A DNA stretch of 64,000 nucleotides, taken from the NCBI GenBank assembly GCA_023254055.1, contig JALQYN010000065.1, positions 1-64,000 of the forward strand, written 5' to 3'. The notes under the pieces were generated by a model. That model saw only the letters and a program-made list of their open reading frames with translations. It did no database searches and was not told the DNA's origin. Origin of the DNA: Polaribacter sp. (GTDB lineage: Bacteria > Bacteroidota > Bacteroidia > Flavobacteriales > Flavobacteriaceae). The stretch's first letter is position 1, and every line of letters starts with the position of its first letter. Positions 1 to 64,000 of this stretch are shown in pieces. The position numbers and the translations under genes are program-made.

Positions 1-2292
1 ATCACCTTTTTTAATAACAGGTTTTTCGTCCTCTTTTTCTTTTAATGGGTCCTTTTCTGCACAATCTAATCGAATAGAGATTGGGTTTTCTGGTTTTTCA
101 AAATCTTCTTTACTAATATTTAGTGTTGGATCTTCATAACATTTTCTCATAAAAATTGCCCAAGTTGGTAGAGACATAGATGCTCCTTGTCCTTTTCCAA
201 TTCCTTCAAAATGAATTGCATTGTCTTCTCCACCTGTCCAAACTCCTGTTGCTAAATTTGGAACAACGCCCATAAACCATCCATCTGTATGGTTCTGTGT
301 TGTTCCTGTTTTTCCTGCAATTGGATTGTCAAAACCATACGGATAGCCTGTTACATAGTCTGGTCTGGCATAGGATGTTCTTAACCGAACTCCAGATCCA
401 GCCGTTGTAACACCTTTTAGTAAATCCAACACCACATAGGCAGATTCTTCGCTCAAAATTTCTTGAGTTTTTGGCGTAAATTGCGTTAAAACTGTTCCGT
501 TTTTATCTTCAATTCTGGTAATTATCATTGGTTCTACACGCAACCCTTTGTTTGCAAACATTGCATAAGCACTAACCATTTCATATAAAGACAATTCAAC
601 CGTTCCTAGTGCAATTGCTGGTGTTTCAGGAATCGTTCTTGTAATTCCAAGAGAGGCTTTTGCTAATCTAGAAACATTTTGTGGACCAACCATGTCTATT
701 AATCTGGCAGACATTGTGTTCACAGAATTTGCTAATCCGTCTTTTAAACTTAATTCTCCTTTGTATCTAGAATAAGGATTAGAACCAGAGTTTTCTGGAG
801 TCCACGCTTTCATGTTTCCGTACTTTCCTTTTGGTATTGTGTACAGAGAAATCGGATATGTATCACAAGGAGATAATTTTAACTGATTGATCGCTGTGGC
901 ATACACAAACGGTTTAAATGTTGAACCAACTTGTCTTTTTCCTTGTTCAACATGGTCGTATTTAAAGTGCTTATTGTTAATTCCTCCAACCCATGCTTTA
1001 ATGTGGCCTGTCTGTGGCTCCATAGACATTAAACCGGAGTGTAAAAAGTATTTGTAATATTTTATTGAATCAGCAGGAGTCATTAATGTATCTCTATCAC
1101 CTTTCCAAGTAAAAATTTTCATCTTTGTTTTCCTTAAAAAGGAGGCTTCAATTTCTTTTTCTGGAGTTCCAAGTCTTTTCATTTCTCGCCATCGGTCAGA
1201 ATTTTTCTTTGCTCTGGTTAAGATCATTTCAATTTGCTCTGGCTCTAAATCGTAGAAAGGTGCTGTTTTATTACTTTTTTGCTCTGTATTAAAATAACTT
1301 TGCAGGTTTGAAACATGTTCCTTTACTGCTTCTTCTGCATATTTTTGCATGCGAGAATCAATCGTTACATACACTTTTAATCCGTCTGCGTAAATATTAT
1401 ATTCTTCTCCGTTTGCTTTTGGATTTGTTTTTACCCATTGTTTTAAATATTCTCTTAAATACTCTCTAAAATAAGTTGCATATCCATCACTATGACTTTC
1501 TGGTGTATAGTTTATTTCTAAAGGTAATTTTTGTAAAGAATCTTTTTCTTGAGTTGTTAAAAAAGCATTCTTTTCCATTTGTTTAAGCACTACATTTCTA
1601 CGCTGATGTACTAATTTTTTTCTTCTCAGAGGATTAAAATAAGAGGAGTTTTTTAGCATTCCAACTAACATAGCAGATTCTTCTGTTTTTAACTCATTAG
1701 GTTCTTTTCCAAAATAAATTCGTGCAGCAGATCGAATTCCAACTGCTTGATTTAAGAAATCGTAGTTGTTTAAATACATTGCAATAATTTCTTGCTTTGT
1801 GTATTGTCTTTCTAACTTGATTGAAACCACCCATTCTTTAATTTTTTGAAGAATCCTTTTTGCTGTATTTCCAGAGGCTCTTTTTGTAAATAAGTTTTTT
1901 GCTAATTGTTGTGTAATAGTACTCGCTCCGCCACCTTTTCCAAATTTTGATATAGCTCTTGCCAAACTTCTTAGATCTATTCCAGAGTGCTCATAAAACC
2001 GCTCATCTTCTGTTGCTATTAAAGCCAGTACTAAGTTTTCTGGCAACTCTTTAAACTTTATAGGTGTTCTGTTTTCGTAAGCATATTTTCCTAATGTTTT
2101 TCCGTCTGAAGAAATAATTTCAGTTGCCAAATTATTTTGTGGATTTTCCAACTCTTCAAATGTTGGCAATGCTCCAAAAACACCCCAAGAAGCTAATAGA
2201 AATAAGAGTAGAATAGATGCAAATCCGCCTATTACAATTCCCCAGAACCATTTTATATATTTTTTAAATCCTGCTGTTTTTTTCTTAGTCAT
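1..2292 (-). CDS. Penicillin-binding protein 1A, bifunctional transglycosylase/transpeptidase (3' end off window)
   Basis: Class A penicillin-binding protein that polymerises and cross-links peptidoglycan at the outer face of the inner membrane. The first 764 residues are present and the C-terminus lies beyond the left edge. A membrane anchor occupies about residues 10-35. A GT51 transglycosylase domain follows, with the catalytic EDERFYEH motif. The transpeptidase domain carries the active-site STFK near residue 457, SVN near 523 and KTGT near 660. The ATG at 2292 sits 2 bases beyond the gldH stop, so it is the last gene of a ricT-gldH-PBP operon. Family assignment is secure; the exact paralogue (mrcA versus another class A PBP) is not resolved. 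Confidence 0.95.
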   Translation of the reverse strand, partial: MTKKKTAGFKKYIKWFWGIVIGGFASILLLFLLASWGVFGALPTFEELENPQNNLATEIISSDGKTLGKYAYENRTPIKFKELPENLVLALIATEDERFYEHSGIDLRSLARAISKFGKGGGASTITQQLAKNLFTKRASGNTAKRILQKIKEWVVSIKLERQYTKQEIIAMYLNNYDFLNQAVGIRSAARIYFGKEPNELKTEESAMLVGMLKNSSYFNPLRRKKLVHQRRNVVLKQMEKNAFLTTQEKDSLQKLPLEINYTPESHSDGYATYFREYLREYLKQWVKTNPKANGEEYNIYADGLKVYVTIDSRMQKYAEEAVKEHVSNLQSYFNTEQKSNKTAPFYDLEPEQIEMILTRAKKNSDRWREMKRLGTPEKEIEASFLRKTKMKIFTWKGDRDTLMTPADSIKYYKYFLHSGLMSMEPQTGHIKAWVGGINNKHFKYDHVEQGKRQVGSTFKPFVYATAINQLKLSPCDTYPISLYTIPKGKYGNMKAWTPENSGSNPYSRYKGELSLKDGLANSVNTMSARLIDMVGPQNVSRLAKASLGITRTIPETPAIALGTVELSLYEMVSAYAMFANKGLRVEPMIITRIEDKNGTVLTQFTPKTQEILSEESAYVVLDLLKGVTTAGSGVRLRTSYARPDYVTGYPYGFDNPIAGKTGTTQNHTDGWFMGVVPNLATGVWTGGEDNAIHFEGIGKGQGASMSLPTWAIFMRKCYEDPTLNISKEDFEKPENPISIRLDCAEKDPLKEKEDEKPVIKKGD

Positions 2293-2294
2293 TT

Positions 2295-2786
2295 TTAATT
2301 CTTTTCTATTCTAAATCCAACTTCTGTAATTCCTTTTAAGCTTTCTATTCCGTTTATTTCACCATTTTTTCTCATGGCTTGGGTAATTGAAATGGTGTAT
2401 TCTCCTGATACTGGAAAAACAACATTCTCCTTGTAAAACAATTTACTTTCTTTAATTGCTGTAATTCCTTTTCCTAAAAAATGACCAGAATTATCGGCCA
2501 TTGTATACTCTAACGTGTCTACAATTTTCTTGCCATTCGGAAAATTTAACGATGTAATTAAAAACAAATTGCTGAAATTGTAGTTTTGATTGTTTCTAAC
2601 GTTTAAAAACAAGTTCTTTTTATTAATCGTGTCGTTAACATTAAAGTTAAACAGAATAGCATTGCTATGTTCCCATGAACCGTTTTGGACAGAAACAAAA
2701 GAGTCATACTCTCTTTTTGAATCACAAGAAATGATGCTAAAAGCAACAAAAACAAATACAATATAATTAATCTTGCTTGTTTTCAT
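2295..2786 (-). CDS. gldH: Gliding motility lipoprotein GldH
   Basis: A 163-residue lipoprotein with a signal peptide ending in the lipobox FSIISC (Cys about residue 21), followed by a short beta-rich domain. It matches GldH of Flavobacterium in length, lipoprotein nature and position between ricT and a class A PBP gene. GldH is needed for flavobacterial gliding and is expected to sit in the cell envelope; its molecular activity is not known. Its start overlaps the end of ricT by 20 bases, indicating translational coupling. The start is supported by the signal peptide that begins right after it. The assignment rests on recognised sequence features and synteny, not on a search. Confidence 0.85.
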   Translation of the reverse strand: MKTSKINYIVFVFVAFSIISCDSKREYDSFVSVQNGSWEHSNAILFNFNVNDTINKKNLFLNVRNNQNYNFSNLFLITSLNFPNGKKIVDTLEYTMADNSGHFLGKGITAIKESKLFYKENVVFPVSGEYTISITQAMRKNGEINGIESLKGITEVGFRIEKN

Positions 2787-4095
2787 TATTGTTGTTTCGG
2801 TTTCTATTTTTGTTTTGGTTATTATTTCTGCGTTTTGGTCTCTTTGTTTGCGTGCTCTCTGCTACACTTGTTGCTCCTCCTTTGTGTTGATTAGGATTTC
2901 TTTTTTTAGTTGGTTGGTTTGAATTTTGAGCCCTAGCTGCTGGTTTCTTTTTATTTCTATTTCTATTGTTTCTGCGTCCTTTTTTCTGCTTTGGAGCATC
3001 AAAACGCGTTAAACTATCTTGTCCAACAACATTTTCAAAATCAACCTTAACTGTTTCTACAATATCCGATTCATAATCTTCTAACGGAGCTGCTTCCTCA
3101 TTATTCTTATTCAGCTCAATTATTTCTAAAACTTGATCAAGCGATAATCTAAACCATTTAAAACTATTGTCTTTATACGTGTACCATAGCATCTTTTTAA
3201 AGATGTCCATTTTTACAAAAACAGCATCACCGTTTTCTGTTTTTAAAATTTTATCTTGTTTCGGAAATGCTTTTAGAGCATCTAAATAGGTATCTAACTC
3301 GAAGTTTAAACAACACTTTAGTTTTCCACATTGGCCTGCTAATTTTAACGGATTTAGAGATAATTGTTGATAACGTGCCGCTGCAGTATTTACTTTTCTA
3401 AAATCTGTTAGCCAGGTAGAACAACACAATTCTCTTCCACAAGAACCAACACCTCCTAAACGAGCTGCTTCTTGACGCAAACCAACCTGTTTCATTTCTA
3501 CTCTGATAGAAAATGCACTAGCTAAATCTCTAATCAGTTGTCTAAAATCTACACGTTCATCCGCGGTATAATAAAAAGTCGCTTTGTTTCCATCTCCTTG
3601 ATACTCTACATCAGAAAGTTTCATTTTTAAGTTTAAACGACTAATAATTTCTCTACCTCTTCGCTGGGTTTCTAATTCTTTTTCTCTGTACGATTGCCAA
3701 ATATCAATGTCTTTCTGTGATGCTTTTCTGTAGATTTTTAAAATCTCTTCACTATCTTCTTTTATGTTTTTCTTTTTTAGTTGCACCTTCACCAATTCTC
3801 CTCCTAAAGAAATAGTTCCAACATCATGTCCAGGAGAACTTTCAACAGCAACTACATCTCCCATAGAAAGTGTAAGATTCTCTGTGTTCTTAAAGAAATG
3901 TTTCCGTCCGTTTTTAAATCTAACTTCGTAAATATTAAAGGGTGCTTCTCCGCTTGGCAACGTCATGTTAGATAACCAATCAAAAACAGCCAGTTTACTT
4001 CCGCTTCCGCAAGATCCACCAGTTCCACAATTTCCGTTACTTTTACAGCCATTTGGAACGCCGTCTTTTTTTGTTGAGCAACTAGTACAGCTCAT
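2767..4095 (-). CDS. ricT: PSP1-domain protein RicT (YaaT family)
   Basis: A 442-residue PSP1 (YaaT) family protein. The N-terminus is rich in Cys and Gly (CTSCSTKKDG). The central PSP1 core contains the conserved Cys clusters GSCGRELCCSTW (about residues 218-229) and GQCGKLKCCLNFE (about 255-267). The last 70 residues are a low-complexity basic tail rich in Lys, Arg and Asn, as is common for Bacteroidota members. In Bacillus, RicT acts with RicA and RicF in an iron-sulphur complex affecting RNase Y; whether that holds here is unknown. It overlaps gldH by 20 bases and appears to lead the operon, with a weak CACATTTG box at 4119-4126. Confidence 0.88.
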   Translation of the reverse strand: MSCTSCSTKKDGVPNGCKSNGNCGTGGSCGSGSKLAVFDWLSNMTLPSGEAPFNIYEVRFKNGRKHFFKNTENLTLSMGDVVAVESSPGHDVGTISLGGELVKVQLKKKNIKEDSEEILKIYRKASQKDIDIWQSYREKELETQRRGREIISRLNLKMKLSDVEYQGDGNKATFYYTADERVDFRQLIRDLASAFSIRVEMKQVGLRQEAARLGGVGSCGRELCCSTWLTDFRKVNTAAARYQQLSLNPLKLAGQCGKLKCCLNFELDTYLDALKAFPKQDKILKTENGDAVFVKMDIFKKMLWYTYKDNSFKWFRLSLDQVLEIIELNKNNEEAAPLEDYESDIVETVKVDFENVVGQDSLTRFDAPKQKKGRRNNRNRNKKKPAARAQNSNQPTKKRNPNQHKGGATSVAESTQTKRPKRRNNNQNKNRNRNNNNENKQD

Positions 4096-4242
4096 AAAAT
4101 GTATATATTTTAAAAAAACAAATGTGCTTTTTGATGCAACTCTTGTTTTTATTGGGTTCTTAAATAATTTTGAAAATCAACATAAAGTTGATGAATCTGT
4201 AAATATACGCATTCTCAAAGAATGAGAAAATGGTTTTTAAGC

Positions 4243-4271
4243 ATAAAAAAAGACCTCTAATTTGAGGTCTT
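4243..4271 (-). terminator. Intrinsic terminator after trhO
   Basis: A perfect 8-bp stem, AAGACCTC (4250-4257) and GAGGTCTT (4264-4271), encloses the loop TAATTT. Read on the minus strand it is followed by a run of seven T, 19 bases beyond the trhO stop. It separates trhO from ricT. Confidence 0.85.
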
Positions 4272-4289
4272 AATAATTTATTTATGCTG

Positions 4290-5321
4290 TTACTTCTTAA
4301 AAGTCAATACCTCTGACCTTCCTTTTTTGAAAATTTTATTGCTATTTCCTTTTCCTTTTCGCAATTCTTTTTGAACTTCAAAAGGCAATGCCGCAATTTC
4401 CTTACATGCATCAGAACAACAGGTGTTCATCTTTTCTTGACACGATTTACACTGAATAAATAATAAATGACAGGCTTCGTTATCGCAGTTTACATGCTCG
4501 TCACAAGGTTCTCCACATTGATGACAGTTGGCAATCACATCGTCTGAAATTTTTTCAGCTCTCCGGTGATCAAACACAAAGTTTTTCCCTAAAAACTTAT
4601 TTTCAATCCCTTCTGCTTTTACTTGACGTGTGTATTCTATAATTCCGCCTTCTAACTGAAAAACATTTTTAAATCCTTTATGTTTATAATAGGCTGATGC
4701 TTTTTCACAACGGATTCCGCCCGTACAATACATCAATAAATTTTTATCTTCTTTATTGTCTTTTAAATCTTCTTCAATAATATCTAACGAATCTCTAAAG
4801 GTGTCTACATCTGGAGTAACAGCGCCATCAAAATGTCCGATTTCACTTTCGTAGTGGTTTCGCATATCTACACAAACCGTGTTTGGATCTGCCAACATTT
4901 CGTTGAATTCTTTTGCGTTTAAATGAACTCCTTTATTTGTTACATCAAAGGTGTCATCATTTAAACCATCAGCAACAATTTTGTTTCTAACTTTTATTTT
5001 CAGTTTTAAAAACGATTTATTGTCTTGTTCTACCGCAACATTTAGTCGAATGTCTTTTAAAAACGGAATGGCATCTAATTGATTTTTTAATTCGATCATT
5101 CTATCCGAAGGAACAGAAATTTGAGCGTTGATGCCTTCGTAAGAAACATAGGTTCTACCAAGAACATCCAATTGGTTCCATTCAATAAATAGTTGATCTC
5201 TAAAAGTTTGTGGGTCTTCTATCTTGTGATATTGATAAAAAGAAATGGTTAAACGATCCTTTCCGGCCTCGTCTATTAATACAGCGCGTTCTTTTGCGCT
5301 TAACTTATTGTACAGTTGCAT
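4290..5321 (-). CDS. trhO: tRNA uridine(34) hydroxylase, rhodanese family
   Basis: A 343-residue rhodanese-related protein of the YceA/TrhO family, which hydroxylates U34 of tRNA on the way to 5-oxyacetyl or methoxy-uridine. Residues about 1-110 form the N-terminal ferredoxin-like domain. The rhodanese domain follows (VDMRNHYESEIGHFDGA), with the catalytic loop CTGGIRCEKASAY near residue 199. The C-terminal part has at least ten Cys residues in pairs (CHQCGEPC, CKSCQEK, CCSDAC), suggesting metal binding; this tail is a normal part of the family. Single gene, with its own terminator at 4243-4271. Confidence 0.93.
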   Translation of the reverse strand: MQLYNKLSAKERAVLIDEAGKDRLTISFYQYHKIEDPQTFRDQLFIEWNQLDVLGRTYVSYEGINAQISVPSDRMIELKNQLDAIPFLKDIRLNVAVEQDNKSFLKLKIKVRNKIVADGLNDDTFDVTNKGVHLNAKEFNEMLADPNTVCVDMRNHYESEIGHFDGAVTPDVDTFRDSLDIIEEDLKDNKEDKNLLMYCTGGIRCEKASAYYKHKGFKNVFQLEGGIIEYTRQVKAEGIENKFLGKNFVFDHRRAEKISDDVIANCHQCGEPCDEHVNCDNEACHLLFIQCKSCQEKMNTCCSDACKEIAALPFEVQKELRKGKGNSNKIFKKGRSEVLTFKK

Positions 5322-5511
5322 GCTATACTTTTTTAGTTAGACAAAATATGTTGACTCTTTCGAGTCTTTTTAATACGCTACAAAACTACTACTTTTTAAT
5401 AAAAACAAACAGCCTTAGCGTTTAATACTTAACAATTTTATTTTTATTGTAACGATTTAAACAACTTGAAAACTTATCTGTAATTTAAAATACAACTAAT
5501 TGGTTTTTTGC

Positions 5512-5519
5512 TAACTTTG
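5512..5519 (+). promoter_or_regulatory. -7 promoter box of asd
   Basis: TAACTTTG matches the Bacteroidota sigma-A -7 consensus TAnnTTTG, 31 bases before the asd ATG. I see no convincing -33 TTG at the standard spacing. Confidence 0.6.
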
Positions 5520-5550
5520 TAGCTTCATTGATATACTAAATAGAAATTAA

Positions 5551-6540
5551 ATGAGAGTAGCTGTTGTTGGTGCTACCGGAATGGTAGGAAATGTGATGTT
5601 AAAAGTATTAGCTGAACGGAATTTTCCGATTACAGAACTGATTCCTGTTGCTTCAGAAAAATCTGTTGGAAAAATGATTCCATTTAACGGAAAAGAATTT
5701 GCTGTAGTAAATTTAGCAACTGCCGTTTCTATGAAACCAGATATTGCGTTATTTTCTGCTGGAGGAGAAACCTCGTTAGAATGGGCGCCAAAATTTGCCA
5801 ATGTTGGTACAACCGTTGTAGATAATTCTTCTGCCTGGAGAATGGACCCTACAAAAAAATTAGTGGTTCCCGAAATCAATGGAGATGTGTTAACTGGGGA
5901 TGATAAAATTATAGCAAACCCAAACTGTTCTACAATTCAGTTGGTAATGGTATTAGCGCCTTTGCATACAAAATACAAAATGAAAAGAGTGGTAATTTCT
6001 ACCTATCAATCGGTTTCTGGAACTGGTGTAAAAGCAGTACAACAATTAGATAATGAAGAAGCTGGAATTGTTGGTGAAATGGCATATCCACATAAAATAG
6101 GAAGAAATGCTTTACCTCATTGTGATGTTTTTTTAGAAAATGGATACACCAAAGAAGAAATGAAATTGGTAAAAGAGCCAAAGAAAATTTTACGTGATGA
6201 TTCTTTTTCTGTGACTGCAACTGCAGTTCGAATTCCAACTGCAGGCGGGCATTCTGAGGCAGTAAATGTGCAATTTGAAAACGATTTTGATTTGTCTGAA
6301 GTTCGTCAACTATTAAGTGAAACTGACGGAGTTATTGTTCAGGATGATGTTGCTAATAATGTGTATCCAATGCCAATTACAGCACATGATAAAGACGACG
6401 TTTTTGTAGGAAGAATTCGAAGAGACGAATCGCAAGAAAACACCTTGAATTTATGGATTGTTTCTGACAATTTAAGAAAAGGAGCGGCAACAAATACCAT
6501 TCAGATTGCTGAATATTTAATAGCTCATAATTTAGTTTAA
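5551..6540 (+). CDS. asd: Aspartate-semialdehyde dehydrogenase
   Basis: A 329-residue enzyme that reduces aspartyl phosphate to aspartate semialdehyde, feeding threonine, methionine, lysine and diaminopimelate synthesis. The N-terminal NADP-binding loop is GATGMVGNVM (residues 7-16). The catalytic cysteine lies in NPNCSTIQ near residue 130. The dimerisation-domain signature AVRIPTAGGHSEAVN is near residue 227. Length is normal for the family. It has its own promoter and terminator, so it is monocistronic. The upstream enzyme aspartate kinase is encoded separately at 23.8 kb. Confidence 0.96.
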   Translation: MRVAVVGATGMVGNVMLKVLAERNFPITELIPVASEKSVGKMIPFNGKEFAVVNLATAVSMKPDIALFSAGGETSLEWAPKFANVGTTVVDNSSAWRMDPTKKLVVPEINGDVLTGDDKIIANPNCSTIQLVMVLAPLHTKYKMKRVVISTYQSVSGTGVKAVQQLDNEEAGIVGEMAYPHKIGRNALPHCDVFLENGYTKEEMKLVKEPKKILRDDSFSVTATAVRIPTAGGHSEAVNVQFENDFDLSEVRQLLSETDGVIVQDDVANNVYPMPITAHDKDDVFVGRIRRDESQENTLNLWIVSDNLRKGAATNTIQIAEYLIAHNLV

Positions 6541-6562
6541 TCTAGCTCTATTATTATAAAAT

Positions 6563-6595
6563 AAAAAAACCCGAGCAAAATCTCGGGTTTTTTTT
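6563..6595. terminator. Bidirectional terminator between asd and trxA
   Basis: The stem ACCCGAG (6569-6575) / CTCGGGT (6582-6588) is flanked by seven A on one side and eight T on the other, so it can end both the plus-strand asd and the minus-strand trxA transcripts. The trxA stop codon (6594-6596) overlaps its T run. Confidence 0.9.
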
Positions 6596-6953
6596 ATTTT
6601 TCAACTTTTAAAACATCTTTTATAATCTCTTCTAGTTGTGGTTTTGGTAAGGCGCCATTTGCCATTTGTGGGGCTTCACCCATTGGACAAAATAACATTG
6701 ACGGAATGCTTCTAATTGCAAAAGCAGCTGATAATTCTTGTTCTACTTCTGTATCTATTTTATAAATGTTGATTTTGTCTCCATATTCCTCACTTAATTG
6801 TTCTAAAATTGGAGCAATCATTTTACAAGGTCCGCACCAATCTGCATAAAAATCAATAATTGCAGGAACTTTTCCTTCAAACTTCCACTCTTTGTTTTCT
6901 TCGAAATTAAAAACCTTTTCTAAGAAGGCTTCTTTTGTTAAATTTTCTGTCAT
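6594..6953 (-). CDS. trxA: Thioredoxin
   Basis: A 119-residue cytoplasmic thioredoxin. The active site WCGPCKM lies near residues 39-45 and the conserved cis-proline is in RSIPSM. It lacks a signal peptide, so a cytoplasmic disulphide-reductase role is expected. It starts about 13 residues upstream of the minimal fold, which is common in flavobacteria. A promoter box TAACTTTG lies at 6973-6980. It converges on asd and shares a terminator with it. Confidence 0.92.
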   Translation of the reverse strand: MTENLTKEAFLEKVFNFEENKEWKFEGKVPAIIDFYADWCGPCKMIAPILEQLSEEYGDKINIYKIDTEVEQELSAAFAIRSIPSMLFCPMGEAPQMANGALPKPQLEEIIKDVLKVEK

Positions 6954-6972
6954 CTAAATATTCTTTAATGTG

Positions 6973-6980
6973 CAAAGTTA
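6973..6980 (-). promoter_or_regulatory. -7 promoter box of trxA
   Basis: On the minus strand the sequence reads TAACTTTG, 19 bases before the trxA ATG. It matches the TAnnTTTG consensus. Confidence 0.6.
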
Positions 6981-7020
6981 GACGTATTTTTTTAAACCAA
7001 ATTACACCATGAAAAAATAG

Positions 7021-7028
7021 TACATTTG
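7021..7028 (+). promoter_or_regulatory. -7 promoter box of the ABC ATPase gene
   Basis: TACATTTG followed by C, 32 bases before the ATG at 7061, matches TAnnTTTGC. Confidence 0.6.
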
Positions 7029-7060
7029 CGCTAGTTTTTTCTAATGAAAAATCTAATTAT

Positions 7061-7990
7061 ATGCTTTCGGTAAACACAATTTCTTTTCAATATCAAACCA
7101 AAAAACCTGTTTTAAAAGACATCAGTTTTCAACTTAAAAAAGGCGAACATTTATGTGTAATGGGAGAAAGTGGTTGTGGGAAATCTACATTGCTAAAGGC
7201 GGTTTATGGTTTATTAGACCTCAACAAAGGTTCTATTTTCTGGGACGAAACGGAAGTTCTTGGTCCAAAACATCATTTAGTTCCAGGAATGGATTTTATC
7301 AAATACGTAGCGCAAGATTTTGATTTGATGCCCTACACTTCAGTTTCAGAAAACATAAAAAAATTCTTGTCTCGTTTTTACCCTGAAGAAGCACAAAAAA
7401 GAACCGAAGAATTGCTAGAGGTTATTGAGATGACTGCTTTTGCAAACACAAAAGTAAAAACCTTAAGCGGTGGACAACAACAACGTGTTGCAATTGCTAG
7501 AGCATTGGCAAAAGAACCAGAATTGATTTTATTAGACGAGCCTTTTAGCCAGATAGATAATTTTAAGAAAAACTCGCTTCGAAGAAAGCTTTTTGCTTAT
7601 TTAAAAGAAAAAAATATTGCGTGTATTGTGGCAACACACGACAAAAATGATGCACTTTCTTTTGCTGATACATTATTGATTCTCAGAAATCATACAATAT
7701 TGGTAAACGGCACTCCAAAAAATATTTACAACAACCCTAAAGAAAACTATATTGCTGCTTTGTTTGATGATGTGAGTGAAATTACCATCAATAATAAAAA
7801 GCAATTATTGTACCCGCATCAAATTCAAATTGTTGAAAAATCTGAGCTAGAAGCGACCGTTTTACAAAGTTATTACAAAGGTTTTTATTGGTTGATAGAA
7901 GCAGAGTTTGAAAGAGAAAAAATCTTTGTAAATCATACTTCTAATTTAGAAAAAAACACAAAAATACAGGTACACTTCTTATTTGGTTAA
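7061..7990 (+). CDS. ABC transporter ATP-binding protein
   Basis: A 309-residue ABC ATPase. It has Walker A GESGCGKST (about 32-40), signature LSGGQQQRVAIARALA (about 139-154), Walker B LILLDEP and the switch His in VATHDKND. The last 90 residues (about 220-309) resemble the TOBE-like tail of the spermidine/putrescine and iron(III) importer class. No permease or binding protein gene lies beside it, so substrate and partners cannot be named. It is the last conserved gene before the restriction-modification cassette that begins about 50 bases downstream. Confidence 0.85.
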   Translation: MLSVNTISFQYQTKKPVLKDISFQLKKGEHLCVMGESGCGKSTLLKAVYGLLDLNKGSIFWDETEVLGPKHHLVPGMDFIKYVAQDFDLMPYTSVSENIKKFLSRFYPEEAQKRTEELLEVIEMTAFANTKVKTLSGGQQQRVAIARALAKEPELILLDEPFSQIDNFKKNSLRRKLFAYLKEKNIACIVATHDKNDALSFADTLLILRNHTILVNGTPKNIYNNPKENYIAALFDDVSEITINNKKQLLYPHQIQIVEKSELEATVLQSYYKGFYWLIEAEFEREKIFVNHTSNLEKNTKIQVHFLFG

Positions 7991-8041
7991 GGGCTTGGCT
8001 CTTTTTAATTTAACTTGTTTCTAAATTCTTTTTTCGGTAAC

Positions 8042-8099
8042 TTCGCTAACTCTGAATTTAGTTCATTAAAACGGAACCATATTCTTTACATTAGGCAAC
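8042..8099 (-). repeat. Left inverted end of the restriction-modification cassette
   Basis: It contains TTCGCTAAC (8042-8050) and TTAGGCAAC (8091-8099). Both nonamers recur in inverted orientation beyond the nuclease gene, as GTTAGCGAA (10768-10776) and GTTGCCTAA (10640-10648). The two ends therefore bracket the methyltransferase and nuclease genes. This left copy is short (58 bp) and lacks the long stem seen in the right copy. Confidence 0.6.
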
Positions 8100-8179
8100 A
8101 TTTTGAAAGAAACATTGTGCCTTAAATTAAAATTCCATACTTTTGGACAAAAATCGTCCTAAAACAATTGTCGAAAAAT

Positions 8180-9694
8180 ATGGTATCAACATTCGGAGAA
8201 TACATCAAGCAAAGAAGAAGTGAATTAGGTTTTCCATTGAGAAAAGTAGCTTCACATCTTGATATTGACACTTCAACACTCGGAAAAATAGAACGTGAAG
8301 AAAGACACTTATCGCCCGAATTGGTTGAACTTCTTGCCGAAATCCTTGAAACTGAACAAAGTGAACTTTTAAATCATTATTATTCATCAAAAGTAATTGA
8401 AGAATTAAAAGAATATCCGCAATACAAGGATGTTTTAAATATTGTTAAGGAACATATGGATTTGTATGTTTCAAATCAAATTCGACTTTCATTTCAAAAG
8501 AAATGGACGGAAAAAGAATTTGAAAACCCAAAAGCTAAAACCAAAATAGCTACTTTGTTTTCTGGAATTGGAGCAATAGAATATGCGTTTAGACGCTGTA
8601 AACTGAATACAGAAATCGTATTTGCAAGTGATAATGACAAATTTGTAAAAGAAAGTTATTTTGCAAATTACGATATGGACGAAGAACGATGGTATAATGA
8701 CGTTCGAGATATTAAAGCTAAAAAATATAAAGGTCAAATTGACCTTTTAGTTGGCGGAAGTCCTTGTCAATCTTTTTCAATGGTTGGTAAACGAAAAGGT
8801 TTAAAAGATACTCGTGGAACACTCTTTTATGAATTTGCAAGAATTGTAAAAGAAAGCCAACCCAAAGTATTCATTTTTGAGAATGTAAAAGGCTTAATTA
8901 ATCACGATAAAGGAAACACTTTTGAGACCATTAAGGCAACTTTTGACGAATTAGGTTATAAATATTTCTATCAAGTAATGAACGCCAAAAATTATGGTAT
9001 GGCTCAACACAGAGAAAGAATATTTGTTGTCGGCTTTAAAGACAAATCAATCAATTTTGAATTTCCGGAGCCAATCGAGTTGAAACATAAAATGCAGGAT
9101 TTTCTTGAAGATTATACAGATAGCAAATACTACTTAAAGGAAAAAGGCGTGAAATTCGTAACAAGTTCTAAAAATAGAAAAAAACGTTACACTCAAATTA
9201 ATGGAGACATTGCTATTTGTCAAAAAGCTAATCAACAATTTAATTGGCACGGAGATTTCATTTTTGAGAGTCAGAAAAAACAAGAATTTGACGAATTTAT
9301 TTTTGATGTTAATGACGTTGAAGAAAAATATTACTTATCAGAGAAAACTACTAAATATGTACTCTGCGAGGGAACAAAGAACTTTAAAACAAGAATAAAA
9401 ACTGACCTTGAAGTTGCTCGTCCACTTTTACAATCTATGCATAAAATGCATCGTGCTGGAGTAGATAATTATGTAACTCACAATAAAGGCAGAATTAGGA
9501 AATTAACACCAAAAGAGTGTTTGCGATTAATGGGCTTTAGAGATGATTTCAAGCAAGTAGTTAGTGACACACAAATGTATAGACAAGCAGGCAACAGTAT
9601 TGTTGTTGACGTTCTAATCGCTTTATTAAAACAAATGGACATAACTAAATTTTCGAGTATAAATGAACATACAGCTATTGAACGAGCCGTTTAA
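8180..9694 (+). CDS. DNA (cytosine-5)-methyltransferase with N-terminal XRE-type HTH (type II R-M)
   Basis: A 504-residue C5-cytosine methyltransferase. Residues about 8-60 form an XRE helix-turn-helix (IKQRRSELGFPLRKVASHL). The catalytic part has motif I LFSGIGAIEYAF (about 123), motif IV GGSPCQSFS with the nucleophilic Cys (about 195), motif VI ENVKGL (about 233) and motif VIII QHRERIFVVG (about 275). A variable target-recognition region covers about 300-440, and the closing motif RQAGNSIVV is near 471. N-terminal HTH fusions are known in M.EcoRII and M.SsoII, where they repress the gene, so autoregulation is likely. I start at ATG 8180; an in-frame TTG lies at 8168. It overlaps the downstream nuclease gene by 32 bases. 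Target specificity cannot be read. Confidence 0.93.
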   Translation: MVSTFGEYIKQRRSELGFPLRKVASHLDIDTSTLGKIEREERHLSPELVELLAEILETEQSELLNHYYSSKVIEELKEYPQYKDVLNIVKEHMDLYVSNQIRLSFQKKWTEKEFENPKAKTKIATLFSGIGAIEYAFRRCKLNTEIVFASDNDKFVKESYFANYDMDEERWYNDVRDIKAKKYKGQIDLLVGGSPCQSFSMVGKRKGLKDTRGTLFYEFARIVKESQPKVFIFENVKGLINHDKGNTFETIKATFDELGYKYFYQVMNAKNYGMAQHRERIFVVGFKDKSINFEFPEPIELKHKMQDFLEDYTDSKYYLKEKGVKFVTSSKNRKKRYTQINGDIAICQKANQQFNWHGDFIFESQKKQEFDEFIFDVNDVEEKYYLSEKTTKYVLCEGTKNFKTRIKTDLEVARPLLQSMHKMHRAGVDNYVTHNKGRIRKLTPKECLRLMGFRDDFKQVVSDTQMYRQAGNSIVVDVLIALLKQMDITKFSSINEHTAIERAV

Positions 9695-10634
9695 GGTTCT
9701 TGACACAAAAGAAAAAATAACAATAGCGGATTCATTCGTTGTTAGACAAAATAAAATTGGTGGCGGAAATGGCGAAGCCAAACTTTACATTGGACAAGAA
9801 AACCAAGAAACAAGAGATTTTTTTGGTATTTATGGTTTTGGAATAAAATGCTTTTTGCTAAAAAAAGACTTACTAAAGTATTTGGAAGAAACTAAACAAG
9901 AATACTTAAATCCAGAGCAACCTTATTTAAATCGTGAAATACTTCCAAACCTTTGGAATGAAAGACTTAAAAAAGTTAGTGAATTACCTGAACGAATTGA
10001 GTTTGAGGTTACTGAACAAACTCAAATTGATGGACCAAGGATTTATATAAAGTCTAATGATAAAGCGTATAAATTAATACGAGAACTTTCTTTACCAAAT
10101 ATCACTTACATTTCAGCTGTTAAATTACTAGATAACAATGGTAAAGTATTTTATTATTTCCGACTATTTGCGGACTATTTTGGAGACGTTCAGCATCCTT
10201 ACACAATTGAAAAAGAGCAACAAGAAATCGATGAACTCGAAAATACAGAAGAAAAGAAAGTATTATCAAGAGCTCGAATTGGTCAAGGAAAATATCGAGA
10301 GGAACTTTTAAAATTATGCCCTTTCTGCCCAATAACTTTAGTGTCTGATGATAGAATGCTAATAGCAAGTCATATCAAACCTTGGGCGAAATCAAACGAT
10401 TTTGAGAAAACCGACCCATTAAATGGATTTATGTTATCGCCAACCTTCGACTTTATGTTTGACAGAGGTTTCCTTTCTTTTACTGACGACAAGAAAAGTA
10501 TTTTATCACCTTTCTTATCGAAAATGACATATTCAAAATTGGGAATAAGTGATGGAAAAACATTTAGCCATTTGCCAGTTGATGGTCGAAAAGAATATTT
10601 AGAATATCATAGAACCGAATTACTGAAAAGATAA
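9663..10634 (+). CDS. HNH nuclease, probable cognate type II restriction endonuclease
   Basis: A 323-residue protein whose C-terminal third is an HNH_2-type nuclease domain. A possible metal-binding pair CPFC lies at about 218-221, the first His in ASHIKPWAKS (about 236), then DPLNGFMLSPTFDFMFDRGFLSF with the conserved Asn and terminal catalytic element. The N-terminal 200 residues are not recognised and would be expected to recognise DNA. Its ATG lies inside the methyltransferase gene in another frame (32-base overlap), implying coupled translation with M made before R. Position next to a C5 methyltransferase is the main reason to call it the restriction enzyme. A solitary HNH protein is the alternative. 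Confidence 0.82.
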   Translation: MNIQLLNEPFKVLDTKEKITIADSFVVRQNKIGGGNGEAKLYIGQENQETRDFFGIYGFGIKCFLLKKDLLKYLEETKQEYLNPEQPYLNREILPNLWNERLKKVSELPERIEFEVTEQTQIDGPRIYIKSNDKAYKLIRELSLPNITYISAVKLLDNNGKVFYYFRLFADYFGDVQHPYTIEKEQQEIDELENTEEKKVLSRARIGQGKYREELLKLCPFCPITLVSDDRMLIASHIKPWAKSNDFEKTDPLNGFMLSPTFDFMFDRGFLSFTDDKKSILSPFLSKMTYSKLGISDGKTFSHLPVDGRKEYLEYHRTELLKR

Positions 10635-10639
10635 AAAAC

Positions 10640-10776
10640 GTTGCCTAACAATGTATAAAAATAATAGCGGTTTATTCGCTAAAACGAAAGTAAGTAAATA
10701 TAAAAAAGGTCTGTGTTTAACCGAAAAGTTAGTGTGTGAAAATCCGCTACTATTCTTATACTAGACCGTTAGCGAA
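10640..10776 (+). repeat. Right end of the R-M cassette, attC-like folded site
   Basis: This 137-bp element starts with GTTGCCTAAC and ends with GTTAGCGAA. Inside, GTATAAAAATAATAGCGG (10653-10670) pairs with CCGCTACTATTCTTATAC (10744-10761), 16 of 18 positions matching; both mismatches become G-T wobbles on the bottom strand. The outer boxes GCCTAAC and GTTAGCG resemble the R'' and R' boxes of integron attC sites (RYYYAAC, GTTRRRY), although R' departs from consensus in its last two bases. The size fits attC sites. No integrase is in the window. Confidence 0.55.
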
Positions 10777-10802
10777 ATCTTTTTAAAACTTGACTTTTAA
10801 CT

Positions 10803-11252
10803 TTAATTAATAGTGTCTATTTTAATTGTTTTTTCATTAAAAATAAATGTTTCCTTTTCTTGTTTACCCAACAACAATTTTCCAATCGGAGAAGATACAG
10901 AAATGGCTAAATAGTTTTCGCCATCAACAATCAACTTCCCTGCGCTGAAGCTTAAAAAATAAGTTCCTTGATTGGTTTTTACCAAACTTCCCAAGTGTGC
11001 TATCGTTGATTTTTTAGTAAGATTCATTTTAGCCAAGGTTTCTTTCATTTGTAGAACATCCTGTAGTTGTTGACTTGCTTTTTCCATTTCCAACTGCAAC
11101 ATGGCGCGTCCAGTTTCATGTTTGTCTCCAGCAGAACTTTTGGTTTCTGATTGCAATGCGTTTTGATTGGATGAAATAGTCTCTTGAATGGTTTCAAGTC
11201 TGTTTTCTACAAATTTTTTACATTGATTAAAAAGCTCTTGTTTTAGATTCAT
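10803..11252 (-). CDS. GreA/GreB-like transcription factor family protein
   Basis: A 149-residue protein. Residues about 1-75 form a helical hairpin containing AGDKHETGRAMLQLEME, reminiscent of the Gre-factor coiled coil. A C-terminal beta domain follows, with ISVSSPIGKLLLGK, the same S-P-[IL]-G-x-x-[LI]-[LM]-G element that closes GreA and GreB. GreA-type factors rescue stalled RNA polymerase. The protein differs enough that it may bind the polymerase channel for another purpose. Homologues in this family are often mislabelled 3-oxoacyl-ACP synthase, which the sequence does not support. It stands alone between the R-M cassette and a palindromic repeat. Confidence 0.65.
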   Translation of the reverse strand: MNLKQELFNQCKKFVENRLETIQETISSNQNALQSETKSSAGDKHETGRAMLQLEMEKASQQLQDVLQMKETLAKMNLTKKSTIAHLGSLVKTNQGTYFLSFSAGKLIVDGENYLAISVSSPIGKLLLGKQEKETFIFNEKTIKIDTIN

Positions 11253-11265
11253 TTATTTTACTTTC

Positions 11266-11361
11266 TGTCAAACCGAGTGAATTTGTGAAACAAATTTGTA
11301 TCGAGATGCTGTTAAATGTTCTCGATACTATTTCGTAAAAACGAAATCACTCGAACTGACA
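11266..11361. repeat. Dispersed palindromic repeat, family 2 (copy a)
   Basis: The outer arms TGTCAaaCCGAGTGA and TCACTCGAaCTGACA face each other, with an inner pair TATCGAGA / TCTCGATA. It fills the gap between the GreA-like gene and the oxidoreductase stop. A related half copy lies at 18181-18235. Confidence 0.6.
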
Positions 11362-11363
11362 TT

Positions 11364-12470
11364 TTATATTAATTCTGCTAATTCTTTACCCACCAAACTC
11401 CCAATAGCAACACCCATTCCGCCTAAACGAACACCACAAAAAACATTTGAAGAAATTGGTTTTACAATGGCTTTTTTCTGATTTCCAACCCCCATGATTC
11501 CGCTCCAAGAATGTGCTATTTCAAACTTCGTGTTTGGTAAAATTGTTTCTTGTAAAATCGTTTTTAACTGATTTTGAATCAACGCTGTTTGTCCGAATTC
11601 AGAAGTTTCTTCTCCTTTAAAATCGAGATTTCTTCCACCACCAAATAAAATTCTTTCCCCAACATTTCTAAAATAATAATAGCCTTTATCTAAATGAAAT
11701 GTTCCTTTGATGTGCAGGTTTTTTATTGGTTTAGTAATGAGTACTTGCGCTCTTGCAGGTTGCACATTTTCTTGTAACAGCTGCTTTGCAAAACCGTTGG
11801 TTGCAATAAAAAGTTTGTTGGTGGTAAAGGTAATTTGATTGGTTTTTACAGAAACGGTATCATTCTGTTCTGTAAAACTTTCAACAGCAATAGTATTCAG
11901 AATTTTAACTCCTGCTTTTTGTGCTTTTAAAAGTAGCTGAGCCATCATTTTTCCTGTATCAATTTGGCCTTCAAATTGATTGACACTATAGGTTGGTTGT
12001 ATCTTTTGAAAATTGAAAACATTCTCTAATTCTGTAAAAACATCTTGCTTAAAGATAGGAGCAATCAGTTTATTTATCTGCTTTTTTTTAGAAGCACATT
12101 CTTCAAACAAATCATTGTTTAAAAACAATTCAAAGCCTTTATTTTGTTGAAAGTCGATATTTTTATCACCTAAGTTTTTTCGTAGTAATTGCAAGCCTTC
12201 CCATCGCTTTTTTACCAAATCAAATACCTCTTCTTCTGTGTGCGTTTTTAAATCGTCTACCAATTCAGATAAGCTTCCGAAACAAGCAAATCCTGCATTT
12301 TTAGAGCTCGCTCCTTGTGGCAACATGCCTTTTTCTAACACCAAAACAGTTGCTGTTGGGTGCTTTTTCTTCAATATCAATGCACAATTTAAGCCAACAA
12401 TGCCACTCCCAACAATGGTAAAATCAACGTTGGTAAACCACTCTTTAAGTTCCCAGTAACTAAAATTCAT
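11364..12470 (-). CDS. FAD-dependent oxidoreductase (DAO / glycine oxidase-like)
   Basis: A 368-residue flavoprotein of the D-amino-acid oxidase superfamily. The Rossmann FAD loop is VGSGIVGLNCAL (about residues 20-31), followed by an acidic end VLVLEKG. The FAD-contacting segment KNAGFACFG is near 57, and the C-terminal GVRLGGMGVAIGSLVG closes the FAD site. It probably oxidises an amine or amino acid; the substrate cannot be told. It starts 3 bases after the stop of the acetyltransferase upstream, so the two genes form an operon. Confidence 0.85.
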   Translation of the reverse strand: MNFSYWELKEWFTNVDFTIVGSGIVGLNCALILKKKHPTATVLVLEKGMLPQGASSKNAGFACFGSLSELVDDLKTHTEEEVFDLVKKRWEGLQLLRKNLGDKNIDFQQNKGFELFLNNDLFEECASKKKQINKLIAPIFKQDVFTELENVFNFQKIQPTYSVNQFEGQIDTGKMMAQLLLKAQKAGVKILNTIAVESFTEQNDTVSVKTNQITFTTNKLFIATNGFAKQLLQENVQPARAQVLITKPIKNLHIKGTFHLDKGYYYFRNVGERILFGGGRNLDFKGEETSEFGQTALIQNQLKTILQETILPNTKFEIAHSWSGIMGVGNQKKAIVKPISSNVFCGVRLGGMGVAIGSLVGKELAELI

Positions 12471-12473
12471 TTG

Positions 12474-12929
12474 TTAAATATTTTTTTCAAAACACAAACT
12501 ATTTTCAATGCCTTTGTATTGACCATAATTTGTATTCATTCTTTTGTAATTACACTTATGATATAACTTAACCGCTTCAACCTGTCGCTCTCCGGTTTCT
12601 AAAACACACTTTTTATAGCCCATTTCTTTTGCCCATTTTTCTAATTCTAATAAGATGTTTACCGCAATTCCTTCTCCTCTAAATTCTTCTAGAACAAACA
12701 TTCTTTTTACCTCAACAGCATCCGCATCAAAATGTTTGATTGCTCCACATCCGACTGGTTTTTTATCTTTATAAACCATAAGTACATGCTTAATTACATC
12801 TATATTATTAAACTGATTGTAAAACTCATGATCATCTCCATCGGTTATTTTTAAATGGGCGTCTAACTCTTTTACTAGATTGATAAAATCTGTGTTTTCC
12901 GAATTTGTTCTTGTAATTTTTATGTTCAT
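12474..12929 (-). CDS. GNAT-family N-acetyltransferase
   Basis: A 151-residue GNAT protein. The acetyl-CoA binding motif A is RMFVLEEFRGEGIAVNILLELEKWA, read here as RMFVLEEFRGEGIA and following helix (about 85-105), followed by KKCVLETGERQVEAVKLYHK. The shape is that of the single-domain GNATs acting on small molecules or peptides. It is the first gene of a two-gene operon with the FAD oxidoreductase. A family-1 palindromic repeat lies immediately upstream. Confidence 0.85.
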   Translation of the reverse strand: MNIKITRTNSENTDFINLVKELDAHLKITDGDDHEFYNQFNNIDVIKHVLMVYKDKKPVGCGAIKHFDADAVEVKRMFVLEEFRGEGIAVNILLELEKWAKEMGYKKCVLETGERQVEAVKLYHKCNYKRMNTNYGQYKGIENSLCFEKNI

Positions 12930-12945
12930 GTTCTTTTTCTATCTT

Positions 12946-13015
12946 GTCATTGCGTGGCACGATGCAATCTTTTTATTTCTTGGAAGACTATTTCGTCATT
13001 CTTTCTCGCCATGAC
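12946..13015. repeat. Dispersed palindromic repeat, family 1 (copy a)
   Basis: It begins GTCATTGCGTGGC, continues with GCAATCT, and ends CGTCATTCTTTCTCGCC-ATGAC. The terminal GTCATTGCG and CGCcATGAC are inverted. It lies between the GNAT start and the dinB stop. Copies or parts occur at 14136-14158, 17663-17752 and inside rnr. Confidence 0.7.
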
Positions 13016-13023
13016 GTTGTGCG

Positions 13024-14106
13024 TCAAAAATCAAATTTTAATTGCACCAAAACGGGTGCTTTTTTTTCTGTGTTTAAGTTTCCGAAAGATAAACCTAATA
13101 AACGTACTGAGTTTTTTAACTTTTCTTGAAATAACAATTCTTTTACTATAGGTAAAAATTCTGCTTTTGTTTGCAAAAATTCCGCAACCGTTTTGCTTCT
13201 TGTTTGCTGTGTAAAATCTGAATATTTTATTTTAAGTGTGATGGTTTTTCCTTTGGTTTTAGAGTTTATCATTCTTCTTTCTAGTTCGTCAGCAATCAGT
13301 TCTAATCGTTCTAACATAAACACTTCTGATGAAATGTTTTCATTAAAAGTACGTTCTGCCGCAATAGATTTTCGAATTCGGTTTGCTTTAACTTCACTCT
13401 TATGAATTCCTCTAACAATGTGATAATAATGTCCACCCGACTTGCCAAATAAAGACGTTAATTCTTCTTTGTTTTTTTGCTTTAGATCGCTTCCTTTGAA
13501 AATTCCGTGGTTGTGCATTTTAGCTGCAGTTACTTTTCCAATACCATAGAATTTATTGATGGATAACTCTTCTAAAAAAGAAATCACCTCTTCTGGATTG
13601 ACAGTTTTTTGTCCGTTTGGTTTGTTAATATCAGAAGCAACTTTGGCTATGAATTTGTTGATCGAAATTCCGGCAGAAGCACGCAGTTCTAATTCCTCCC
13701 AAATACGATTTCTAATTTCTTGCGCTATTAAGCTTGCAGACGGATTTCCTTTTTTGTTTTCGGTAACATCTAAATAGGCTTCGTCTAACGAAAGTGGCTC
13801 GACCAAATCTGTATATTCATAAAAAATAGCTCTAATTTTTGCTGAGATTTCTTTGTATCTCGAAAATCGTGGGGGAACAAAGATTAAATGTGGACATTTT
13901 TGTTTTGCCAACACTCCGCTCATTGCAGAACGGACTCCAAATTTACGTGCCTCATAACTTGCTGCAGAAACCACTCCTCTAATTTCGTTTCCTCCAACAG
14001 CCAACGGTTTTCCTCTTAGGTCTGGATTGTCCAATTGCTCTACAGATGCATAAAATGCATCCATATCTACATGAATAATTTTCCGAAAAGGCGGTTGTAA
14101 TTCCAT
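13024..14106 (-). CDS. dinB: DNA polymerase IV (Y family)
   Basis: A 360-residue Y-family translesion polymerase. Catalytic motifs are HVDMDAFYASVEQ (about 13-25) and LSLDEAYLDVT (about 105), holding the metal-binding acidic residues. The helix-hairpin-helix region ELSINKFYGIGKVTAAKMHNHG (seen as NKFYGIGKVTAAKM) follows near 182. The C-terminal little-finger domain is present, and the end QLKFDF resembles a beta-clamp binding peptide. It copies past damaged bases at the cost of fidelity. It lies between two palindromic repeats and has no obvious SOS operator. Confidence 0.95.
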   Translation of the reverse strand: MELQPPFRKIIHVDMDAFYASVEQLDNPDLRGKPLAVGGNEIRGVVSAASYEARKFGVRSAMSGVLAKQKCPHLIFVPPRFSRYKEISAKIRAIFYEYTDLVEPLSLDEAYLDVTENKKGNPSASLIAQEIRNRIWEELELRASAGISINKFIAKVASDINKPNGQKTVNPEEVISFLEELSINKFYGIGKVTAAKMHNHGIFKGSDLKQKNKEELTSLFGKSGGHYYHIVRGIHKSEVKANRIRKSIAAERTFNENISSEVFMLERLELIADELERRMINSKTKGKTITLKIKYSDFTQQTRSKTVAEFLQTKAEFLPIVKELLFQEKLKNSVRLLGLSFGNLNTEKKAPVLVQLKFDF

Positions 14107-14135
14107 CTTTCGAAAATACGGAAAAGTTCTTATTT

Positions 14136-14158
14136 GTCATTCCTGCGAAAGCAGGATT
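14136..14158. repeat. Short hairpin related to family 1 repeats
   Basis: GTCATTCCTGCGAAAGCAGGATTCT contains the stem TCCTGC / GCAGGA. It is the half-unit form of family 1 (GTCATTCC...GGAaTCT) and sits between the hydrolase stop and the dinB start. Confidence 0.5.
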
Positions 14159-14163
14159 CTATA

Positions 14164-15015
14164 CTATTTTGATACGTTGTTCAAAAAGTCAATACAAGTT
14201 TGTGTTACTTTTTTTAATGTTGCGGATAATGTTGCTTTTTCCCAAGGATGTGAGGTGTTAAACACATGATTTGCGTTTTCAATAATTTCTAAAGCGCTCT
14301 GCTTATTCCAAGAATGTAGTTTTTTTGCTTCTTCAACAGAAACAGAAGTATCATTATCTCCGTGGATAATTAAATACGGAATTTGTAAGTTTTCAACTGC
14401 TCGCTTTATAGTTAATCGTTCTTCATTTTTTATAAAATCTTCATAAAACTGAAAGAAATGAGGCATTTGTTGTTTGGTTCTTCCGTTCTGGACATATTTT
14501 ACACCGTCTTTTTCCCATTGTTCTAAATCTCCTGAAGTTGCTGTTCTTTTGCCAAAATCACAAACACCTGCTAAAGAAATCACTTTAGAAATTCGGTTGT
14601 CTTCTTCCGATTTTATGGTTACAATTCCGCCAGCTCTACTATGTCCGATTAAAGAAATATTATTTAAATCGATTTCACTTTGAAAATCATTCTTTGAAAA
14701 AATCCATTCAATAACGCTTTCTAAATCATCTAATTCTTTTGTATAGTTGTTATTTCCAAAAGCTTCTAAATCTGGAAAGTCTATTGGCTGATTTACAGTT
14801 CCGCCATTGTGAGAAAAATTAAATTTAACAAAAAAGAAGCCTGCATCGGCAAATGTTTTTGCCATTATATTCCATGCACCCCAATCTTTAAATCCTTTGT
14901 AGCCATGACAAAAGATAATGACTGGCTTTGGCTGTGAGTTTTCACTATAAAAAAAATCAGCTACAATTGGTTTGTTGTGTTTTCCTTGAAGAGTTCTGTT
15001 TTTCTGAATTTGCAT
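14164..15015 (-). CDS. Alpha/beta hydrolase (dienelactone hydrolase-like)
   Basis: A 283-residue alpha/beta hydrolase. The oxyanion segment is FCHGYKGFKDWG (about 34-45), the nucleophile elbow GHSRAGG (about 125-131) with the catalytic Ser, the acid in HGDNDTSV (about 219), and the catalytic His in ENANHVF (about 248). It has no signal peptide and is cytoplasmic. The fold suggests a serine esterase or peptidase; no substrate can be named. It follows gdhA in the same direction, but a terminator separates them. Confidence 0.83.
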   Translation of the reverse strand: MQIQKNRTLQGKHNKPIVADFFYSENSQPKPVIIFCHGYKGFKDWGAWNIMAKTFADAGFFFVKFNFSHNGGTVNQPIDFPDLEAFGNNNYTKELDDLESVIEWIFSKNDFQSEIDLNNISLIGHSRAGGIVTIKSEEDNRISKVISLAGVCDFGKRTATSGDLEQWEKDGVKYVQNGRTKQQMPHFFQFYEDFIKNEERLTIKRAVENLQIPYLIIHGDNDTSVSVEEAKKLHSWNKQSALEIIENANHVFNTSHPWEKATLSATLKKVTQTCIDFLNNVSK

Positions 15016-15037
15016 CTTTATATATTAAAGTTTAAAA

Positions 15038-15070
15038 ATAAAAAAAGCGTTCTGAAAATCAGAACGCTTT
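15038..15070 (-). terminator. Intrinsic terminator after gdhA
   Basis: A perfect 10-bp stem AAAGCGTTCT (15044-15053) / AGAACGCTTT (15061-15070). Read on the minus strand it is followed by a T run, 24 bases after the gdhA stop. Confidence 0.88.
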
Positions 15071-15093
15071 ATAATTTTTATATAAATATTGGT

Positions 15094-16455
<1,362 letters not shown>

Positions 16456-16480
16456 TTATGAAATTAATAATTTAACCCTG

Positions 16481-16488
16481 CAAAGATA
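16481..16488 (-). promoter_or_regulatory. -7 promoter box of gdhA
   Basis: The minus strand reads TATCTTTG followed by C, 43 bases upstream of the gdhA ATG. It matches TAnnTTTGC. Confidence 0.6.
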
Positions 16489-16604
16489 ACTATTTTTCAA
16501 ATCTTTAAATTCAAAACCGGCTATTATTTTAGCCTTTTTATAAAGTCGTTTTTCATCGTCATGAACTCTTTATAAAACCTAGAGTTTAATTGATTTAAAA
16601 ATCA

Positions 16605-16612
16605 TAAATTTG
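16605..16612 (+). promoter_or_regulatory. -7 promoter box of pheS
   Basis: TAAATTTG followed by C. The TTG at 16610 inside this box opens the longest reading frame but cannot be translated if this box is the promoter, which places the pheS start at the ATG 16637. Confidence 0.65.
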
Positions 16613-16636
16613 CATCTTACTATTTGGGAAATTAAA

Positions 16637-17656
16637 ATGTTAGATAAAGTAAAAGAACTGATTGGTGATGTAAAAACGTTTAAAGCAGCTACTAAAGAAG
16701 AGGTTGAAGCGTTTAGAATAAAATATTTAGGAAGCAAGGGTCTTTTAAAAGAGTTGTTTGCTGAGTTTAAAAATGTAGATGCCGCATTGCGAAAGGATTT
16801 TGGACAGGCGTTAAATACCCTGAAAAAAGCTGCTGAAGAAAAGGTTATCGAATTAAACGACAGCTTAGATGATTCTGCTGAAGAAAAAAATATCTATGGC
16901 GATTTATCTCGCCCGTCTGAGCCTATAGAATTAGGTTCTCGTCATCCAATTTCTTTAGTGAAAAACCAAATAATTGAGGTGTTTAATAGAATTGGTTTTA
17001 CCGTTTCTGAAGGCCCAGAAATTGAAGATGACTGGCACAATTTTACGGCATTAAACCTACCTGAATACCATCCAGCAAGAGACATGCAGGATACTTTTTT
17101 TATTGAACAAAATCCAGATATCTTATTAAGAACACATACTTCTTCAGTGCAAGTGCGATACATGGAAAACAATACGCCTCCTATTAGAACCATTTCTCCG
17201 GGTAGGGTTTTTAGAAACGAAGACATTTCTGCCAGAGCACATTGTATTTTTCATCAAGTAGAAGGTTTGTATATTGATACGGATGTTTCTTTTGCCGATT
17301 TAAAACAAACGTTGTTGTACTTTACTAAAGAGATGTTTGGTAAATCAAAAATTCGTTTGCGTCCTTCTTATTTTCCTTTTACGGAGCCAAGCGCAGAAGT
17401 AGATATTTATTGGGGATTAGAAACTGAAACTGATTACAGAATTACCAAAGGAACGGGTTGGTTAGAAATTATGGGTTGCGGAATGGTAGATCCTAATGTG
17501 TTAAAAAACGCAAATATTGATCCAACTAAATATTCTGGATATGCATTCGGAATGGGAATTGAGCGTATTGCCATGTTGTTATATCAAATTCCTGATATTA
17601 GAATGTTTTACGAAAATGACAAACGTTTCTTAGAGCAGTTTAAATCAGTCATCTAA
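16637..17656 (+). CDS. pheS: Phenylalanyl-tRNA synthetase alpha subunit
   Basis: A 339-residue class II aminoacyl-tRNA synthetase subunit that charges tRNA-Phe together with PheT. The coiled-coil tRNA-binding arm covers about 1-85. Motif 1 follows near HPISLVKNQIIEVF. Motif 2 is ISPGRVFRNEDISARAHCIFHQ (RVFRNE near 195). Motif 3 is GYAFGMGIERIAMLLY near 303. The start at MLDKVKEL is set by the promoter box just upstream. pheT is not adjacent: the next gene is a small conserved protein after a palindromic repeat, as is usual in flavobacteria. Confidence 0.95.
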   Translation: MLDKVKELIGDVKTFKAATKEEVEAFRIKYLGSKGLLKELFAEFKNVDAALRKDFGQALNTLKKAAEEKVIELNDSLDDSAEEKNIYGDLSRPSEPIELGSRHPISLVKNQIIEVFNRIGFTVSEGPEIEDDWHNFTALNLPEYHPARDMQDTFFIEQNPDILLRTHTSSVQVRYMENNTPPIRTISPGRVFRNEDISARAHCIFHQVEGLYIDTDVSFADLKQTLLYFTKEMFGKSKIRLRPSYFPFTEPSAEVDIYWGLETETDYRITKGTGWLEIMGCGMVDPNVLKNANIDPTKYSGYAFGMGIERIAMLLYQIPDIRMFYENDKRFLEQFKSVI

Positions 17657-17662
17657 TAATCT

Positions 17663-17752
17663 GTCATTGCAAGCCTGCCTATCGGCAGACAGGTTTACGA
17701 AGCAATCTTCGTCTTTTAAGCAGATTACTTCGTCATTCTTCCTCGTAATGAC
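17663..17752. repeat. Dispersed palindromic repeat, family 1 (copy b) with nested palindrome
   Basis: The ends are GTCATTGC and GTAATGAC in inverted orientation, with the internal markers AGCAATCTTC and CGTCATTCTTCCTCG that also occur in copy a. A second palindrome, CCTGCCTATCGGCAGACAGG, is nested in its left arm (17674-17693). It fills the gap between pheS and the next gene. Confidence 0.7.
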
Positions 17753-17777
17753 GAACTTAAAACAAGTTCCAACATAA

Positions 17778-18173
17778 ATGAAAAAAGACATTCAAATTCC
17801 TGAGGTTACCAATGTAGAAATCGCTGTTGTGTATGAATTCAACAATGAATATAAAACAGACGATTGGAATGTGTACATCATCAACAAAAAAGATATTGAT
17901 TTAGAATTGGTGGTCATTGTTTCTCAAGGGTTTAACGACACAAAAGCCACATCAATTTTGCGTAAGAAAATAGACAAACTTCCAGCACATTCTTTTGCTA
18001 AAGTAGAGTTTATTCAGCCAGAATTATTCAAACTTCACAATCGTTTTCATGTTACTTTTTTTGAAGGCAACACCCTACAAGAAAAAACGTTTCTTATTGA
18101 AAAAAACACCGTTAAAGAAGGTGCTTTGCGCATGATTCCTGAGTTAAAAAAACGCGGGATTTTAGCTGAGTAG
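17778..18173 (+). CDS. Conserved hypothetical protein (131 aa)
   Basis: A 131-residue soluble protein with no signal peptide, membrane segment or motif I recognise. It is rich in beta-forming segments and charged residues and starts MKKDIQIPEVTNVEIAVVYE. Its position after pheS is one that similar short proteins occupy in other flavobacteria, where they are sometimes mislabelled as a pheS fragment. Nothing in the sequence resembles a synthetase. Codon use is like that of its neighbours, so I take it as a real gene of unknown function. Confidence 0.7.
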   Translation: MKKDIQIPEVTNVEIAVVYEFNNEYKTDDWNVYIINKKDIDLELVVIVSQGFNDTKATSILRKKIDKLPAHSFAKVEFIQPELFKLHNRFHVTFFEGNTLQEKTFLIEKNTVKEGALRMIPELKKRGILAE

Positions 18174-18180
18174 CTGTTGT

Positions 18181-18235
18181 TCTCGATACATTTTTTATTT
18201 CCACTTGGTTTTAATAAAAAACACTCGAACTGACA
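18181..18235. repeat. Dispersed palindromic repeat, family 2 (half copy b)
   Basis: TCTCGATAC at the left and CACTCGAACTGACA at the right match the right half of the element at 11266-11361. It lies in the convergent gap between the hypothetical gene and the M28 peptidase. Confidence 0.5.
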
Positions 18236-18305
18236 ACGTGACTTTATTCACACTTTATCAATCCGAGTATTTTATAATGTCAGGAAAAAATAAACCTAAA
18301 AATTC

Positions 18306-19610
18306 TTATCTTTTAGGAAGTGTAACTCTCGTTGGAGTATCTACTCCACTAATAATTGTTTTACTACTAATCGCTATTGCTTTGATAATCTCAGCCATAT
18401 TATTCATATCTAACGTACCTATTTCGTCACTTTGTTTGTGGTAATTTGGTTCATCATTTGGCTTTTCATCCATTTTAGATGTTGAAATGGTATGTGCGGG
18501 CACGCCTAATTCTGCTAATGTTGCATTATCGCTACGATAAAATAAATTTTGTTTTGGATATGGGTCTGGTTCAAAACGAAATTTCGATCCCGTTAGGTTT
18601 TTTTGAAGTATTGCTCCCATATCACTTCTTTCGTAGCCCGTAATATACGCACTGTTTGCGCCCCATTTACTGTCGGTTCCAATCATTTCTATATTAAACA
18701 TTGCCATTACTTTGTCTGGATTTAATTGTTGACTAAAATAGCGACTTCCAAAACCTCCAATTTCCTCTGCAGTAAAAGCAACAAAAATTAAAGTTCTTTC
18801 GTTGTTTTTGATTTTGTTAAAATATTTTGCCAACATCATAACCGCAGTTGTTCCGGCAGCATCGTCGTTGGCTCCATTGTAAATACTGTCTTTGTTTTTA
18901 TCTGGTTTTCCAATACCCAAATGATCATAATGGGCACCAAATACTACATATTCATCTTTTTTACTTTTACCTGGAATCACACCAACAACATTCTTTAATT
19001 TTTGTTCTGTAAGGGTATTTTTGATAGTTAGTTTTATAGAAGTTGCTTTTAAGTTTTTAGCCAAAATAAATACTTGAGAAAATTTTGATGGAAATTTTGC
19101 TCTACCCACCAATCTTGGCATTCTTTCGAAGTTCTTTTTGTGAGCTTCATCAATTAAAACAATAATGTTTTCTGCTTTTCTGGTTAATGGAAAAGCCTTT
19201 TGAAAAAAGTTGTCTTCTTTATTAATCACTACAACATTGAAGTCTTTTAGTGATTCTATATTGATTTCTGATGAGGTTGTGTTTGCAACAACATTGTTTG
19301 TATTTAATGATTCGTTTCCAAACTTTCCACTAATTTCTTTTGTTGTTGCCTTCAACATTTTAATGTGTTGGAAATAAGAGTCGTTGTCACCAAAAAAAGC
19401 TAGGCCACTACTTTTAAAATCTGCTGCAATAAAATCTGCCGCTTTGTCAATTCCTGGGGTAAACGTTCTTCGACCCTCCATAGCATCAGAAGACAAAGTT
19501 TTTTCTATGCGTTCTACCTCTTCTGCATTGATAATCTTATCAATACTTTGGGTACAAGAATAAAAACAAGTACTTACTACTACCAATATTAATCCTATTT
19601 TTTTCATCAT
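18306..19610 (-). CDS. M28-family metallopeptidase, lipoprotein
   Basis: A 434-residue secreted zinc peptidase. The signal peptide ends in the lipobox CFYSC (Cys about 19), so it is probably attached to the envelope. The M28 zinc ligands are in FGAHYDHLG (about 223-231), GANDDAAGTTAVM (about 245), the catalytic Glu in FTAEEIGGFGSRYF (about 279), and a later NIEMIGTD. A PA-like insert domain is likely between about 90 and 200. It is expected to act as an aminopeptidase on external peptides. It has its own short leader and converges on the upstream plus-strand gene. Confidence 0.9.
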   Translation of the reverse strand: MMKKIGLILVVVSTCFYSCTQSIDKIINAEEVERIEKTLSSDAMEGRRTFTPGIDKAADFIAADFKSSGLAFFGDNDSYFQHIKMLKATTKEISGKFGNESLNTNNVVANTTSSEINIESLKDFNVVVINKEDNFFQKAFPLTRKAENIIVLIDEAHKKNFERMPRLVGRAKFPSKFSQVFILAKNLKATSIKLTIKNTLTEQKLKNVVGVIPGKSKKDEYVVFGAHYDHLGIGKPDKNKDSIYNGANDDAAGTTAVMMLAKYFNKIKNNERTLIFVAFTAEEIGGFGSRYFSQQLNPDKVMAMFNIEMIGTDSKWGANSAYITGYERSDMGAILQKNLTGSKFRFEPDPYPKQNLFYRSDNATLAELGVPAHTISTSKMDEKPNDEPNYHKQSDEIGTLDMNNMAEIIKAIAISSKTIISGVDTPTRVTLPKR

Positions 19611-19671
19611 GTTCTTTTTTTTAGCCTTTCGGCTTATAGAATATTTAATTATTATTAATCGTTTATTTTAA

Positions 19672-21147
19672 TTATCCCAAAAATCCAATCGCCAAATACA
19701 TCAACGTAGTAATTACACCACCAACCAAGGCATAAGGCATTTGTGTTTTTACGTGGTCTATATGGTCACTTGCAGAGGCCATAGACGAAATAATGGAAGT
19801 GTCTGAAATAGGTGAACAATGGTCTCCAAAAATTCCTCCACCTAGTGTTGCTGCAACTACTATAGTAATATCAGCTCCGTGAATATTTGCCATCGGAATT
19901 GAAATGGCCATCATAATAGCAAATGTTCCCCAAGAGGTTCCTGTAGAAAATGCAATGAACGAACTAATAACAAAAACAACTGCTGGCAATAATTCTGGCG
20001 ATAACCATTCTTTGGTTGCGTTGGCAACATAAACCCCTGTTTCTAACTCTTTACAAGCGTTTCCAATTGCAAATGCCAATAACATCAACAACGCTAAAGG
20101 CATCAACTCACTAATTCCTTTTAAGGTTAAATCAACTGCTTCTTTTGGTTTCATAATTCCTTGAATGAAATACATAATCATGGCTACTAATAAAGAAGTA
20201 ATAACCGCGTATAAAACAGAAGATGAACCTGAGCCTTGACCAATTGCTTGAGAAGCATGGTTAAAAACCGAAGTAGATGATTCTACACTACTCCATCCGG
20301 TAAAAATTAAGTTGATGGGCATCATTAAAACCATTACTAATAATGGCACAATCATATTGTATGCTTTGGCTTTGATTCCTTCTTTTGGCGGAAAAGAGGT
20401 AACTGCATCAGAAACCATGGGTTTTGAACCTTCGTTCATTAACAAGCCCGTTTCTTTAGTTCTCTGTTCTGCTTTTTTCATAGCGCCCCAATCTTTTTTG
20501 GTAAGAATTACTATAAAAACAATAGCAATTGCCAATATTGGATAAAAGTTATACTTGATGGAAGACATCATTACAGAAAATGGTTTGTCTATTCCTTGTG
20601 TTAGTAATAATCCCATGATAAAAGCTCCCCAAGCATTAAACGGAATTAATATGGATGCTGGTGCTGAACTTGAATCTGCTATATAAGCTAATTTTTCTCT
20701 TGGTATTTTTAATTTATCAAAAACCGGTCTGTATAAAGTCCCAACCGTTAATGAGCTAATGCTTGTTTCTACAAACAACAACAATCCTGTAATCATTGCA
20801 ATTACCTGGATCATTACCCTACTATAACCTGCTTGTTTTTTCTCTAATTTTACAATTAGTTTATTTAAAATATTGATAAAACCTTCAACACCTCTTGAAA
20901 ACTGAATGAATATTAATAATGCTCCAACTAAAGCACTAAACATAATGGTTCTTGTACTTCCTTTGTCTTGAAAAACATCAACCATTCCTTCTATCATTGC
21001 CAATGTGCCGTCTAACGGATTCCATCCTTTGATAATTAACCAAGAAAACCAAATTCCGAATAACAAAGCAATATAAACTTGCTTTGTTCTTAGTGCTAAA
21101 ATAATTGCAACAATCGGTGGAATTACCGAAAGAAAACCATACTCCAT
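19672..21147 (-). CDS. Na+/H+ antiporter, NhaC family
   Basis: A 491-residue inner-membrane protein with about 11-12 hydrophobic segments. The membrane-embedded TSISSLTVGTLYRP region is near 128, PASILIPFNAWGAF near 158, and FSTGTSWGTFAIMM near 403. The C-terminal GGGIFGDHCSPISDTS (about 431) is the hallmark of the NhaC group. It exchanges sodium for protons, fitting a marine lifestyle. Length is typical. The M28 peptidase starts 62 bases downstream in the same direction. Confidence 0.9.
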   Translation of the reverse strand: MEYGFLSVIPPIVAIILALRTKQVYIALLFGIWFSWLIIKGWNPLDGTLAMIEGMVDVFQDKGSTRTIMFSALVGALLIFIQFSRGVEGFINILNKLIVKLEKKQAGYSRVMIQVIAMITGLLLFVETSISSLTVGTLYRPVFDKLKIPREKLAYIADSSSAPASILIPFNAWGAFIMGLLLTQGIDKPFSVMMSSIKYNFYPILAIAIVFIVILTKKDWGAMKKAEQRTKETGLLMNEGSKPMVSDAVTSFPPKEGIKAKAYNMIVPLLVMVLMMPINLIFTGWSSVESSTSVFNHASQAIGQGSGSSSVLYAVITSLLVAMIMYFIQGIMKPKEAVDLTLKGISELMPLALLMLLAFAIGNACKELETGVYVANATKEWLSPELLPAVVFVISSFIAFSTGTSWGTFAIMMAISIPMANIHGADITIVVAATLGGGIFGDHCSPISDTSIISSMASASDHIDHVKTQMPYALVGGVITTLMYLAIGFLG

Positions 21148-21250
21148 AAAAACTGTTTTTATTAATTTTTTTTTAAAGATACTAATTAAAACAAAATCTA
21201 TGTTCTTTTGAAGTTTATTCCTATTTTTATTATCTAATCCTAATTGTACA

Positions 21251-21793
21251 ATGGCAAAGTTTTATACCTCAATTACTAAAAGAGTTCAGCAATTTATTGA
21301 AAAACAAAAGGTGTTTTTTGTAGCAACTGCTCCAGAAAACGGAAGAATAAATATATCTCCTAAGGGAATGGATTCTTTTAGAGTGATGAATGAAAACCGT
21401 GTTTTGTGGTTAAATGTTACTGGAAGCGGAAATGAAACAGCGGCACATTTATTAGAAAAAAACAGAATAACCATCATGTTTTGTTCTTTTGAAGGTGATC
21501 CAAATATTTTACGTTTGTATGGAAAAGGAAAGGAAATCAAAGAAACAGATCCTAATTGGAACGAAGTTATTTCGTTATTTCCAGAAACCCCTGGAACAAG
21601 GCAAATTTTTGATATTTCAATAGAATCTGTGCAAACTTCTTGTGGAATGTCTATTCCGTTTTTTGAATATAAAGGAGAGCGAGAAGAATTAAATGATTGG
21701 GCGGCTAAAAAAGGCAAAGACGGAATTAAAGACTATTGGGAGGCAAAAAACCAAACAAGTATTGATGGTTTGCCAACACATATTTTAAATTAG
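21251..21793 (+). CDS. Pyridoxamine 5'-phosphate oxidase family protein
   Basis: A 180-residue split-barrel flavoprotein-like protein. The FMN-fold strand FVATAPENGRINISPKGMDSF (seen as ATAPENGRINISPKG) is near residues 24-40, followed by LWLNVTGSGNETAAHLLE. This is the group of PNPOx-like proteins that reduce or oxidise small molecules with FMN or F420, distinct from PdxH. The substrate is unknown. The end overlaps the convergent MFS transporter by 9 bases. Confidence 0.83.
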   Translation: MAKFYTSITKRVQQFIEKQKVFFVATAPENGRINISPKGMDSFRVMNENRVLWLNVTGSGNETAAHLLEKNRITIMFCSFEGDPNILRLYGKGKEIKETDPNWNEVISLFPETPGTRQIFDISIESVQTSCGMSIPFFEYKGEREELNDWAAKKGKDGIKDYWEAKNQTSIDGLPTHILN

Positions 21794-23068
21794 CGACTCT
21801 TCTTTTTCGTGTTCTTCTAAATCTTTCCTTAAATCCAGTGCTCTGAAAGAAGGTGAAACAATACCTGTGGTAATAACCGTTATTAAAGTCATTGTACCTC
21901 CAAAAACAACCGCTGTTACGGTTCCCATTAATTTCGCTGTAAAACCACTTTCAAAAGCACCAAGTTCGTTTGATGAACCCACAAACATAGAGTTTACGGA
22001 TGAAACTCTTCCTCTCATGTGATCTGGTGTTTTCAATTGTAAAATTGTTTGCCTAATTACCATAGAAATTCCGTCTGTAACTCCGCTAAAAAATAGTGCA
22101 AGCAATGAAACCCAAAATATTGTTGACAACCCAAAGACGATAATACAAACCCCAAAACCAAAGATTGCAAAAAGCAGTTTTTTTCCTGCGTTTTTACTAA
22201 TTGGAATATAGGCCGTAATAAACATTGTTAAGAATGCGCCAATTGCAGGGGCCGCTCTTAAAGCACCAAATCCTTGTGGGCCAACTTTTAAAATATCTTG
22301 TGCATAAATAGGCAATAAGGCAACTGCTCCTCCAAACAAAACCGAAACCATATCTAGCGTAATCGCTCCAAAAATTGCTTTTGTTTTATACACAAATTGA
22401 ATTCCTTCTTTTAAGCTTTGAAAAATAGGTTCTCCAATTTTGGGATTTAATATGGGTTTTTTTCTAATTAAAAAAACCAACCCAAAAGAAAAGATAACGA
22501 GGAAAAAAACAATAGACAATGACCAATGGACTCCAATCCATAAAATAGAAAAACCTGCAAAAGCCGGCCCTAAAACAGAGGCCATTTGCCAGGTAGAACT
22601 GCTCCATGTTGCTGCGTTTGGATATAATTTTTTAGGGACTATTAAGGCTATTAATGAAAATACTGTTGGACTAAAAAAAGCTCGTAAAAATCCACCAAAA
22701 AAAACCAACCCATAAATGGAGTATAAAACTGTTTTTGTTGACCAATCTGAAACAATTGTTGGCCATGTCAATAGAAACAATCCTAGGCTTATTATTGAAA
22801 ACAACCCAATACATAACGCAAATAAATTTCGTTTTTCTTTTTGATCTACAATATGACCTGCAAACAACGCCATTGAAACAGCCGGTATCACTTCCATAAG
22901 TCCGATCATTCCTAATGATAAAGGGTTTTTGGTTATACTATAAACTTGCCATTCTATAATGATAAACTGCATTGACCAACCAAAAATCAACACAAACCTT
23001 ATGATTAAAAAAATATTGAATTCTTTAATCCGCAAAGCCGCGTAAGGATCTTTTTTTACTCTTTGCAC
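21785..23068 (-). CDS. MFS transporter
   Basis: A 427-residue major facilitator protein with about 12 membrane segments, beginning FLIIRFVLIFGWSMQF near residue 14. The loop 2-3 motif GHIVDQKEKRNLF (about 71) is the MFS signature. It resembles the enterobactin exporter-like / MFS_3 group, but substrate is not predictable. It begins with GTG at 23068, 4 bases after the ACT-protein stop, so it is co-transcribed with it. Confidence 0.87.
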   Translation of the reverse strand: MQRVKKDPYAALRIKEFNIFLIIRFVLIFGWSMQFIIIEWQVYSITKNPLSLGMIGLMEVIPAVSMALFAGHIVDQKEKRNLFALCIGLFSIISLGLFLLTWPTIVSDWSTKTVLYSIYGLVFFGGFLRAFFSPTVFSLIALIVPKKLYPNAATWSSSTWQMASVLGPAFAGFSILWIGVHWSLSIVFFLVIFSFGLVFLIRKKPILNPKIGEPIFQSLKEGIQFVYKTKAIFGAITLDMVSVLFGGAVALLPIYAQDILKVGPQGFGALRAAPAIGAFLTMFITAYIPISKNAGKKLLFAIFGFGVCIIVFGLSTIFWVSLLALFFSGVTDGISMVIRQTILQLKTPDHMRGRVSSVNSMFVGSSNELGAFESGFTAKLMGTVTAVVFGGTMTLITVITTGIVSPSFRALDLRKDLEEHEKEESLI

Positions 23069-23072
23069 AACG

Positions 23073-23732
23073 TTAGTTCAGCTTTAAATCCATTAAAATA
23101 GCAAACGTTTCGTTAACGTCTTCTTCTTTTACCACAATGGTCATTTCATGGGTTGTAGAAATGATTTCTTGTAACGGAATATTTGCCCAAGCTAACTGCT
23201 TTAAAATAAAGTAATAAACACCTGATTGATCTAAATTGTCTTTTGGTAATTTAATAGTAATTGAAGCCAAGTCTAAAACACTATGAATGAGTGTTTCGTT
23301 TTTAAAAATATCCACTACATACTGCTGAAGATTTTTACTTATTACAATATTACTTTCAAAAATTCCTTGAGAAACCGTTAAAAAATAATCATTATTGTCT
23401 GATGCTTTGCTTAACAGTTTCGCAATTTCTTTTAATAAAGAAGGGGTGTTTTTAAACGTAAAATCACATAAATCTGACCGAACAATAAAGTCTCCTAAAT
23501 TTGAAGCTAGTTTTTTTATGTTTCTTCTAATGCGTAATTCGTTTGCTGGTGATAAGCGATTTATTGCCATCATTACAGCCCCTATTTTTATTTCTTTTTT
23601 TAATAATTCAGAAACTTCTGGTAAAATAATTCTAGCTAAAGAAGATACATTAATTAGCTTTTCATTCAGCGCCTCTTCAATAAAAGGTGTTTTACGTATT
23701 GTGCTTTCTACAGCTTCTTGGATTGTTTTCAT
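23073..23732 (-). CDS. Stand-alone ACT-domain protein, possible regulator of amino acid metabolism
   Basis: A 219-residue protein beginning MKTIQEAVESTIRKTPFIEE. The N-terminal about 70 residues are helical. The remainder looks like paired ACT domains, most clearly GVYYFILKQLAWANIPLQ followed by TIVVKEEDVNETFAIL, as in the regulatory half of aspartate kinases. It has no kinase or catalytic domain. The frame is open to 23873, but I start at 23732 because the upstream part is low-complexity and runs into the lysC leader. It is divergent from aspartate kinase (lysC), so a regulatory link is plausible but unproven. Confidence 0.7.
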   Translation of the reverse strand: MKTIQEAVESTIRKTPFIEEALNEKLINVSSLARIILPEVSELLKKEIKIGAVMMAINRLSPANELRIRRNIKKLASNLGDFIVRSDLCDFTFKNTPSLLKEIAKLLSKASDNNDYFLTVSQGIFESNIVISKNLQQYVVDIFKNETLIHSVLDLASITIKLPKDNLDQSGVYYFILKQLAWANIPLQEIISTTHEMTIVVKEEDVNETFAILMDLKLN

Positions 23733-23830
23733 TTTGTTTAATTTTAAACACTCTGTTATAATATGTAAATATATTAAATAAATTTGTTGTTGTTTGTGTT
23801 TCGTTGTTTTTTTGTTCAAAAAAGAACTAA

Positions 23831-25174
23831 ATGATTGTTTTAAAATTTGGAGGAACTTCTGTTGGGAGTGCAAAAAACATTAAAAAAGTTGTTGAAATAA
23901 TTTCAAGAAACAGGGCCTCAAAAATTGTTGTACTGTCTGCTGTTTCTGGCACAACCAATTCGTTATTAGCGATTGCGAAAGCAATTAAGAACAATCAATT
24001 AATTGAAGGTTTAGAATTAATAAAGCTTTTAGAAAAAGAATATCTGCTTATAATATCAGAGTTGTTTGCAACCAACCACTATAAAAACAAAGCGTTAAAG
24101 TTTGTTTTAGAGAAGTTTAATGATCTTAAAAATTTGTCAAACGAGACTGTAAATTTAGAAAACAGCATTGTTGCCCAAGGGGAAATTTTATCTACGAACC
24201 TAGTGCAATTGTTTTTAGAAGAGTCTAACATTTCTTCTTCCTTTATTTCTGCTCTTGATTTTATGATTGTTGATGAAGAAGGTGAGCCTGTTGTTTCAAA
24301 AATAAAGGAAAAACTCTGTCCAATTATTAACAAAAACCAAGCAGGTAATACTTGGATTACGCAAGGTTTTATTTGTAGAAACAATAATGGGGCAATTGAT
24401 AATTTAAAGCGAGGGGGAAGTGATTATACGGCTTCATTAATTGGTGCCGCAATAGATGCAGTTGAAATTCAAATTTGGACAGATATTAATGGAATGCATA
24501 ATAACGATCCTCGGTTTGTAGAAAACACTTTTTCTATAAGAGAAATCTCTTTTGATGAAGCTGCAGAGCTGGCTTATTTTGGGGCAAAAATATTACATCC
24601 ACAGAGTTTAATTCCTGCAAAAGAGAACAACATTCCTGTGTTGTTAAAAAATACGTTTAGCCCTTTTTCTGAAGGAACAATTATTAAAAATAAAACGGTA
24701 AATAAAGGGATTACAGCAATTGCGGCCAAAGACGGAATTACAGCAATTAAAATAAAATCATTCCGCATGTTGATGGCTTATGGATTTCTTAAAAAGGTTT
24801 TTGAGGTCTTTGAAAATAATCAAACAGCCATTGATATGATTACAACATCAGAAGTTGCGGTTTCATTGACAATAGATAATTGTTCTAAAATTACCTCAAT
24901 TGTTTCAGAATTAGAAAACTACGGAAAAGTAGAGGTAGAAAACAATTTAAGTATAATTTGTGTTGCGGGAGATTTTTCTCAAAATAGTGAGGGGGTAAGT
25001 GCGCAAGTTGTTAACTCTTTAAAAGATATTCCTATTAGAATGATTTCTTATGGTGGTAGCAATTACAATATTTCTCTTTTAGTAAATAGCAACGATAAAA
25101 TAGCAGCGCTCAATTCTTTAAACTCTGGCTTGTTTAAAAATGGTGTTGGTTTTCAGAAGCAATTGGTTGGTTAG
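23831..25174 (+). CDS. lysC: Aspartate kinase
   Basis: A 447-residue monofunctional aspartate kinase, the first step of the aspartate family pathway. The N-terminal motif is VLKFGGTSVGSAKNI (about 3-17). The kinase core has RGGSDYTASLIGAA near 197 and WTDINGMHNNDPR near 219. The tail from about 300 carries two ACT domains that normally bind lysine or threonine. No homoserine dehydrogenase domain is fused. It diverges from the ACT-domain protein gene across a 98-base gap. Confidence 0.93.
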   Translation: MIVLKFGGTSVGSAKNIKKVVEIISRNRASKIVVLSAVSGTTNSLLAIAKAIKNNQLIEGLELIKLLEKEYLLIISELFATNHYKNKALKFVLEKFNDLKNLSNETVNLENSIVAQGEILSTNLVQLFLEESNISSSFISALDFMIVDEEGEPVVSKIKEKLCPIINKNQAGNTWITQGFICRNNNGAIDNLKRGGSDYTASLIGAAIDAVEIQIWTDINGMHNNDPRFVENTFSIREISFDEAAELAYFGAKILHPQSLIPAKENNIPVLLKNTFSPFSEGTIIKNKTVNKGITAIAAKDGITAIKIKSFRMLMAYGFLKKVFEVFENNQTAIDMITTSEVAVSLTIDNCSKITSIVSELENYGKVEVENNLSIICVAGDFSQNSEGVSAQVVNSLKDIPIRMISYGGSNYNISLLVNSNDKIAALNSLNSGLFKNGVGFQKQLVG

Positions 25175-25220
25175 GAGATTAAACTAACAAGATGGTTTTT
25201 TAGTTATTAAATGTAAACAA

Positions 25221-26216
25221 CTAATTTAATTTATGAGTTAGTTTTTCAAACTGATCTTTTGCTTCTTTTCCGTTGTATAAGACATTAAAAACCGCGTCGA
25301 TTATTGGTGTTTTTGCACCGTTTTTTTCGTTGATTTCATATGCACTTTTTGTTGCATAGTATCCTTCTGCAACCATACTCATTTCCATCATAGCTGATTT
25401 AACAGTATATCCTTTGCCAATCATGTTTCCAAACAATCTATTTCTACTAAATGTCGAATAACCAGTTACTAATAAGTCTCCTAAATAGGCTGAGTTATTA
25501 ATATTTCGCTTCATTTTGTGAACTTTTTTAATAAAGCGCTTCATTTCTCTAATTGCATTGCTCATTAATACCGATTGAAAATTGTCTCCATACCCTAAGC
25601 CATGTGCAATTCCTGCTGCAATAGCGTATATGTTTTTTAACATTGCTGCATATTCTGTACCTATTATGTCATCAGAAATTTTCGTTTTTATGTAGCTGCT
25701 TTCAATAAACTTGCTTAACATTTTTGCTTTTTCTTGATCTTGACACGCTAATGTTAAATAGGACAAACGTTCCATTGCAACTTCCTCTGCATGACATGGT
25801 CCGGTTATCACTCCTATATTTTCCAAAGGAATTTTATACGTTTCATGAAAATGCTCTCCAATAATTAATCCTGTTTCTGGAACGATTCCTTTAATCGCAG
25901 AAAAGATTATTTTTCCTTCTAAGGATGTGGTTATTTTATCTAGTTCGGTTTTTAAAAATGCAGAAGGTATAACAAAAATTAAAACAGCATAATTGTTTAC
26001 AAAGTAATTTATATCGTTAGAAAGGTCTAATTTCTCTGGTTTTAGCTCTGCAGAACTTAAATAATTTGGGTTGTTATTGTTCTTTTTAATGTGCTCAATT
26101 GCATAAGCGCTTCTCATATACCAACCAACTCTGTCTAAGTTTTCGGTTAGCATTTTTACAATCGCGGTTGCCCAACTTCCTCCTCCAAAAACGGCTATTT
26201 TAGGGTTTGAATTCAT
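25221..26216 (-). CDS. gpsA: Glycerol-3-phosphate dehydrogenase [NAD(P)+]
   Basis: A 331-residue enzyme that makes sn-glycerol 3-phosphate for phospholipids. The Rossmann loop is AVFGGGSWATAIVKML (about 7-22). IFSAIKGIVPE marks the middle and the catalytic Lys lies in TEYAAMLKNIYAIAAGIAHGL (seen as YAAMLKNIYAIAAG). Longer in-frame starts exist at 26228 (ATG) and 26240 (TTG). The TTG falls inside the -7 box, so I start at MNSNPKIAVFGG, which also matches the family's N-terminus. Confidence 0.92.
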   Translation of the reverse strand: MNSNPKIAVFGGGSWATAIVKMLTENLDRVGWYMRSAYAIEHIKKNNNNPNYLSSAELKPEKLDLSNDINYFVNNYAVLIFVIPSAFLKTELDKITTSLEGKIIFSAIKGIVPETGLIIGEHFHETYKIPLENIGVITGPCHAEEVAMERLSYLTLACQDQEKAKMLSKFIESSYIKTKISDDIIGTEYAAMLKNIYAIAAGIAHGLGYGDNFQSVLMSNAIREMKRFIKKVHKMKRNINNSAYLGDLLVTGYSTFSRNRLFGNMIGKGYTVKSAMMEMSMVAEGYYATKSAYEINEKNGAKTPIIDAVFNVLYNGKEAKDQFEKLTHKLN

Positions 26217-26237
26217 ATTTACATTCATTAAAGAGCT

Positions 26238-26245
26238 CAAATGTA
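26238..26245 (-). promoter_or_regulatory. -7 promoter box of gpsA
   Basis: The minus strand reads TACATTTG, about 21 bases before the chosen gpsA start. It contains the TTG that opens the longest frame. Confidence 0.55.
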
Positions 26246-26285
26246 ATAAAACAAAGTTCTATCGCACAAAACTTGCGGTAATTAT

Positions 26286-26293
26286 TATATTTG
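26286..26293 (+). promoter_or_regulatory. -7 promoter box of the flippase gene
   Basis: TATATTTG ends 16 bases before the TTG start at 26310, giving a predicted leader of only about ten bases. Confidence 0.6.
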
Positions 26294-26309
26294 TACAAGA
26301 CTTTTTCTT

Positions 26310-27764
26310 TTGAGTAGTTTAAAACGATTTTTTAAAGACACAATTATTTATGGTATTGCGGCAGTTCTGCCAAGAGCAATAAATATTTTTTTAGTAAAAC
26401 TACACACCTCTACTTTAGAGGCAGATAAATATGCTGTTAACACAGATTATTATGTGTATGCGGCTTATTTTAATGCTTTATTAACTTACGGACTGGAAAC
26501 TGCTTTTTTTCGCTTTTTTTCGAAAGAAAAAGAAAAGGGAAAAATACTCTCTACTTCTTTTATTAGTTTGTTTGTTACAAGTTTGTTGTTTTTAATAACC
26601 TCTTTGTTTTTTAGCCAGACGCTTTCAGTTTTCTTTGGTTTTAAAAATCCGTTGTTTTTTAAATTATTAATATGGACAATTACTCTAGACACATTTGTTG
26701 TAATTCCCTATGCCTATTTACGTGTTGCCAATAAACCGATTCGCTTTACTGCTTATAAAATTTTAAATATTTTAATTTTTGCGTTATTAAATGTATTCTT
26801 TTTATGGTTTGTGCCTTACGCAATACATCAAAATATTTCCTTGCCTAGTTTTATTATTGAATATTACAACGCATACCCTAAAGTGATGCATATTTTTGTT
26901 GCTGGAACTATTGCAAGCGCTACAACATTTTTATTCTTGTTTCCGATCATTTTTAAATTTAAAATTGATTTTGATTTTCAGCTCTTAAAAAAAATGCTGC
27001 GATATAGTTTACCTATAATGGTTGGAAGCCTTGCGTTTGTTACCAACGAAAATTTAGACAAACTTTTATTGGGAGATTTAATTGGAGAAACACAAATGGG
27101 GATTTACGCCGCTTGTTATAAATTAGGGGTGTTTATGATGTTATACATTATGGCTTTTCGTTTAGGAGCAGAACCTTTTTTCTTTAATCAAGCAGACAAA
27201 AAAAACGCTAAAGAAACCTATGCTAAAATACTAACATGGTTTACTATTTTAGGGGCTTTGTTTATGTTAATTGTTGTTGTTTTTATTGATTTTTTTGCTA
27301 AAATTTTATTAGGAAAACCAGAATACTTTGAAGCTTTACAAATTGTACCTATTATTTTATTAGCTAATTTATTTTTAGGGATTTATAACAACTTGTCTAT
27401 TTGGTATAAATTAACTGATAAAACGAAATACGGAATGTATTTTTCTGTTTTAGGAGCTGTAATTACAATCTTATTTAACATTATTATGATTCCTATAATT
27501 GGTTTTATGGCTTCTGCTTGGGCAACTCTAATTACATACGGATTTATGATGACCATTTCTTATCTCGTGGGTAAAAAACAGTATCCAGTTCCTTATCAAT
27601 TAAAAAAAGTTCTTTTTTATCTCTTTTTTACAACACTGCTTTGTTGGGTTTCTTTTAGTTTGTTTAGAGGAAATAGTTGGTTTTCATTCTTAGCAATTTT
27701 TAGTTACTTTGGCGGTGTCTATTTACTAGAAAAATCAACCATAAAACAATTTTTGAAACACTAA
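26310..27764 (+). CDS. Oligosaccharide flippase / polysaccharide biosynthesis membrane protein (TTG start)
   Basis: A 484-residue membrane protein with about 12-14 hydrophobic segments, of the Wzx/MurJ (MVF/MATE) superfamily. The N-terminus LKRFFKDTIIYGIAAVLPRA is typical of the flavobacterial lineage. It probably moves lipid-linked sugars across the inner membrane; the cargo is unknown. There is no Met for about 200 residues, so the TTG at 26310 must be the start. It leads a tight run with dut (3-base gap) and a conserved small gene. Confidence 0.88.
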   Translation: MSSLKRFFKDTIIYGIAAVLPRAINIFLVKLHTSTLEADKYAVNTDYYVYAAYFNALLTYGLETAFFRFFSKEKEKGKILSTSFISLFVTSLLFLITSLFFSQTLSVFFGFKNPLFFKLLIWTITLDTFVVIPYAYLRVANKPIRFTAYKILNILIFALLNVFFLWFVPYAIHQNISLPSFIIEYYNAYPKVMHIFVAGTIASATTFLFLFPIIFKFKIDFDFQLLKKMLRYSLPIMVGSLAFVTNENLDKLLLGDLIGETQMGIYAACYKLGVFMMLYIMAFRLGAEPFFFNQADKKNAKETYAKILTWFTILGALFMLIVVVFIDFFAKILLGKPEYFEALQIVPIILLANLFLGIYNNLSIWYKLTDKTKYGMYFSVLGAVITILFNIIMIPIIGFMASAWATLITYGFMMTISYLVGKKQYPVPYQLKKVLFYLFFTTLLCWVSFSLFRGNSWFSFLAIFSYFGGVYLLEKSTIKQFLKH

Positions 27765-27767
27765 TTT

Positions 27768-28199
27768 ATGAACGTAAAAATAATCAATGCATCAAAACAC
27801 CAAACACCTGCTTATGAAACCGAGGGTTCTGCAGGGATGGATTTGCGTGCAAATATTGAAGAAGAAATTATCTTAAAACCACTAGAAAGAACCATTGTAA
27901 AAACAGGGTTGTTTATTGCATTACCTATTGGGTTTGAAGCACAAGTAAGACCAAGAAGTGGCTTGGCTGCAAAAAAGGGAATTACTGTTTTAAATTCTCC
28001 AGGAACTGTTGATGCTGATTATCGTGGAGAAATTGGTGTTATTTTAGTGAATCTCTCTAATGATGATTTTGTAATTAAAGATGGAGAGCGTATTGCTCAA
28101 CTTATCATAGCAAAACACGAGCGTGTACAGTGGAACGAAGTTGACGTTTTAAACGAAACAAAACGTGGTTCGGGTGGGTTTGGTAGTACTGGAGTTTAA
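27768..28199 (+). CDS. dut: dUTP diphosphatase
   Basis: A 143-residue trimeric dUTPase that hydrolyses dUTP to dUMP, keeping uracil out of DNA. Motif 1 AGMDLRAN (about 23), motif 2 RPRSGLA (about 63), motif 3 [15 protein letters not shown] (about 78), motif 4 GERIAQLII (about 103) and the glycine-rich arm GSGGFGSTG (about 133) are all present. It lies 3 bases after the flippase stop and 2 bases before the next gene. Confidence 0.97.
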
Positions 28200-28201
28200 A
28201 G

Positions 28202-28567
28202 ATGAAAGAATTTGATTTACAGCCTTTACGCATAACTTCTGGGTGGAATGTAGAATGGAATCTTTTCTATGAGGTAGATCCTTCTGAAAAAACCATGCAT
28301 TATTTAGATGCTAGTTCTTTGTTGCACTTAAGTAATTACAACACGATGAGAGCTATCGATCTAGATTTTAGGCCAGAAAATGATTTAAATGGGTGTTTTT
28401 ACCTTAGGGTTATTAATTTAAAAAAAGTTGAAAATCCAAAAACGAAAAAAATAGATTATGAGGGTGATTGGGAAAATTTATACTTCGAACTTACATCAAA
28501 AAGTAGGTTAGAAGTTGTCAAAGAAATTGAGCGATTGGTTGTTCAAATACCGCCTTTTAAAGAATAA
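28202..28567 (+). CDS. Conserved hypothetical protein (121 aa)
   Basis: A 121-residue soluble protein, beginning MKEFDLQPLRITSGWNVEWN, with no signal peptide or recognised motif. It has alternating hydrophobic strands and a charged C-terminal helix (LEVVKEIERLVVQ). It begins 2 bases after the dut stop, so it is part of the flippase-dut transcript. Codon use resembles that of its neighbours. Function unknown. Confidence 0.75.
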   Translation: MKEFDLQPLRITSGWNVEWNLFYEVDPSEKTMHYLDASSLLHLSNYNTMRAIDLDFRPENDLNGCFYLRVINLKKVENPKTKKIDYEGDWENLYFELTSKSRLEVVKEIERLVVQIPPFKE

Positions 28568-28606
28568 TATTTAAAAGGTTATTATTATAATTTAAAAAAT
28601 GATTTT

Positions 28607-28759
28607 ATGATTTTAGGAGTATGTGAGTGGTTGAGTACCAAAACAAATTTTACAGCAAAAAACATTAGAATATTGTTTGTATTACTTGTTCTGTTTGCTG
28701 GTTTTGGTATTGGAGCTTATTTAATTTTATGGTTGGTGAAAATACTATCTAAAGAATAG
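28607..28759 (+). CDS. Small PspC-like membrane protein (50 aa)
   Basis: A 50-residue protein, MILGVCEWLSTKTNFTAKNI then a hydrophobic segment and WLVKILSKE. The pattern G-V-C-x-W-[LIF] at the start, the N-x-R-[IL] turn and one hydrophobic stretch ending in tryptophan match the PspC domain, here in minimal form. PspC proteins are inner-membrane stress proteins. It lies 39 bases after the previous gene. The converging acetyltransferase gene ends 3 bases away. Confidence 0.65.
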   Translation: MILGVCEWLSTKTNFTAKNIRILFVLLVLFAGFGIGAYLILWLVKILSKE

Positions 28760-28761
28760 TT

Positions 28762-29298
28762 TTAGATTATTTTATAAACCTGACTCATTTTTCTCACTTC
28801 TTTATGTAATAATTCAAAAGGGAGAAAAGTATGAGAATGATATTTGAAACCTAATTTTTTATAAAACTCGAAAGCTTTCGGTTTTTCATCCATGGCGTCT
28901 AGCCAAATACTAGTATATCCTTTTTCTTTCGCTTTTACCTCTAACCAAGTAAGCAGCGTTGTTCCTATTCCTTTTCCTTGTGTTTTTGGATGTAAATAAA
29001 TACGATGTAGCTTAACTTGTTTTGTTACCGACAAACCTTTTAGTTTTTCATTCCAAATAATTCTAAAAACACCAACAACTTCTTTTTTAAAAAGAATAAA
29101 ATAATATTCAGCCTGTTCATTTGACAGCTCTTTTAAAATAGTCTCTTTTGAATAGTTTGAATTTACATACCAATCTCCGTTATCAGTCCAAAAATGAGAA
29201 TATGCAGGAGGATAAATTTCTTTCATTAATGAGTATAACACCTTATCATCTGACGTTTTAATAGGCTCTAAAAAAAGGTGGGTTGAAATTTTTATCAT
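28762..29298 (-). CDS. GNAT-family N-acetyltransferase
   Basis: A 178-residue GNAT. The acetyl-CoA loop is RIYLHPKTQGKGIGTTLL (about 104-121), followed by IWLDAMDEKPKAFEFYKKLGF, which carries the conserved Tyr region. Its substrate is unknown. It lies downstream of recA in the same direction, with the recA terminator between them. Confidence 0.85.
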   Translation of the reverse strand: MIKISTHLFLEPIKTSDDKVLYSLMKEIYPPAYSHFWTDNGDWYVNSNYSKETILKELSNEQAEYYFILFKKEVVGVFRIIWNEKLKGLSVTKQVKLHRIYLHPKTQGKGIGTTLLTWLEVKAKEKGYTSIWLDAMDEKPKAFEFYKKLGFKYHSHTFLPFELLHKEVRKMSQVYKII

Positions 29299-29312
29299 GT
29301 TGTAAACATAAA

Positions 29313-29342
29313 AAAGCTATTTCAATAAATTGAAATAGCTTT
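29313..29342 (-). terminator. Intrinsic terminator after recA
   Basis: A perfect 13-bp stem AAAGCTATTTCAA / TTGAAATAGCTTT with a 4-base loop, 28 bases beyond the recA stop. A short T run follows on the minus strand. Confidence 0.85.
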
Positions 29343-29369
29343 ACTATTAAGTAGAACTTTTAAAAACAC

Positions 29370-30377
29370 TTAATCTTGGTTGTTGATTGCTTCTTTAATT
29401 TTTGTTTCTAATTCTTCAGCAAGCTCTGGGTTGTCTTTTATCAATGATTTTACAGCGTCTCTTCCTTGTCCTAATTTTGTTTCACCATAACTAAACCAAG
29501 ATCCACTTTTGTTAATAATTCCTAACTCAACTCCGATATCTAGTACTTCTCCAACCTTAGAAATTCCTTGACCATACATGATATCAAACTCTGCCACTTG
29601 AAATGGTGGCGCAACTTTATTCTTCACCACTTTTACTTTTGTGCTGTTTCCAATAACACGATCTCCTTCTTTTATCTGTGTTCTTCTACGGATATCTAAA
29701 CGAACCGAAGCATAAAATTTTAATGCGTTTCCACCAGTAGTTGTTTCTGGGTTTCCGAACATTACACCTATTTTTTCTCTTAATTGATTGATAAAAATAA
29801 CCGTACATTTTGTTTTACTAATTGTACCTGTTAATTTACGTAAAGCTTGAGACATCAAACGAGCGTGTAAACCCATTTTAGAATCTCCCATTTCTCCTTC
29901 AATTTCAGATTTTGGTGTCAATGCTGCAACAGAATCAATCACCACAATATCAATAGCACCAGAACTAATTAAATTATCTGCTATTTCTAATGCTTGTTCT
30001 CCATAATCTGGTTGAGAAATGATTAGGTTTTCTATATCAACCCCTAAATTTTCTGCATAAAAACGATCAAAAGCATGTTCTGCATCAATAAATGCTGCTA
30101 TGCCTCCTGCCTTTTGTGCTTCTGCAATTGCATGCAAAGTTAAGGTTGTTTTACCTGAAGATTCTGGTCCGTAAATTTCAATAACTCTTCCTCTTGGGTA
30201 TCCTCCTACTCCTAAGGCTAAATCCAACCCTAAAGAACCTGAAGAAATTGCTTCTACATCTTCTACCTTACTATCACCCATTTTCATTACAGCTCCTTTT
30301 CCATAAGCTTTATCCATCTTATCTAAGGTTAATTGTAATGCTTTTAATTTTGCTATTTTTTCTTTTTCTGCTGACAT
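29370..30377 (-). CDS. recA: Recombinase A
   Basis: A 335-residue RecA that pairs homologous DNA. Walker A is [10 protein letters not shown] (about 70-79), Walker [13 protein letters not shown] (about 142-153), and L2 / DNA-binding loop [21 protein letters not shown] (seen as [17 protein letters not shown]). The short C-terminus is acidic as usual. No LexA box is obvious upstream, consistent with many Bacteroidota lacking a classical SOS circuit. It has its own terminator. Confidence 0.98.
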
Positions 30378-30491
30378 ATATTTTCTGCTATAAATTTTTT
30401 AAAATAAGAACGACTAAGTTACAAAATTCTGTTTGAGTTTTCCTAAAAAAAATAAGCTACATTTTCGTAATATTGTTGTGTCCTTTTTTAT

Positions 30492-31061
30492 ATGAAAACT
30501 CATCAACATTTTATTCTACATAAACCTTATGGTTATCTCTCTCAGTTTGTCAATAATCAAACAAAGAGAAAGAAAAAGATGTTAGGTGAATTGTATGATT
30601 TTCCAGAAGGAACTATGGCAATTGGAAGATTAGATGTAAACTCTGAAGGCTTGTTATTGTTAACAACAGACGGAAAAGTAAGTGAACATATAAGAAGTAA
30701 AAAAGTAGCAAAAGAATATTATGTTCAAGTGGATGGAGTTATTACTCAAAAGGTAATTAATCTCCTTAAAAATGGAGTAGAAATTAGTGTTGAAGGAAAA
30801 AAATATACCACAAAACGCTGTGATGCTGTTCTTATTTCTCCTCCTAACTTTCCAAACAGAACCCAAAAAATACGTGATGAAAGACATGGACCAACTTGTT
30901 GGATTTCAATTACAATTAATGAAGGTAAGTTTAGACAAGTTCGTAAAATGACAGCGGCAGTAGGTTTTCCTACTTTGCGTTTAATTAGAATACGAATCGG
31001 AACTATTTATTTACATGATTTAAAACTTGGTGGTGTAAAAAAGGTTGATCAATTAATGTAA
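30492..31061 (+). CDS. rRNA large-subunit pseudouridine synthase, RluE/RsuA family
   Basis: A 189-residue RsuA-type pseudouridine synthase. The catalytic Asp is in AIGRLDVNSEGLLLLTTDG (about 43-61). KEYYVQVDG and GKFRQVRKM (about 150) complete the family core. It has no N-terminal S4 domain and is short, as in RluE, which modifies U2457 of 23S rRNA. I cannot prove the exact target. The divergent neighbour is recA. Confidence 0.88.
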   Translation: MKTHQHFILHKPYGYLSQFVNNQTKRKKKMLGELYDFPEGTMAIGRLDVNSEGLLLLTTDGKVSEHIRSKKVAKEYYVQVDGVITQKVINLLKNGVEISVEGKKYTTKRCDAVLISPPNFPNRTQKIRDERHGPTCWISITINEGKFRQVRKMTAAVGFPTLRLIRIRIGTIYLHDLKLGGVKKVDQLM

Positions 31062-31105
31062 CTTATAGCACACAAAAACAAAAAAGTTCTACTTATTTTT
31101 ATGGA

Positions 31106-31219
31106 ATGAATAACTCAAACACAACTTTATATATTGTAGCTGCAGTAATCATCTTCCATTTTTTGGTAGGTTTTGGTTATTTAATTTACAAAATGACAAA
31201 AAAGGAAGAAAAAAAATAA
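31106..31219 (+). CDS. Small single-span membrane protein (37 aa)
   Basis: A 37-residue frame starting MNNSNTTLYIVAAVIIFHFL and ending with a Lys/Glu-rich tail. One hydrophobic span of about 20 residues is followed by a positively charged end, as expected for a real N-out small membrane protein. It begins 45 bases after the pseudouridine synthase gene and ends 3 bases before the stop of the convergent ElaA gene. Function unknown. It may be translated, but the sequence alone cannot prove this. Confidence 0.5.
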   Translation: MNNSNTTLYIVAAVIIFHFLVGFGYLIYKMTKKEEKK

Positions 31220-31221
31220 TT

Positions 31222-31662
31222 TTATTTTCTAAGCATTTCTATATGCGGAATTCCGTCTTCTAAATACTCCTCTCCTACTTTATGAAACCCGTGAGATTCG
31301 TAGAATTTTTTTAAATATACTTGAGCAGAAATTGTTATTTCTGAGGTTGAAAATTTGTCTTGAACTGCTTTAATAGAAGCTTTTATTAAATCATGTCCAT
31401 ACTGATTTTCTCTTTCTTTTTTATCAACTACTACCCTACCAATACTTGCTTCTTTAAAATAATCTCCTGGTTTAAAAATACGTGTATATGCAATAATTTT
31501 ATCCTTTTTTACACCAAAAACGTGCAATGATTTTTGATCTTTATAATCTAAATCTTGATATACACAGTTTTGTTCTACTACAAAAATTTCAGATCGTAAT
31601 TGTAAAATACGATACAACTCTTCTAAAGATAATTGGTTAAACTCTTTAATAAAAAACTCCAT
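31222..31662 (-). CDS. GNAT-family protein, ElaA type
   Basis: A 146-residue acetyltransferase of the ElaA subfamily. The N-terminal FNQLSLEELYRILQLRSEIF with FVVEQNCVYQDLDYKD is the ElaA signature. The CoA loop IGRVVVDKKERENQYGHDLI is near 81. Substrate unknown. The gene begins 1 base after the rpiB stop, so the pair forms an operon. Confidence 0.87.
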   Translation of the reverse strand: MEFFIKEFNQLSLEELYRILQLRSEIFVVEQNCVYQDLDYKDQKSLHVFGVKKDKIIAYTRIFKPGDYFKEASIGRVVVDKKERENQYGHDLIKASIKAVQDKFSTSEITISAQVYLKKFYESHGFHKVGEEYLEDGIPHIEMLRK

Positions 31663-31663
31663 A

Positions 31664-32095
31664 TTAACAACAAGAAATTTTATCTACTCTGTTTGCATGA
31701 CGACCACCTTCAAAAGCTGTATTTAAAAAAATATCTACAAAACCAAGTGCTTGTTGTAAAGAAACAAAACGTGCAGGAATGGTTAAAATATTTGCATTAT
31801 TATGTTGACGTGTTAAAGCAACTAATTCATTATTCCAACATAAAGCAGCTCTTACACCTTGGTGTTTATTTGCGGTCATTTGAGCACCATTTCCACTTCC
31901 ACAAAGAATAATTCCTAATTCTGCTTTTCCTTTTTCAACAGCTTCTGCTGTTGGATGAATTGCATCAGGATAATCCATACTATCATTTGTATCTGTTCCA
32001 AAATTTAAAACGGTATAACCCGCAGCTTCTAATTTTTTTAAAATTTCAAATTTATATTCTGTACCTGCGTGATCATTCCCTATAGCAATTGTCAT
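31664..32095 (-). CDS. rpiB: Ribose 5-phosphate isomerase B
   Basis: A 143-residue LacAB_rpiB enzyme that interconverts ribose 5-phosphate and ribulose 5-phosphate. The phosphate-binding start MTIAIGNDHAGTEYK, the active-site Cys in GIILCGSGNGAQMTANK (about 65) and CWNNELVALTRQHNNANIL are all present. It leads the rpiB-elaA pair. The candidate origin region lies directly upstream. Confidence 0.94.
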   Translation of the reverse strand: MTIAIGNDHAGTEYKFEILKKLEAAGYTVLNFGTDTNDSMDYPDAIHPTAEAVEKGKAELGIILCGSGNGAQMTANKHQGVRAALCWNNELVALTRQHNNANILTIPARFVSLQQALGFVDIFLNTAFEGGRHANRVDKISCC

Positions 32096-32614
32096 AATAT
32101 GTTGTTTTTAATGTTATTAAGTAAACAAAAATAAGTATAAAGATGGTTATCAACAGTTATTTTTTAATAGTTTTTAATAACCCTTTAAAAATAAGAGTTT
32201 TAGGTATATTATCTAAATGTTAAGAAATATTCTTATTTTTTTAAAACTTTTTTTGATTGTTGTAATAATTTTTACAATACAAGAAGATAAATAACATTAC
32301 CAATTTTTTTTTTAATTTAATAATAGCAATTTATCAACAAATTATTTACAGTTTACTTACATTTAAAATATAATAAGTAATTAATAAAATCTATGTATAA
32401 CTGTTTATTAAAATTGTTAATAAAGTAAAAAATTAATTGATTATTAAGCTTTTAAAATTATAGGAAGTTGTTAATTTAATTTAATAAGTGATATATTAAA
32501 AAAAATACTTAGAAAAGTATTGTATCTATTAACAGTATATCATTAACATTATTATTTTTAAAATTAATTAAAGAAGAATAGTGTAATTATATAATATGTT
32601 GATAAGTAAAAAAA
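32096..32614. other. Candidate replication origin (oriC): AT-rich gap with DnaA-box-like repeats
   Basis: About 520 bases without a gene, almost entirely A and T, with long A/T runs. Exact TTATCAACA occurs at 32147-32155 and 32331-32339 (plus) and 32597-32605 (minus); TTATTAACA, one base different, lies at 32415-32423 (minus). This 9-mer is one base from the E. coli DnaA box TTATCCACA. Gene orientation changes from mostly minus on the left to mostly plus on the right. dnaA is not in the window, so this is inference. Confidence 0.45.
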
Positions 32615-32785
32615 TTAAATTGTCTTGTTATCTAATTTTTTAAAATATAAAGAGTCTTTTTGAATTTTTACAGATTCTGGAGAAGTATTTATATTTAAAG
32701 GAGCGTTTATATTTACAACAGTTATAAATATACCAGTGATAAATATCATGCTAAATAGTGCTATTATTTTATGAATTTGTTTCAT
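32615..32785 (-). CDS. Possible small membrane/secreted protein (56 aa)
   Basis: A 56-residue frame: MKQIHKIIALFSMIFITGIF then a short polar tail. The first 25 residues form a hydrophobic signal-anchor with positively charged start. It lies between the candidate origin and the lipid kinase gene. Base composition is close to the surrounding intergenic DNA, so it could be spurious. Confidence 0.35.
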   Translation of the reverse strand: MKQIHKIIALFSMIFITGIFITVVNINAPLNINTSPESVKIQKDSLYFKKLDNKTI

Positions 32786-32865
32786 TTTTTTAAACTTCTT
32801 ACACTATAAAGACGTATAATTTAAAAAAGTGTTACAATAAAATTAAGATTTCTTTAACTTTTTTT

Positions 32866-33780
32866 TTAAGGGATTATAAATTGAATTGCTTTTTTAAGTA
32901 TTGATACAGAGATAGATCCACGATTAATTAACTCTCCATCTGCTTGAATAAAAGGTTTTTCTGATTTTAAAAAAGGAGTAATTTTAAAAGAAGTTGTTTT
33001 GTAACTTTCCACTTTTTTATGATGTACAATTTGTCCATTGTATAATTTAGGTAAGTTTAAAATCATATCAATTAAAGTTAAATTCTTTGCTATTGTTATA
33101 TCTAATAAACCATCAGTACTATCAACTTCTTTTGTAAACTGCATTCCTCCTCCAGAAAATTTACAAATACCAAAAACAACCATCAAACATTTTTCTTTAA
33201 GTAGTTGATTGTTTATTTCAATAATTAATTTTGTTTTTTTATAAAACAATAAACCATACAAACCACTTAATAAATATGCTATTCCACCAAAGCTTTTTAA
33301 TTTTTTTAATTTACTAGCTACATAGCCATCATATCCTATTCCAGCTACATTTGTAAAGTAAGTAATGGTATTATTTTCTGTTTCTAATCTACCAATATCT
33401 TGTAGTATTGTTTTTTCTTTACTAATTATTGCAATAGATTTCTCTATCTTTGTACCAATGTTATAGGTTTTTACCCAATCATTTCCAGTACCAATTGGTA
33501 TTACAGCAAGTTGTATAGAGTTAGTTTCTACTAATTTTTGTTTCATAATTCCGTTAACAACATGATGTAAAGTTCCATCTCCACCAACAGAAATTATTTT
33601 AGTAAAACCCTTTTTAATAGCATTTTCTACTAATATTTCTTCATGTTTATAGTATTCAGTAAAAGCAAATGAAAATAAAATGTTTTGTTTTTTTAATTCA
33701 TCTGAAATTTTTCTCCAATTTTTTTTAGATTTTCCGTTTCCAGATGTTGGATTCACAATTAAAAACCAATTCGTTTTCAT
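32866..33780 (-). CDS. Diacylglycerol/lipid kinase (DagK/YegS family)
   Basis: A 304-residue cytoplasmic lipid kinase. The nucleotide-binding start is LIVNPTSGNGKSKKNW (about 7-22). The signature SVGGDGTLHHVVNGIM (about 65) and IPIGTGNDWVKTYN (about 95) are conserved. It phosphorylates diacylglycerol or a related lipid. It lies just right of the candidate origin and diverges from rnr. Confidence 0.88.
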   Translation of the reverse strand: MKTNWFLIVNPTSGNGKSKKNWRKISDELKKQNILFSFAFTEYYKHEEILVENAIKKGFTKIISVGGDGTLHHVVNGIMKQKLVETNSIQLAVIPIGTGNDWVKTYNIGTKIEKSIAIISKEKTILQDIGRLETENNTITYFTNVAGIGYDGYVASKLKKLKSFGGIAYLLSGLYGLLFYKKTKLIIEINNQLLKEKCLMVVFGICKFSGGGMQFTKEVDSTDGLLDITIAKNLTLIDMILNLPKLYNGQIVHHKKVESYKTTSFKITPFLKSEKPFIQADGELINRGSISVSILKKAIQFIIP

Positions 33781-33897
33781 AAAAAAATAAATTAATAAAG
33801 AAGCAAATTACAAAAATTGAATTCATAACTTTAAATTCATAATAAAACAAATTTTAATAATGTAATTTGTTCTCAATAAAAACAATAAAAAAGACAT

Positions 33898-36171
33898 ATG
33901 TCTAAAAAGAAGAAAATTTTTAAAAAGAAAGGTAGAATCATTAAAGATTTAACCAAAAATATATTTAAAATATTAAATGAAGATGCAAATCAATCTTATA
34001 ATTATAAGCAAATAGCATCAAAAATAGGTATTTCTGATACCGATGGAAAAACTCAAATTTTAAAAAAATTAGCAGAATTAACAGCAACTAAAAAAATTAA
34101 AGAAACTGATAGAGGTAAATTTACAATCAATCAAGATAGAAAATACCATATTGGCACCTTAGATTTAACAACAAATGGTAATGGATATTTTATTTGTGAT
34201 GATTTTGAAAATGATATTTTTATTCCGTCTATCAATTTAAATAAAGCACTACATAAAGACACTGTAAAAGTGTATACCTACAATAAAAGAGGAAGTAAAA
34301 AATTAGAAGCAGATGTTGTAGAAGTGTTGGAAAGAGCAAAAACAGAGTTTGTTGGTGTTTTACAATTGAATAAAAACTTTGGTTTTGTAATTCCAGATGA
34401 CAATAAAATGTATGCAGATCTTTTTGTTTCGCAAAACAAAATTAATGGAGCAGAAGACGGAGATAAAGTAGTTGCTACTTTAACAGATTGGCCATCTAAC
34501 TCCAAAAATCCTTTTGGGAAAATTACACAAGTTTTAGGAAAACCTGGAGATCATAATACAGAAATGCATTCTATTTTAGTGGAATATGGTTTACCGTATG
34601 AGTTTCCGAAAGAAGTTGAAGCAGAAGCAGAAAATTTACCAATAGAAATTACAAAAGAAGAAATTGCAAAACGTAGAGATATGCGGAACGATTTAACTTT
34701 TACAATTGATCCGAAAGATGCAAAAGATTTTGATGATGCTTTATCGTTTACTAAATTAGAAAATGGAAATTATGAAATAGGAATTCATATTGCAGACGTA
34801 TCACATTATTTGCAAGAAAAAACAATTTTAGATGATGAAGCTTATGATAGAGCAACTTCGGTTTATTTAGTAGATAGAGTAGTACCTATGCTACCCGAAA
34901 TGTTATCAAACGGAGTTTGTTCTTTAAGACCTAATGAAGAAAAATTAACCTTTTCTGCAGTGTTTGAAATCAATGAAAAAGCACAAGTTATTAAAGAATG
35001 GTTTGGTAGAACAGTTACCTATTCAGATCAACGCTTTGCTTATGAAGAAGCACAATATTTAATAGAACAAAATCAAGATGAAAGAAACAAGAAACAAGAC
35101 AACTCAGAAACTGTCATTCCGAACGAGGAAAGAGGAGGAATCTCATATTTAAAATGTACAATTCCTGCGGATATTTCTATCACAGATATAGAATATACCG
35201 TAACAAAAGAAATTGTTGAAGCAACTTTAAAGCTAGATGAATTAGCAAAAAAAATGCGAAAAAAACGCATGCAGGCTGGTGCAATCTCTTTTGATAGAGT
35301 AGAAGTAAAGTTTAATTTAGATGAAGAGGCAAATCCGGTTGGTGTTTTCTTTAAAGAAGCAAAAGATGCTAATAAATTAATTGAAGAATTTATGTTGTTA
35401 GCAAATAGAAAAGTAGCAGAATTTATCGGACAAGAGAAAGGAAAACCAAGTAAAAAAACTTTTATTTATCGTGTTCACGACGAGCCAAATATTGATAAAT
35501 TAAATGCTTTACAAGGTATTGTGAGTAAGTTTGGGTATTCGTTAAATACAGAAACGAAAGAAACCATTTCACAATCGTTAAATAAATTACTTTCTGATGT
35601 TCATGGGAAAGCAGAATCTAACATGGTGGAAACCTTAGCGATTAGAACCATGAGTAAAGCAGAGTACACCACACAAAATATTGGACATTATGGATTGGCT
35701 TTTGATTACTATAGTCATTTTACATCACCTATAAGACGTTATCCGGATGTGATGACACATAGATTACTTCAATATTATTTAGATGGCGGAAAATCACCGA
35801 AAGCGGAGATTTATGAAGAAAAATGTAAACATTCTTCTCAAATGGAAGAATTAGCCTCTAAAGCAGAAAGAGATTCTATTAAATACATGCAAGTAAAATA
35901 CATGCAAGATCATAAAGACATGGAGTTTGAGGGTGTTATTTCTGGTGTAACAGAATGGGGGATTTATGTAGAAATCAAAGAAAACAAATGTGAAGGAATG
36001 GTTCGGATTAGAGATATAAAAAGTGATTATTTTATATTTGATGAAAAACAATATGCAATTATTGGTCAATCTACAAAACAAATTTATCAATTAGGAGATG
36101 ACGTTGTGGTAAAAGTAAAAAAAACAGACTTAGAGCGTAAACATTTAGATTTTACTTTGATAGAAGAATAA
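33898..36171 (+). CDS. rnr: Ribonuclease R
   Basis: A 757-residue 3'-5' exoribonuclease of the RNB family. Domains in order: N-terminal winged helix (about 12-75), two cold-shock domains (about 80-230), RNB core with DPKDAKDFDDALS (about 272-284) holding the catalytic Asp residues, FTSPIRRYPDVMTH (about 609) and a C-terminal S1 domain (about 675-757). It degrades structured RNA. An insert around residues 398-420 (TVIPNEERGGIS) matches the family-1 genomic repeat in frame and is described separately. Confidence 0.95.
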   Translation: MSKKKKIFKKKGRIIKDLTKNIFKILNEDANQSYNYKQIASKIGISDTDGKTQILKKLAELTATKKIKETDRGKFTINQDRKYHIGTLDLTTNGNGYFICDDFENDIFIPSINLNKALHKDTVKVYTYNKRGSKKLEADVVEVLERAKTEFVGVLQLNKNFGFVIPDDNKMYADLFVSQNKINGAEDGDKVVATLTDWPSNSKNPFGKITQVLGKPGDHNTEMHSILVEYGLPYEFPKEVEAEAENLPIEITKEEIAKRRDMRNDLTFTIDPKDAKDFDDALSFTKLENGNYEIGIHIADVSHYLQEKTILDDEAYDRATSVYLVDRVVPMLPEMLSNGVCSLRPNEEKLTFSAVFEINEKAQVIKEWFGRTVTYSDQRFAYEEAQYLIEQNQDERNKKQDNSETVIPNEERGGISYLKCTIPADISITDIEYTVTKEIVEATLKLDELAKKMRKKRMQAGAISFDRVEVKFNLDEEANPVGVFFKEAKDANKLIEEFMLLANRKVAEFIGQEKGKPSKKTFIYRVHDEPNIDKLNALQGIVSKFGYSLNTETKETISQSLNKLLSDVHGKAESNMVETLAIRTMSKAEYTTQNIGHYGLAFDYYSHFTSPIRRYPDVMTHRLLQYYLDGGKSPKAEIYEEKCKHSSQMEELASKAERDSIKYMQVKYMQDHKDMEFEGVISGVTEWGIYVEIKENKCEGMVRIRDIKSDYFIFDEKQYAIIGQSTKQIYQLGDDVVVKVKKTDLERKHLDFTLIEE
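35113..35144. repeat. Repeat-derived insert inside rnr
   Basis: GTCATTCCGAACGAGG ... GGAATCTC reproduces the half-unit of the intergenic family-1 repeat (GTCATT[GC/CC]...[GC/GG]AATCT) within an open frame. It encodes about eleven residues, VIPNEERGGIS, in the linker before the helix QAGAISFDRVEVKF. Confidence 0.5.
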
Positions 36172-36231
36172 ACTATCTTGTCACAATAAAAACAAAAAAA
36201 TGTCTTTATAGAGATATAAATAAGATAAAAA

Positions 36232-36909
36232 ATGAAAAAGCTATTAACTTTAGTAAGCTTGTTTACAATCTTTTCTATTTATAGTCAAGACACTATTAAA
36301 AAAGCTGTAGGAGATTTTACAACACTTAAAGTGTACAACGGTATTGATGTTGAGTTGATAAAATCAGACAAACAAGAAATTTTTATTACAGGTGAGAAAG
36401 CACAAAAAGTCAATGTAAAAACCACAAGAGACATCTTAAAGTTATATTTACCTTTTCCGGAATCCCTAGCAAACGGTAAAGTAAAAATTGTTGTTTATTA
36501 CTCTAAAGATATTGATATTATAGATGCTAATGAAGGCGCTTCTATTACAGCAAAAGAGTTTAAACAACAAAAAGTAGAGATAAAAACACAAGAAATGGCT
36601 TTTATTAATATGGTTCTAGAGGTTCAATACTTAACAATTAAGGCCGTTACAGGAGGAGCTATTAAATTAACAGGAAGCACAAAAAACCAAACCATAGAAG
36701 TTAATAATAGTGGTGTGTATCGTGGTTATAACTTAAAAGTTGAAAACACAACCTATATTAGAGCGGCTCTTGGGGGAAAAGGAGAAGTAAACTCTGGAGA
36801 AACACTAGATGCAAAAGTTAGTTTTGGCGGAACTATTTTTTATAAAGGAACCCCAGAAGTATTAAAAACAAAAAAAGTTCTTGGCGGAACCATTGAAGCA
36901 AAGAATTAA
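36232..36909 (+). CDS. Head GIN domain (DUF2807) protein, exported
   Basis: A 225-residue exported protein. The signal peptide MKKLLTLVSLFTIFSIYSQ is cleaved near residue 19. The remainder is a repetitive beta-helix-like DUF2807 domain: DFTTLKVYNGIDVELIKSD and GGAIKLTGSTKNQTIEVNNSG are typical. The family is called putative auto-transporter adhesin, but that role is not shown. It lies 61 bases after rnr, with tatA 40 bases downstream. Confidence 0.8.
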   Translation: MKKLLTLVSLFTIFSIYSQDTIKKAVGDFTTLKVYNGIDVELIKSDKQEIFITGEKAQKVNVKTTRDILKLYLPFPESLANGKVKIVVYYSKDIDIIDANEGASITAKEFKQQKVEIKTQEMAFINMVLEVQYLTIKAVTGGAIKLTGSTKNQTIEVNNSGVYRGYNLKVENTTYIRAALGGKGEVNSGETLDAKVSFGGTIFYKGTPEVLKTKKVLGGTIEAKN

Positions 36910-36923
36910 TAAAAAGCTTTTTG

Positions 36924-36931
36924 TATCTTTG
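36924..36931 (+). promoter_or_regulatory. -7 promoter box of tatA
   Basis: TATCTTTG, 17 bases before the tatA ATG, matches TAnnTTTG and suggests tatA can be transcribed apart from the preceding gene. Confidence 0.55.
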
Positions 36932-36948
36932 TTACAAAATTAGAAACA

Positions 36949-37134
36949 ATGAATTTAAATAATATGATTTTGTTTATAGGAATGCCACAAGTAGTAATAA
37001 TTATTGTGGTTGTTTTATTGCTTTTTGGAGGTAGAAAAATTCCTGAATTAATGAAAGGCTTAGGTAGCGGAATTAAAGAATTTAAAAACGCAGCCAAAGA
37101 AGAAGATAAAGATAAAATAGACGAAAAAAAGTAG
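36949..37134 (+). CDS. tatA: Sec-independent protein translocase TatA/E
   Basis: A 61-residue TatA-type protein. One hydrophobic span ([16 protein letters not shown], about 12-27) is followed by the signature [20 protein letters not shown] amphipathic helix and an acidic-basic tail. It forms the pore part of the Tat system, exporting folded proteins. tatC is not in the window. The internal Met at residue 6 is an alternative start. Confidence 0.92.
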
Positions 37135-37148
37135 TTTATAAAAACACA

Positions 37149-37184
37149 TAAAAAAACCGAAGACAGTATCTTCGGTTTTTTTTA
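37149..37184. terminator. Bidirectional terminator between tatA and the YbjQ gene
   Basis: AACCGAAGA (37155-37163) pairs with TCTTCGGTT (37169-37177) around the loop CAGTA. The stem is flanked by A6 and T8 and can end transcription from both converging sides. Confidence 0.88.
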
Positions 37185-37199
37185 TTTTATAAAGTTATC

Positions 37200-37517
37200 T
37201 TAAAACTTTACGGCGGTTCCAGAAGCTGTTACCATTAACATGCCGCCAGAAGAACCAACTGTTTCATAATCTAAATCTACACCAATAACGGCATCAGCCC
37301 CTAGGCGCATTGCCTGATCTTCCATTTCTTTTAAAGCAATATCCTTTGCTTCACGCAACACTTTTTCGTACGAACCAGACCTACCACCAACAATATCTCT
37401 AATTCCAGCAAATATATCCTTAAATAAATTTGCACCAATTATTGTTTCGCCAGTAACAATTCCTAGGTATTGTTTTATTTCGTGGGTATCTAATGTATTT
37501 GTTGTCGTTACAATCAT
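37200..37517 (-). CDS. YbjQ family protein (UPF0145, heavy-metal binding-like)
   Basis: A 105-residue YbjQ-family protein. The markers are [19 protein letters not shown] (about 12-30) and [15 protein letters not shown] (about 78). It probably forms a pentameric ring, as in structures of the family; the function is unknown. It overlaps the upstream SPFH gene by 4 bases (ATGA), so the two are co-translated. Confidence 0.9.
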
Positions 37518-38431
37518 GAATCTTTTTTTCTTGTTGTTGAACTTTCGTTTATTTTATTTGCCGCAACCAAACTTGTTACCATATCGTTTAACATAGTACT
37601 AGCTGCATTAGGGTTGTTTGGTAATAATATTAAATTACTATTTGTATCAGCACCAATAGACTGTAAGGTATCATAATGTTGAGTTATTACAATTAAGGCA
37701 GAAGCCTCTTGGGAATTGATACCCGCTTTGTTTAATACATCGACAGACTCTTCTAAACCACGAGCAATTTCTCTTCGTTGATCTGCAATACCCTTACCTT
37801 GCAAACGCTTGCTTTCTGCTTCTGCTTTTGCACGTTCTACGATTAAAATACGTTGTGCATCTCCTTCATATTGTGCAGCTGTTTTTTCTCTATCTGCCGC
37901 ATTAATTCTATTCATTGCTGCTTTTACTTGAGAATCAGGGTCAATATCGGTTACCAAGGTTTTTATAATATCGTATCCGTAGTTTAACATTGCGTCGTTT
38001 AATTCTGTTTTTACGGCAATTGCAATATCATCTTTTTTAACAAAGACATCATCTAGTTTCATTTTTGGCACTTCGGCACGAACCACATCAAATACATAAG
38101 AAGTAATTTGATCGTGAGGATAATCTAACTTATAAAAAGCATCATACACTTTGTCTTTAATCACCATAAACTGTACAGATACTTTTAATTTTACAAATAC
38201 ATCATCTAGTGTTTTTGTTTCAATTATTACATCTAATTGTTGAATTTTCAAACTCAATCTCCCAGCAATCCTATCAATAACAGGAATTTTTATTTGCAGA
38301 CCCGATTGACGAATACTTTGAAACCTTCCAAAGCGCTCAATAATTGCAGAAGTTTGTTGTTTAACAGTAAAAAAAGAGGCAAATATTAATAATAAGCCTA
38401 AAACGATGAGTATCATGTAAGTTGGATTCAT
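37514..38431 (-). CDS. SPFH/band 7 (stomatin-like) membrane protein
   Basis: A 305-residue SPFH protein like QmcA/paraslipin. The N-terminal anchor [18 protein letters not shown] is followed by [20 protein letters not shown], the SPFH start, and a coiled coil [25 protein letters not shown] (near 175-200). It scaffolds membrane microdomains and is often linked to membrane-protein quality control. It shares an operon with ybjQ. Confidence 0.92.
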
Positions 38432-38532
38432 AAGAGATTATTTAATTTTATTAAAGATACAATGTTTCCGTTTTAAAATCAAAACATTGTACTTATATGT
38501 AGTAAATACTAAGAAAATGTTACAAACTGTTA

Positions 38533-39288
38533 TTAAAAAGTATATTGAATTCCGTTTTCTAACTTATATTGTGAGTTGGGAATTCCTAAAACAGGAAATT
38601 TATCTAATTGATAACTAAAAGAGGTAACAAGAGCAAGTTTTTTAAAGAAAGAAAAAGAGAATGAGGTTTCGCTAGAAATTCTGTAATCTGAAAAAAGATT
38701 CAGTTTTGGTTGATAATAGGTTGTGCTTGATATAGCGATTTTTTTATTAAGATTTAAATTGAAAGAAAAGTAAATGTTTCCTCGTGTTGCTTTGTCAATA
38801 ACATCACCAGAATTACCAACAGAATTTTCGTGTTCATACATGATAAGCGTTCCAAGAAAAAATTTGTTTTTTTCTGAATGAAACAACTGAAAGCGCGTAC
38901 CTAAACCCACCAAAGCTCTAAAATTAATAAAAGAAACCTTATCTTTTTGCAGCTGTGTAAACACCTCAAAAGTTAAACGAGGTTTTAATCGATAATTATA
39001 CCTTAAATGCTGAACGCTTTTATCTGTAAATTTTTCGTTGTTTGCTTCTGTAAAAACAAAAGTGTTTAAAAAAAGAAAAAGGTTTTTACCAGTAGCGTAT
39101 TGAAGTGTAACCTCGTTTGTTAAATTAAAAAAAGTATTTACGTTTTTGGTTAAATCAAAATCTAGTTTAACACTTCCTAAAAATCGAGAAGAATCAGAAT
39201 GATTCCGAATACTCTCTATATTCACTACTTGACAAAAAGCAACAGTGTTTATAAAGAGAAGGAATAAAAAAACATGCTTTTTAGACAT
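38533..39288 (-). CDS. DUF481 family outer-membrane protein
   Basis: A 251-residue exported protein. The signal peptide MSKKHVFLFLLFINTVAFCQ is cleaved near residue 19-20. The rest is a series of amphipathic strands with aromatic residues and ends in YTF, as in small outer-membrane beta barrels. It matches DUF481 (YdiY-like). Function unknown. It begins 3 bases after gltX, so it is co-transcribed with it. Confidence 0.78.
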   Translation of the reverse strand: MSKKHVFLFLLFINTVAFCQVVNIESIRNHSDSSRFLGSVKLDFDLTKNVNTFFNLTNEVTLQYATGKNLFLFLNTFVFTEANNEKFTDKSVQHLRYNYRLKPRLTFEVFTQLQKDKVSFINFRALVGLGTRFQLFHSEKNKFFLGTLIMYEHENSVGNSGDVIDKATRGNIYFSFNLNLNKKIAISSTTYYQPKLNLFSDYRISSETSFSFSFFKKLALVTSFSYQLDKFPVLGIPNSQYKLENGIQYTF

Positions 39289-39291
39289 TTT

Positions 39292-40815
39292 TTATAAAAG
39301 GGTTTCTATTGCTTTTTCAATTCTACTAATCGTTTCTTCTTTACCAATCATTTCTATGATTTCAAAAACATCTGGACCTTGAAGTGCGCCAACCAAGGCT
39401 AAACGTAATGGCATCATTACTTTTCCAAAGCCAATTTCATTTGAAACAATCCAACTTTTTATTGTGTTTTGAACGTTTTCTGTAGTAAAATCATTTACCG
39501 ATTTTACCAAACCAATTACATTTTCTAGCACCTCTTTAGTGTCATCTTTAATCGCTTTCTTAACAGCTTTTTCATCATAAGACGTTGGTGCTTGAAAAAA
39601 GAAATCGGATAGGCTCCAGAAATCAGACACAAAAACGGCACGTTCTTTAATCAATGAAACTACTTTTTCTATGTATTTTTCATCTTTGGAAGTCCCTTTT
39701 TTTGACAGAATAGGGATATATAATTTTGTTAGTTCCTCATCAGATTTAGTTTGTAAATACTGTTGATTGAACCAGTTTGTTTTTTCGGGGCTAAACTTGG
39801 CCCCAGATTTACTAACACGCTTTAAATCAAATACTTGAACCAGTTCTTCTAATGTAAAAAGTTCTTGTTCTGTACCTGGGTTCCAACCCAATAGAGCTAA
39901 CATATTTATAAAAGCATCGGCAAAATATCCATCTTCTTTATAGCCACGAGAAACATCACCTGTTTGTTCGTTTGTGTATTCTAAAGGAAACACCGGAAAC
40001 CCTAATTTATCTCCATCACGTTTGCTTAGTTTACCTTTTCCAACAGGCTTTAAAATCAAGGGCAGGTGTGCAAATTTTGGCGCTTCCCAACCAAATGCTT
40101 TATACAATAATACATGCAACGGCATCGATGGCAACCATTCTTCTCCACGAATTACATGTGTAATTTTCATCAAATGATCATCTACGATGTTTGCTAAATG
40201 ATAGGTTGGCATTCCGTCTGATTTATACAAAACTTTATCGTCTAAAGTATTTGTTTCTATCTTTATGGTTCCACGAATTTCATCATTCATCAGCAATGTT
40301 TCGTCTTGAGGCGTTTTAAAACGAATTACATAATTTTCTCCTGCATCAATTTTTTGTTGTACTTCTTCTTTAGACAACACCAACGAATTTACCAAACGCC
40401 CTTTTTCTCTATTGTGCCAATTATAAATAAAGGTTTTACCTTGTTCTTCATGGTTTTTTCTATGGAAATCAAGTTGTTCAGAACTATCAAAAGCATAATA
40501 TGCCCAACCTTTTTCAATTAAAATATCGGCATATTTTTTATACAAATCTTTACGTTCAGATTGTCTGTAGGGACCATATTTTTCGTTTTTTCCTGGACCT
40601 TCATCAAATGGAATGTTACACCAATTTAAAGCATCAACAATATACTGTTCAGCATTAGCAACATAACGAGTTTGGTCTGTGTCTTCAACGCGTAGCACAA
40701 AGGTTCCCCCATGTTTTTTTGCAAATAAGTAATTAAATAAAGCAGTTCTTACCCCTCCAATATGTAATGGTCCGGTTGGACTTGGTGCAAAACGAACGCG
40801 AATAGTAGATTCCAT
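39292..40815 (-). CDS. gltX: Glutamyl-tRNA synthetase
   Basis: A 507-residue class I synthetase. The HIGH signature is RFAPSPTGPLHIGGVRTALF (residues 8-27), and the KMSKS-type loop is KLSKRDGD near 264. VEDTDQTRYV confirms the glutamyl type. It attaches glutamate to tRNA-Glu. A -7 box TATCTTTG lies on the minus strand at 40836-40843. Confidence 0.97.
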   Translation of the reverse strand: MESTIRVRFAPSPTGPLHIGGVRTALFNYLFAKKHGGTFVLRVEDTDQTRYVANAEQYIVDALNWCNIPFDEGPGKNEKYGPYRQSERKDLYKKYADILIEKGWAYYAFDSSEQLDFHRKNHEEQGKTFIYNWHNREKGRLVNSLVLSKEEVQQKIDAGENYVIRFKTPQDETLLMNDEIRGTIKIETNTLDDKVLYKSDGMPTYHLANIVDDHLMKITHVIRGEEWLPSMPLHVLLYKAFGWEAPKFAHLPLILKPVGKGKLSKRDGDKLGFPVFPLEYTNEQTGDVSRGYKEDGYFADAFINMLALLGWNPGTEQELFTLEELVQVFDLKRVSKSGAKFSPEKTNWFNQQYLQTKSDEELTKLYIPILSKKGTSKDEKYIEKVVSLIKERAVFVSDFWSLSDFFFQAPTSYDEKAVKKAIKDDTKEVLENVIGLVKSVNDFTTENVQNTIKSWIVSNEIGFGKVMMPLRLALVGALQGPDVFEIIEMIGKEETISRIEKAIETLL

Positions 40816-40835
40816 TTTTTCTTTTTTGATTGTGG

Positions 40836-40843
40836 CAAAGATA
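40836..40843 (-). promoter_or_regulatory. -7 promoter box of gltX
   Basis: The minus strand reads TATCTTTG followed by C, 20 bases before the gltX ATG. Confidence 0.6.
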
Positions 40844-40951
40844 CTTTAGTTTGATTTGATAAAAAAGTGATATTTTAAATGCTTTTATTAAGGTTTAACA
40901 CTTTCTTAGTTCGCAAAAATTGTAAAAAAGAGTATTTTTATTGGTTATAAG

Positions 40952-43900
40952 ATGAATGCATATAAAAACATAGAAGAAAAACTCCATCAATTTGTCCGTA
41001 AATTTTACACAAATGAATTGATCAAAGGAACGATTATGTTTCTTTCATTGGGTATTTTGTATTTCTTTTTTACGCTATTTATAGAGTATTTTTTATGGTT
41101 ACAACCAACAGCCAGAACCATCCTTTTTATCATCTTTGTTTTGGTTGAACTCTATTTGTTGTTCCGATTTATTTTAACTCCAATTTTTAAGTTAATTGGA
41201 CTAAAAAAGGGAATTTCACACACTGAGTCTTCAAAAATAATTGGAATTCATTTTACAGAAGTAGGAGACAAGCTTATTAATATTTTACAACTTAAAGAAT
41301 CCACAAATCAATCAGAATTATTAATTGCAAGTATTGAGCAAAAATCTAAAGAACTACAACCAATTCCGTTTTCAAATGCAGTAAACTTTAGGCAAAACAA
41401 AAAGTATTTAAAATATGCAGCAATTCCTATTGCTATATGGCTACTCATAACTATCACAGGAAATATTAATATTTTGAACACTTCTTTTAAAAGGGTGGTT
41501 AATTATCGAACAGCTTTCGTTCCTCCAGCACCATTTTCATTTCATTTAGTAAATACAGAGCTAAAAGTAATTCAAGGAAAACCGTTTACAGTAGAAATTG
41601 AAACCAAAGGAGCAGTATTGCCAACAGATGTTACTATTTTTTACAACAATCAAAGTTATTTTTTACAAAACCAAAACGGAACATTTAGTTATACATTTAC
41701 AGACACTAAAAAAAACATAAGCTTTTATGTTGAAGCAAATGGAATCGTTTCACAAAACTATGAGTTGAATGTTGTTAAAACACCAACAGTTCAGAATATT
41801 TCTATTGATTTAGCATATCCTAACTATATTGGTAAGAAGAACGAAACCATAAACAATACAGGAACTATTATCGTTCCAGAGGGAACAAAAACGACCTGGA
41901 ATGTTAGGACAAACCAAACAGATTCAGTTGCGTTTATCTTTGATCAAAAACAACACTTTTTTAATAAGAATAAAGTTGATTTATTCACCCATTCTAAACA
42001 AATTTTAAAACCATTAAATTATCAAATAGCAACCTCTAATTCTGAATTAAAAGAATTTGAAAAACTATACTTTACAATTGATGTTGTAAAAGACGAGTTT
42101 CCGGAAATAGAGGTGTTATCTGAAATAGATAGTTTAAATAATACAGCTCAATTTGCTGGCAAAGTTTCTGATGATTACGGAATTAAAAAAATTGAAATTG
42201 TTTTTTATGATGAAGAAAATCCGACAGAAAAAAAGACACAGAAAATAACGTTCAACAAAGAACAAAATCAAACCTTCTATTATAATTTCCCAGGAGATCT
42301 AGAAATCAATAAAGGGATTGATTATGAAGTTTATTTTCAGGTTTTTGATAATGACGGCGTCAACGGAAGCAAAAAGAGCGAAAGCAAAAAGTTTAGCTTT
42401 AGAAATAAATCAGACAAAGAAATAGAAGAAGAATCGGTTATTCAACAACGTAAACAAATTCAATCTATAGAAAACACCTTATTAAAAAAGCAACAACAAA
42501 AGAAAGAGTTAGAAGAAATAAAGCAAAATCTACAAAACAATAAAAATGTTAATTGGAACGATAAAAAGAAGATAGATAATTACATCAAGCGTCAGGAGCA
42601 GTACAAACAAATGATGCAGCGCCAAACAGACAAACTGCAAGAAAATATCAAAGATTTACCCAAAGATTCAGAAACTATTAAAGAAAAAAAGGAACAGCTG
42701 AAGAAAAGAATAGAAGAGCTTAAAAAGTTAGAAAAAGAGCAAAAGATATTAGAAGAATTAAAAAAACTAGCAGAAAAATTAAATAAAGACGAATTGCTAA
42801 AAAAAGTAAAGCAGTTAACAGAGCAAAACAAACAACAAGAACGCAGTTTAGAAAGAATTTTAGAACTAACAAAAAGGTTTTATGTAGAGCAAAAAACCAT
42901 GCAAATCGCAAATACGTTAGAAGACCTTTCTAAAAAACAAGACAGTCTTGCTAAATCAAAGAATTCAACACTTAATAAGCAACAAGAGATTAAGAAAGAG
43001 TTTGAAACGGTTCAAAAAGAACTTAAAAATTTAGAAAAAGACAATAAAGCGTTGAAAGAACCAATGCAAATACCCGACACAAAAGAAGAACAAAAAGAAG
43101 TAAATAAACAATTAAACAAAGCCCTAGAAAAGAATCAGCCGGATAAAAATCAACAAAAGAGTAGTCAGAAAAAAGCGGCTCAAAAAATGCAAGAAATGAG
43201 TCAGAAAATGCAACAAGCAATGTCTGACATGGAAGGTGAAATGAAAGAAGCAAACGAAAAATCATTACGCATCATTTTAGAAAACTTGCTAAACTTTTCT
43301 TTTAAACAAGAAAATTTAATGGATCGGTTTTCAAATATTAATGTAACGCATCCAGATTTCGGAAAAGAATTAAAAAATCAAAATACGCTAAAAACATATT
43401 TTGAGCACATAGACGACAGTTTGTATGTGTTGTCTATGCGCCTGCCAGAAATATCACCAATTGTTCAAAAAGACCTTACAAATGCTCATTACAATATAGA
43501 TCAATCTCTTGATAATTTTGCAGAAAACAGGTTTAATAGCGGCTTGTCAAATCAGCAATATGTTATGACCGCGGTTAATAATTTAGCAGACTTTTTAAGC
43601 GATATTTTAGACAATATGCAACAGCCAAAAATGTCTAAATCAGGAAAAGGAAAAAAAGGAGGGAAGTCTTTTAGTTTGCCAGACATTATCAAAAAACAAG
43701 AAGACATTGTTAAAAAAATGCAACAAGGAAACAAGAAGGGTCAAGAACAGAAAGGCGAAAAAAAAGGAGAAAGCAAAGGGAATAGAAACGATGATTTAGA
43801 TGGAGATTTATATAATACATATCAACAGCAATCTCAATTACGACAAGAACTTCAAGAGGCTCTAAAAAAGAATGGAATCGGTAACAACCCAGAAGCAAAA

Positions 43901-44218
43901 AAGGTGTTAAAATCGATGGAACAATTAGAAAATGAAATTCTTGAAAAAGGCTTTAATAACGCGACACTTCAAAAAATGCAACAACTTAAATACAACCTGT
44001 TAAAATTAGATAAAGCGGCTTTTGAACAAGACAAAGATACAAAGAGAAAATCTTCTTCTAATCAACAAAAATACAATTCAAACAAGGCTAAATTACTGAT
44101 TCAAAAACTGTTTTACAATCAAACAGAAATATTAAACAGACAATCCTTACCTTTGCAAAAAAGTTACAAAAAGAAAGTACAGGAGTATTTTAATAATTTG
44201 AAAAAGCAAAAAGAATAG
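40952..44218 (+). CDS. DUF4175-family large membrane/coiled-coil protein
   Basis: A 1088-residue protein. Two membrane spans occupy about 25-70 (LSLGILYFFFTLFIEYF), and a third lies at about 155. An exported region with beta-sandwich-like strands (about 180-480) follows. From about 490 to 780 it is a very long coiled coil rich in Lys, Gln and Glu (KQQQKKELEEIKQNLQ). The C-terminus again has Gln-rich helices. Members of DUF4175 are widespread in Bacteroidota, with unknown role. Architecture suggests an envelope-spanning or scaffolding function. Its stop overlaps the GTG start of ybeY by one base. Confidence 0.82.
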   Translation: MNAYKNIEEKLHQFVRKFYTNELIKGTIMFLSLGILYFFFTLFIEYFLWLQPTARTILFIIFVLVELYLLFRFILTPIFKLIGLKKGISHTESSKIIGIHFTEVGDKLINILQLKESTNQSELLIASIEQKSKELQPIPFSNAVNFRQNKKYLKYAAIPIAIWLLITITGNINILNTSFKRVVNYRTAFVPPAPFSFHLVNTELKVIQGKPFTVEIETKGAVLPTDVTIFYNNQSYFLQNQNGTFSYTFTDTKKNISFYVEANGIVSQNYELNVVKTPTVQNISIDLAYPNYIGKKNETINNTGTIIVPEGTKTTWNVRTNQTDSVAFIFDQKQHFFNKNKVDLFTHSKQILKPLNYQIATSNSELKEFEKLYFTIDVVKDEFPEIEVLSEIDSLNNTAQFAGKVSDDYGIKKIEIVFYDEENPTEKKTQKITFNKEQNQTFYYNFPGDLEINKGIDYEVYFQVFDNDGVNGSKKSESKKFSFRNKSDKEIEEESVIQQRKQIQSIENTLLKKQQQKKELEEIKQNLQNNKNVNWNDKKKIDNYIKRQEQYKQMMQRQTDKLQENIKDLPKDSETIKEKKEQLKKRIEELKKLEKEQKILEELKKLAEKLNKDELLKKVKQLTEQNKQQERSLERILELTKRFYVEQKTMQIANTLEDLSKKQDSLAKSKNSTLNKQQEIKKEFETVQKELKNLEKDNKALKEPMQIPDTKEEQKEVNKQLNKALEKNQPDKNQQKSSQKKAAQKMQEMSQKMQQAMSDMEGEMKEANEKSLRIILENLLNFSFKQENLMDRFSNINVTHPDFGKELKNQNTLKTYFEHIDDSLYVLSMRLPEISPIVQKDLTNAHYNIDQSLDNFAENRFNSGLSNQQYVMTAVNNLADFLSDILDNMQQPKMSKSGKGKKGGKSFSLPDIIKKQEDIVKKMQQGNKKGQEQKGEKKGESKGNRNDDLDGDLYNTYQQQSQLRQELQEALKKNGIGNNPEAKKVLKSMEQLENEILEKGFNNATLQKMQQLKYNLLKLDKAAFEQDKDTKRKSSSNQQKYNSNKAKLLIQKLFYNQTEILNRQSLPLQKSYKKKVQEYFNNLKKQKE

Positions 44219-44631
44219 TGATTGAATTTAATTACGAAACAAATTTTATTTTAAACAACGAAGAGCAATTAACAAATTGGGTTGAGAGCTGTATTGTTAG
44301 CAACAAATTTAAAGTAGGAGAAATTAATTATATTTTTTGTGACGATGCGTATTTACATAAGTTAAATGTCGAGTTTTTACAACACGACACCTACACTGAT
44401 ATTATTAGTTTTGATAATACAATGGGGAGGCTTATTAGTGGAGATATTTTTATTTCAATAGATAGAGTTAAAGAAAATTCAACTGTTTTTACTTCCTCTT
44501 TTGAGGATGAACTGCACAGGGTTATGATTCATGGTGTTTTGCACTATATGGGATATAAAGACAAAACGATAGAGGAAAAAGAAATGATGCGCTCCAAAGA
44601 AGATCAATGTTTGTTTATGTTAAATAATTGA
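44218..44631 (+). CDS. ybeY: rRNA maturation endoribonuclease YbeY (GTG start)
   Basis: A 137-residue YbeY that trims 16S rRNA and monitors 70S quality. The metal motif reads HGVLHYMGYKDK (about 103), with the first two His in place. The third ligand of the canonical H-x3-H-x5-H is replaced by Asp (GYKD instead of GYDH), as I recall for Bacteroidota. The GTG start at 44218 overlaps the previous stop (TAGTG). The position upstream of mnmG is typical. Confidence 0.9.
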   Translation: MIEFNYETNFILNNEEQLTNWVESCIVSNKFKVGEINYIFCDDAYLHKLNVEFLQHDTYTDIISFDNTMGRLISGDIFISIDRVKENSTVFTSSFEDELHRVMIHGVLHYMGYKDKTIEEKEMMRSKEDQCLFMLNN

Positions 44632-44652
44632 TAATCAATAAAATAAATAAAT

Positions 44653-44668
44653 AGTTTCACGTGAAACA
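44653..44668. promoter_or_regulatory. parS-like site 1 upstream of mnmG
   Basis: AGTTTCACGTGAAACA contains the perfect 14-bp palindrome GTTTCACGTGAAAC. It matches the consensus ParB site TGTTTCACGTGAAACA at 15 of 16 positions. It lies 6 bases before the mnmG ATG. Confidence 0.8.
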
Positions 44669-44674
44669 TGTAAA

Positions 44675-46552
44675 ATGAGTCTTTTTTCAACAACATACGA
44701 TGTAATAGTAGTTGGTGGTGGCCACGCAGGAAGCGAGGCAGCAGCAGCAAGCGCAAATATGGGCGCTCATACATTGCTTATTACAATGAGTTTGCAAAAC
44801 ATTGCACAGATGAGTTGTAACCCAGCCATGGGAGGAATTGCAAAAGGGCAAATCGTTCGAGAAATTGATGCCTTAGGTGGGTATAGTGGAATTGTAACAG
44901 ACAAAACCGCTATTCAATTTAAAATGCTGAACAAATCTAAAGGACCAGCAATGTGGAGCCCTAGAGCGCAATCGGACCGAATGCGTTTTTCTGAAGAGTG
45001 GAGAAAGGTTTTAGAGCAAACAGATAATTTAGATTTTTATCAAGATTCTGTAAATGGGTTGTTATTTGAAGAAAATAAAATAGTTGGTGTTAAAACAGTT
45101 TTAGGCTTAGAAATAAAATCAAAAACAGTTATCATTACGGCAGGAACTTTTTTAAATGGATTAATTCATGTTGGTGAAAAAACATTCGGAGGGGGTAGAG
45201 CAGGAGAAGGTGCTTCTACTGGAATTACTGAAGATTTAGTTAAAATGGGATTTGAATCAGGTAGAATGAAAACAGGAACACCTCCAAGAGTTGATGCACG
45301 TTCTTTAGATTTTTCTAAAATGATTGAACAACCAGGCGATGAACAACCTGAAAAGTTTTCTTATTTACCATCAACAAAACCTTTAACCAAACAACGCTCT
45401 TGTTATTTAACATATACGAGTCCAGAAGTTCATGAATTATTGAGAGAAGGTTTTGATAGGTCTCCAATGTTTAACGGTAGAATTCAGTCAACGGGACCCA
45501 GATACTGTCCCTCTATTGAGGACAAGATTGATCGTTTTGCTACAAAAGACAGACATCAAATGTTTATTGAGCCAGAAGGCTGGGATACTGTTGAAATTTA
45601 TGTGAATGGATTTTCTACTTCACTACCTGAAGATATTCAAGACAAAGCAATTCGCTCTGTAGCAGGTTTTGAAAATGTTAAGTTTTTGCGCTATGGTTAT
45701 GCTATAGAATATGATTATTTTCCACCCACACAATTAACACATTCGTTGGAAACGAAATTGGTAGAAAACTTGTTTTTTGCAGGACAAATAAATGGGACAA
45801 CAGGTTATGAAGAAGCAGCTTCTCAGGGACTAATGGCGGGAATTAATGCTGCTTTAAAAATTCAAAACAAAGAGCCGTTTATTTTAAAAAGAAACGAAGC
45901 ATATATTGGGGTTTTAATAGATGATTTAATTACAAAAGGAACTGAAGAGCCATATAGAATGTTTACGTCTCGAGCAGAATACAGAACTTTATTAAGACAA
46001 GACAATGCCGATTTAAGATTAACGCCGAGGTCTTATGAACTAGGTTTGGCATCTGAAGAACGTATGAACCGCGTTATAGAAAAGAAAGAAAAAACAGAAT
46101 TATTGATATACTTTTTAAACAACTTGAGTGTTAAAAAGGAAGAGCTAAATGGTATTTTAGAAAAGAAAAATCTTGCTTTGGTAAATCAATCTATGAAGCT
46201 TTTTAAAGTAGCCGCAAGACCTCAGTTAAATTTTTCTGACTTTATTCATTTAGATGAATTAGCTCAGTTTATTACACAACACAATATAGATGCTGAAATC
46301 ATAGAACAGGTAGAAATCTATTTAAAGTATTCTGGATATATTGAAAAAGAAAAGAATAATGCAGACAAGCTAAATCGTCTAGAAAATGTTACGATTCCTA
46401 AAACATTTGATTATTCTAAAGTAAAATCTCTTTCTTTTGAGGCAAGAGAAAAATTAAATAAAATAAAACCAACTTCCATTTCACAAGCAAGTAGAATAAG
46501 CGGTGTTTCACCAAGTGATGTTTCGGTATTGCTAGTTTATATGGGTAGATAA
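44675..46552 (+). CDS. mnmG: tRNA uridine-5-carboxymethylaminomethyl(34) synthesis enzyme MnmG
   Basis: A 625-residue FAD enzyme which, with MnmE, modifies U34 of tRNAs. The FAD loop is VVGGGHAGSEAAAASANMG (about 12-30). The GidA signatures GPKYCPSIEDK-like (here GPRYCPSIEDKIDRFATK, about 274) and GQINGTTGYEEAASQG (about 370) are present. Length is normal. It lies between two parS-like palindromes. In many bacteria mnmG is near the origin, which fits the other origin signs in the window. Confidence 0.97.
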   Translation: MSLFSTTYDVIVVGGGHAGSEAAAASANMGAHTLLITMSLQNIAQMSCNPAMGGIAKGQIVREIDALGGYSGIVTDKTAIQFKMLNKSKGPAMWSPRAQSDRMRFSEEWRKVLEQTDNLDFYQDSVNGLLFEENKIVGVKTVLGLEIKSKTVIITAGTFLNGLIHVGEKTFGGGRAGEGASTGITEDLVKMGFESGRMKTGTPPRVDARSLDFSKMIEQPGDEQPEKFSYLPSTKPLTKQRSCYLTYTSPEVHELLREGFDRSPMFNGRIQSTGPRYCPSIEDKIDRFATKDRHQMFIEPEGWDTVEIYVNGFSTSLPEDIQDKAIRSVAGFENVKFLRYGYAIEYDYFPPTQLTHSLETKLVENLFFAGQINGTTGYEEAASQGLMAGINAALKIQNKEPFILKRNEAYIGVLIDDLITKGTEEPYRMFTSRAEYRTLLRQDNADLRLTPRSYELGLASEERMNRVIEKKEKTELLIYFLNNLSVKKEELNGILEKKNLALVNQSMKLFKVAARPQLNFSDFIHLDELAQFITQHNIDAEIIEQVEIYLKYSGYIEKEKNNADKLNRLENVTIPKTFDYSKVKSLSFEAREKLNKIKPTSISQASRISGVSPSDVSVLLVYMGR

Positions 46553-46559
46553 AAAATAA

Positions 46560-46575
46560 AGTTCCATGTGGAACA
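46560..46575. promoter_or_regulatory. parS-like site 2 downstream of mnmG
   Basis: AGTTCCATGTGGAACA has 6-bp arms GTTCCA / TGGAAC, like the parS variant TGTTCCACGTGGAACA with two differences. It is 8 bases after the mnmG stop. Confidence 0.55.
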
Positions 46576-46594
46576 TTATACGTTTTGCTAAATA

Positions 46595-47464
46595 ATGAAT
46601 AAAGAAAAAAATCTTTATAAAGGGGTAAAACCTTTTATGAGCTGTACAGATCATTCGGTTTCTCAAGAATCTTACGAGCTTTTATTTAATGAAGAATTTG
46701 AGATGATGGTAACACTTCCTGTTCCGTCAGATTTAGAAAAATATTATAAAAGCGAAGATTATATTTCACACACAGACGCAAGTAAAAGTATTGTTGATAA
46801 AATTTATCAAAGAGTTAGAAAACACACATTACAAAAAAAGCTAGCACTAATAAACTCATTTCATTCAACAGAAAAAAAACTATTAGATATTGGATCTGGA
46901 ACCGGAGATTTTTTAGCGACTTGTAAAAAAAATCATTGGAGTGTTTTTGGAGTTGAGCCTAACGAGAATGCCATCGCTATTTCTAAAAGAAAAGGTATTG
47001 GTGTTATCAGTGATATTTCAATTTTAAAAGAAAATAATTTTGATGTAATTACGCTTTGGCATGTATTAGAACATGTAGAAAATCTAGTAGAGTATATAGA
47101 GGTTTTAAAAAAGAAATTAAAACCCAACGGAACATTAGTAATTGCTGTTCCAAATTACAAAAGCTTTGATGCAAATTATTATAAAGAGTTTTGGGCAGCT
47201 TATGATGTGCCAAGACATCTTTGGCATTTTTCTCAAAACTCCATAAAAAGACTTTTTGAAAATGTTTCAATGAGTGTTGAGAAAACAATTCCTATGAAAT
47301 ATGATTCGTATTATGTTTCAATGTTGAGTGAAAAATATAAATCAGGCAGCACAAATTTTCTAAAAGCTTTTTACATTGGTTTTCTTTCAAATAGAAAAGC
47401 AAAATCAACTTCTGAGTATTCTTCTCTTATTTATGTGATTAAAAACACAGAAAACACCATTTAA
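46595..47464 (+). CDS. Class I SAM-dependent methyltransferase
   Basis: A 289-residue methyltransferase of the Methyltransf_23 type. Motif I is LLDIGSGTGDFLATCKK (about 93-109); the following acidic residue is in FGVEPNENAIAI, and LWHVLEHVEN (about 153) marks motif IV. The N-terminus has only two Cys-like positions (MSCTDHS), so no zinc finger is evident. The substrate is unknown; similar proteins act on sugars or lipids in envelope synthesis. It lies 20 bases after parS-like site 2. Confidence 0.85.
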   Translation: MNKEKNLYKGVKPFMSCTDHSVSQESYELLFNEEFEMMVTLPVPSDLEKYYKSEDYISHTDASKSIVDKIYQRVRKHTLQKKLALINSFHSTEKKLLDIGSGTGDFLATCKKNHWSVFGVEPNENAIAISKRKGIGVISDISILKENNFDVITLWHVLEHVENLVEYIEVLKKKLKPNGTLVIAVPNYKSFDANYYKEFWAAYDVPRHLWHFSQNSIKRLFENVSMSVEKTIPMKYDSYYVSMLSEKYKSGSTNFLKAFYIGFLSNRKAKSTSEYSSLIYVIKNTENTI

Positions 47465-47607
47465 AAAGCATTTAAAACAAGTTTTGCCTCAAAACAACCT
47501 ATTTGCTCTCTATTTTTTAAAAACACCCTAAAAGGCTTCTTTTAAAGACCTTTAAAATAGTTTTATTTTATTTAAAACAAAAAAAGAATAAGAAAAATTG
47601 ATGCAGC

Positions 47608-48006
47608 TTATTTACTCAATAAATAAACACCGAAAATTGTAGTTGCAAAATAAACGGCTAATGTCATTGCTCCAGCATAATCTTTTGCCAACCTTTGACC
47701 AATTAATAAAAAGATAAGTGTTAAAGCAGAAATTTCTACTCCAATAAGTGCAGCTGACTTAACTCCTGAAAAAGTTAATTGATAAAGACCAAAAAGCATA
47801 AAAAGACTTGCAGTCACTTCAAGCAACAAGATGGTTCCCAATAACAAAGGCACTTTGTTTTTTAAAGGAGAGTTCGAAAAGTGCTCTTTAATAAAAGATA
47901 AATTTCCGCTCCAGTCAGTTATTTTATCAATTCCTGATTGTAAAAAAGTGACAATTAAAAACAGTAGAATTAATATTTCTGTTGGGTAGTTTTGTATGGC
48001 TTCCAT
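47608..48006 (-). CDS. DoxX-like membrane protein
   Basis: A 132-residue protein with four hydrophobic segments (about 10-28, 55-75, 80-100, 110-130), typical of DoxX-family membrane proteins. The start MEAIQNYPTEILILLFLIVT is followed by FLQSGIDKITDW, which matches the DoxX first helix region. Its biochemical role is unknown. Single gene. Confidence 0.72.
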   Translation of the reverse strand: MEAIQNYPTEILILLFLIVTFLQSGIDKITDWSGNLSFIKEHFSNSPLKNKVPLLLGTILLLEVTASLFMLFGLYQLTFSGVKSAALIGVEISALTLIFLLIGQRLAKDYAGAMTLAVYFATTIFGVYLLSK

Positions 48007-48132
48007 AAATTAATTAGTTATCCCACAAAACTACTAAAAAGAAAGATGCGAGCAATACATTATTAACTCGCATCTTATCAAATAATCAAACCAACCTTTA
48101 ATAGTTTTATGTTTTTTTGCAATGTATATCAA

Positions 48133-49131
48133 TTATTTACCACACAATGCATCTAATTCTTCTTGGCTATTTATTACAATGGTTTCTCTGTTTTTAATAA
48201 TTGATAACGGAAACACATAAGTGGGTCTAACACCTTTTCCTAAGCTTTCATGGTAGGCTTTAAGCTCTTCTACATTAGCAATAGCTTTTGTTGACCCATC
48301 GTCTAGTGTTACCGATATCGGGAAAACAAATTCAGGTCTTTTACCTTTCTTTGGCTTTTTAATCAAAGCATCAAATTCTTCTTGTGAATTTATCACAATT
48401 GTTTCTCCATTCTTTTCAACTGAAATAGGAAAAACAAACACCGGTTTAACACCATCAGCCAAGGTATCTAAGTACGCTTTAAATTCCTCTTCGTTCGCAA
48501 TTTCTTGAGTACTTGTATCTTCTAAGACAACAGATAAAGGAAAAATTAAATGTGGTCTTCTTCCTTTTGCAGGTTTCCCCATTATAGCTTTTAATTCATT
48601 TTCATCAGAAACTTCAATTGTTTTTCCATTTACTAAAAGCGATAAAGGGAAAACAAATACAGGCTTTACACCTTCATCTAACCCATCTAAATAAGCTCTT
48701 AAAGCTTCTTTATCATCAACTTCTTGAGTACTTCCATCACCTAGTTCTACAGAAACAGGAAAAACAAATTCAGGTTTTTTTCTACCACGAGCACCCCTGA
48801 TCAATTCTTTTAATTGTTTCATGTCATTGACCGTTATTGCCTCTCCATCGATAGTAATTTCAAAAGGAAAAGTTAGTTGTGGTTTGTTTGTGGTTGCAGC
48901 ATAATCTTCTAAATCGTAATCACTATTGATGGTTGTTGTAGCAGAAGTATTTGTGATTGCACTAACCGGATAGGTAATAATCATTGTTTCTACCATGCTT
49001 AAAACCTCTTCTTTATTAAGAGAAGTTTGTGCTTCAAAAAGTTCAATATCTTCTGTTGTTGAATCTTGACAAGCAAACAACGAACTTACTATTAATGATA
49101 ACGCAACTAATTTTTTTACAAATATTTTCAT
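48133..49131 (-). CDS. Repeat lipoprotein of the ECF/FecR locus (seven alternating 36/37-residue repeats)
   Basis: A 332-residue lipoprotein with lipobox LFAC (Cys 21). Acidic residues follow the Cys (CQDSTTEDIE), as in surface-exported lipoproteins. Residues 83-332 are seven repeats beginning with [KR]P-x3-FP at 83, 119, 156, 192, 229, 265 and 302. Spacing alternates 36, 37, 36, 37, 36, 37. Type A units read FP-x5-NGxTI, type B units FPxSVxLxDxST; the last unit is truncated and ends CGK. It is divergent from the ECF sigma operon and has the same candidate ECF promoter as fecR. I do not recognise the family; a surface ligand-binding role for the receptor is inference. Confidence 0.75.
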   Translation of the reverse strand: MKIFVKKLVALSLIVSSLFACQDSTTEDIELFEAQTSLNKEEVLSMVETMIITYPVSAITNTSATTTINSDYDLEDYAATTNKPQLTFPFEITIDGEAITVNDMKQLKELIRGARGRKKPEFVFPVSVELGDGSTQEVDDKEALRAYLDGLDEGVKPVFVFPLSLLVNGKTIEVSDENELKAIMGKPAKGRRPHLIFPLSVVLEDTSTQEIANEEEFKAYLDTLADGVKPVFVFPISVEKNGETIVINSQEEFDALIKKPKKGKRPEFVFPISVTLDDGSTKAIANVEELKAYHESLGKGVRPTYVFPLSIIKNRETIVINSQEELDALCGK

Positions 49132-49159
49132 GATTTAAATTTTTAATGTTCACTTATAA

Positions 49160-49185
49160 AACAGTCAAATCATAGAATACCCTAC
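49160..49185 (-). promoter_or_regulatory. Candidate ECF-sigma promoter of the repeat lipoprotein gene
   Basis: The minus strand reads GTAGGGTATT (49185-49176), 11 bases, CTGTT (49164-49160), then TTATAAG. The same two boxes with the same spacing precede fecR. The gene's ATG follows 28 bases after CTGTT. Confidence 0.6.
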
Positions 49186-49215
49186 CAGAAAAGCAAAAAA
49201 AATAAAAAAAACTGC

Positions 49216-49223
49216 TATTTTTG
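49216..49223 (+). promoter_or_regulatory. -7 promoter box of the ECF sigma gene
   Basis: TATTTTTG, 18 bases before ATG 49242. The TTG at 49221 inside it would open a longer frame. The sigma gene therefore seems to use the housekeeping promoter, unlike fecR. Confidence 0.55.
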
Positions 49224-49241
49224 AGGAATAATAGGGGGTTC

Positions 49242-49751
49242 ATGTCAGAAAAAAAATCGGTTTGCGAATCAAAAGTCTTTGAAGAATTGTATTCTGCGCA
49301 TTCAAAATCGTTATATAATTTTGCTTTTTATAAATCTGGTAATACAGCGCAGTCAGAAGACTTAGTTCAGGAAGCATTTATTAAAATGTGGAACAATTGT
49401 GCTAAAGTTGTCTTTGAAAAAGCAAAATCTTTCCTTTTTACAGTAGTAAACAACCTGTTTTTAAATCAAGTTGCACATCAAAAAGTAGTTTTAAGCTATA
49501 ATTTAATAGGAAGAAAAGAAACCACAAACGAAAGTCCAGAGTTTATATTGGAAGAAAAAGAGTTTATGGACAAACTTCAAAACGCAATTTCTGATTTAAC
49601 AGACGGACAAAGAGAAGTATTCTTATTAAACCGAATCGATAAAAAAACATATAAAGAGATTTCAGAATTGCTTTCTATTTCTGTAAAAGCTGTTGAAAAA
49701 AGAATGCATTTGGCATTAAAACAACTAAGAGAAAAAGTAGGAAATATATAA
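49242..49751 (+). CDS. ECF-type RNA polymerase sigma factor (FecI-like)
   Basis: A 169-residue ECF sigma factor. Region 2 is YSAHSKSLYNFAFYKSG and SEDLVQEAFIKMWNN (about 38-52). Region 4 is LTDGQREVFLLNRIDKKTYKEIS with the HTH ISELLSISVKAVEKRMHLALKQL. It would be held by the FecR anti-sigma encoded next and released by signal from the TonB receptor. I start at ATG 49242 because the longer frame begins inside the -7 box. Confidence 0.92.
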   Translation: MSEKKSVCESKVFEELYSAHSKSLYNFAFYKSGNTAQSEDLVQEAFIKMWNNCAKVVFEKAKSFLFTVVNNLFLNQVAHQKVVLSYNLIGRKETTNESPEFILEEKEFMDKLQNAISDLTDGQREVFLLNRIDKKTYKEISELLSISVKAVEKRMHLALKQLREKVGNI

Positions 49752-49766
49752 TTGTCAACACTAAAA

Positions 49767-49792
49767 GTAGGGTATTTAGCAAGCAAGCTGTT
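49767..49792 (+). promoter_or_regulatory. Candidate ECF-sigma promoter of fecR-TonB receptor operon
   Basis: GTAGGGTATT (49767-49776), 11 bases, CTGTT (49788-49792), then TATACTTATAAAG, ending 21 bases before the fecR ATG. It is identical in both boxes and in spacing to the site before the lipoprotein gene. Confidence 0.6.
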
Positions 49793-49813
49793 ATACTTAT
49801 AAAGAAACTAAAA

Positions 49814-50722
49814 ATGAAAAACGAACATACAGACGATACATTTTTATCACGTTGGCTACATAATGATTTAACGAATGAAGAATTGGTTTCTTTTAAGAAA
49901 ACAGAAGCCTATAAAGAATATCAAAAAATTATTAACGCAACTCAAAACTTTAACGCACCCAACTTTAATAAAGCAGAAGTCTTAGAAAAAATTATTCAAA
50001 AAACGACCAATAAAAAAGTAAAAAAATTACTTCCAAATTGGGTGTATGCAGCAGCAGCTTCTATTGTGTTACTATTAAGCACTGTTTATTTTTTAACAAG
50101 TTCTAATGAAAATTATTCAACATCATTTGGTGAGCAATTAGCATTGGTTTTGCCTGATGGATCGGAAGTGTTGTTAAATTCTAAATCTTCTATATCGTAT
50201 AAAAAAAGCGATTGGTTTGATGGAAATAGAACCTTACAACTTAAAGGAGAAGGATATTTTAAAGTACAAAAAGGCTCAAAATTTACAGTAAATTCAGACA
50301 ATGGAAGCGTGAGTGTTTTAGGGACGCAATTCAATGTAAAAACAAACCCTTCTTATTTTGAGGTTTTATGTTACGAAGGAAAAGTACAAGTTAAAAACAC
50401 CCAAGAAACAGCTATTTTAACAAAGGGACTGTCCTTTAGAAAAATTGAAAACAACAACTCAGAAAAAGGAACTTTCTCAAACTCAAAACCAACATGGTTA
50501 GATGGAGAAAGCACTTTTAACAATACACCTTTACAATTTGTATTAAAAGAATTGCAAAATCAATATCAAATAAAAGTAACTTCAATAGATGTTGATTTAA
50601 ACACCTTGTTTACAGGAGCTTTTACAAATAAAAACTTAAATTTAGCGTTACAAACAATATGTGCACCTTTGTCTATTCAGTTTGCAATTGATGAGAATAC
50701 AGTGGTGCTTACCAAAAAATAA
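49814..50722 (+). CDS. FecR-family anti-sigma factor
   Basis: A 302-residue single-span inner-membrane protein. The cytoplasmic N-terminus (about 1-70) is followed by a membrane span VYAAAASIVLLLSTVYFL (about 75-92). The FecR periplasmic domain contains LPDGSEVLLNSKSSISY and GEGYFKVQKGSKFTVNSDNG. DUF4974 closes the protein with TFNNTPLQFVLKELQNQYQIKV. It binds the ECF sigma and senses the TonB receptor. It lies 2 bases before the receptor gene. Confidence 0.93.
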   Translation: MKNEHTDDTFLSRWLHNDLTNEELVSFKKTEAYKEYQKIINATQNFNAPNFNKAEVLEKIIQKTTNKKVKKLLPNWVYAAAASIVLLLSTVYFLTSSNENYSTSFGEQLALVLPDGSEVLLNSKSSISYKKSDWFDGNRTLQLKGEGYFKVQKGSKFTVNSDNGSVSVLGTQFNVKTNPSYFEVLCYEGKVQVKNTQETAILTKGLSFRKIENNNSEKGTFSNSKPTWLDGESTFNNTPLQFVLKELQNQYQIKVTSIDVDLNTLFTGAFTNKNLNLALQTICAPLSIQFAIDENTVVLTKK

Positions 50723-50724
50723 GA

Positions 50725-53331
50725 ATGCTTAAAAAAACTGTTTTACTATTCTGTTTTCTTTTTTTTGTTGGAGTTGTTTTTGCGCAAAAGACCTCTCAAA
50801 AAACACCTTTGTTAGAAATTTTAACATCCATAGAAAAGCAACACGATGTAAAGTTTTCATATAGTTCTAGTTTGGTTACGAATATCTATTGTTTTCCTTT
50901 TTCAAAAGAAATAACAGTAAAAGAAAAATTAGAGAATCTAAGAAAGCAAACGTTTTTAGAATTTAAACAAATTGATGATAGATACATTGTGATCTCTGAA
51001 AAAAAGACAACAAATAACCATAGGATAAGCGGCGTTATTCTTAATTTAAAAAACAATGAATTTGTTCCTTTCTCTTCTGTAATCATAAAAGGAACATCAC
51101 GTGGAACAACAACAGATGAAAATGGAACCTTTATACTAGACAACGTTTCTTCAAATCAAGAAATAGTAATTCAAAGTGTTGGATTTAAAACTGTTATAGT
51201 TCCTGTTTATCAGTTTTTAAACCAAGCCAATTTGACAATAAAATTAGAAGAAGACAATATTCATTTAGAAGAGGTATTGATTAGTGATTACATCACCCAA
51301 GGGATTTCAAAAAAGCAAGATGGTGCAATAGAAGTATCGCCTAAAAAATTAGGTATTTTACCAGGTTTAATAGAACCAGATGTATTGTTAAGCTTACAAT
51401 TATTACCCGGAATTCAAAGTCCATCAGAAACCGCTTCTGGTTTACAAATAAGAGGAAGTTCACCAGATCAAAACTTAGTGTTATTTGACGGAATTAAAAT
51501 GTATCAGAGTGGTCATTTCTTTGGATTGATTTCTTCATTTAACCCTTATGTTACCAAAAAAATAAGTTTGTACAGAAACGGCACAAATGCAAAATTTGGG
51601 GATAGAATAGGTGGGGTTTTAGACATAAGCTCCGGAGATGATGTGCCAACTTTTGAAGTTGGTTTTGGTGTAAATCTAACACATGCAGATGCGTATCTTA
51701 AAACTCCACTTTTTAACAACAAAGCAGGGTTGGTTTTTTCTGCCCGAAGATCTATTACAGACCTGGTAGAAACAATTACCTATAAAAACTTTTCTGAAAG
51801 TGTATTTCAAAACACGCGAATTTTAGACGGAAGAGTTAACGACCCAAACAGACTCTCTAATGTTAACAACGATTTTTATTTTCAAGATTATAATCTAAAA
51901 TTTATTGCAGAGTTGTCAGATAAAAGTAAACTATCAATTAGCAATTTATTTAATAAAAATAAATTAGATTTTTCATCAGAAAACTTAAAATTTAGAGAAA
52001 AAATAGTTGATAAGATTACTTATCAAAACAAAGGGACTCGATTAATTTGGGATTATAAAACAAGCAATCGTTTTTCACAAAGTATAGATTTTCATACTTC
52101 AGAATACACCTTCGATTACTTTGGAAATAGAGTAGAAACAAGAAACAATCCGAACGACAACAGAGATAGAGATTTTGAAATAGCAAATCATGTAAAAGAC
52201 AATGGTATTAATTACGGATTTATTTATAATTTTAACCCGAACCTTCAATTGAGTGGCGGTTATCAATATTCAAAAACGGATATTTTTTATGTGTACAAAA
52301 CGAACTTTAACACACAAAATAATTTATTATTAAGTGTAGAAAATAGTACCAATACAACAAGCGCATTTTTTTCAGAGTTAAAATACAACCAAGAAAATTC
52401 TTTTATAAGTTTTGGGGTTAGAGCCAATAATTTTTCTTCTGCAAAAGAATGGTTTTTTGAGCCAAGACTTTTTGCTTCCACAAAAATTTCTGAAACCTTT
52501 ACCCTTAAAACTTCTGCAGAAATAAAAAATCAAGCAGTGAGTCAAATAATTGAATATAGAAATAATGGAATTGGTTTAGAAAATAATATCTGGGCTATAG
52601 CAAACAATGCAATTCCGATTTTAAATAGCAAACAATTATCAATTGGGTTTTTATATCAAAAAAATGGGTGGAATTTAGATGTTGATTTTTATAAGAAAAA
52701 GGTAAAAGGATTAACATTAATGACCGATGACATTGCAAATAGCTCCCCAACAAATAAAGTTCCGTTTTATATTTCTGGAGAAAATAGCATTGACGGAATA
52801 GACGTCTTGTTAAAAAAGAGATTTGGTAAGTATCGTTCTTGGATAAGCTATTCGTATGCAAATTCAAAACAACAATTTAAAGAATTAAATAATGGAAATG
52901 AGTTTAATGGAATTAACGGAATTCCACATTCTTTTTCATGGTCTCATACATACAAAGCAAATCAATTTGAATTTTCTTTAGGATGGAAATTGCGTTCTGG
53001 AATTCCATATACAGAAGCAACAGGAACTTACAGAGATATCAACAACAATTTAAGAGTTTCTTATGGAGACGTTAATGAAAAAAGATTGCCTAATTATCAA
53101 AAATTTGATTTTTCATCTACCTATAAATTCAATGTTTCAAAAAAGAAAAAAATTGAAGGAAAAATTGGAGTGTCCTTACTAAATATTTTTGATAAAAAGA
53201 ATATTTTAAACAGAACCTACGAACTGAAAGTTGTGAATTCACCAGGAAATGTTGAAGAGCAAAAACTAGTAAAAATTGATAGATTGTCTTTAGGTTTTAC
53301 ACCAAATGTAGTTTTTAGACTTACTTTTTAA
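50725..53331 (+). CDS. STN-type TonB-dependent receptor
   Basis: An 868-residue outer-membrane receptor. Signal peptide to about residue 20; STN signalling domain about 25-90 (EILTSIEKQHDVKFSYSS); carboxypeptidase-regulatory-like domain about 95-170 (ISGVILNLKNNEFVPFSSV); plug about 200-310 (LQIRGSSPDQNLVLFDGIKM) and a barrel to the end, closing with FRLTF. The STN domain is the one that talks to FecR. The imported ligand is not predictable, and no SusD gene is adjacent. It converges on holB with no gap. Confidence 0.92.
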   Translation: MLKKTVLLFCFLFFVGVVFAQKTSQKTPLLEILTSIEKQHDVKFSYSSSLVTNIYCFPFSKEITVKEKLENLRKQTFLEFKQIDDRYIVISEKKTTNNHRISGVILNLKNNEFVPFSSVIIKGTSRGTTTDENGTFILDNVSSNQEIVIQSVGFKTVIVPVYQFLNQANLTIKLEEDNIHLEEVLISDYITQGISKKQDGAIEVSPKKLGILPGLIEPDVLLSLQLLPGIQSPSETASGLQIRGSSPDQNLVLFDGIKMYQSGHFFGLISSFNPYVTKKISLYRNGTNAKFGDRIGGVLDISSGDDVPTFEVGFGVNLTHADAYLKTPLFNNKAGLVFSARRSITDLVETITYKNFSESVFQNTRILDGRVNDPNRLSNVNNDFYFQDYNLKFIAELSDKSKLSISNLFNKNKLDFSSENLKFREKIVDKITYQNKGTRLIWDYKTSNRFSQSIDFHTSEYTFDYFGNRVETRNNPNDNRDRDFEIANHVKDNGINYGFIYNFNPNLQLSGGYQYSKTDIFYVYKTNFNTQNNLLLSVENSTNTTSAFFSELKYNQENSFISFGVRANNFSSAKEWFFEPRLFASTKISETFTLKTSAEIKNQAVSQIIEYRNNGIGLENNIWAIANNAIPILNSKQLSIGFLYQKNGWNLDVDFYKKKVKGLTLMTDDIANSSPTNKVPFYISGENSIDGIDVLLKKRFGKYRSWISYSYANSKQQFKELNNGNEFNGINGIPHSFSWSHTYKANQFEFSLGWKLRSGIPYTEATGTYRDINNNLRVSYGDVNEKRLPNYQKFDFSSTYKFNVSKKKKIEGKIGVSLLNIFDKKNILNRTYELKVVNSPGNVEEQKLVKIDRLSLGFTPNVVFRLTF

Positions 53332-54480
53332 CTAGTTAATTACAGCCTCTTTAGTGTGTAACAAACGCGTTAGTTTTATAGATAAATCTAATAAGATAAT
53401 TTTTGGATTCCCGTTTCGCTCAATATGATATATTGCCGAACTTATTTCGTTGCTAATTTCTAAAACGTTTCCACTATGAACAAAAGGAGCAAACTTTTTT
53501 AAATCGAAACCAGCAGTTTCTGTTTCTAAGAAAACAATTTCTTCTGAGTTATAGTTTAACAATAGCGCTTGTCTAAAAAACTGTAAACAATAGTGTAAAA
53601 AGCGTTTTTGAGTTTCTCTTCCACTTTTCGAAATCTCATCACTCCAAGAGACCAATTGTTGCACAACGGTAGCATTTCCTTTAGCTCTAAACGCCGTTCT
53701 TACCCAAGTAATAAACCATTGTTCAAAAACAGCATCGCTAGAGTCGTGCAATAATAAATGCAATGCTTTATTGTAATTCCCTTCTGATTGATGTGCAATT
53801 TTATACGCAGCACTTTCAGAAATCTTTTCTTTAGCAATTAAAGAATGTGCAATTTCTTCTTCAGATAAGGCAGGAAAATGAATGGTTTGACAACGAGATT
53901 TTATGGTATTTATAATTTGCTCTTCATTTTCAGTACACAAAATAAATAGGGTTTTTTCTGGCGGCTCTTCAATTAGTTTCAATAATTTATTTGAGGCAGA
54001 AGCATTCATTTTTTCAGCCATCCAAATAATCATTACTTTAAATCCGCCTTCATAAGATTTTAGCTGTAAAGATTTTACAATGTTTTCCGCTTCGTCTACA
54101 CCCATTAAACCCTGTTTGTTCTCAACACCAATAAACTGTAGCCAATTATACAAACTTCCATAAGGTTGCTCTTTTATATACGTTCTCCAATCTTCTAAAA
54201 ACAAATCACTAACGGGGTGTTTTTTTACTTTATCATTAGCGGTTACTGGAAAGGCAAAATGCAAATCAGGATGGGTTAGCTTTTCACATTTAACCCTGCA
54301 AGAATCTTCATTGTTACTGGTTGCACAAAGCAAATACTGTGCATATGCTATGGCCATAGGTAATGTACCAAAACCTTCTTTTCCTACAAACATTTGTGCA
54401 TGCGGAATTCTACCTTTTTCAGTAGTAGATTTTAAGTGTTTTTTAATATGATCTTGACCAATTACATCTTTGAAAAACAT
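53332..54480 (-). CDS. holB: DNA polymerase III delta' subunit
   Basis: A 382-residue clamp-loader delta' protein, beginning MFFKDVIGQDHIKKHLKST. The degenerate P-loop is PHAQMFVGKEGFGTLPMAI (no classical GKS/T, as usual for delta'). The zinc-like Cys cluster CATSNNEDSCRVKCEKLTHPD follows (shown as CRVKCEKL). SRC-type motif KSRCQTIHFP lies near 215. The frame is open to 54567, but a -7 box TATATTTG at 54485-54492 ends only 4 bases before the ATG used here. That puts the longer start upstream of transcription. Confidence 0.92.
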   Translation of the reverse strand: MFFKDVIGQDHIKKHLKSTTEKGRIPHAQMFVGKEGFGTLPMAIAYAQYLLCATSNNEDSCRVKCEKLTHPDLHFAFPVTANDKVKKHPVSDLFLEDWRTYIKEQPYGSLYNWLQFIGVENKQGLMGVDEAENIVKSLQLKSYEGGFKVMIIWMAEKMNASASNKLLKLIEEPPEKTLFILCTENEEQIINTIKSRCQTIHFPALSEEEIAHSLIAKEKISESAAYKIAHQSEGNYNKALHLLLHDSSDAVFEQWFITWVRTAFRAKGNATVVQQLVSWSDEISKSGRETQKRFLHYCLQFFRQALLLNYNSEEIVFLETETAGFDLKKFAPFVHSGNVLEISNEISSAIYHIERNGNPKIILLDLSIKLTRLLHTKEAVIN

Positions 54481-54484
54481 AGCA

Positions 54485-54492
54485 CAAATATA
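54485..54492 (-). promoter_or_regulatory. -7 promoter box of holB, possibly leaderless
   Basis: The minus strand reads TATATTTG, then TGCT and the ATG. The predicted transcript starts at or next to the start codon. Confidence 0.5.
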
Positions 54493-54562
54493 TAACTTTA
54501 AATTATCGAAAACAGCATTGCTTTTTTTTGATGACTTATTTTTTGTAACCTTCATAAATAAG

Positions 54563-54570
54563 TACATTTG
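54563..54570 (+). promoter_or_regulatory. -7 promoter box of pgk
   Basis: TACATTTG with a -33 TTTTG at 54541-54545, 17 bases before it, and the pgk ATG 18 bases after it. This is the best-matching full promoter in the window. Confidence 0.7.
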
Positions 54571-54588
54571 TAAAAAAAGATTAGAACA

Positions 54589-55779
54589 ATGCCAACACTA
54601 AACGATTTTAATTTTGAGAACAAAAAAGCACTAATAAGAGTAGATTTTAATGTGCCATTAAATAATGAATTTATGGTTACTGATGCAACAAGAATTCATG
54701 CAGCAAAATCAACAATTATTAAAGTTTTAGAAGATGGAGGCTCAGCAATATTAATGTCGCATCTTGGCAGACCCAAAGGAAAAGAAGATCAGTTTTCTTT
54801 ACGTCATATTGTAGAAAAGGTAATCGAAATATTAGGTGTACAAGTTAAGTTTGTTGATGATTGTGTTGGAGAAAAAGTAGCAAAAGCGGTTTCTGAATTA
54901 GAGCCAGGAGAAATTTTATTATTAGAAAATTTGCGTTTTTACGAAGAAGAAAAAGCAGGAGACAAAAATTTTGCAGAACAGCTTTCTAACTTTGGAGATA
55001 TCTATGTAAACGATGCTTTTGGAACTGCTCACAGAGCACATGCCTCAACAGCAATTATTGCCGAATTTTTTCCGAATAAAAAATGTTTTGGAAATCTGTT
55101 AGCAAGAGAAATTGAAAGCATTCATAAAGTTTTAAATGATAATGAAAAACCTGTAACAGCAATTTTAGGAGGGGCGAAAGTATCATCAAAAATTGGCGTT
55201 ATCGAAAACATTTTAGATAAAGTAGATCATATTATTATTGGTGGTGGAATGACATTTACCTTTATAAAAGCACTAGGAGGAAGCATAGGAAGTTCTTTGG
55301 TAGAAGAAGATAAACAAGAATTGGCGTTATCTATTTTAAAAAAGGCTAAAGCTAAAAATGTTGAAATTCACCTACCAGTAGATGCAATTATTACAGATAG
55401 TTTTTCTAATGATGCAAACACAAAAGAAGTAGATACCACTCAAATTCCTGATGGTTGGATGGGATTAGACGCCGGTTCTAAAACAGCTGAAAAATTTGCA
55501 GCCGTAATAGCAAAATCAAAAACGATATTATGGAACGGACCCTTAGGCGTTTTTGAAATGGAAAATTTCTCTAAAGGAACCATAGCCCTTGGAAATGCGA
55601 TTGCAGAAGCTACAGCAAATGGAGCTTTTTCTTTAGTAGGAGGAGGAGATTCAGTTGCCGCGGTTAAACAATTTGGCTTCGAAGGCAAAGTAAGTTATGT
55701 TTCAACGGGTGGTGGAGCCATGTTAGAAATGTTGGAAGGAAAAACATTACCCGGAATTATAGCAATTCTTAACGAATAA
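54589..55779 (+). CDS. pgk: Phosphoglycerate kinase
   Basis: A 396-residue glycolytic kinase that transfers phosphate from 1,3-bisphosphoglycerate to ADP. The signature RVDFNVPLN (about 17-25), the substrate loop SHLGRPKGK (about 58) and the nucleotide-binding [13 protein letters not shown] near 352 are present. Length is typical for bacteria. Its gene is followed by an aldo/keto reductase after 15 bases, suggesting co-transcription. Confidence 0.97.
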
Positions 55780-55794
55780 AAAATAAACCTATTT

Positions 55795-56832
55795 ATGAAG
55801 TACACAACATTACCAAATTCAGATATAAAAGTTTCTAAAATTTGTTTAGGAACCATGACTTGGGGACAGCAAAACACAGAACAAGAAGGTCATGAACAAA
55901 TGGATTATGCTTTAGAAAAAGGAGTGAACTTTTTTGATGTAGCAGAATTGTATCCAATTCCTGCAAAAGCAGAAACTTATGGAGCTACAGAAAAAATTAT
56001 TGGCTCTTGGTTTCAAAAAAACGGAAATAGAGACAAGGTTGTTTTAGCAAGTAAAATTGCTGGCTGGGGAGCTTATACGGCTCATATTAGAAAAGACGGA
56101 TTTAGCAAAAGAGCAATTAAAGAAGCTCTTGAAGGCAGCTTAAAAAGACTACAAACAGACTATATAGACTTATACCAATTACACTGGCCAGAAAGAGCTG
56201 TTAACTGTTTTGGTGTTAGAGAGTATCCGTATCAAAATCATTCAGAGCAATTTGAAAACCATTTAGAAATTTTAGAAACGCTTCAAGGATTTATTTCAGA
56301 AGGAAAGATTCGTAAAATTGGAATATCGAATGAGTCTCCGTGGGGAACCATGCAGTATTTGCAAACCGCAAAAGACCATAATTTACCAAGAATGTCAACC
56401 ATACAAAATTCGTATTCTTTATTACATAGAGCTTACGAATATGGAATGTCTGAAGTTTCTCTTCGAGAAAATATTGGTTTACTGGCATTTTCTCCATTGG
56501 CTTTTGGAGTATTATCTGGAAAATATGTTGGTGGGAAAAAACCGAGCGATGCACGCGTAACCTTGTTTCCAAATTACAACAGATACTCATCTGCTCAATC
56601 GGAAAAAGCAGTGATAGAATATCAAAAAATTGCTGAGAAACACGGAATGTCTTTGGTCGAATTATCACTTGCTTTTATAAACCAATTACCATTTGTAACA
56701 AGCAATATTATTGGAGCAACAAAAATGAGTCAGTTAAAAGAAAACATCAATAGCATTGATATTACTTTATCAGAAGAAATTATTAATGAGATAAACGGGG
56801 TTCATAAAATAATGCCTAATCCGGCGCCATAA
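55795..56832 (+). CDS. Aldo/keto reductase (Tas-like)
   Basis: A 345-residue NADP(H)-dependent aldo/keto reductase of the Tas subfamily. The active-site Asp-Tyr-Lys-His set is represented by FFDVAELYP (about 42), VVLASKIAGWG (Lys about 87) and LYQLHWPERA (His about 127). IRKIGISNESPWG near 174 is the family motif, and the C-terminal GATKMSQLKENI binds cofactor. It likely reduces small carbonyl compounds. It converges on trpS. Confidence 0.9.
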   Translation: MKYTTLPNSDIKVSKICLGTMTWGQQNTEQEGHEQMDYALEKGVNFFDVAELYPIPAKAETYGATEKIIGSWFQKNGNRDKVVLASKIAGWGAYTAHIRKDGFSKRAIKEALEGSLKRLQTDYIDLYQLHWPERAVNCFGVREYPYQNHSEQFENHLEILETLQGFISEGKIRKIGISNESPWGTMQYLQTAKDHNLPRMSTIQNSYSLLHRAYEYGMSEVSLRENIGLLAFSPLAFGVLSGKYVGGKKPSDARVTLFPNYNRYSSAQSEKAVIEYQKIAEKHGMSLVELSLAFINQLPFVTSNIIGATKMSQLKENINSIDITLSEEIINEINGVHKIMPNPAP

Positions 56833-56837
56833 ATATG

Positions 56838-57806
56838 TTAATACCCAATATTTTTACGAACTCTTTTTAAAACAGCAGCAGCAACTTTTCTAGCTTTTTC
56901 TGCCCCAATTGAAAGGGCTTCATCTAATTCATTTAGATGATTCATATAATGATTGTATTTTTCTCTTTCTAAAGCAAACTTTTCTAAAATCAATTCATAA
57001 AGAGCTTGCTTTGCGTGGCCATAACCATAATTTCCACCTAAATAATTAGCACGCATTGTTGCAGTCTCTGCATCGGAAGCCAATAGTTTATACAAAGCAA
57101 AAACATTGTCAGTCTCTGGATTTTTAGGCTCTTCTAAAGGAGTGCTATCAGTTTGAATAGACATTATTTGTTTGCGTAACTTTTTATCATCTAAAAAAAT
57201 ATTGATGAAATTATTACGCGACTTGCTCATTTTTTGACCATCTGTACCTGGAACCAACATGGTGTCTTTACTAACTTTTGCCTCTGGTAACACCAACGTT
57301 TCACCAACAACATTGTTAAATCTACTCGCCACATCACGTGTCATTTCAAGATGTTGTAATTGATCTTTTCCAACAGGGACAACCTCTGCATCATATAACA
57401 AAATATCTGCTGCCATAAGCATAGGATAGGTAAATAATCCAGAATTAACATCAGCCAATCGATCTGCTTTGTCTTTAAAACTATGTGCCAATGTTAAACG
57501 TTGAAACGGAAAGAAACAACTTAAATACCAAGATAATTCTGTTACTTCTGGCACATCGCTTTGTCTATAAAACACCGTTGAATTTACATCCAAACCACAA
57601 GCAAGCCAAGTTGCAGCAACACTATAAGTATTACTTCTTAAGGTTTTTGCATCTTTAATTTGAGTTAAAGAATGCATGTCTGCAATAAACAAAAACGTTT
57701 CTTCTTTGGCTTCTTTTGCCATTTTTATTGCAGGCAAAATAGCACCTAATAAATTTCCTAAATGTGGTGTTCCTGTACTTTGTACGCCAGTTAAAACTCT
57801 TGACAT
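56838..57806 (-). CDS. trpS: Tryptophanyl-tRNA synthetase
   Basis: A 322-residue class I synthetase. HIGH motif is TGTPHLGNLLG (about 11-21) after the GVQSTG start. The KMSKS loop is GQKMSKSRNN (about 191). YPMLMAADILLYDAEVVPVG is the tryptophanyl hallmark (seen as MAADILLYDAEVVPVG). It charges tRNA-Trp. It stands alone. Confidence 0.96.
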   Translation of the reverse strand: MSRVLTGVQSTGTPHLGNLLGAILPAIKMAKEAKEETFLFIADMHSLTQIKDAKTLRSNTYSVAATWLACGLDVNSTVFYRQSDVPEVTELSWYLSCFFPFQRLTLAHSFKDKADRLADVNSGLFTYPMLMAADILLYDAEVVPVGKDQLQHLEMTRDVASRFNNVVGETLVLPEAKVSKDTMLVPGTDGQKMSKSRNNFINIFLDDKKLRKQIMSIQTDSTPLEEPKNPETDNVFALYKLLASDAETATMRANYLGGNYGYGHAKQALYELILEKFALEREKYNHYMNHLNELDEALSIGAEKARKVAAAVLKRVRKNIGY

Positions 57807-57887
57807 TAATTTGTTTTTAAAAAGTTTTTCAAATCTAAAACAAAAATACAGTTTTAATAAGGAAAACCTAATAAGAATATTAATTAC

Positions 57888-57895
57888 TACATTTG
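57888..57895 (+). promoter_or_regulatory. -7 promoter box of plsC, possibly leaderless
   Basis: TACATTTG, then GCGATT and the ATG at 57902. The in-frame TTG at 57893 lies inside the box and is rejected as a start. Confidence 0.55.
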
Positions 57896-57901
57896 GCGAT
57901 T

Positions 57902-58672
57902 ATGGGATTCATCAAAAACATTTTTAGAGCAATTTGGCGTAGCTGGTTTTACGTTTTTTTTGCTTTGTCGTTAATAACGATGATTCCCGTTTTACTTCTT
58001 TTAACGATTAGTGAAAAGCAATACCCAGCTTTATATAAAATTATTAGAGCCTTTTCTAAAACGCTAATTTTTGTAATGGGTTTTAGATTAAAAAAACAAA
58101 TTGAAGAGCCTTTAGACCCTACACAAAGCTATATGTTTTGTCCAAATCACACATCAATGTTAGATCCGTTTATTCTAATAAGTATGGTTAAAAACCCCAT
58201 TGTTTTTGTTGGAAAAGCCGAACTGAAGAAAATTCCAATTTTCGGATTCTTTTATAAGCGTATTTGCATTTTAGTTGATAGAGGTAGTCAAAGCAGTAGA
58301 AAAGAAGTTTACTTCAGCGCAAAAAGAAGATTAAAAAACGGAACAAGTGTTGCCATTTTCCCGGAAGGATTAGTTCCGAAAGAAAATATTATTTTAAGTT
58401 CATTTAAAAACGGAGCTTTTAGTTTAGCGATTGAACATCAAATACCTATTGTACCCGCAACATATTTCGACTGTAAGCGTTTCTTTTCTTGGACGTTTTT
58501 CAAAGGAAGACCAGGAACGATTAGAGTAAAACAGCATAAACCGATCTGCACAAAAGGATTAAATGCAAAAAACATAAAAGAGATTAAAGACCAAACTTTT
58601 GCTATTTTATTGAATGATTTATCTAATGACGAGGCTTATATGAAAGATACGAACAGATTGATACATGAGTGA
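57902..58672 (+). CDS. plsC: 1-acyl-sn-glycerol-3-phosphate acyltransferase
   Basis: A 256-residue membrane acyltransferase making phosphatidic acid. One or two N-terminal spans (about 15-35) precede the catalytic NHTSMLDPF (about 80-88, H-x4-D). The second motif FVGKAELKKIPIFGFF and the EG motif FPEGLVP (about 157) follow. The start is placed at ATG 57902 because the TTG at 57893 is in the promoter. The next gene overlaps by 8 bases. Confidence 0.92.
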   Translation: MGFIKNIFRAIWRSWFYVFFALSLITMIPVLLLLTISEKQYPALYKIIRAFSKTLIFVMGFRLKKQIEEPLDPTQSYMFCPNHTSMLDPFILISMVKNPIVFVGKAELKKIPIFGFFYKRICILVDRGSQSSRKEVYFSAKRRLKNGTSVAIFPEGLVPKENIILSSFKNGAFSLAIEHQIPIVPATYFDCKRFFSWTFFKGRPGTIRVKQHKPICTKGLNAKNIKEIKDQTFAILLNDLSNDEAYMKDTNRLIHE

Positions 58673-59303
58673 ATATAATCATAAATACACAAAAAAGGAA
58701 GAAACCTTAAACATTGCAACTCATGCTTTTGGGTTGCTTTTAAGTATTGTTGCTTTTCCTTTTTTAATTTTAAAATCTTTGCATTTTGAAGGTTTATGGA
58801 AATCATTTAGTATTCTAGTATTTGGAGTAAGCTTGATTGTGTTATATGCCGCTTCAACATTTTATCATGCAGCCACCAAACCAAAATTAAGAAGACGGTT
58901 AAACATTTTTGATCATGCCGCAATCTATTTTTTAATAGCAGGAACTTATACGCCTTTTACTATGATAACATTAGCAGGAAACACAGGGTGGCTTATTTTT
59001 TCTTTAACTTGGATTTTTGCGTTAACAGGGATCATTTTAAAGCTTTTTTTTACTGGGAGATTTGACAAACTATCAACGATAATGTATGTTTTAATGGGCT
59101 GGCAAATTGTTTTTGCAATTTCTCCACTGCTAGAAAATTTATCTGAACAAGGTCTTTTATGGTTGTTTGCTGGAGGTGTTTTTTATACCGTTGGCGCAAT
59201 TTTGTATTCGATAAAGAAGATCCCATATAATCACGCAATTTTTCATTTTTTTGTTTTAGGAGGAAGTATTTCTCATTTTGTATCTATATATTTTTACATC
59301 TAA
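58665..59303 (+). CDS. Hemolysin III / YqfA-family membrane protein
   Basis: A 212-residue seven-span membrane protein of the PAQR/HlyIII family. The start is EETLNIATHAFGLLLSI, with the conserved His in STFYHAATKP (about 66), FDHAAIYFLIAGTYTPF (about 84) and the C-terminal AIFHFFVLGGSISHF, whose His residues bind metal in the family. Despite the name, hemolysis is not established. It overlaps plsC by 8 bases and is co-transcribed. Confidence 0.9.
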   Translation: MSEYNHKYTKKEETLNIATHAFGLLLSIVAFPFLILKSLHFEGLWKSFSILVFGVSLIVLYAASTFYHAATKPKLRRRLNIFDHAAIYFLIAGTYTPFTMITLAGNTGWLIFSLTWIFALTGIILKLFFTGRFDKLSTIMYVLMGWQIVFAISPLLENLSEQGLLWLFAGGVFYTVGAILYSIKKIPYNHAIFHFFVLGGSISHFVSIYFYI

Positions 59304-59319
59304 TATTTCTTTAGAGGTT

Positions 59320-59790
59320 TTACCAAGTGCAAAAAGGAGATTTGCTAAGAGAAGAATTATAATACTGAACATCTCCTGTAATCTCTTTCCCTAACCAATC
59401 TGGTATTAAAAAACACTCATCTTCTTTTGATAACTCAATTTCTGCAACGATTAAACCAGCGTTTTCGCCAAGGAATTCATCCACCTCAAAAACATGTTTC
59501 CCTTCTTGGATAAAATACCTGTATTTTTCTATTGCTTTTTCTTCTGTTAACAACATTAACTCTTGAGCGTCTTCAACAGAAATTTCTTTTTCCCACTCAA
59601 AACGGGTAGTTCCTGCAGTATTCGACCTGCCTTTAATTGTTAAAAAAGCAGTATCTTCTAATACTCTTACTCGTACAGTTCTGTCTTTATCAGAATTTAA
59701 AAAACCTTGTTTAAGATACTTTTTTTCAAACGCTTTTAATTTGAAAGAATCATTTTTAACTAAAAACTTTCTTTCTATTTCTAGATTCAT
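59320..59790 (-). CDS. CYTH-domain protein (class IV cyclase / triphosphate tunnel family)
   Basis: A 156-residue CYTH protein. The signature EIERKFLVK lies at residues 4-12 and LTIKGRSNTAGTTRFEWEK around 51-68, containing the Lys and Arg residues that line the tunnel. Stand-alone bacterial members are usually inorganic triphosphatases. It diverges from porZ. Confidence 0.9.
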   Translation of the reverse strand: MNLEIERKFLVKNDSFKLKAFEKKYLKQGFLNSDKDRTVRVRVLEDTAFLTIKGRSNTAGTTRFEWEKEISVEDAQELMLLTEEKAIEKYRYFIQEGKHVFEVDEFLGENAGLIVAEIELSKEDECFLIPDWLGKEITGDVQYYNSSLSKSPFCTW

Positions 59791-59853
59791 TTATTTGCGA
59801 TTAATTTTTGTACTAATGTATTGTTTTTTATCGTTATTGTTACAATTAATAGA

Positions 59854-59861
59854 TATCTTTG
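59854..59861 (+). promoter_or_regulatory. -7 promoter box of the porZ-like gene
   Basis: TATCTTTG, 21 bases before ATG 59883. The TTG at 59859 that opens the longest frame lies inside the box. Confidence 0.55.
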
Positions 59862-59882
59862 AAATATAAACAGTGTCTTTTT

Positions 59883-62207
59883 ATGAAGAAAAACTTTTTG
59901 TTTTTTTTAGTATTCATTCCCTTTTTTTTATTTTCTCAAACAGATTTTAGCAATCGTTGGGAAGATTTCTTTTCTTATAATAATGTTAAAGATTTTATTG
60001 TTGTAGACGACAACTTGTATGCATTAACAGACAATGCTGTTTTTGTTTACAACACAAACACTAAAGAAATTCAGAAATTATCGTCAATTAATGGTCTTTC
60101 AGGAGAAACTACTTCTGCTATTTACTACAACAGCCTTCACAGAAGATTGGTTATTGGCTATGAAACAGGGTTGATAGAGGTTTTAGATGAAAACGGAACA
60201 ATTACCATTTCTAAAGACATTGTTAACTTCAATCAATCAGGAGAAAAAAGAATCAACCACATTTCAGAATTGAACAACAAATTGTACATTTCTACTCCCT
60301 TTGCCATTGTTGTTTACGATATTGACAAATTAGAATTTGGAGATACGTATTTTATAGGAGCAAACTCTAGTTCTGTAAAAATTAATCAAACATTAATTGC
60401 AGATAACCAAATATATGCAGCAACAGAAAACGGAATCTATAAAGCAAGTTTATCCAATATAAATTTGATAGATTTTAACAATTGGCAACAGTTGTTTTCT
60501 GGAGAGTATACAAATATTATTGAGTTTAATACATTTATTTATGCATCCATTGGGAATGATTTAACGAAAATAAACGGTGCGAATTCAACTATAGAAAAAA
60601 CATTTGCAAACCCGATAAAAAAACTTAAAAACAACAATCAAAATTTAATTGTTACAACACAAACAGAGGCACAAATTCTAAACACCAATTTATCTGAAAT
60701 TTATAAAAGCACACCAACAACAAATTATAATTTTACACTAAATAGTGCATCTACCCATAATGGGAATTTACTATTAGCAACAAACCAATTTGGCGTTTTA
60801 CAAATTCCTGTTTCAGGCAATCAAACTTTTACAGAAATTCATCCTAAAGGACCATTATCAAATAGTGTTTTTAATATGGATGCTTTTAATAAAAACATTT
60901 GGTTTGTGTATGGTGGATACACCTCTGCGTATGTGCCAACAGGAAATTTAAAAGGCTATAGTCATTATAATGGAAGCGTATGGAAAAACACCCTTTTTAC
61001 AGCTGCTTTCCCTGTACTTGACTTGGTAAATGTAACGATAGATCCAACACAAGAAAACAGAGTCTTTTTAAGTTCTTTTGCAGACACAAATTCTGGAAAT
61101 ATTTTATCTGGAGGAGGATTATTAGAAGTTGTAGATGATCAAATCATAAATTTTTACAATTCAAAAAATAGCCCACTTGAAGATTTATTTCCTAGTGATC
61201 CAAACAGAATTACAACAAGAGTAAACGGAACCGTATTTGATGCTCAAGGAAACCTCTGGGTTACAGACGCTCTTGCTTCAAATAAGCTAAAAAAACTATC
61301 TTCTGGCGGAGTTTGGCAATCTGTAGATTTAAGAAGCATACAAACAAATTCTGCGGAAGAATTGAACTCAATTATTGTAGACAAAACCAATAGTTTATGG
61401 ATGGGTACAAGAAGAAATGGGGCTTATGTATATAACGAAACAGGTGATAGAAAAAGAGCGTTGACAACAGAGCCTACAAAAGGCAATTTACCACATGCAA
61501 ACGTGAGAGCAATTGCAGCTGACGGAAATAATAAAATATGGATAGGAACACAATCTGGATTGGTAGTCTTTTATAATGCTAGCGGTCTTTTTGAAGCATC
61601 AATTTACGATGCTGAACCGATTATTATTTTAGATGATGGTATTCCCAAAAAGTTATTAGGAAATCAAACAATTAATTCAATTGCGGTAGACGGCGCAGAC
61701 AATAAATGGTTTGGCACCGATAATGGAGGTGTTTTATATACAAATCCGAGCGGACAAAAAACGTTGGCTAGTTTTAACAGAGACAATTCTCCTTTACCAT
61801 CTAACAAAATCTTAAAAATAAGCGTAGATATTACAAACGGAAAAGTATATTTTGCAACAGATAAAGGAGTTGTTGCCTACAATAGTAATGTGGCAAGTTT
61901 TGGAGAAACCTTAGAAGAGGTATATGCCTATCCAAATCCGGCATTAAAAAATCATCAAACAATTACAATTGATGGAAAAAACGGAAATCATTTACCGAAA
62001 GGAACCAATGTAAAAATTTTAGATGTAGCCGGAAATTTGGTTTATGAAACCAATGTAGTTGAAGGACAAGAAATTCAAGGAGGAAAAGTGGTTTGGGATA
62101 AAACGAATTTAGCGGGAAAAAAAGTAGCTTCAGGTATTTATATTGTATTGCTTTCAAATGACGACGCATCTGAAACTACCTCTACTAAAATTGCAATCAT
62201 AAATTAA
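59883..62207 (+). CDS. porZ: PorZ-like type IX secretion protein (beta-propellers plus C-terminal domain)
   Basis: A 774-residue exported protein. The signal peptide MKKNFLFFLVFIPFFLFSQ ends near 19. It carries many two-component-regulator-like propeller blades, for example NKIWIGTQSGLVVF and NKWFGTDNGGVLY. The last about 85 residues (AYPNPALKNHQ..., ending GIYIVLL) are a type IX C-terminal sorting-like domain. This matches PorZ, a part of the attachment complex of type IX secretion. Overlap of its stop with recO (TAATG) and the chosen ATG support the gene model. The start was moved from a TTG in the promoter. Confidence 0.82.
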   Translation: MKKNFLFFLVFIPFFLFSQTDFSNRWEDFFSYNNVKDFIVVDDNLYALTDNAVFVYNTNTKEIQKLSSINGLSGETTSAIYYNSLHRRLVIGYETGLIEVLDENGTITISKDIVNFNQSGEKRINHISELNNKLYISTPFAIVVYDIDKLEFGDTYFIGANSSSVKINQTLIADNQIYAATENGIYKASLSNINLIDFNNWQQLFSGEYTNIIEFNTFIYASIGNDLTKINGANSTIEKTFANPIKKLKNNNQNLIVTTQTEAQILNTNLSEIYKSTPTTNYNFTLNSASTHNGNLLLATNQFGVLQIPVSGNQTFTEIHPKGPLSNSVFNMDAFNKNIWFVYGGYTSAYVPTGNLKGYSHYNGSVWKNTLFTAAFPVLDLVNVTIDPTQENRVFLSSFADTNSGNILSGGGLLEVVDDQIINFYNSKNSPLEDLFPSDPNRITTRVNGTVFDAQGNLWVTDALASNKLKKLSSGGVWQSVDLRSIQTNSAEELNSIIVDKTNSLWMGTRRNGAYVYNETGDRKRALTTEPTKGNLPHANVRAIAADGNNKIWIGTQSGLVVFYNASGLFEASIYDAEPIIILDDGIPKKLLGNQTINSIAVDGADNKWFGTDNGGVLYTNPSGQKTLASFNRDNSPLPSNKILKISVDITNGKVYFATDKGVVAYNSNVASFGETLEEVYAYPNPALKNHQTITIDGKNGNHLPKGTNVKILDVAGNLVYETNVVEGQEIQGGKVVWDKTNLAGKKVASGIYIVLLSNDDASETTSTKIAIIN

Positions 62208-62929
62208 TGGCTTTACTTAAAACAAAAGCAATTGTGTTAAGTTCCTTAAAATATGGAGACACAAGTTTAATTGTTAGGTGTTTTACCTTAGAAGATGGGT
62301 TGAAATCCTATTTGTTAAAAGGAGTTTTAAGCGCAAAAAAAGGAAAAATAAAAGCAGCGTATTTTCAGCCATTAACACAATTAAACATTGAAGCAAATCA
62401 CAACAACAAATCAACCTTAAATAGCATTCGAGAAGTTCATATTGTAAATCCTTATCAGCATATTTATACCAATATTTTTAAGCAAACAATTGTCCTTTTT
62501 TTATCAGAAATACTAAGCAGTACAATTCAAGAAGAAGAATCTAACAAAGGGTTATTTTCTTTTTTAGAAACTTCATTTATTTGGCTAGACACCAATGATA
62601 AAACCTCAAATTTCCACTTACTTTTTTTAATAAACTTAACTAGGTTTTTAGGTTTTTATCCAGACACAAGTAAGATTAACTATCCTTATTTTAATTTAAT
62701 GGATGGTAACTTTACAGAATCTGCAACCGCAAAAGAAGTAGCTTTTGGCGAAAATTTAGGTCATTTTAAAAAGCTGTTAGGCACAAATTTTGATAGTGTA
62801 GAAACCATCAAGTTTAACCAACAAGAAAGACAACAAGTATTACAAATAATTATCCGTTATTTTGAATTACATTTGGACGGTTTTAGACCCCCAAAGTCTT
62901 TAAAAGTATTAGAAACAGTATTTAACTAA
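62207..62929 (+). CDS. recO: DNA repair protein RecO
   Basis: A 240-residue RecO. The N-terminal OB fold starts KTKAIVLSSLKYGDTSLIV and the C-terminal helical domain follows from about 80. It helps load RecA on gapped DNA with RecF and RecR. No zinc-type four-Cys cluster is visible. It overlaps the porZ stop by one base and the following receptor start by one base (both TAATG), so the three are probably co-transcribed. Confidence 0.92.
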   Translation: MALLKTKAIVLSSLKYGDTSLIVRCFTLEDGLKSYLLKGVLSAKKGKIKAAYFQPLTQLNIEANHNNKSTLNSIREVHIVNPYQHIYTNIFKQTIVLFLSEILSSTIQEEESNKGLFSFLETSFIWLDTNDKTSNFHLLFLINLTRFLGFYPDTSKINYPYFNLMDGNFTESATAKEVAFGENLGHFKKLLGTNFDSVETIKFNQQERQQVLQIIIRYFELHLDGFRPPKSLKVLETVFN

Positions 62930-64000
62930 TGAAAAGAATTTTTACCCTATTAATTGCTTTTTATAGCATTACAAGTTTTGCGCAGAAGATTAAAGTTTTA
63001 GATGAAGAAACAGGGTTTCCAATAAGTGATGTTGCTATTTACAACAAAAGCCTATCAATTTCTACAGTTACAGATAGTAATGGAATAGCAGATCTTTCTG
63101 ATTTCAATGAAAGAGATATTTTAATCATCTCACATGTTTCTTATACGACAATTAACACCTCATTTACCAATTTAAAAAACAGCAAATTTGTTGTAAAAAT
63201 GATTAAAAAAACGGCACAATTAGACGAAATTGTGCTGTCTGTGTTTAAAAAGGCCGAGAAATTTACACGTATAGCAGAACAAACTATTGCAATTACTAAA
63301 GAAGATATTTTAAAAGAATCTCCACAAACATCTGCGGATTTACTTGCGTCTATCCCAGGGATAAAAGTTCAAAAATCTCAATTTGGAGGCGGAAGTCCAG
63401 TTTTAAGAGGAATGGAATCTAATAGGGTTTTATTAGTTGTTGACGGCGTAAGAATGAACAACGCGATTTATAGAAAAGGACATTTACAAAATTCCATCAC
63501 CATTTCGCCTTCTTTATTAGAACGGACAGAAGTTGTCTTTGGACCTTCATCCGTTATTTATGGTTCTGATGCATTGGGTGGTGTAATTCATTATTATACT
63601 AAGACACCAAAAACATCAGAAATACCACAAATTAAAAGTAGTTTCTTTTCTCGATTTGGTACAGTAAATCAAGAAATAACAACCAATCTTTCAGCAGAGT
63701 TAAACTTTAAAAAATGGGCCTCATTTACCAGTTACACCCAAAGTTCTTTTGGAGATTTAAAAATGGGAGAAAACAGGAATCATGGATTTAAAGACTGGGG
63801 CTTAGTTCCTTCTTTTTCTGAAAACATTGATGCAAATTATTTTGCAAACCCAACAGCTAATCCAGACCCTAACATTCAAAGAAACACCGGTTATGAACAG
63901 AAAGATTTCTTACAGAAATTTTATATTCCGTTATCTAATAAAACCGAGTTAACCGTTAATCTACAATACTCAACTTCTACAAATATTCCAAGATTTGATC
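62929..64000 (+). CDS. TonB-dependent receptor (5' part, runs off window)
   Basis: The first 357 residues of an outer-membrane receptor. Signal peptide ends SFAQ (residue 19). A carboxypeptidase-like regulatory domain follows (about 20-95), then a plug with ILKESPQTSADLLASIPGI and SPVLRGMESNRVLLVVDGVR. This plug sequence is like that of haem/haemoglobin receptors, so an iron or haem ligand is possible. No STN domain is present. It begins one base before the recO stop ends, and continues past 64000. Confidence 0.9.
   Translation, partial: MKRIFTLLIAFYSITSFAQKIKVLDEETGFPISDVAIYNKSLSISTVTDSNGIADLSDFNERDILIISHVSYTTINTSFTNLKNSKFVVKMIKKTAQLDEIVLSVFKKAEKFTRIAEQTIAITKEDILKESPQTSADLLASIPGIKVQKSQFGGGSPVLRGMESNRVLLVVDGVRMNNAIYRKGHLQNSITISPSLLERTEVVFGPSSVIYGSDALGGVIHYYTKTPKTSEIPQIKSSFFSRFGTVNQEITTNLSAELNFKKWASFTSYTQSSFGDLKMGENRNHGFKDWGLVPSFSENIDANYFANPTANPDPNIQRNTGYEQKDFLQKFYIPLSNKTELTVNLQYSTSTNIPRFD

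Follow-up and report, generated by a model that had tools for sequence, protein, structure and literature searches.

In bacteria, the chromosomal origin of replication (oriC) usually lies next to dnaA, although this arrangement is not required, and mnmG (gidA) is a common neighbour of bacterial origins. The Ori-Finder 2022 paper states that oriC is not always near dnaA (PMC10225481); its remark on a separate dnaA is a general one, and the available portion of its text holds no word beginning with 'Bacteroid'. In the case of Mariniflexile litorale, dnaA did not fit the skew and the region adjoining mnmG was predicted to be oriC, in a paper whose figure legend swaps the labels (PMC11278836). For Algorimicrobium, mnmG was given as the origin (PMC12843772), and for Flavobacterium enshiense the origin was given as gltX, at which the skew changes sign from negative to positive (PMC9867689). 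The origin of Blattabacterium, a reduced endosymbiont without dnaA, was put in dapB by skew. The Mariniflexile, Algorimicrobium and F. enshiense predictions thus agree, with skew in support, on one gene neighbourhood, that of mnmG and gltX. Each concerns a single strain and names a gene, and the available portions of these three reports describe no conserved box array and do not name the rpiB gap as origin. Judged by title, none of five papers found for oriC together with rpiB is on Flavobacteriaceae.

The locus described here lies in a window of 64,000 nucleotides (the whole stretch of DNA that was analysed) from a Polaribacter-like draft genome of 99 contigs (2.25 Mb, 85.5% complete). The gap upstream of rpiB resembles a bacterial DnaA-box oriC in its cluster of 9-bp boxes within AT-rich DNA, in the skew reversal and in the nearby mnmG and parS, but differs from the usual kind in that dnaA is not adjacent and that the array extends over about 460 bp and includes no more than three exact boxes. 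The main box here is TTATCAACA, and that of E. coli is TTATCCACA. Judged from sequence, this gap, which is far from dnaA, is very likely to be the chromosomal origin; it is the window's longest gap and the one lowest in GC, it shares conserved blocks with the other members of a set of 35 gaps, and the skew flips there in complete relatives. It is very probably a precisely located oriC of a known kind, to which neither dnaA nor parB is linked. Since origins have been published at mnmG and gltX, which are 7-14 kb away in the window, the neighbourhood was already known, and the surprise is modest because it had been predicted before for single strains. What is added here is that the likely exact gap and the box array are named.

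The rpiB-lipid kinase gap and its box array

The genes that bound the gap, and two of its neighbours, are as follows.

31664-32095, minus strand: rpiB, ribose/galactose isomerase family (PF02502, E 5.6e-55)
32096-32865, no strand: proposed oriC, the rpiB-lipid kinase intergenic region (core about 32096-32610)
32866-33780, minus strand: YegS/diacylglycerol-kinase-like lipid kinase (PF00781 and PF19279)
39292-40815, minus strand: gltX-like glutamyl-tRNA synthetase (PF00749 and PF19269)
44675-46552, plus strand: mnmG/gidA (PF01134, E 2.4e-165)

Measured between ORFs of at least 60 aa, the gap is 770 bp long and the next longest in the window is 229 bp; its GC content of 16% is the window's lowest, the window mean being 31.5%. 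The original prediction of an extremely AT-rich stretch that is the window's longest gene-poor one therefore stands, yet the gap is not gene-free, since it holds a conserved 56-aa ORF at 32615-32785. The predicted flip in gene direction (about 20 minus to 14 plus on the left, 10 to 17 on the right) was also recovered, with slightly different counts of 20 minus to 12 plus on the left and 10-11 minus to 16 plus on the right. recA, rnr, gltX and mnmG are neighbours near the gap. The lipid kinase's nearest named relative found, 95% identical, belongs to an uncultured Polaribacter MAG. An Rfam search of 31000-34500 gave no match at E up to 0.5, and the reading as an RNA family was dropped. Elsewhere in the window, a predicted protein at 8168-10634 combines, by eye, an N-terminal helix-turn-helix with DNA cytosine methyltransferase motifs; an HNH-like ORF adjoins it, and the pair looks like a restriction-modification system.

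The elements found within the gap are listed below.

32147-32155, plus strand: DnaA box 1, TTATCAACA, exact word match
32218-32226, minus strand: degenerate box-like element TTCTTAACA, in the conserved column block TGTTAAGAA of the 35-row alignment; putative role
32331-32339, plus strand: DnaA box 2, TTATCAACA, exact word match
32342-32350, plus strand: degenerate box TTATTTACA, a TTATNNACA copy
32415-32423, minus strand: degenerate box TTATTAACA, a TTATNNACA copy within a conserved alignment block
32550-32596, no strand: AT-rich block adjoining box 3, candidate duplex-unwinding element
32597-32605, minus strand: DnaA box 3, TTATCAACA, exact word match
32615-32785, minus strand: small ORF of 56 aa with one hydrophobic stretch near the N-terminus

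The exact word TTATCAACA occurs five times in the window, compared to a mean of 1.38 in shuffled windows, none of 100 shuffles reaching five. Three of the five copies are inside the gap, at the positions and on the strands predicted for them, whereas shuffles of the gap average 0.02 and none of 2000 reached three. The looser pattern TTATNNACA is found five times in the gap compared to 0.74 after shuffling, and the copy predicted at 32415 with one mismatch proved to be TTATTAACA on the minus strand. No clear DnaA-trio array was seen in the gap by eye.

The draft genome as a whole has 105 exact boxes, compared to 64 for a reversed control; among the 100 of these that were listed, three boxes within 1 kb occur nowhere but in the gap. 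Its dnaA (PF00308) is on contig C56 and the window on contig C59. A richer box cluster at dnaA would have spoken against the original prediction, but the exact box nearest dnaA, among the C56 boxes listed, is about 8 kb away. The PF00308 match and the C-terminal motif RDHATVLHAC, seen in the translation, indicate that this genome encodes a DnaA with a predicted box-binding domain; we take this motif to be close to the box-recognition motif of E. coli DnaA. In a 0.3-Mb genome of the same order (G475, contig C1, 26264-26662), a tandem array of TTATCAACATTAAT-like units was observed, with 27 pattern matches on the reverse strand; the array might be an origin rich in boxes or just a simple repeat.

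Conservation of the gap in close relatives

The gap was compared across 35 rpiB-kinase gaps, comprising 30 loci, the window among them, from one match set (36 matches, of which 30 became loci) and five others. A Saprospiraceae locus with no rpiB within reach was dropped from the set; rpiB is inside the locus in 34 of the 35 and beyond the locus end in the remaining one (L015). Exact boxes recur near offsets 51 (plus), 246 (plus) and 513 (minus) from rpiB, and the first 600 bp of the 35 gaps hold 74 exact boxes compared to 0.6 after shuffling, though the 35 rows are related and so are not independent samples. Box 1 is exact in 26 of the 35 gaps, the window counted among them, and has one mismatch in the other nine; box 2 is exact in 31 and has one mismatch in four. 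At the place of box 3, 19 gaps have an exact box, 14 have one mismatch and two have two mismatches. These counts come from a mismatch search that used wide offsets for four loci (L012, L015, L027 and L028), which favoured the finding of boxes there. The boxes thus mostly keep their position and orientation. Some relatives have a degenerate or displaced box 1 or box 3, which counts against the origin reading; in two loci (L031 and L037) an exact minus-strand box lies 130-150 bp past the place of box 3.

The spacing of boxes 1 and 2 is 194-195 bp in 21 of the 23 rows in which both are exact, and 184 bp, about one helical turn less, in the window and its 95% relative. Conserved non-coding blocks occupy the 500 bp of the gap on the rpiB side, and the kinase side is less conserved at the DNA level. 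The 56-aa ORF sits between the box array and the lipid kinase and has a counterpart in 28 of the 35 gaps (window included); many counterparts start like MKNLRKIIALF. It had no NCBIfam match and no Pfam match over the cut-off, and by its predicted sequence it looks like an uncharacterised conserved small membrane protein.

GC skew and the positions of dnaA, parB and parS

Within the window, cumulative G-C has its minimum at 33883 (-598); this is weak evidence by itself, because 23678 is almost as low (-580). Skew over the whole chromosome could not be computed for a genome in 99 contigs and was taken from complete relatives instead. For raw skew, each of six complete relatives was sampled at even intervals starting from the site, in 20 stretches of 20 kb; the G020 sample of 20 stretches was unevenly spaced. 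Averaged over the six, raw skew is below zero in each of the ten bins on the left of the site and above zero in each of the ten on the right. Pooled over the six genomes, cumulative skew reaches its minimum at the site and its maximum opposite, and when the left-right split was rotated through 20 positions it scored highest at the site (0.123 compared to 0.095 for the next). Taken singly, the cumulative minimum is at the site in four of the six genomes, 5% off in G001 and 15% off in G023, and the raw skew of the left half of G001 is about nil (-0.002).

To remove the effect of gene direction, a strand-balanced skew was calculated at four-fold sites, with plus and minus ORFs weighted equally. 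This skew is negative to the left and positive to the right of the site in all seven complete relatives, the two G020 stretches nearest the site (of 20) having been left out of the halves. Thirteen of the 14 bootstrap 95% intervals exclude zero; the one that includes it belongs to the left half of G001 (-0.043 [-0.096, 0.007]). A two-breakpoint fit put the origin boundary at the site for four genomes (G016, G034, G002 and G029). For the other three (G001, G020 and G023) it was shifted by one 5% step, and the site itself fitted worse by 3.6, 1.6 and 1.3 log units, respectively. These shifts, like the G001 interval and the raw results for G001 and G023, count against the origin reading. The proposed check on the chromosomal skew minimum came out in favour in these relatives, the fitted boundary lying no more than one 5% step from the site.

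In 18 complete relatives the distance from the site is 0.29-0.45 of the circle for dnaA and 0.23-0.38 for the best parB match, so that neither dnaA nor parB is close to it. For the distances of dnaA, parB and parS, some chromosome lengths are given to the nearest 0.1 Mb, and G178 was assumed to measure 4.04 Mb; a weaker second parB match in G013 was left out. About a third of the circle separates each of dnaA and parB from the site; in G020 and G001 the two genes lie on opposite arms.

Two parS-like sites were found in the window to the right of the gap.

44653-44668, no strand: parS-like site with 1 mismatch, just before mnmG
46560-46575, no strand: parS-like site with 2 mismatches, just after mnmG; weak when taken by itself

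Both are 12-14 kb to the right, as predicted, but the number in the window, four matches on both strands compared to 2.2 expected, is not above chance and was rejected as evidence in its own right. They carry weight only because of the comparison with relatives. With one mismatch allowed, parS-like sites occur within 60 kb of the site in 17 of the 18 complete relatives, as expected of an origin-proximal ParABS centromere. These account for 31 of the 37 sites in the 18 genomes, and all 31 are on the kinase side, 7-48 kb from the site. The other six are strays, G002 has no match, and a reversed parS control gave 15 sites in the 18 genomes. The draft genome itself has three such sites at one mismatch, one in the window and two on other contigs; like the strays and the lack of a match in G002, this speaks against the origin reading. 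Along with the relatives' skew and the mostly conserved box positions, the linkage seen in the relatives supports the candidate origin of the original prediction.

In the mechanism proposed for the rpiB gap, DnaA, encoded far away, would bind the inverted box array, in which the strong boxes at 32147 and 32331 point right, the one at 32597 points left and weaker TTATNNACA copies lie between. DnaA would open very AT-rich DNA, probably the block beside box 3, for which 32550-32596 is the best candidate, and would load the helicase, and two forks would leave the origin. Segregation of the replicated origin region would then probably fall to ParB, through the parS sites around mnmG, 12-14 kb to the right of the gap.

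The skew by itself cannot separate the gap from mnmG. It is quite unlikely, in our estimate, that the origin lies beside mnmG (about 44.6-46.6 kb) and that the rpiB boxes are an accessory DnaA site, though the Mariniflexile and Algorimicrobium papers put oriC at mnmG by Ori-Finder and skew, parS-like sites flank mnmG in the window, and a distance of 12 kb is below the resolution of the skew sampling. In the window and in 60 kb of G020 alike, the rpiB gap has both the lowest GC and the highest density of TTATNNACA in any 700 bp; the lowest 500-bp GC near mnmG is 26-27% compared to 14-16% at the gap, and only one exact box, at 46792, is near mnmG in the window. Box density and GC therefore favour the gap, which is the better candidate for the precise site because mnmG shows neither low GC nor a box cluster in the window or G020.

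Fine-scale skew was tried as a means of separating the two and was rejected, as close to the site, at distances of up to 32 kb, the strand-balanced third-position skew of the window and G020 is noisy and partly against the origin reading of the gap. Pooled values are -0.013 (30-15 kb, two sources) and -0.042 (15-0.7 kb) on the left and +0.081 (0.7-12 kb, seven sources) on the right, but -0.079 at 12.7-32 kb on the right (two sources), against expectation. In the window, the left side is slightly positive (+0.057 and +0.029 over 20-0.7 kb) and the right side is -0.194 at 22-32 kb.

DnaA is also a transcription factor in bacteria, and box 1 is about 51 bp from the start of rpiB, so the boxes might be a regulatory or titration site for rpiB or the small ORF, with replication starting elsewhere. 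This would make the skew reversal in seven of seven complete relatives and the parS linkage a coincidence, and we regard it as very unlikely. That the boxes are random matches in an AT-rich stretch is hardly credible: low GC does make chance matches to AT-rich words commoner, but shuffles of this gap itself yielded 0.02 boxes on average, and those of the first 600 bp of the 35 gaps 0.6 exact boxes in place of 74.

The rpiB neighbourhood in other genera and its meaning

rpiB was found in 144 of 149 genomes of the family. In 20 other genera, the first 700 bp upstream of rpiB hold 75 copies of TTATNNACA compared to 11.4 after shuffling, and the stretch 1200-1900 bp from rpiB holds 10 compared to 5.3 (19 rows). 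The excess is not shared by all genera: G139 and G196 have two copies each upstream of rpiB, and G094 has an ORF directly upstream of rpiB and no copy in 1 kb. A cross-genus alignment of 26 rows was built from 17 of the 20 other-genus rows (L196, L208 and L209 being left out) and nine of the 35 close ones. Read by eye, 24 of its 26 rows have TTATNNACA at the place of box 3, and the AT-rich block beside it recurs across genera.

The fixed spacing of boxes 1 and 2 was rejected as a family-wide marker, being present in 12 of 149 family genomes and 20 of 296 genomes of the order. Outside the genus it occurs in 10 family genomes, in nine of which the pair is away from rpiB; in G079 both boxes of the pair are on the minus strand, at 372-585 bp upstream of rpiB. 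Other genera therefore keep the boxes and not that spacing. A palindromic parS is present in 18 of 21 complete genomes of other genera, with all 30 sites within 56 kb of rpiB and on its upstream side in 17 of the 18 genomes, and the reversed control gave one match in the 21. Three matches to the parS pattern on one strand only were left out; two are in G165, at 39 and 77 kb from rpiB, and the third is in G149, about 1 Mb away. In these 21 genera dnaA is 0.20-0.48 of the circle from rpiB. An origin beside rpiB throughout the family would rest on boxes and parS, the skew covering the close relatives.

Of 39 complete family genomes examined, 15 have a deposited sequence that starts at dnaA, a starting point far from the likely origin. 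An origin marker at the rpiB gap would correct the coordinates used for growth rates from read depth, for replichore maps and for gene-dosage arguments, and the gap would offer a short piece of DNA for direct tests of initiation in Bacteroidota. An unlikely further idea is that throughout the family the origin has remained next to rpiB and parS, with dnaA held in late-replicating DNA, and that a late dnaA could be a timing device. If this were true, dnaA dosage would rise only when the forks are well down the arm, which would link the supply of the initiator to the progress of replication.
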